Source: a virus. From it: a DNA stretch of 21,809 nt. The translations under genes were made by a program, and so were the position numbers. Shown here piece by piece: positions 1-21,809 of the stretch (its first letter is position 1; each line of letters starts with the position of its first letter). The DNA lies in the IMG/VR virus record IMGVR_UViG_3300025138_000431, positions 1 to 21,809 of that record. The stretch is one strand, 5' to 3'. The notes under the pieces were generated by a model that was not told the origin of the DNA, ran no database searches, and worked only from the letters and a program-made list of their open reading frames with translations.

Positions 1-1
1 A

Positions 2-460
2 ATATATTCAGTAGTAATACCTGATTATGTTACTTTAAAATATACTTGTACTATATGGACAGATTATATAGCACAAATGAATAAATTAATAGAAACTATA
101 AATTATGCTTCAGATACTTATTGGGGGGATGGAGAAAGATTTAAATTTAATGCTAGAATAGATACTTATAATAATACAACAGAAATTGCACAAGGTGAAA
201 ATAGAACTGTAAAAACTAATTTTGGTTTAACTTTACAAGGATATTTAGTACCAGAAAGTATTAATAAAGAACTAGTTAAAAGACCACAAAAATCATTTAC
301 AAAATCAGTAGTAACATTTAATACAGAATTAATAGTAGGCCCTACAGGTACTCGAAAAACTAGAAAAGAAGTTAGAGGTGCACCATTAGGAACAAATATA
401 GAACAAGTGGGATTAGGGGTAGGTTATCAATTATTAGGACAAACAAATCAAATAGGATAA
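2..460 (+). CDS. Tail sheath stabiliser/completion protein, gp15-like (5' end cut off by window)
   Basis: The frame is open from base 2 without an in-frame start, so the gene begins upstream; the Met at 77 is internal. The readable part (152 codons) runs VVIPDYVTLKYTCTIWTDYI, then an MNKLIETI helix, then FKFNARIDTYNNTTEI and FGLTLQGYLVPE. The same order is what I recall of T4 gp15: a PSPIKMIYELSIFTRY strand, a helix ending in QIVEQILPYF, FKRDIKIVLMSAAID, and WSLTFEVNGWMYPP. The family caps the end of the sheath and tube and lets the tail join the neck. The match rests on pattern, not a search. The tail after residue 90 of the shown part is Gly/Thr-rich and looks flexible. The next gene starts one base after the stop, so the two are probably translated together. 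In T4, gp15 also lies upstream of the sheath gene, but here a fibre cassette intervenes. Confidence 0.62.
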   Translation: MYSVVIPDYVTLKYTCTIWTDYIAQMNKLIETINYASDTYWGDGERFKFNARIDTYNNTTEIAQGENRTVKTNFGLTLQGYLVPESINKELVKRPQKSFTKSVVTFNTELIVGPTGTRKTRKEVRGAPLGTNIEQVGLGVGYQLLGQTNQIG

Positions 461-461
461 A

Positions 462-1811
462 ATGGCAAAACAAAACAGAACAACTTTAAAAGCATATTTC
501 CAACAAGGAGATATTCCAACTCAAGGACAATACGCAGATTTAATAGATTCTCAATTAAATTTAAATGATGGTAACACCCAAATACTATCAGGTAGTATTA
601 GTGCTTCTAATTTTGTATCAAGTGCTGGTATATCATTGGCGGGGACTATAAGTTCTAGTGGTAATCTTGAAATAGGAAATATAACATCTTCAGCAGGGGT
701 AAGTATAGCAGGAAAATTAACAGCAGCAAGCGCTGTAATAACTGACATTACAGGTAGTAATATAAGTGCTAGTTTACAATTAATAACAGATAAAATACAA
801 CAAGGAAGTGCAGCTAATGGAATTAATATAACTGGACATATAACAGCCTCAGGAAATATAAGCGCTAGTGGAACAATAACAGGAGATACTTTAGTAACAA
901 ATAATTTTACTCCAACCCATATAACAGCCTCAGGTAATATAAGTGCAAGTGGTGATGTAATAGCAAATACAGGTTCATTTAACCATATAAGTGCAAGTGG
1001 GGATATAATTGCAACCAATTTGACTGCAATAGATGTAATCACATCTGAAAGATTTGTTTCAACAGGACAAACAGCATTTGGAGACGCAGCAACAGACACT
1101 CATACATTTATAGGAAATATAACAGCTTCAAATAATATAAGTGCAAGTGGAAGAATGGAAGCTAATAGAATGTACCCACAAGGTAAAAGTGAACCTTTTA
1201 TATCAACTATAAAGGGCCAAATTCAATCATCAACTGGATTTTTTGGAGCAAGCATAACAGCCTCAAGTAATATAAGTGCAAGTGGTGCATTAATAGGAAG
1301 TTCTTTAACATTAGGAGGAACAGCAGTAACTTCAACAGCCGCAGAAATTAACTATTTAGATGGTGTTTTATCTAATGTAAAAGAAGCTTATGATACAGTT
1401 GCAAATCTTTCACAAGGAGTAATAAGATTTACAGAACTCGACAATGAAACAGATACTTTAACATTAACTAGTTTATCTCCAGCAGGAGCTCCAACATTTG
1501 TGGGTGTAGTTCTTACAAAATCTGATAGTGGAGCACTATCATTTGGTGGTAATGCAGAAAGTAGCAAAAACTCTTTTCATATTCAAACTGCCTTCCCCCA
1601 GATGGAAATAAATTCTAAAACTTTTATTGGGATTATTGTTTGTGATTTGGTTGCTACAACTTCAGTAATTATAGCTAATTGTAATATAAATGGTTTAAAT
1701 GTATTTGCAAATATTATAGAAGCTGGAAAAATGAATTTATGGGCGACAAATACTGGAGAGGAGACAATTTTAGCAGCAGCAAATGGTAAAATAAATATTG
1801 TAATACTTTAA
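462..1811 (+). CDS. Tail fibre protein 1 with ITASGNISASG shaft repeats
   Basis: The product is 449 aa. Residues 1-35 (LKAYFQQGDIPTQGQYADLI) look like a short N-terminal anchor module of phage fibres. Residues 40-285 form a low-complexity beta-repeat shaft rich in Ser, Ala, Gly, Ile and Asn. Near-perfect 11-residue units (ITASGNISASG) start at residues 127, 154, 220 and 265, with a partial one near 176. Residues 270-305 hold the common fibre motif TAAEINYLDGV. Residues 310-449 are a distinct, less repetitive head, richer in hydrophobics and Cys, which would be the receptor-binding or trimer-tip part. No catalytic motif is visible. A 139-bp segment is duplicated in the next large fibre gene. 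The stop overlaps the following start by one base (TAATG). Fibre identity is well supported; the receptor cannot be told from sequence. Confidence 0.82.
   Translation: MAKQNRTTLKAYFQQGDIPTQGQYADLIDSQLNLNDGNTQILSGSISASNFVSSAGISLAGTISSSGNLEIGNITSSAGVSIAGKLTAASAVITDITGSNISASLQLITDKIQQGSAANGINITGHITASGNISASGTITGDTLVTNNFTPTHITASGNISASGDVIANTGSFNHISASGDIIATNLTAIDVITSERFVSTGQTAFGDAATDTHTFIGNITASNNISASGRMEANRMYPQGKSEPFISTIKGQIQSSTGFFGASITASSNISASGALIGSSLTLGGTAVTSTAAEINYLDGVLSNVKEAYDTVANLSQGVIRFTELDNETDTLTLTSLSPAGAPTFVGVVLTKSDSGALSFGGNAESSKNSFHIQTAFPQMEINSKTFIGIIVCDLVATTSVIIANCNINGLNVFANIIEAGKMNLWATNTGEETILAAANGKINIVIL
840..1285 (+). repeat. Shaft repeat elements in fibre gene 1 (four 32-base copies)
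   Basis: In-frame copies of a 32-base element encoding ITASGNISASG lie at 840-871, 921-952, 1119-1150 and 1254-1285, plus a truncated copy at 985-1000. They share the core ATAACAGCCTCA followed by AATATAAGTGCAAGTGG with few changes; the third has GCTTCA and the first AGCGCTAGTGG. Spacing is irregular, with unrelated sequence between. Confidence 0.85.
1147..1285 (+). repeat. 139-bp duplicated fibre module, copy 1
   Basis: This segment aligns without gaps to 3617-3755. By hand count, 20 of 139 bases differ (about 86 % identity). Both encode a block with EANRxYPQG, PFIST, GQI and SSTGF, followed by a shaft unit. It points to duplication or gene conversion between the two fibre genes. Confidence 0.8.
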
Positions 1812-2095
1812 TGCAAATATTTACGTGGAATAATGCAAATATAACGTGGAATAATAATCCTTACACATGGAATGAAGTTCAATTAATTGAAGAATTATAT
1901 AAAGCAGGAGGAGAAGATTTTGATGATAAAAAGAAAAAAAGACTAATAAAATTAATTTTAAAAATCCACGGCAATACAATCACAGAATCTAAAAAAAGAC
2001 AAATCAAACAATATAAAATAAAAGCTAAAGACATAAAAATCGCAGTTAAAGAAGTACTAGGAGTAGAAATAATAGCTGAGAACATAACTATTTAA
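1811..2095 (+). CDS. Small lysine-rich protein with TWN repeats, unknown function
   Basis: The 94-aa product starts on the last base of the fibre stop codon (TAATG), suggesting coupled translation. Its first 23 residues carry three Thr-Trp-Asn triplets at residues 5-7, 12-14 and 19-21, an exact seven-residue period. Residues 24-94 are highly charged, with a run of Lys (DDKKKKRLIKLILKI) and probable helices. No signal peptide or membrane segment is visible. Small proteins opening with alternating Trp-Asn repeats are, from memory, common next to fibre genes in phages of this type, but I know of no assigned role. Coupling to the fibre gene suggests a fibre-associated structural or assembly factor; this is inference only. 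Confidence 0.6.
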   Translation: MQIFTWNNANITWNNNPYTWNEVQLIEELYKAGGEDFDDKKKKRLIKLILKIHGNTITESKKRQIKQYKIKAKDIKIAVKEVLGVEIIAENITI

Positions 2096-2103
2096 TATTT
2101 ATA
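2096..2103 (+). promoter_or_regulatory. TATTTATA word, candidate promoter element
   Basis: The word directly follows the stop of the preceding gene and lies 20 bases before the ATG at 2124. The same extended string, AATATTTATAAC, recurs before the fibre gene at 3436. Confidence 0.3.
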
Positions 2104-2123
2104 ACAAACTAAAGTCATTAAAA

Positions 2124-2510
2124 ATGAATAAATTAACAAAAGTAAAACATATTATAGCAGAAAAATTAAACAAATTATATGCTAAAAGATTAAATGAACA
2201 ATTCACAAATCCTTTTACAAATCCCCCTCCAGGAGCAGGAACAGGACCCAATTGGGCTACAGCAGCAGCTGCTTGGGATACTTGGGCTAGTGGAGGTTCA
2301 GCACCAACACCACCACAAGCTTTTTTAAATAGAATGTCTACTATGGGATGTCCTGGAAAACAAAACAGATTTAATGTTTTAATGAATAAATGGTCGACTT
2401 TATTCGCTCCAGCACAGGGTCAAATTATAGCACCAAATAATCCAAAGTGGCAATCACAATTAGCTTCAAAAATATTATGGTTAAGTGATGATTTACAAAA
2501 TAATTGTTAA
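2124..2510 (+). CDS. Small unknown protein, paralogue of the 9520-9858 gene
   Basis: This 128-aa protein begins with a basic helix (MNKLTKVKHIIAEKLNKLY), continues through a Pro/Gly-rich linker (PPPGAGTGPNW), and ends in a Trp- and Cys-containing domain. Landmarks are AWDTW near residue 50, MGC near 75, a helix NVLMNKWSTL, and NPKWQSQLASKI with a C-terminal Cys. The same landmarks in the same order occur in the protein at 9520-9858, so the two are probably diverged copies of one family. The function is not recognised. An N-terminal helix of the MKLSQLKRIIKE type is frequent in virion-region proteins of marine phages (from memory), so a structural role is plausible. A TATTTATA word lies 20 bases upstream of the start. 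Confidence 0.6.
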   Translation: MNKLTKVKHIIAEKLNKLYAKRLNEQFTNPFTNPPPGAGTGPNWATAAAAWDTWASGGSAPTPPQAFLNRMSTMGCPGKQNRFNVLMNKWSTLFAPAQGQIIAPNNPKWQSQLASKILWLSDDLQNNC

Positions 2511-2519
2511 ATATAAATA

Positions 2520-3080
2520 ATGTATAAATTATTTACAGATAAAACTGAACTTTTTGAATGTAGTATATCACTACAAGGAGCAAGTTTAAAAAAATCTAAA
2601 GCAAGATTAGTAGTAGAAACTCAAGATTATTCATTATTATTTAATGGTACAATTTCTAAAGGGGGTAAATGTGAAATTCCTATAAGAAAATTAAAAGGTT
2701 TAATTGATGAAAATACTTCAGGAAATATCCGATTAGAAGTGATTGCCGAAGATACCTTTTTTACACCATGGGAATCAGATTTTGAAGTAGACACAAGTAA
2801 AAAAGTAACAGTTGAAGTTAAATCACAAACAACTAAAAAACCTATCGTAGAAGCTAAAGTAAAGGTTAAAGTTAAAAATGAAAAACCAACAACTACTGAA
2901 AAAAATCACATAATAAATTTATTTAAATTATTAATAAAAGAAGATATTAATATAAATAATATTACTTTTAAACGAAATAAATTAAATAACATAGTAGCAA
3001 CATATCTTAAAGAAAACACCATAAAAAACACAGATAAATTAATAAGTGGTGTATTAAAAGTTCTTGAAAAAAGAAATTAA
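2520..3080 (+). CDS. Conserved-type virion-region protein, beta-rich N-terminus, unknown function
   Basis: The 186-aa product has two parts. Residues 1-100 alternate hydrophobic and polar residues in a beta-sandwich-like pattern (FECSISLQGASLKKSKARLV, LLFNGTISKGGKCEIPIRKL, RLEVIAEDTFFTPWESDFEV). Residues 101-125 are a Lys/Val/Thr linker, and residues 126-186 are probably helical (NHIINLFKLLIKEDI and GVLKVLEKRN). I recall similar sequences in virion regions of uncultured marine phages, without a known role. The start at 2520 directly follows a TATAAATA word (2512-2519), so no leader with a ribosome site is seen. A structural or assembly role is inferred from its place between fibre genes. No enzyme motif is visible. 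Confidence 0.6.
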   Translation: MYKLFTDKTELFECSISLQGASLKKSKARLVVETQDYSLLFNGTISKGGKCEIPIRKLKGLIDENTSGNIRLEVIAEDTFFTPWESDFEVDTSKKVTVEVKSQTTKKPIVEAKVKVKVKNEKPTTTEKNHIINLFKLLIKEDININNITFKRNKLNNIVATYLKENTIKNTDKLISGVLKVLEKRN

Positions 3081-3092
3081 AAATGGTTATAA

Positions 3093-3422
3093 ATGGCGTT
3101 AAACGATTTTACAGATCAAAACATACAGAACACTTACCAAAAAGTAGTCCAAACAGAAGGTAATTTATTTGCTGATGGCACAGGTTCAGCTATTTCTATA
3201 ATAGTAGCAAGTCAAACAAGTAGTATGACAGTAGCTACTGCTTCTTATGCTATTTCTGCATCTCATGAAATAACACAAGAAGTATCATCATCTTATGCTC
3301 AAACTTCTTCTTTTGCTCATAATGCTGTATATTCAAGTTTAACAAGTATACCAGGAGGTATAATTTCAGGAGCTGCTCAAATAAACAATCTAAATTTAAC
3401 TATAAATGGAGGATCTTTTTAA
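3093..3422 (+). CDS. Short fibre-like protein with Ser/Ala repeats
   Basis: The 109-aa protein opens with MALNDFTDQNIQNTYQKVVQ, an N-terminal module I associate with fibre or adhesin-like proteins in marine phages. It continues with ATASYAISASHEITQEVSSS and similar Ser/Ala/Tyr-rich units that resemble the beta-repeat shaft of its neighbours but without the ITASGNISASG element. It ends in TINGGSF, the same seven residues that end the 218-aa fibre protein at 4918-5574. It is far shorter than a usual fibre and has no separate head domain, so it may be a fibre adaptor, a truncated fibre, or a short spike. It lies 12 bases after the preceding gene and 13 bases before the next fibre. Confidence 0.6.
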   Translation: MALNDFTDQNIQNTYQKVVQTEGNLFADGTGSAISIIVASQTSSMTVATASYAISASHEITQEVSSSYAQTSSFAHNAVYSSLTSIPGGIISGAAQINNLNLTINGGSF

Positions 3423-3423
3423 A

Positions 3424-3431
3424 TATTTATA
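3424..3431 (+). promoter_or_regulatory. TATTTATA word close to a start codon
   Basis: The word overlaps the end of one gene and ends four bases before the ATG at 3436. That is too close to act as a -10 box for this start, so the motif may have a role in RNA or serve a different start point. Confidence 0.25.
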
Positions 3432-3435
3432 ACAT

Positions 3436-4908
3436 ATGGCAAGTACAATACAATTAAAAACAGGAACAGGGTCAGCAGTACCCGCTAATTTAACTCAAGG
3501 AGAATTAGCCATTAACGTAGACAATGGTTTAGTTTACTATGGCTCAGGTTCTACTAATACAACAAAAAAATTAGAAACTTTTACAAACATAACAGCCTCA
3601 GGACATATAAGTGCAAGTGGCCACGTGGAAGCTAATAGAATATACCCACAAGGAATTAGTGGACCTTTTATATCAACTAGAAATGGCCAAATTAACTCAT
3701 CAACTGGATTTACAGGAATAAACATAACAGCCTCAAGTAATATAAGTGCAAGTGGAGATGTAATGGCAAAAGATTATTTTGATAATGGTACAAATATAAA
3801 CACAATTTATTCTCCAATAGAGGGGAGTGAACAGATAACATCAGTAGGAACAATTTCAGAAGGAACTTGGAATGGAGTAACAATAGCTAGTGCTAATTTA
3901 GATGCAGATACAGCTCATTTAACTACAGACCAAACATTTAGTGGTAAAAAAACCTTTAGTGCAGCTATAACAGCCTCAGGTAATATAAGTGCAAGTGGAA
4001 CGATCACAGCTAATAAAATAGAATCAGATCAATTATTTAGTCATGTGGGAGATGCAAACACAGGAATACAATTATCTTCAGATTCAGTTCAGATTGAAGG
4101 TAATGACGTAATAATAGCTAATTTTACTACTAGTAGAATAGAATTAAACAGTCCAATAACAGCCTCAGGTAATATAAGTGCAAGTGGAACAGTAACAGCA
4201 GCAGGAGTTCGTCTACCAGGAGCAGGAATAATATCTTTTGATAATTCATTAGATGGTACAGACCAGTTTATTAAAGGTGGTGACCATTATATAACCATTG
4301 AAGGTGATGACATAATAAAATTAAAAGCAGACACTCAAGTTCAATTTCAAGATAATTCAGGAATTGTTTTTGCAGCTATAAACCCTAATGCAGGTCATAT
4401 AACATCCTCAGGTAATATAAGTGCAAGTGGAACCATATATGGACGACAATGGGAACAAATAGAAACAAACCTTACGGCCAATATAGGAAGTTTATCAAGT
4501 GGTCATGATGGTGATGATTTTATATTTTTACCATGGACAGATACCGATACAGAAAATGCAGGATCAAGTAATAAATTTGTAAATAGATCAGCAGTAGCAC
4601 CAGGAAAACCTATAAAAACATCAATGAGAGCTACATCTAATACTTTAGGAGATACTGCATATACAATGAGTTTATGGGAAAATAAAACAGATCAAGGCAA
4701 TAATAACCTTGTATTAGTTACAGAAGCTTGTGGAGATTCAACAGGTACAAATAGAGAAGTTGTAACTTTTGATTGGACAAATCCTTGTTCAGGATCAAAT
4801 GTAGATATAACATATGGAAGTAAAATGTGGATGGGAATTAAAACAACTAATGGAAATGCAACTTATGCAATTACACATCTTTGGGAATGGGATTATGGTT
4901 CATTATAA
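3436..4908 (+). CDS. Tail fibre protein 2 with Mtd-like N-terminus and shaft repeats
   Basis: The 490-aa product starts with IQLKTGTGSAVPANLTQGEL followed by AINVDNGLVYYGSGS. This is the pattern of the small beta N-terminal domain found in Mtd-type and many other phage fibres (x-L-x-x-G-x-x-x-x-P-x-x-L-x-x-G-E-L-A-I). The shaft holds five ITASGNISASG-type units starting at residues 52, 97, 178, 241 and 322. Residues 150-165 carry a THLTTDQTFSGKKTF unit common in fibres. From about residue 340 a non-repetitive head of roughly 150 residues (WEQIETNLTANIG to HLWEWDYGSL) is Trp- and Asp-rich and looks like a globular receptor-binding domain. A TATTTATA word ends only four bases before the ATG. 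The start is kept because the N-terminal module begins right there. Confidence 0.82.
   Translation: MASTIQLKTGTGSAVPANLTQGELAINVDNGLVYYGSGSTNTTKKLETFTNITASGHISASGHVEANRIYPQGISGPFISTRNGQINSSTGFTGINITASSNISASGDVMAKDYFDNGTNINTIYSPIEGSEQITSVGTISEGTWNGVTIASANLDADTAHLTTDQTFSGKKTFSAAITASGNISASGTITANKIESDQLFSHVGDANTGIQLSSDSVQIEGNDVIIANFTTSRIELNSPITASGNISASGTVTAAGVRLPGAGIISFDNSLDGTDQFIKGGDHYITIEGDDIIKLKADTQVQFQDNSGIVFAAINPNAGHITSSGNISASGTIYGRQWEQIETNLTANIGSLSSGHDGDDFIFLPWTDTDTENAGSSNKFVNRSAVAPGKPIKTSMRATSNTLGDTAYTMSLWENKTDQGNNNLVLVTEACGDSTGTNREVVTFDWTNPCSGSNVDITYGSKMWMGIKTTNGNATYAITHLWEWDYGSL
3589..4430 (+). repeat. Shaft repeat elements in fibre gene 2 (five 32-base copies)
   Basis: Copies lie at 3589-3620, 3724-3755, 3967-3998, 4156-4187 and 4399-4430, all in the same reading frame. 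The copies at 3967 and 4156 are identical over the 32 bases; the others differ by a few bases. A further copy with ISSSG instead of ISASG is at 5164-5195 in fibre gene 3. Confidence 0.85.
3617..3755 (+). repeat. 139-bp duplicated fibre module, copy 2
   Basis: Partner of 1147-1285, in the same reading frame of fibre gene 2. It is flanked on both sides by the shaft element, which could serve as the crossover site. Confidence 0.8.
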
Positions 4909-4917
4909 TGATTAATT

Positions 4918-5574
4918 ATGGCTATTAAAATTAAAAGTAGAGATCCTAAAACAACAGATTTTAAATCTGATGATATTGTAATTAATATTAAAGAAGGCAC
5001 TTTATTTTATAAAACTAATAAAGAATTATTTAAAATACAAGGAGATAAAGTAAGTACTCCTTTAGTAGAATCAAATCTAACTGCATTAAAACAAGTTGGA
5101 GACGTACTTACGGAAATAAGTGCAAGTAGTTTTACAACAGATGGTTTTGTATCAGCTTTACACATAACATCCTCAGGTAATATAAGTTCTTCAGGAACTC
5201 TTACTACAAAAGATTTAATAACAGACTTTGCTAATATAGAAAAACTCTATTTACCAGGACAAGGAGTTGGCACAATGACAGTTGGTTCTACATTTGCTGT
5301 AGGAGAAACAGTACAAGTAGTAGGAAATGTAGATGTAAAAGGCGGTATAAGTGTAAGTGGTTCTATTATACCTGAAGGAAGTGGTTCTTTTGATTTAGGT
5401 AGTGCACAACATCCTTGGAAAGATCTTCATATATTTTCTCAATCAATACATTTTTATGATAATGATGGAGAAATTGGAAAAGTATCATATATAAAAAATG
5501 AAGGCCTAAGAATATCAGATGAAACAGATTCAATTGAAGGGATAGTTTCAACCATAAATGGCGGGTCTTTTTAA
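4918..5574 (+). CDS. Tail fibre protein 3 (short), LGS-W-K-DL motif
   Basis: The 218-aa product opens with a charged N-terminal module (MAIKIKSRDPKTTDFKSDDI), in which VINIKEGTLFYKTNKELFKI echoes the ELAINVDNGLVYY strand pair of the preceding fibre. One shaft unit, ITSSGNISSSG, lies at residues 83-93. Further on, GSFDLGSAQHPWKDLHIFSQ followed by SIHFYDNDGEIGKV is a motif I know from many phage fibres (flat-sheet repeats with LG-x-W-x-D-L-Y). The protein ends with TINGGSF, as does the 109-aa protein upstream; at DNA level the last 24 bases of the two genes differ at only three positions. Probably a short fibre, or a fibre connector working with the two larger fibres. Confidence 0.76.
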   Translation: MAIKIKSRDPKTTDFKSDDIVINIKEGTLFYKTNKELFKIQGDKVSTPLVESNLTALKQVGDVLTEISASSFTTDGFVSALHITSSGNISSSGTLTTKDLITDFANIEKLYLPGQGVGTMTVGSTFAVGETVQVVGNVDVKGGISVSGSIIPEGSGSFDLGSAQHPWKDLHIFSQSIHFYDNDGEIGKVSYIKNEGLRISDETDSIEGIVSTINGGSF

Positions 5575-5592
5575 TTTACATATATGTATATC
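5575..5592 (+). promoter_or_regulatory. Palindromic element, copy 1 (TTTACATATATGTATATC)
   Basis: This 18-base string is identical to 9907-9924 and contains the perfect palindrome TACATATATGTA. It starts just after the stop of fibre gene 3 and is followed by AATAAATAAA and GTTATGG before the gene at 5612. Likely an operator or promoter of a class distinct from the TATTTATA set. Confidence 0.45.
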
Positions 5593-5611
5593 CAAATAAT
5601 AAATAAAAGTT

Positions 5612-5905
5612 ATGGCAATAGACAAAAAAATACCATCACCATCAGAAGTTAAATCAGCACCAGTTTCTTTTTCTCAAGAAGAACTTAATGAAATTAAAAA
5701 TTTAAGGACAGAATTAAATCAAATAACTTTTCAATTAGGTCAAATTAATATCAATAAAATTAGAATAGAAAATACCGAAATTCTAATTAAAAAAGATTTA
5801 ATTAATTTAGAAGAAAAAGAATCTAAAATAGCAAAAAAACTATCAGACAAATATGGTAAGGGTAGTATTGATATAGAAACAGGTACCTTTATTCCTGCAA
5901 AATAA
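5612..5905 (+). CDS. Small coiled-coil protein, unknown function
   Basis: The 97-aa protein has a disordered start (MAIDKKIPSPSEVKSAPVSF). A long heptad-rich helix follows from about residue 20 to 78 (LNEIKNLRTELNQITFQLGQ, LINLEEKESKIAKKLSDKYG). It ends in GKGSIDIETGTFIPAK. No membrane segment or catalytic motif is seen. Small coiled-coil proteins with the NLTFQLGQ and SDKYGKGSxDIxTGxF pattern are, from memory, widespread in marine phage genomes without a settled function. It is preceded by the 18-base palindromic element at 5575-5592 and followed by a hairpin, so it may form its own small transcription unit, separate from fibres and sheath. Confidence 0.62.
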   Translation: MAIDKKIPSPSEVKSAPVSFSQEELNEIKNLRTELNQITFQLGQININKIRIENTEILIKKDLINLEEKESKIAKKLSDKYGKGSIDIETGTFIPAK

Positions 5906-5931
5906 TATTATAAAGTTATTTTATATTTATT

Positions 5932-5959
5932 AGTGATTAAGTTTTTATACTTAATCGCT
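5932..5959 (+). terminator. Hairpin after the coiled-coil gene, possible terminator
   Basis: AGTGATTAAG (5932-5941) pairs with CTTAATCGCT (5950-5959) over ten positions with one G-T wobble, loop TTTTTATA. There is no T-tract directly after it, so it may be a weak terminator or an RNA-stability hairpin upstream of the sheath promoter. Confidence 0.4.
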
Positions 5960-5989
5960 TATCTTAGTTTGGTTTACATTTTTCTTTCA

Positions 5990-5997
5990 TATTTATA
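5990..5997 (+). promoter_or_regulatory. Candidate late promoter of the sheath gene (TTTCATATTTATA)
   Basis: The word lies 40 bases before the sheath ATG and after a hairpin. TTCATATTTATA is shared with the element before the tape measure gene, which also follows a terminator. High sheath output would fit a dedicated promoter. Confidence 0.42.
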
Positions 5998-6037
5998 TAG
6001 GAACAACCAACGGATTTAATTAAAAATATAATATAAA

Positions 6038-8968
6038 ATGGCAGAACAAATAATTTCACCGGGTGTATTTACAAGAGAAAATGACCTTTCATTTTTACCA
6101 CAAGGAGTTGGCGCAATTGGCGCTGCAATTATTGGACCAACAGTAAAAGGACCTGCATTTGTACCAACAGTAATAAGAAGCTTTGCAGATTATGAAAGAA
6201 AATTTGGCTCTTTAAGTAAAGATACTTTTGTACCTCAAACAGTAAGAGAATATCTAAAAAATGCAGGATCAGTAACTGTATGTAGAGTATTAGCCGGAGG
6301 TGGTTATACTTTTACAAATGGAACTAATGAAATGGTAGCAGTAGTAGCTTCTGGCTCTAGTGCTGATAATGTTTTAGTAGGTGTAATTTATCCTTCTAAA
6401 AACACATCAACACCAGATTTATCTCAAACAGTAGTAACTAAAAATGTAGGAACAGGTAATCCTGATTTAGATGAAAAGTTTAATTTAATATTAAGTGGTT
6501 CAAGTGTTACTAAAACTGCATTTTCAGCTTCATTAAATCCTAATAATAGAAATTACTTATTTAAGCAATTAGGAGATGATCCAAATAATAGTAAAACATC
6601 AAATGTAGCCTATTCAGGAACTCCTGGTTACACTTACATAAATTTTAAAACACTTCAATCAAGTTTAGCTAGTACAGTTAAAGAATCAGCAAATGTACAA
6701 TTTGCTGCACAATTAACAGAAAGTATTAAAAGTGTAGCAAATTCAACAAATAGATTTGTATTTACTACAGCAGATGGTTCAAATTTTAATCTTGAATTTG
6801 GAGGAACTAAAGCGAATATATTAAATTATACAGCTTCATCTTCACCTACAGGATTAGCAGTAACAATGAGTCTTGTAGGACAAACTGCAGTTACTCCTAC
6901 AGCAGTTGCATACTCCACACTTTTAAGAGATAAAATGAATAATTTAGCAACATTAAATGCTCATTTTTCTGCATCCTTATCAGGTTCAGGAGGAGTCACA
7001 ATAGATTTTTTAGATGCAGGAGCAGCAACAGATGCCTTAAGTGGATTTCATGCAGTATCAGCATCTGTTAATATAATAACTCAAGGAACAGATGTCACAG
7101 GATATTCAATAGCTTCAGGTAAAGAAGCATTATTTTTAACACAAAATGCTGATATGACATTTAATGGTAATATAGGACAAAATGAAGGATATTCATATGC
7201 TTCTACTCCTTACATTACTTCACAATTTTTAGATGTAAATAAAACAACAAAACAATTATTTAAATTCCATACAATAGCTCACGATAAAGAATGTAATACA
7301 GATTATAAAGTATCAATTGCTAATTTAAGAGAACCAGGTGATATAGATGGAGAAGAACAATATTCAACATTTTCTGTTATTATAAGAGCATATAGAGACA
7401 CAGATAAAAATCCAATTATTTTAGAACAATTTAATAATTGTAATTTAGACCCAGACAGTCCAAATTATATTTCTAGAGTAATTGGTGATAGATATCCACA
7501 ATATAATGATACTTTAGGTAAAGTTGAATTATTAGGAAATTATAGTAATATATCAAATTATTGTAGAGTAGAAGTAGCATCTCATGTAGAAGCAAAATCA
7601 ATTTCTCCAAAAATTTCTCCAAAAGGATTCTCATCAATTCAAAACCCAATCAGAACATCATCGTTTGCTACTAACTTTACTGTTCCTTCAGCATCTTATG
7701 AAGGAATACAACAAACAGGAACAGATGGTACTTTTGGTACTAAAGGATATTTAGGATTTAAATTTAAAGAAAAAGAAGCGGATAATGTAAACTTCCTTAA
7801 ACCATTACCTGTGGGACACGAATCAAACATATCAGGTGATTTTAATGTTGAAAATTATTTAGGACATGCAAGTTCAAGTTTATTCTCAGGTTCATTAAGT
7901 GCTTCAATTAGTATAACAGGAGTTTCAGGACCAACAGCTAATCAACTTAAATTTACAGTTCCTTTCCAAGGAGGAGAAGATGGTATAGCACCTTACACAG
8001 TTAAATTTACAGGTGCTGAAGATCCTTCAACACCAGCAGGAACATATTCTACAGGAGATAATTTATATGGTTTTGATTTAAATACTACAAATGCAGCAGG
8101 ATTTAAAGGGTATAAAAAAGCAATAGACATATTATCAAATCAAGACGAATATGATATTAATATGTTAGCTATGCCTGGTGTTTTACATTCAATTCACCCA
8201 TTAGTTACAAATGCAGGTATTGATATGTGTGAAGAAAGAGGTGATACATTTTTTGTAATGGATTTAACTACAGTAGATTCATCAGTAAACACCGCTATAG
8301 ACAAAGCAAATGCATTAGACACCAACTACGCTGCAACTTATTATCCATGGGTTAAAGTGCTTGATTCTTCCATAAATAAACCAATATTAGTACCACCATC
8401 AGTAATTGTACCAGGAGCTATAGCAGCTTCAGATAGAATCGGAGCTGAATGGTTTGCACCAGCAGGTTTAAATAGAGGTATTTTAGGAAATGTATTAGAA
8501 GCTAAAATCAGATTAAATCAAGGGGAAAGAGACAGATTATATAATGGGAAAATTAACCCAATTGCAACATTCCCACAAACAGGAGTTTGTATTTGGGGTC
8601 AGAAAACATTACAAGAAAGACCAACAGCTTTAGATAGAATTAATGTAAGAAGATTATTAATTACACTTAAAAAATTCATTGCAAGTTCTTCAAGATATTT
8701 AATATTTGAACAAAATACAATTCAAACAAGAGATAGATTCTTAGGAATAGTAAATCCTTACTTAGAATCAGTACAACAACAACAAGGATTATATGCGTTT
8801 AGAGTAACAATGGATGAAAGTAACAACACAGCAGATGTTATTGATAGAAATCAATTAGTAGGTGCAATTTATTTACAACCAACTAAAACAGCTGAATTTA
8901 TAGTACTTGACTTTAATGTATTACCAACAGGAGCAACATTTGATGGTGGTGGTGGTGGAGGTTACTAA
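6038..8968 (+). CDS. Contractile tail sheath protein, gp18-like (enlarged)
   Basis: The 976-aa product has the T4-type sheath N-terminus, SPGVFTRENDLSFLPQGVGA followed by IGPTVKGPAFVPTVIRSFAD and YERKFGSL. The C-terminal core from about residue 700 is also typical: NMLAMPGV; WFAPAGLNRGILGNVLEAKI; LYNGKINPIATFPQTGVCIW; RPTALDRINVRRLLITLKKF; FLGIVNPYLESVQQQQGLYA; and a final strand LVGAIYLQPTKTAEFIVLDF. Sheath subunits form the contracting outer tube that drives the inner tube into the host. T4 gp18 is 659 aa; here the middle (about residues 100-690) is larger and includes Ser/Ala/Thr-rich beta segments that probably decorate the outer surface. The last seven residues are GGGGGGY. A hairpin and a TATTTATA word lie in the 132-base gap upstream; the tail tube gene follows. 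Confidence 0.93.
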   Translation: MAEQIISPGVFTRENDLSFLPQGVGAIGAAIIGPTVKGPAFVPTVIRSFADYERKFGSLSKDTFVPQTVREYLKNAGSVTVCRVLAGGGYTFTNGTNEMVAVVASGSSADNVLVGVIYPSKNTSTPDLSQTVVTKNVGTGNPDLDEKFNLILSGSSVTKTAFSASLNPNNRNYLFKQLGDDPNNSKTSNVAYSGTPGYTYINFKTLQSSLASTVKESANVQFAAQLTESIKSVANSTNRFVFTTADGSNFNLEFGGTKANILNYTASSSPTGLAVTMSLVGQTAVTPTAVAYSTLLRDKMNNLATLNAHFSASLSGSGGVTIDFLDAGAATDALSGFHAVSASVNIITQGTDVTGYSIASGKEALFLTQNADMTFNGNIGQNEGYSYASTPYITSQFLDVNKTTKQLFKFHTIAHDKECNTDYKVSIANLREPGDIDGEEQYSTFSVIIRAYRDTDKNPIILEQFNNCNLDPDSPNYISRVIGDRYPQYNDTLGKVELLGNYSNISNYCRVEVASHVEAKSISPKISPKGFSSIQNPIRTSSFATNFTVPSASYEGIQQTGTDGTFGTKGYLGFKFKEKEADNVNFLKPLPVGHESNISGDFNVENYLGHASSSLFSGSLSASISITGVSGPTANQLKFTVPFQGGEDGIAPYTVKFTGAEDPSTPAGTYSTGDNLYGFDLNTTNAAGFKGYKKAIDILSNQDEYDINMLAMPGVLHSIHPLVTNAGIDMCEERGDTFFVMDLTTVDSSVNTAIDKANALDTNYAATYYPWVKVLDSSINKPILVPPSVIVPGAIAASDRIGAEWFAPAGLNRGILGNVLEAKIRLNQGERDRLYNGKINPIATFPQTGVCIWGQKTLQERPTALDRINVRRLLITLKKFIASSSRYLIFEQNTIQTRDRFLGIVNPYLESVQQQQGLYAFRVTMDESNNTADVIDRNQLVGAIYLQPTKTAEFIVLDFNVLPTGATFDGGGGGGY

Positions 8969-8984
8969 AAAAAGAAAAACTTTA

Positions 8985-8992
8985 TATTTATA
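8985..8992 (+). promoter_or_regulatory. Candidate promoter of the tail tube gene (TATTTATA)
   Basis: It lies in the 48-base gap between sheath and tube genes, 24 bases before the ATG, in the string TATATTTATAAC. Confidence 0.38.
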
Positions 8993-9016
8993 ACGGAATA
9001 AAAATAAAAAAATAAA

Positions 9017-9502
9017 ATGGCAATATTAGATTCAACACAAATGATGTTCACAGCATTCGAACCAAAGTTACAAAATAGGTTCCTAATGGTAATTGATGGC
9101 ATCCCTTCATACCTTATTAAAAAAATATCAAGACCAAGTATTTCTTTTGGAGAAGTAGTTCTTGACCACATTAACGTGAAAAGAAAAATTAAAGGTAAAG
9201 CAAATTGGGACAACATTACATGTGACTTATATGATCCAGTAACACCATCAGGTGCTCAAGCAGTAATGGAATGGGTTAGATTATCTCATGAATCAGTAAC
9301 AGGTAGAGATGGTTATTCAGATTTCTATAAAAAGAACATTCACATTAAAACATTAGGACCAGTAGGTGATGTTGTTGAAGAATGGATTTTAAAAGGAGCT
9401 TATTGTCAAAATGCAAATTTTGGTGATATGGATTGGACGTCAGACACACCAGCAAATATTAGTATGACTATAGTAATGGATTACGCAGTTTTAAATTACT
9501 AA
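9017..9502 (+). CDS. Tail tube protein, gp19-like
   Basis: The 161-aa product is about the size of T4 gp19 (163 aa) and directly follows the sheath gene, as in T4. Recognisable family features are FEPKLQNRFLMVIDGIPSYL near residue 13, the segment ISRPSISFGEVVLDHINVKR, WDNITCDLYDPVTPSGAQAV followed by MEWVRLSHESVTGRDGY, and the closing strands WILKGAYCQNANFGDMDW and MTIVMDYAVL. Hexameric rings of this protein stack into the inner tube through which DNA passes. A TATTTATA word lies 24 bases before the start, so tube and following genes may have their own promoter in addition to read-through from the sheath gene. Confidence 0.93.
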   Translation: MAILDSTQMMFTAFEPKLQNRFLMVIDGIPSYLIKKISRPSISFGEVVLDHINVKRKIKGKANWDNITCDLYDPVTPSGAQAVMEWVRLSHESVTGRDGYSDFYKKNIHIKTLGPVGDVVEEWILKGAYCQNANFGDMDWTSDTPANISMTIVMDYAVLNY

Positions 9503-9519
9503 AAAATAAAAAAATAAAA

Positions 9520-9858
9520 ATGAAATTATCACAATTAAAAAGAATAATTAAAGAATCTGTTCTAGAATTAAAAAATGAACAAGTATTACCAGGAGGATCA
9601 TGTAATTTACCAGCAGGATCAATAGTAAATGGACCTTACCCAAATCAATTTGATCCAAATGTATGGGTTGACAAATGGGAAACTTTTAAAGACAATAATA
9701 ATTTAGGATGTCAATGGGTAAAAGGTAAATATTTAGGATGGAACGATAAATTAAGTGTCTTACATTCTAAACCATTTCCAAAATGTAATAAAAGATGGCA
9801 AGGTATGTTACAATTTAAAGTAAACCATGTTCAAACAATGCATGCTCAATGTATTTAA
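9520..9858 (+). CDS. Small unknown protein, paralogue of the 2124-2510 gene
   Basis: The 112-aa product starts with an amphipathic basic helix, MKLSQLKRIIKESVLELKNE. A linker (LPGGSCNLPAGSIVNGPYPN) leads to a Trp/Cys domain with WVDKWETF near residue 50, LGCQW near 66, GWNDKLSVL, and NKRWQGMLQFKV with a Cys as penultimate residue. The order WxxxWxTF, GC, W/N-K, RWQ and terminal Cys parallels the protein at 2124-2510. The four or so Cys could form disulphides outside the cell or bind metal, which cannot be decided here. It lies 17 bases after the tail tube gene and ends 20 bases before a strong terminator, so it is the last gene of the sheath-tube unit. Function not recognised. Confidence 0.62.
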   Translation: MKLSQLKRIIKESVLELKNEQVLPGGSCNLPAGSIVNGPYPNQFDPNVWVDKWETFKDNNNLGCQWVKGKYLGWNDKLSVLHSKPFPKCNKRWQGMLQFKVNHVQTMHAQCI

Positions 9859-9878
9859 TATAAAAAATATATAAAATT

Positions 9879-9905
9879 AAAAGCGTCTTTTTGGCGCTTT
9901 TTTTT
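9879..9905 (+). terminator. Intrinsic terminator after the 9520-9858 gene
   Basis: AAAAGCGTC pairs with GGCGCTTTT (one G-T wobble) around a TTTTT loop, and the right arm runs into a T-tract to 9905. It is 20 bases after the stop of the preceding gene. Confidence 0.82.
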
Positions 9906-9906
9906 A

Positions 9907-9924
9907 TTTACATATATGTATATC
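9907..9924 (+). promoter_or_regulatory. Palindromic element, copy 2 (TTTACATATATGTATATC)
   Basis: Identical to the copy at 5575-5592. It comes directly after an intrinsic terminator and ahead of the gp26-like gene at 9954, again followed by AATAAATAAATAA and GTTATGG. The terminator before it makes a promoter role likely. Confidence 0.5.
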
Positions 9925-9953
9925 TGAACAAATTTTAATAAATAAATAACGTT

Positions 9954-10703
9954 ATGGAAGAAAAAACAAACACATTTCCCTCTGAAGAAGTTACATTACC
10001 CTCAAAAGGTTTACTTTATCCAGAAGGATCCCCTTTAAGGAAAGGAGTCATAAAAATGAAATATATGACTGCTAAAGAAGAAGACATTTTAACAAACCCA
10101 AATTTAATTGAAAATGGAACAGTAATTGATAAATTACTCCAATCATTAATTGTAACCCCTATCGATTATAACACATTATTAACAGGAGATAAAAATGCTA
10201 TTTTAGTTGCAGCTCGTGTTTTAGGGTATGGTGCTGATTATACATTTACATATAGAGGTGAAGAAATCGATATAGATTTAACTACTATTAAAGATAAAAT
10301 ATTAGATGAATCTTTAGTTGTAGAAGGCAAAAATGAATTTCATTTTACTTTACCAACATCAAAAGTAAATGTAACTATTAAATTTTTAACACATGCAGAT
10401 GAAAGAAAAATTGATAATGAATTAAAAGGTCTTAAAAAACTTAATAAAAATATAACATCTGATGTAACTACAAGATTGAAATATATAATTACGTCTGTAG
10501 ATGGAGATTATGAACAAAAAACTATTAGAGAATTTGTAGATAATCAATTTTTAGCTAGAGACGCAAGAGAATTAAGAAACTATATTGAAAAAATCCAACC
10601 AAGTGTCGACTTATCTTATGATTATGAAGACCAGAGAGGTAATATCACAAAGATTGATATCCCTGTTGGTATTAAGTTTTTTTGGCCTGACGCCTCAATA
10701 TAG
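9954..10703 (+). CDS. gp26-like baseplate/tail assembly chaperone protein (T4_baseplate family)
   Basis: The 249-aa protein carries the pattern of the family that includes T4 gp26: EVTLPSKGLLYPEGSPLRKG, then MKYMTAKEEDILTNPNLIEN followed by GTVIDKLLQSLIV near residues 35-65, then ILVAARVLGYGADY. A C-terminal helical part (LTHADERKIDNELKGLKKL, FLARDARELRNYI) ends in IPVGIKFFWPDASI. T4 gp26 is somewhat shorter (208 aa). The family takes part in baseplate hub assembly. Its place immediately before the tape measure gene is where other phages keep the tail assembly chaperone (lambda G and GT). The last part overlaps, in the +1 frame, a second reading frame that continues to 10944. The gene has its own upstream terminator and the palindromic element, so it opens a new transcription unit. 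Confidence 0.8.
   Translation: MEEKTNTFPSEEVTLPSKGLLYPEGSPLRKGVIKMKYMTAKEEDILTNPNLIENGTVIDKLLQSLIVTPIDYNTLLTGDKNAILVAARVLGYGADYTFTYRGEEIDIDLTTIKDKILDESLVVEGKNEFHFTLPTSKVNVTIKFLTHADERKIDNELKGLKKLNKNITSDVTTRLKYIITSVDGDYEQKTIREFVDNQFLARDARELRNYIEKIQPSVDLSYDYEDQRGNITKIDIPVGIKFFWPDASI
10677..10683 (+). other. Candidate programmed +1 ribosomal frameshift site (seven T)
   Basis: The zero frame reads AAG TTT TTT TGG CCT GAC GCC TCA ATA TAG, stopping at 10703. The downstream coding frame is +1 relative to it and reads AGT TTT TTT GGC CTG ACG CCT CAA TAT AGG. On the run of seven T, a tRNA-Phe on TTT (10680-10682) could move one base forward and still pair perfectly (10681-10683), continuing at GGC 10684. 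A canonical -1 heptamer is not present. A slip nearer the stop codon, or a -2 shift, would also reach the right frame. The site is inferred from geometry. Confidence 0.4.
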
Positions 10704-10944
10704 GAATACCCTATTTACTCAAGTGCATGACCTAGTGTACCATGGTGGTGGTGGATTTATACACTCTGAGGTCTATAATATGCCTACTTGGATGAGAAAA
10801 TTTCACATTTTAAGAATTAATAAATATGTGAAAGAAAAAAATGAAGAAACAGAAAAAGCCCAAAAACAAGCTAACCCAAATTCTAAAAAATCAGTACAAG
10901 GGCCTAATATAAATCCTTCTTCAACATATAATTTTAAAAAGTAA
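10684..10944 (+). CDS. Overlapping +1-frame tail chaperone extension (probably made by frameshift)
   Basis: This frame is open from before 10585 to the stop at 10944. The ATG at 10585 would give a 119-aa product whose first 30 or so residues are only the shifted reading of the gp26-like gene and look random. The plausible protein begins around QYRNTLFTQVHDLVYHGGGG and continues FIHSEVYNMPTWMRKFHILR, followed by a charged tail (YVKEKNEETEKAQKQANPN). No ATG precedes that segment in frame, apart from the distant 10585 codon; the MP of the YNMP motif is too far in. The pattern lYHGxGGFxxxxVYxMPxWxRxFxI resembles, from memory, small ORFs found before tape measure genes in other T4-like phages. I therefore read it as the T part of a G/GT-like chaperone, joined to the upstream gene by +1 (or -2) frameshifting. 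Independent translation from GTG or CTG is the alternative. The stated start is the first codon after the proposed slip. Confidence 0.55.
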   Translation, partial: GLTPQYRNTLFTQVHDLVYHGGGGFIHSEVYNMPTWMRKFHILRINKYVKEKNEETEKAQKQANPNSKKSVQGPNINPSSTYNFKK

Positions 10945-10972
10945 AAGATATCGCAAGATATCTTTCTTTTTT
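10944..10972 (+). terminator. Intrinsic terminator before the tape measure gene
   Basis: AAAGATATC (10944-10952) pairs perfectly with GATATCTTT (10957-10965) round a GCAA tetraloop (GNRA class). C and six T follow. It begins at the last base of the +1-frame stop codon. Confidence 0.8.
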
Positions 10973-10974
10973 CA

Positions 10975-10982
10975 TATTTATA
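10975..10982 (+). promoter_or_regulatory. Candidate promoter of the tape measure gene (TATTTATA)
   Basis: It sits three bases after the T-tract of an intrinsic terminator and 18 bases before the ATG at 11001. Since transcription would be interrupted just upstream, a new promoter here is expected. Confidence 0.45.
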
Positions 10983-11000
10983 CATGAATAACATTATACT

Positions 11001-13085
11001 ATGGCTAACGGAGACGAAAATAAAAAAAATCTAGAAGAACAAAAAAAGTTTAATAAAGCTAAAGAACAAGAAATTAAACACACTAAAGAGACAGGGAAAG
11101 AACTGTTATCTCAAAGGCAAGCTTTAAATGATCTTCTTAAACTCCAAAAAGAAGGAAACGAATATAAAAAAGAAACTCTAGGAATGTCTAGAGATTTAGC
11201 TAAATTTGAACAAGAAGAATTAGTTTTTAAACAAGCAGGAATTGAATTATTAAGATCAGAACAAGATTTATCTAAAGCTTTATTACAAGACACAGCCCTA
11301 AGAAAACAACTTAAACAAAAAGTAAAAGATCTTGAAAAAGCTGGTAATGTAGATCAAGCTAAAAATCTAGCTGCTCAATTAAAAACAACAAAATCTATAG
11401 GTAAAAATATTAAGAAACAAATAAAGGATAGAGCCTCAATAAATAAACACCTAGGAATGACCGACAATATAATGAGAGGTCTAGAACAAATTCCTTTCTT
11501 TAAAGAATTTATAGATGGAGAAGCTATAATTGGAAAAGCAGAAAAAGCTATTCATGGGATGGAGGATGAATCTAAAAAATCATCAGCAGGAATGAAGGCA
11601 GCCTTTGGAGAGGCATTTCAACAATTAAACGATAACTCTTCAGCTATAGGAAAAGTTCTATCTGCGTGGACTTTAACGTCTATACTAAAAGATGCAATAG
11701 AACTTAGCACACAAGTAACACAGGTACAAAAATCATTAAATCTTTCAGATAAAGCATCAAGACAATTAAATAATAATTTTTTAATGATGTCTCATTCTAC
11801 AAGAACTACAGGTATTGCTGTTAGTGATATAAGAAATACCTTTATGTCTCTTAATGAACAATTAGGAATATCTACAACAGCAATAAGAGATGATATAGTT
11901 CAAGAAATGGCTATATTATCTAAATATACAGGTTTATCAGCTGAATCCCAAGCAAGATTTGCACAAGACGCAATATTATCAGGTAAAAAAGCACATGAAA
12001 TAACTACAGAAGCAAGAGCAACAGTAGAAGCACAAGCAAAACAATTTGGATTAGGAGTAGATGTAAATAAAATATTAGATGAAGCAGGACAAATAACAGG
12101 AGTAATGGCTGCCAACTTTGGTTTTAGTATTACAAAAATGGCTAAGTTAGTAACACAATCTAAACAATTAGGTATTTCTCTTGAACAAACAAAAAGCATC
12201 CAAGCAGGCATGCTTGATTTTGCATCATCTATTGAAAATGAATTAGCAGCAGAATTATTTACGGGTAAACAACTTAATTTAGAAAAAGCAAGATTATATG
12301 CTTTAACAAATGATTATACAAATTTACAAAAAGAAATAGTAAAACAATTTCCTAGTATAATAGAATTTGAAAAAATGAATTATTTTGCAAAAGAAAGAAC
12401 AGCAGCAGCATTAGGGTTAACTGCAGATGGGATGGCTGACATTTTAAGAGATGGCAAAACAAATAAAGAATTAGCTAAAGAAGCAGAAGCTGCAGGAGAA
12501 AAAGAGCTACAGAAGATGTATGAAAAACGAGGAGCAGCAGAAGACTTAGCAAACGCACAACAAGTAATTACAGAATCTTTAGTAAATATGATGACACCTC
12601 TTTTACCTCTAGTAGAAGCATTTGCAAATATGCTTACATATACAGAATTAGTTGGTTTTGCAATAGGAGCAATAGTGGGGGTTAAATTTTTAGGATTAAT
12701 AAATTCGGTTCTGTTGTTAGCAAAAGCTTGGAAAGCAACCGCAATTGCATCTGCTATAGCAAAAGCAGCAGCTAATCCTCTTACGATTCCTCTTGTAATT
12801 GGAGGAATGGCTGTAGCAGGAGCTGCGGCAGGATACGCAATATCCTCAAACACACCAAGTAAAAATGATTTATCACCTATGGACGTTGCTCAAATTCAAA
12901 GAGGAGAAGTAAAAGCACACAGTGGAGAATCTTTAATAAGAACAAACACATTAGAAGCTTTACTTAATAAAGCAGGGGGAGGAGGAAATCAACAACAAAA
13001 TATGCAACCAGTTGTATTATCAGTTAATTACAGTGGCTTTGATGCAGTTAAAGCCCCAACACATTATAACACATCAATAAGATAA
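11001..13085 (+). CDS. Tail tape measure protein
   Basis: The 694-aa product has a very long charged helical N-terminus (residues 1-150, MANGDENKKNLEEQKKFNKA and on, rich in Lys, Glu and Gln). A middle Ala/Ser/Thr-rich helical region follows (SLNEQLGISTTAIRDDIVQE, ARFAQDAILSGKKAHEI). Around residues 550-614 there is a hydrophobic stretch (LVGFAIGAIVGVKFLGLINS, PLTIPLVIGGMAVAGAAAGY) that could span a membrane. Near the C-terminus GEVKAHSGESLIRTNTLEAL resembles the HxGE motif near the end of many tape measure proteins. Such proteins set tail length and pass into the host ahead of DNA. At roughly 0.15 nm per residue the tail would be near 100 nm. The gene follows the chaperone-like pair, as expected, and has its own terminator and TATTTATA word upstream. 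Confidence 0.85.
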   Translation: MANGDENKKNLEEQKKFNKAKEQEIKHTKETGKELLSQRQALNDLLKLQKEGNEYKKETLGMSRDLAKFEQEELVFKQAGIELLRSEQDLSKALLQDTALRKQLKQKVKDLEKAGNVDQAKNLAAQLKTTKSIGKNIKKQIKDRASINKHLGMTDNIMRGLEQIPFFKEFIDGEAIIGKAEKAIHGMEDESKKSSAGMKAAFGEAFQQLNDNSSAIGKVLSAWTLTSILKDAIELSTQVTQVQKSLNLSDKASRQLNNNFLMMSHSTRTTGIAVSDIRNTFMSLNEQLGISTTAIRDDIVQEMAILSKYTGLSAESQARFAQDAILSGKKAHEITTEARATVEAQAKQFGLGVDVNKILDEAGQITGVMAANFGFSITKMAKLVTQSKQLGISLEQTKSIQAGMLDFASSIENELAAELFTGKQLNLEKARLYALTNDYTNLQKEIVKQFPSIIEFEKMNYFAKERTAAALGLTADGMADILRDGKTNKELAKEAEAAGEKELQKMYEKRGAAEDLANAQQVITESLVNMMTPLLPLVEAFANMLTYTELVGFAIGAIVGVKFLGLINSVLLLAKAWKATAIASAIAKAAANPLTIPLVIGGMAVAGAAAGYAISSNTPSKNDLSPMDVAQIQRGEVKAHSGESLIRTNTLEALLNKAGGGGNQQQNMQPVVLSVNYSGFDAVKAPTHYNTSIR

Positions 13086-13097
13086 AAAAATTAAATT

Positions 13098-14036
13098 ATG
13101 GCATTAGTAGACAAAAAATCAAAATTAGACAGAAATTATAGAGAAGTTTCAGGTCCTAATGTAGGAGAATCATTACCACAAGATGGACAATATTTTACAG
13201 ATAAAGGAATATCAGATTCTCCTTTTCTTAGTAAAGATGGAGACCATATGAAATCTCTTCTTAAAAACAGCACAGTACATAGTACAGGAGATGAAGGTTT
13301 AAGTTATAAATCTGCTCCCAATGACGTTATAGGAAAAGAACAAGATTTAAATGGATCAGATCCTTCAACTATTGGAGCTCCTGGGGGTCCAACTTATTTT
13401 AATGGATATGGAAAAGGAGGAAAACATCAAGGTAAAAAATTAGGAGGATTAGACTTACATGAAGCTTTACTACAAAGTTCATACACATACAATTATGGAG
13501 AAGGAACTCCTACTACAATATTAGGAGATGATGGAAATGGAAATCAAGGAGGCGCTTTAGATTTAGATAAAACAGATGGAGGTCAAGGATATTTTCATGG
13601 AATGAATAATCCAGGAATGGGTCAAGGTAAAAAATTAAAAGGAGAAGATTTACATGAAACTTTATTAGAAAATCATTATAATTATAAACATGGAAATTCT
13701 AGAGAAACAATACTACAAAATAAAGGCTCAGATGGAGGTATTTATGATTTAAATGGAAATGATCCAGGAAATAGATCAGGAGGACCTCAGTTTTTTGATT
13801 CAGGAACTCCTAGTCAAGTACATGGGAATCCTTTAGAAAGTCCAGATTACACACAATTAGTAAAAAAATACCAAAGTAAAGTACATAATATAAGTGGTCC
13901 TTATCCTTTTTCAGGAAATTATGGACCAGTAGGATCATCAACAAGATTTCAAGATTTAGATGGAGGAGTTAATTCAAATAATCCAGTTTTAGGTCAACGT
14001 GGGGGAAAATATGATGAAACTGGACCTCATAAATAA
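13098..14036 (+). CDS. Gly/Asp-rich protein with four ~67-residue repeats, unknown function
   Basis: The 312-aa product is made of degenerate tandem repeats. Each unit opens with an aromatic pair (residues 32-33, 100-101, 165-166 and 232-233, spacings 68, 65 and 67). The two best-preserved units continue QGKKLGGLDLHEALLQSSYT and QGKKLKGEDLHETLLENHYN, then a Tyr/Asn segment, TIL, a Gly-rich loop and a DL(N/D) turn ending in GGPxYF-like residues. The first and last units are weaker (GDHMKSLLKNSTV; NPLESPDYTQLVKKY). Composition is rich in Gly, Asp, Asn and Tyr, without hydrophobic core segments typical of enzymes. No signal peptide is seen. It sits between the tape measure and the baseplate genes with 12- and 8-base gaps, so a structural or scaffolding role in the baseplate is likely. 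I do not recognise the family. Confidence 0.72.
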   Translation: MALVDKKSKLDRNYREVSGPNVGESLPQDGQYFTDKGISDSPFLSKDGDHMKSLLKNSTVHSTGDEGLSYKSAPNDVIGKEQDLNGSDPSTIGAPGGPTYFNGYGKGGKHQGKKLGGLDLHEALLQSSYTYNYGEGTPTTILGDDGNGNQGGALDLDKTDGGQGYFHGMNNPGMGQGKKLKGEDLHETLLENHYNYKHGNSRETILQNKGSDGGIYDLNGNDPGNRSGGPQFFDSGTPSQVHGNPLESPDYTQLVKKYQSKVHNISGPYPFSGNYGPVGSSTRFQDLDGGVNSNNPVLGQRGGKYDETGPHK

Positions 14037-14044
14037 AAAATAAA

Positions 14045-16222
14045 ATGGGGTTAAAAAAACTACTAACAAATTTAGATAATAGAAAGGTTTCTGGTATTAC
14101 ATTAAAATCAAAATCCATAGGTTATCCTAATGATAATATTGACACTCCCCCTTTAATAGGTAGGGTTTCATGGGATCTTAATGATGAAAATGCTAATCCT
14201 ACATTTTTATTAGGAAAAGATCATAATAAAGGAGGATTAGATGGAGGTGGTTTAAGAGGGGGAATAGCTACAAATATAAATAGAAGATTTGTAGACAATC
14301 AAAGAATATCTGCTTTTTTAGGAGATTCTATATTTCAATGGCCATTAAATGTAAATTTCCCAAATGACCATACTCCCACACAAAATACACTTAATTCATC
14401 AGCAACTGACCCAGACACTATAGCAGCAGAAAGTTCGGGTATAGATCTTACTTGGAGAAGTCCATTAGGAACAACATCTGCAGGACAACAATTTAAATGG
14501 AGACAAATAGGATTACAAAGAATGAATCCTAAAATAAATGCTCCTATGGAGGGATTATTAGGTTTTTCTCCTGCCAATCAAAGAACATATGTCCCTGTAA
14601 GCACTAAAACAGCAGTAAGATTAGCTGGTGTGTCACAAATTAAAAGAGAAGGTACAACATTAGGTTTATTTGGAAATGGATATATAGATGATAAAGATTT
14701 TATTGAAGGTGGTAATAAAAATAGACTAATATATCTTTACGATAAAAATATATTGACTAATCCCACAGAAGAACTAGGATTTTTTGGCAAAGTAGGAGCT
14801 TTTGCTAGTAAGGTTATGAATTTTATTGGGGGTAAAGGAGAAATGTTATATGATTATAATGGTGGTCCTAATTCTGTTTTTGGTATTGGAAGAACATTTA
14901 TAGGAAGATACACTAACACAAATCCCTATGGAATAACAAATCTTTATGGAAAATCAAGATATTTCAGAGGAGCACGTGATTATGATGACTTTTTGGATCA
15001 CATGCAACTTCCAGATGATACAATAGACTATTTATCATATAAGTATGTTGATTGGGCAACTCAATCTGAGAGAGATACATCCATAGGAATGGGGTCCCAC
15101 TCCAATCAAAGAACCCCAAGAGAAATCAAATATGGAGAAGTAGATTATGATAAATATAGAATTATGAAGGTGTTAGGTGATGATTCCGGTCAACCAGGAG
15201 CTTTTCACTATAATGGGGGTGATGAGGACCCAATACAAGGTCTAAATATATATAAAACAGAAGAGGGATCAGATTGGGAGAAAAATCTAAATCGTAGTTG
15301 GAAAGATTCATTCCAAGATTTTATCCCTTTTGTATTTGAAGTTGTAGACATAGATAATCCATTAGCATCAACAAAAATGGTTTTTAGGGCATACATTGAT
15401 AGTATAACGGATGATTTTTCTGCAAATCATAATAGTGTTAAATACAGTGGAAGAGCTGAAAAGTTTTACACTTACAATGAATTTGACAGAAAAATAAATA
15501 TCACTTTTAAAATTGCAGCGTCATCAAGATTTGATATGGAACCATTATATAGAAAATTAAATTATCTTGTAGCCCAAACAGCTCCTAATTATAAAGGAAC
15601 AAGAATGAGAACTCCATATATGAAAATTACAGTGGGAGATTGGTTTAATAGATTACCAGGTGTATTATCAAATATATCTTTAAATTGGTCAAAAGATTAC
15701 CCTTGGGAAATTAAATATGATGAAGGAGGTCAAGATAAAGATATGTTAAGATTACCTCATGTTTTAGATGTTTCTCTTAGTTTCTTACCAATCCATAAAA
15801 TGAGACCTGAAAATGAATATAATGCACCATTTATTAGTATTGATCATTGGTTATCTTATGGAATAGCTGATTTTTCAAATCTTGAAGATTATAGTCCAGA
15901 AAAGTTTGAAGAACAGATTGAAAATCGTCCCGAAGATTTTAATCAATATTGGGACGAAAATGATAATATAAAAAAGGATCCAGGTGAAGAATATGTAAAT
16001 CCTGATAGAAAATTATATGAAAAAGTTATGGAAAGTCAAGCCCATAATATAGGTCCAAAGGTAACTAAACCTTATTGGACAGAATATAATTTTAGAGACT
16101 CATGGTTAACTCCAACAAACACTCCAGAAGATTTACATTGGACACAAAAACTTAATAAGTTTAAAGAAAACTTAAGCAGCAAAGGAGTAGGTGGAACTAT
16201 AAAAAATGCTATAAAGAAATAA
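14045..16222 (+). CDS. Large baseplate protein, probable tube initiator/baseplate structural protein
   Basis: The 725-aa product has a Gly/Asn-rich N-terminal half (LKSKSIGYPNDNIDTPPLIG, LGKDHNKGGLDGGGLRGG, repeated mentions of Phe-Leu-Gly). The C-terminal part from about residue 420 is orderly: DFIPFVFEVVDIDNPLASTK, MVFRAYIDSITDDFSANHNS, YSGRAEKFYTYNEFDRKINI, LYRKLNYLVAQTAPNY, then VGDWFNRLPGVLSNISLNWS, KDYPWEIKYDEGG and LPHVLDVSLSFLPIHKMRPE. The last segments read like the tube-type fold of tail tube or tube-initiator proteins (T4 gp48 and gp54 play this role), but I cannot name the family with certainty. It is followed one base later by the gp53-like wedge gene and then the hub gene, so a baseplate location is well supported. 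The remaining C-terminus is charged and probably extended. Confidence 0.7.
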   Translation: MGLKKLLTNLDNRKVSGITLKSKSIGYPNDNIDTPPLIGRVSWDLNDENANPTFLLGKDHNKGGLDGGGLRGGIATNINRRFVDNQRISAFLGDSIFQWPLNVNFPNDHTPTQNTLNSSATDPDTIAAESSGIDLTWRSPLGTTSAGQQFKWRQIGLQRMNPKINAPMEGLLGFSPANQRTYVPVSTKTAVRLAGVSQIKREGTTLGLFGNGYIDDKDFIEGGNKNRLIYLYDKNILTNPTEELGFFGKVGAFASKVMNFIGGKGEMLYDYNGGPNSVFGIGRTFIGRYTNTNPYGITNLYGKSRYFRGARDYDDFLDHMQLPDDTIDYLSYKYVDWATQSERDTSIGMGSHSNQRTPREIKYGEVDYDKYRIMKVLGDDSGQPGAFHYNGGDEDPIQGLNIYKTEEGSDWEKNLNRSWKDSFQDFIPFVFEVVDIDNPLASTKMVFRAYIDSITDDFSANHNSVKYSGRAEKFYTYNEFDRKINITFKIAASSRFDMEPLYRKLNYLVAQTAPNYKGTRMRTPYMKITVGDWFNRLPGVLSNISLNWSKDYPWEIKYDEGGQDKDMLRLPHVLDVSLSFLPIHKMRPENEYNAPFISIDHWLSYGIADFSNLEDYSPEKFEEQIENRPEDFNQYWDENDNIKKDPGEEYVNPDRKLYEKVMESQAHNIGPKVTKPYWTEYNFRDSWLTPTNTPEDLHWTQKLNKFKENLSSKGVGGTIKNAIKK

Positions 16223-16223
16223 T

Positions 16224-16535
16224 ATGAGAAATAGAATCAAATCAGCAGCAGTCAAAAGATCACCTGAATTAAAAAGATATTATAAACCTTTAAAATATCC
16301 AACAATACCTTTAAATTCAGACGATTTATACATTAGAACATCTGTTGATGATAGACTTGACTTATTGGCTTATCAGTTTTACAAAGACACAAGATTATGG
16401 TGGATTATAATGAATGCTAATGTAGGAGTAATTAGAAGAGATAGTTTTTCTTTAAAATCTAATTTATTAATAAGAATACCAAGAGATATAGAAAAAATCA
16501 TAGGAGATTTTGAAGATTTAAACCAAATTGTATAA
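16224..16535 (+). CDS. Baseplate wedge protein, gp53-like with LysM-type fold
   Basis: The 103-aa product holds the pattern RYYKPLKYPTIPLNSDDLYI, then a segment DDRLDLLAYQFYKDTRLWWI followed by IMNANVGVIRR and LLIRIPRDIEKII. A disordered-looking start followed by R-x-D-x-L-A-x-x-x-Y-x-D-x-x-L-W-W-I-I-x-x-x-N is characteristic of LysM-like baseplate proteins, and T4 gp53 shares the AxxxYGxPQLYWVLL element. It is shorter than T4 gp53 (196 aa). gp53 completes baseplate wedges and links neighbouring ones. Here the gene lies one base after the large baseplate gene and three bases before the hub gene, a tight operon consistent with stoichiometric baseplate assembly. Confidence 0.8.
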   Translation: MRNRIKSAAVKRSPELKRYYKPLKYPTIPLNSDDLYIRTSVDDRLDLLAYQFYKDTRLWWIIMNANVGVIRRDSFSLKSNLLIRIPRDIEKIIGDFEDLNQIV

Positions 16536-16538
16536 GTT

Positions 16539-19500
16539 ATGCCAGGAATTAATGGAATATTTGAACCTTTTAGGAAGTACGTACAAAACCAATTAAATAA
16601 AAGACAAGAAACAGTAAAAGATAGAAAAGAAGGAGAATTCTACACCTATACTACTGCTAAATCTTGTTATTTAAGAATGGTGTCAGGAGTAAATATAGCT
16701 CATAAAAATAATATTCTTGAATCAAGTGAAACTCCTAAAAAATTAGATGAAGGTTTAGCTAAACAATATATTTTAGAAGGAGGAACTCTTTATTATGATA
16801 GGCTTGGGGAGGGAGCTATGAGAGAATCTTTTACTGAAGGAAAAGAAGAATCAAAAACAAGAGGTTTTACTTATGGGGATGACCATGTAAGAGCAGACGC
16901 TGGAGATAATTTTGGTATTGTTCCTATGCCGGGTATTGTAGATGCAGAAATTAGAACAAAAACCCCAGAAGGATCTTTAAGAGAAGCTAAAATAAATTTT
17001 GAATGTCATAATAGAAGACAATTACAAGTTTTAGAAGCTTTATATATGAGACCAGGTTATTTAGTTTTACTTGAATGGGGATGGAGTCCTTACATCCATA
17101 GTAAAGATGGAATAGAAACTGACCCATCTTCAGGTATTGCTAGAAAATTTTTAGACCCTACTAAAGTTCAAGACACAACAGGTAATTTATTTAATAGATT
17201 AAATCAAGAAATCATCAAAAAGAAACAAGACACAGAAGGAAATTATGATGGTTTTATAGGAATTATTAAAAATTTCAATTATACTTCAAGAGATGATGGG
17301 GGATATAGTTGTACAACTGAACTTATAGCTCAAGGAGAAATAATGGAATCTTTAAGAAGTACAAAAAAATTCATAGAAACTGATCAATTTGAGATAGCTC
17401 CATTTGAAGGTAATAAAGAAGGTACTCCAGGAGTTTTTGGGATTGGAAAAGGATTGGGAACAGATGTAGGAAGAGAGGTAGTGGTTGTAAAAAAACAACA
17501 ACGGGAAATATTAGATAAGTTTTTATTATATTTAAAATCTATAAAAGCTGTATGGGATAAAACAGGAGATGAAGCTTATTTACAATTAAAAGGCACAGAT
17601 GGAGAAACTAGACAAAAAATAAGAGGTAATTATTATAATATAGGACAAACCCCGATGATCAATAAAATTGATGTTGATGCTATTGACTATATAGAATTAC
17701 AAGAAGTAAGTCCTAAATATGAAGAGGCTTATAGTATGGTAGATAAGTTAATAAAAGACATAGGTAAAGATACACCAGCAGCCCCAGATGAAATAACAAA
17801 TTCAACTTTAGATTTAAATGATTTTACTTGGGAGAATGGATGGTTTGAATGTTTAAAAGATGGTGAAGGCTGGCCATTAGAAGATCCTGACAGCTGGTTT
17901 GCAATACAACATGAAAGGAGAGATTGGAGAAATTGTAAAGGACCTAAAGATGGAGGAATAGATGGTGTAGATTATTTAGAAGATCCATCAAAAGGTGGAG
18001 AATATAGTGAGGGACCAACTTCTCCACGTGGAGAAGAAGCTATGCATTTTAAACAATTCAGATGGAAATATGCATGTGTTGATCATAGTGACTTGTTTGA
18101 TGGTTGTACACGTAAATCCCAAAGATTATTTAAATATGGACCAGTAAGAAAAATAATGGGGGCGAATGCCCAATTCGATAAAAATAATAAGTATAATCAA
18201 CAAGATAAAGGACTAACATCCTTTTATGATGGACTTATAGTTCAACAAATATCTAAATATATTTCTTCTGAAGAAAAAATAAATTCAGGATGGAGAAAAA
18301 ATATTTTTGTTAGGTGGGATTTAGTTTGTCAAATATTTAACCACTTATCACAAAACAAACTAATAACAGATAGTGGAGAGGAACCTATAGTAGAAATGAC
18401 ATATTTGGCTCCTAAACAACAAACTTATGATCTTAGTTCTGATGGTGAAAAAATAGACAATACTGATACAGGAACAGGGGCAAATAAAAATTCAGTAAAA
18501 GAATATATAAGATATCAACCCCCAAAATCAAGACCCACAGTACCTGGAGAAATGGTGTATAATGATAGTAAATTTGAAAGGAGTGTCCTTAAATCTATTT
18601 TGGGTGAAAGTCTTGATGAAAGTGTGTGTTTATTACCTCATCAAGAAATAGTATCCTCTTTATATAAAGGTAAGGATGTATCAATTTCAGATCCTTGGGA
18701 TCTATTAGATCTCTTGTATGATGATAATAAAAATACTATTATAGTATATCCAGAGATAAAATCATCATCTAAACCATTTACATCTTATAAAAAATGTCAT
18801 TTTAATGCAAAATCTATAGGGGGAGTATTATTTAATCTTGATTTTTTAATTACAGAATACGAAAGAATATCAATGGTAAAAAGGGAATCTGGAGGTAAAA
18901 TCATAAAATCAACCATTAATTTTAACAAATATTTTAATAATATATGGGAGGGAGTAAATGCAGCAACAGGAGGTTATTATGATTTTGGTCTCCATATAGA
19001 ACATGAAAGACCTCATGTAGGAAGAATAATAGATTTTGAATTTAGTGGAAGAACAAGAAAAGACAATTTATTTACATTTAAACCTCAATTAGATGGATCT
19101 ATTTTAAGAAATTTTAATTTTAATTCTGAAATACCTTCAGACATGTCTTCTGTAATTTCTATAGCAGCTCAAGCACCTAATGAGGCAAATGATTTAGACG
19201 CTTTATCTTTTAAAGCTTTTCATAAAGGTATATATAGTAGATTTTCTGCTACTCCTTTAACAGATGAAGAAATAAAGGATAACCAAATAGCAGCAAGAGA
19301 AGTATTACAAGAGGAAATCAATAATTATAAAAAATTACTTGTATCTTTAGGAGAATATACTACGATGTTTAATAATATGAAGTTTCATAAGATCAATACA
19401 GGAGATAAATACACACAGGGGGAATCAAAGGGGGATTATATATATAGAGATCCTATAACCTCTGATAAAGCTTTATCTTATATAGAGGATTTAGAAGAAT

Positions 19501-20513
19501 TAAGAATTTCTATAGAAAATAAATATCCTTTATATTACCCAGGGGGAGAAAAAGACCACCCTAAAGCAGGATTACCTAGAGAAAATACAACATACCATAG
19601 AAGTGCAATTATACCAATTAAATTTTCAGCACAATTAGATGGTATAGCAGGAATAACACCACTTACTTTATTTAGAGTTGATAAAAATGTTTTACCAATA
19701 GGATACCAAGATAAAAAAGAATCTATTGTTTTTATAATAAAAGAAGAAAAACAAACAATAACATCAGGACAAGATTGGGTAACTGAATTTAATGGTCAAT
19801 TAGTTTTACAAGATACTAATCCTAATTTTACGGGACAAAATTTATTAAAGGGGGAGGATACAAAATTCCATACTGATATCAGTAAGGAAATTGAATCACT
19901 ATTTGAAAATATTGGAGAAAGTATAAAAAATACTTTAGGGGCACGAGTTGAAGAAGTTGATGATTCAAAACCAGGAACTTCTTTTCAAGATCCTATAGCT
20001 ATTTCATTTGTTTCATCAGTAGGAGATGGTTTTCCTGCTAGATCAGAAAGTGGTAACTTACACACAGGAATAGACATTAGAGCTAATATAGGCACAGAAT
20101 TAGTTGCCTCTAGAGACGGAACCGTTACACTTAAAACACAATCTTGTGGTGGAGGAAATTGTAAAGGGGGATATGGTGGTTTTGGACAATATGTTATTTT
20201 AGAATTTGACGACGTAGATGAAGATTCACAAGCAGCAAAAGCATTATATGCTCATTTAAATAAATTTGCATCTGGGAAAAAAGCAGGGGATAGTTATTCA
20301 GTAACAAAAGGACAGATTATTGGATATGTAGGAGAAACTGGAAACACAACAGGACCACACTTACATTATGAAATAGGAACAGAAAATTATTTAGGAAGTG
20401 GCTATCCTTCCTCTACAGATAGAGTAGGTAGATTAACTAAAACATATACTAATTCAAATAGTAAAGTAGTTAATTATTTATTAAATGCAGAAAATTTTAC
20501 AACTTATTATTAA
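16539..20513 (+). CDS. Giant baseplate hub protein with C-terminal M23 peptidase (tail lysin)
   Basis: The 1324-aa product begins GIFEPFRKYVQNQLNKRQET and then CYLRMVSGVNI. A hub-type domain follows (VDAEIRTKTPEGSLREAKIN, FECHNRRQLQVLEALYMRPG, YLVLLEWGWSPYI), with further conserved-looking blocks such as PSDMSSVISIAAQAPNEAND. The last ~150 residues form a zinc metallopeptidase of the M23 (LytM/lysostaphin) family: H1175 and D1179 in HTGID, H1239 in YAHL, and H1274/H1276 in GPHLHYE. This is the complete set of metal and catalytic residues. An unusual Cys-Gly-rich insert, SCGGGNCKGG, sits before GQYVILEF. The fused enzyme would cut peptide cross-links in the cell wall when the tail contracts, playing the role T4 gives to the gp5 lysozyme on its gp27 hub. 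No signal peptide is seen, as expected of a virion enzyme. Confidence 0.85.
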   Translation: MPGINGIFEPFRKYVQNQLNKRQETVKDRKEGEFYTYTTAKSCYLRMVSGVNIAHKNNILESSETPKKLDEGLAKQYILEGGTLYYDRLGEGAMRESFTEGKEESKTRGFTYGDDHVRADAGDNFGIVPMPGIVDAEIRTKTPEGSLREAKINFECHNRRQLQVLEALYMRPGYLVLLEWGWSPYIHSKDGIETDPSSGIARKFLDPTKVQDTTGNLFNRLNQEIIKKKQDTEGNYDGFIGIIKNFNYTSRDDGGYSCTTELIAQGEIMESLRSTKKFIETDQFEIAPFEGNKEGTPGVFGIGKGLGTDVGREVVVVKKQQREILDKFLLYLKSIKAVWDKTGDEAYLQLKGTDGETRQKIRGNYYNIGQTPMINKIDVDAIDYIELQEVSPKYEEAYSMVDKLIKDIGKDTPAAPDEITNSTLDLNDFTWENGWFECLKDGEGWPLEDPDSWFAIQHERRDWRNCKGPKDGGIDGVDYLEDPSKGGEYSEGPTSPRGEEAMHFKQFRWKYACVDHSDLFDGCTRKSQRLFKYGPVRKIMGANAQFDKNNKYNQQDKGLTSFYDGLIVQQISKYISSEEKINSGWRKNIFVRWDLVCQIFNHLSQNKLITDSGEEPIVEMTYLAPKQQTYDLSSDGEKIDNTDTGTGANKNSVKEYIRYQPPKSRPTVPGEMVYNDSKFERSVLKSILGESLDESVCLLPHQEIVSSLYKGKDVSISDPWDLLDLLYDDNKNTIIVYPEIKSSSKPFTSYKKCHFNAKSIGGVLFNLDFLITEYERISMVKRESGGKIIKSTINFNKYFNNIWEGVNAATGGYYDFGLHIEHERPHVGRIIDFEFSGRTRKDNLFTFKPQLDGSILRNFNFNSEIPSDMSSVISIAAQAPNEANDLDALSFKAFHKGIYSRFSATPLTDEEIKDNQIAAREVLQEEINNYKKLLVSLGEYTTMFNNMKFHKINTGDKYTQGESKGDYIYRDPITSDKALSYIEDLEELRISIENKYPLYYPGGEKDHPKAGLPRENTTYHRSAIIPIKFSAQLDGIAGITPLTLFRVDKNVLPIGYQDKKESIVFIIKEEKQTITSGQDWVTEFNGQLVLQDTNPNFTGQNLLKGEDTKFHTDISKEIESLFENIGESIKNTLGARVEEVDDSKPGTSFQDPIAISFVSSVGDGFPARSESGNLHTGIDIRANIGTELVASRDGTVTLKTQSCGGGNCKGGYGGFGQYVILEFDDVDEDSQAAKALYAHLNKFASGKKAGDSYSVTKGQIIGYVGETGNTTGPHLHYEIGTENYLGSGYPSSTDRVGRLTKTYTNSNSKVVNYLLNAENFTTYY

Positions 20514-20518
20514 AAATT

Positions 20519-21448
20519 ATGGCATATTTACCAAAATCTAAAATAAAAATAAAAACAGCTATTAAAGATGAATTAGTATTTTTAAATGGTAACCCTTTTC
20601 AAGGCCAATATATAGCAACAAATTCAGGAAGATTTTATGCTGGTACTAATCATTTAATTTTAGGAAAAGAATTAAAACCCGCTCCTAAACCCCCTACTTA
20701 TGGTGGATATGGTAATTTAGATAAATCTATAGATGTTCATATTCATAATATCTTATTACCCCCAGTAAATAATTTTGTATCTTCTACAAGAACTATAAGT
20801 ACATCAAAACCACAACCAACAGAAAAAGATTATACTAAAGGATATTATCAAAGATATTTTGTAAAAAGAATTAATGATTTTAATTATAAAGAAATAAATA
20901 AAGATACTTATAATTCAATATTAACAAGAGATGGTAAATATGATCACTATTTAAACGAAGTAGGAAAATTAAATTGGCATTTAAAGGGAAATGTCCATAA
21001 AAAAAATAATACATCTATTACACTTACAAATAGAACTTTCCTAAATATTAAACATTTATTTCCTAAACTAAACGAATATCATCGTATTGATTCGGTTCCT
21101 ACCCCACAAAACAATTTACACACAACAGGAAAAGAATTATATTATAGTGATGGTAAGGAATATATAGGCCCTTATCATATCCATCCTGAAAAAGGACCTA
21201 TGGTAGGTGCTGAACATTCATCTATATCTCATCATAAATTATATTATCCAAATCAATTACTAAAAACAGGAAACTCTAAATATCAAGATTTTATAGAGGG
21301 ATTAGATAAAACAGGAGATAATTTATTAATAATAGACAAACGACCTGTAAAGACTGAAAAAGCTGCAGCTGTAGAAGTAAAACAACAAACAACAAGTACT
21401 CCTTCCTATGGTGGTGGTTCTTCTGGTGGTGGAGGAGGTGGTTATTAG
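20519..21448 (+). CDS. Probable virion structural protein with HxHP motif and Gly-rich tail
   Basis: The 309-aa product starts MAYLPKSKIKIKTAIKDELV followed by NPFQGQYIATNSGRFYAGTN, a module I have seen at the end of baseplate clusters in marine phages. Near the middle and later, HIH occurs in VDVHIHNILLPP-like context (SIDVHIHNILLPP), and YSDGKEYIGPYHIHPEKGPM followed by VGAEH forms a His-rich cluster that could bind a metal. The protein ends in a Pro/Ser segment and then SGGGGGGY, matching the end of the sheath protein. It follows the hub gene by five bases and is the last gene of the virion block. A structural or baseplate-associated role is likely from position; no enzyme family is recognised. 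Confidence 0.65.
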   Translation: MAYLPKSKIKIKTAIKDELVFLNGNPFQGQYIATNSGRFYAGTNHLILGKELKPAPKPPTYGGYGNLDKSIDVHIHNILLPPVNNFVSSTRTISTSKPQPTEKDYTKGYYQRYFVKRINDFNYKEINKDTYNSILTRDGKYDHYLNEVGKLNWHLKGNVHKKNNTSITLTNRTFLNIKHLFPKLNEYHRIDSVPTPQNNLHTTGKELYYSDGKEYIGPYHIHPEKGPMVGAEHSSISHHKLYYPNQLLKTGNSKYQDFIEGLDKTGDNLLIIDKRPVKTEKAAAVEVKQQTTSTPSYGGGSSGGGGGGY

Positions 21449-21474
21449 ATAAACCTTTCGTACATTGATGGGGT

Positions 21475-21809
21475 ATGTTCTACCTTATCGAAACAAAAAA
21501 TCAATTAAATCAACTAGAATCAAATTTATCTTCTAGTTTAACACGCTATCTTGAATTTATTCAGGGTAATGACAACACACATCCTGCGTTAGCAGAAATA
21601 ATAGCTGTGTATCTTGAAGTTGATGGTGAAGATTTTATTATTCCATTAAATCATTTAGAATGTATAAATTGGGACAAAGATGCTATTTTGAATATGTTGG
21701 CAAATTATGAGTTTTGTGTTTTAGACAAGAAAAGCAGCTTACACGCGGCCCCACACATATCTTATACGGATATACAACATACAATACCTTTATTAGACCA
21801 ACATACAAC
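21475..21809 (+). CDS. N-terminus of probable DNA polymerase I-like (family A) protein, 3' end outside window
   Basis: A reading frame opens with ATG at 21475 (the nearest in-frame stop upstream is at 21466) and is still open after 111 codons at the window end. It reads MFYLIETKNQLNQLESNLSS, then NDNTHPALAEIIAVYLEVDG, DFIIPLNHLECINWDKDAIL and FCVLDKKSSLHAAPHISYTD. The order HPxL, a hydrophobic strand, a (I/C)PxNHxE-like segment and LDKKxxLH is what I recall from the N-terminal exonuclease-type region of family A polymerases in marine phages. The polymerase itself is not visible, so this is tentative. Codon use is less AT-biased than in the virion genes (CACGCGGCCCCACAC occurs). The position right after the last structural gene fits a switch to replication genes. 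Confidence 0.5.
   Translation, partial: MFYLIETKNQLNQLESNLSSSLTRYLEFIQGNDNTHPALAEIIAVYLEVDGEDFIIPLNHLECINWDKDAILNMLANYEFCVLDKKSSLHAAPHISYTDIQHTIPLLDQHT

Follow-up and report, generated by a model that had tools for sequence, protein, structure and literature searches.

A short conserved sequence at which ribosomes very probably skip one base forward in the tail assembly chaperone gene of mostly marine T4-related phages

How a protein-like segment in the +1 frame at the end of a gp26-like tail chaperone gene comes to be translated, when it shows no credible start codon of its own, is the question raised by this locus. The window, the whole 21.8-kb stretch of viral DNA analysed, shows a T4-like tail module with the lambda-type gene order of sheath, gp19-like tube, small ORF, G/T and candidate tape measure gene (Table 1), and the syntenic gene is annotated as tape measure in the phages immuto and LIS04. 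The initial annotation had placed the end of the gp26-like gene, here named G, at 10703 and the overlapping frame just before the tape measure gene, and both placements hold: the frame-0 end of G reads GGT ATT AAG TTT TTT TGG CCT GAC GCC TCA ATA TAG, and the candidate tape measure gene begins at 11001. It had also delimited the overlap as 10585-10944; the end at 10944 stands, while 10585 is merely a mechanical TTG start and the useful part runs from 10684. The open +1 frame overlapping G spans 10576-10944. Its reading in the window is TTT TTT GGC CTG ACG CCT CAA TAT AGG and onward, open to 10944, and its protein-like part, here named T, starts at GGC 10684 (GLTPQYRNTLFTQVHDLVYHGGGGF...) and adjoins G without a gap.

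Among the other proteins of the window, the sheath protein has 976 amino acid residues and sheath profiles match it mainly from about residue 660 on. A 1324-residue protein (16539-20513), whose end resembles an M23/LytM peptidase by eye (GYGGFGQYVILEF...YAHLNKF...TGPHLHYEIG), is a possible hub lysin, and three genes (462-1811, 3436-4908 and 4918-5574) which have ITASGNISASG-like repeats in common probably encode fibre-type proteins.

Table 1. Features of the window, and the loci of the jumbo phages that carry T in the -1 frame
Feature	Position or locus	Strand	Description
Source window			21.8-kb IMG/VR virus record; T4-like tail module present
Sheath	6038-8968		Tail module of the window
gp19-like tube	9017-9502		Tail module of the window
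Small ORF	9520-9858		Between tube and G
G, gp26/PF12322-type tail (baseplate-hub) assembly chaperone	9954-10703	+	249 aa zero-frame product; phrog_150, AF2 model
G stop codon TAG	10701-10703		
Predicted GT fusion	9954-10944	+	329 aa, from a translation that omits one base within the slip site
GC-rich third positions, putative 5' stimulatory region	10629-10676	+	48 nt (16 codons) 5' of the slip site
Possible RNA hairpin	10653-10676	+	Arms 10654-10661 and 10668-10675; MFE fold; one base before the slip run
Slip site TTT TTT TGG CCT	10677-10688	+	Exact codons in 118/130 clusters; low synonymous entropy
T, +1-frame extension	10684-10944	+	86 aa, predicted to form three helices and to be translated only after the shift; PF20546/DUF6760-like
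Candidate tape measure protein	11001-13085	+	Position directly 3'; G and GT are its presumed chaperones
-1 jumbo phages	L281, L284, L286-L289, L395-L398		XacN1, RAS14, 121Q, PA5oct, RaK2, Munch, GAP32, Vibrio 2.275.O, Atu_ph07, LR756511 (uncultured huge phage)

Profile comparisons place G in the T4 gp26/gp51 family. The window protein matches phrog_150 (baseplate hub) with 1.9e-11 over residues 6-243 and gave no PF12322 match, and one relative (L157) matches PF12322 with 2.1e-9; the phrog_150/PF12322 family includes both T4 gp26 and T4 gp51. G and T were folded apart with AF2. The model of G has a pLDDT of 90.9 and its best match among 989 PDB chains is the HK97 tail assembly chaperone 2ob9, with a modest Z of 5.0 over 92 residues. 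T is predicted as three helices, with no significant structural relative for the model, and a PDB sequence search found no relative. Against PF20546/DUF6760, T scored 27.7 bits, barely above the gathering threshold (cut-off 27); a PF20546 search of four phage records gave no match, and a genome scan found one relative, located in a Winogradskyella MAG.

Protein-level (purifying) selection acts on T, and in the +1 frame only: across the relatives, codons with a single change were synonymous in 23,884 cases and non-synonymous in 12,198 when read in +1, and the same counts were 6,651/34,428 and 4,206/35,206 in the two other frames. In the first test, T was found in the +1 frame of G at all 154 loci recovered by G-protein and T-protein searches. 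The larger set of 265 protein-fetched loci, made of the first searches, more distant G queries and named phages, shows T near G in +1 at 257 loci and in -1 at eight; the eight loci not in +1 are six named huge phages, whose T follows in -1 from the same two Phe codons, and a pair of loci (L383 and L388) in which T has its own ATG. No T start codon or ribosome site is conserved across the relatives, and the +1-frame ATGs of the window (10618 and 10624) sit inside G and are absent from most relatives. The locus therefore shows the lambda-type trait of a conserved C-terminal T in another frame without its own start, and no annotation of the G regions examined joins G and T into one product.

Three relatives (L050, L131 and L169) have a +1-frame stop immediately 5' of the T-run and, as the frame-0 stop follows a few codons on, the shift is confined to the stretch from the T-run to that stop. 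In the window, it must occur in 10677-10700, T reaching back only to the T-run. These +1 stops, together with the lack of a conserved start or ribosome site across the relatives, make it very unlikely that T is an independent small gene reached by re-initiation or from an unusual start inside G, although T is an own-ATG gene in L383 and L388 and open +1 codons exist upstream in the window; such a gene would also leave the motif at the junction unexplained. The initial annotation, which saw no credible start for T, is thus borne out. Homologues with an independent T start do exist (L383 and L388), but these are exactly the ones without the full motif, and the loss of the full motif precisely where T has its own start strengthens the claim of frameshifting.

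The run of seven T (10677-10683) that had been singled out as slip-prone is present in the window, within the slip site, and conserved in the relatives, where the junction is nearly invariant and reads [C/G]-TTT-TTT-TGG-CCT. The codons TTT TTT TGG CCT are found in 118 of the 130 G clusters (90% identity, protein-fetched). Non-consensus junctions are CTT TTT TGG CCT, TTC TTT TGG CCT, TTT CTT TGG CCT, TTT TTC TGG CCT, TTT TTT TTC CCT and TTT CTA TTC CCT, and two decoupled loci show CCA. An exact scan for TTTTTTTGGCCTGA gave at least 120 places, and about 114 among the matches listed are the junction: 109 of them pass the automatic G/T test, and the junction is also present in another five, where a contig end cuts it or the stop comes slightly later. 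A homopolymer at a junction is a classic error site; nevertheless, an assembly error or a decaying gene is refuted here, because more than 100 divergent clusters, and cultured isolates as well, share the same frame relation, and T is under purifying selection. More than 100 divergent independent assemblies exclude an indel in the T-run, as do cultured isolates such as Flavobacterium phage immuto and Microcystis phage Mel-JY01.

Synonymous entropy across the 78 conserved G columns is lowest in the junction codons TTT, TTT, CCT and GAC. In 121 of 130 clusters a C or G stands directly before the run, compared with 18% elsewhere, and in AT-rich relatives the codon before the run ends in C in 80 of 80 two-fold NNY codons and in G in 18 of 19 NNR codons. 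Binomial p-values for the two TTT codons were about 4e-5 and 2e-7 with 90% clusters and 0.05 and 0.02 with 70% clusters, and the signal of the preceding base (C/G) has p = 2e-7 at 70% clusters; the clusters are related by descent, and these values overstate their independence. Given the AT-rich genomes, the enrichment of TTT TTT alone is modest. The conservation of TGGCCTGAC could be held by dual coding, with W-P-D in frame 0 and G-L-T in +1, and TTT TTT and the preceding base lie 5' of the overlap; therefore, only TTT TTT and the preceding C or G are clean nucleotide signals. GGCCTGA was considered as a cis signal and rejected: dual coding may force it, and its GA is dispensable (CCT GGC, CCT AGC and CCT AAG exist).

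CCT is found in 128 of 130 clusters, both exceptions being decoupled loci, and L279 and L393 retain it although they have TTC instead of TGG. As CCT thus persists without TGG, CCU may contribute to the slip. However, a +1 slip at CCU itself (CCU to CUN) or at another codon of the window, the T-run being kept only for its Phe-Phe amino acids, seems improbable. CCT is needed anyway for the +1-frame Leu, the C or G before the run would be left unexplained, and the frame changes at Phe codons with no CCU following in RM378, SP-15, LIS04 and GXN1: RM378 shares TTT TTT TGG without CCT and shifts +1 at UUU_UGG, and the sites of SP-15 (UUU_CAC) and GXN1 (UUU_CGU_C) are both +1.

The direction of the shift is addressed by two natural variants of the junction. 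TTC TTT TGG (L373-L387) has a run of only four T and allows no -2 re-pairing, and TTT CTT TGG, found in the cultured Flavobacterium phage immuto, has the core CUU_UGG_C, one base away from CUU_UGA_C of prfB. Both variants allow +1 re-pairing to UUU and little or no -2, which favours +1 slippage in the P site; the +1 sites seen contain a slip codon UUU or CUU with U or C as the next base. A -2 slippage as in Mu, in which the P-site tRNA-Phe would move back two bases in U7 to give FFFGLT, leads to the same frame as +1, would have perfect re-pairing in the U7 of the window and is a known mechanism in Mu (PMC5009743). It appears quite unlikely here, because TTC TTT TGG would need UUU to pair on UCU and TTT CTT TGG would need tRNA-Leu to pair on UUC, and both lineages still keep a +1-frame T.

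The same variants bear on RNA polymerase, which could slip on the seven T with the aid of a nascent hairpin, so that transcripts lacking one U would be translated normally into GT. The run adjoins a possible 5' hairpin, and in an insertion sequence of Roseiflexus, slippage during transcription is driven by a stem-loop immediately on the 5' side (PMC5009743). However, the geometry is kept at sites with only four T (TTC TTT TGG), with TTTCTTT or with TTTCTATTC, the runs in TTC TTT TGG and TTT CTT TGG are too short for ordinary polymerase slippage, the runs seldom lengthen and there is no consensus hairpin. Polymerase slippage is accordingly considered an unlikely source of the long product.

Other relatives vary the arrangement itself. 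In ten jumbo phages (Table 1), T lies in -1 and a T precedes TTT TTY in 10 of 10, which gives the standard heptamer; the joined product is not annotated in the records examined. At the junction of the window, the -1 heptamer U UUU UUN is absent owing to the C or G ahead of the run; a C or G at this position fits selection against the heptamer, and the avoidance of T there in the +1 group would be the expected outcome of selection against -1. Where T is decoupled from G (three loci only), the peptide type persists and the codons are no longer fixed. In L074, at the junction and over about 670 nt 3' of it, a GIY-YIG homing-endonuclease-like ORF is inserted exactly at the junction and splits G from T; the T of L074 has its own ATG, FFWPD is coded by TTC TTC TGG CCA GAT, and an Rfam search found no intron. 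In L388, FLWPD is coded by TTC CTT TGG CCA GAT, and in L383, FLYPD is coded by TTC TTG TAT CCT GAC; in both loci T is a separate gene that starts at an ATG of its own immediately behind the G stop.

The region upstream of the slip site differs in composition from the rest of G. In the window, GC3 is 0.38 in 10629-10676 and 0.11 in the rest of G. Across 139 AT-rich relatives, it reaches 0.42 over the 16 codons that lead up to the slip site, compared with 0.15 in the rest of G, and the same comparison in other genes gives 0.22 and 0.17; a rise in GC3 of at least 0.25 is shown by 55% of G genes and 3% of other genes. A local hairpin right before the run can form in the window and in many relatives. 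As a conserved 5' stimulator it was rejected: the mean z was -0.92 against synonymous shuffles but shrank to between -0.4 and -0.5 when column or local-codon nulls were used, no single register covaries, and no clade yields a consensus structure there. On the 3' side, the mean z for structure lies between -0.65 and +0.15, with no clear signal, and the window has no Shine-Dalgarno-like sequence just 5' of the run. In constructs, a stem-loop close to a slip site on its 5' side can reduce -1 and increase +1 frameshifting (PMC5009743), and a looser 5' stimulator is possible at this slip site.

The best reading of the locus, with a probability of about 0.8, is a lambda G/GT-type tail assembly chaperone gene run by +1 frameshifting in a fraction of ribosomes, with predicted short and long chaperone forms. 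The programmed shift at the tail chaperone proposed by the initial annotation is supported by the overlap, the T-run and the missing start, all conserved in the relatives. In this large, mostly marine group of T4-related phages, the translating ribosomes very probably move ahead by one base at a short, fixed motif. Most of them would read TTT TTT TGG CCT GAC and on to TAG, producing G. In the others, while the A site presents UGG and the second UUU is paired with peptidyl-tRNA-Phe, this P-site tRNA would re-pair one base on (UUU to UUU), and translation would continue with GGC CTG ACG to give GT. UGG is not rare (9.9 per 1000), and this was counted against the reading, which invokes a pause at the A site. 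For immuto, the predicted fusion peptide is GVSFLGLTPEYR if the +1 shift takes place at CUU and GVSFFGLTPEYR if it takes place at the first UUU. If the roles are those known from lambda, the tape measure protein would be coated by many copies of G and a few of GT, with T bringing in tail tube or hub subunits, and both G and GT would leave before the virion is completed. We infer the ribosomal nature and +1 direction of the shift, its efficiency and its lambda-like role.

Among known systems, frameshifting between G and T is described as widely conserved in long-tailed phages except T4 (PMC5009743). The initial remark that a +1 shift would be unusual agrees with the known tail chaperone shifts, which are -1 for most, -2 in Mu and likely +1 in one haloarchaeal myovirus, HSTV-2 (PMC5009743). 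As in lambda G/GT, one start serves two (predicted) products, the shift lies near the gene end, just 5' of the tape measure gene, and a short C-terminal T extension has no start of its own (PMC5009743). The -1 heptamer is not a defining trait of G/GT systems, whose members also use -2 or +1, and the locus resembles Mu and HSTV-2 in its probable shift other than -1 at the tail chaperone of a contractile-tail phage (PMC5009743). It differs from lambda in its proposed +1 shift at UUU_UGG, where lambda has a -1 shift at a slippery heptamer, and in that G is of the T4 gp26/gp51 family, with no known sequence kinship to lambda G. Mu reaches the frame by -2, whereas the TTC TTT TGG variants argue against -2 here.

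Two other +1 sites resemble the junction in their codons. The bacterial prfB (RF2) site is CUU_UGA_C, with a stop codon in the A site and an upstream Shine-Dalgarno-like stimulator. As in prfB, a P-site YUU would slip +1 to UUU, and immuto has CUU_UGG_C; unlike in prfB, the A site holds the sense codon UGG, the frame-0 stop comes several codons later and the shift is not autoregulatory. The +1 motif of influenza A PA-X is UUU_CGU_C. It is likewise an internal slip without an adjacent stop, and the core of GXN1 is identical to it (UUU_CGU_C); the differences are the bacterial ribosomes, the unrelated genes and another A-site codon in the main clade.

T4 belongs to the same family, phrog_150, but its genes 26 and 51 are separate and divergently transcribed, without a frameshift. 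Both products are hub assembly chaperones, and gp51 is essential, absent from the particle and of no established function (PMC3004832). Genes 26 and 51 (L290) are paralogous, and in the family profile gp51 is gp26 plus about 48 residues beyond the shared part; the simplest reading of this extension is that T4 encodes G (gp26) and GT (gp51) as two genes. T4 thus appears to produce the G/GT pair by way of two distinct genes. Homology of the gp51 tail with T is suggestive only: gp51 gave a weak match to the GT profile, and the phrog_150 matches to the fusions end near the T boundary. In cyanophage S-PM2, gp26 was not found in the two stretches examined.

A tentative and broader reading, to which we give somewhat less than even odds as a whole, joins these observations. 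One ancestral gp26-family chaperone gene would have carried a Phe-Phe frameshift switch, and the base before TTT TTY would help to set its direction, T giving the -1 heptamer and C or G giving +1 at UUU_UGG. The GC-rich 48-nt stretch would be a novel type of 5' element that promotes +1 slippage, and T4 would have swapped the frameshift for gene duplication, with gp26 as G and gp51 as GT.

These results correct existing gene calls, in which G and T are to be joined as one predicted product. Sites of +1 frameshifting on sense codons are described as very hard to recognise (PMC5009743), and here a 14-base string suffices to find a conserved, probable +1 site across viral metagenomes. The natural variants and the decoupled controls may serve the study of the bacterial forward shift on UUU_UGG. 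G/GT frameshifting would be extended to relatives of T4, where it had been reported absent, and a testable role for T4 gp51 follows. If the broader reading is true, the long-unassigned role of gp51 would be explained and T4 would no longer be an exception to G/GT frameshifting.
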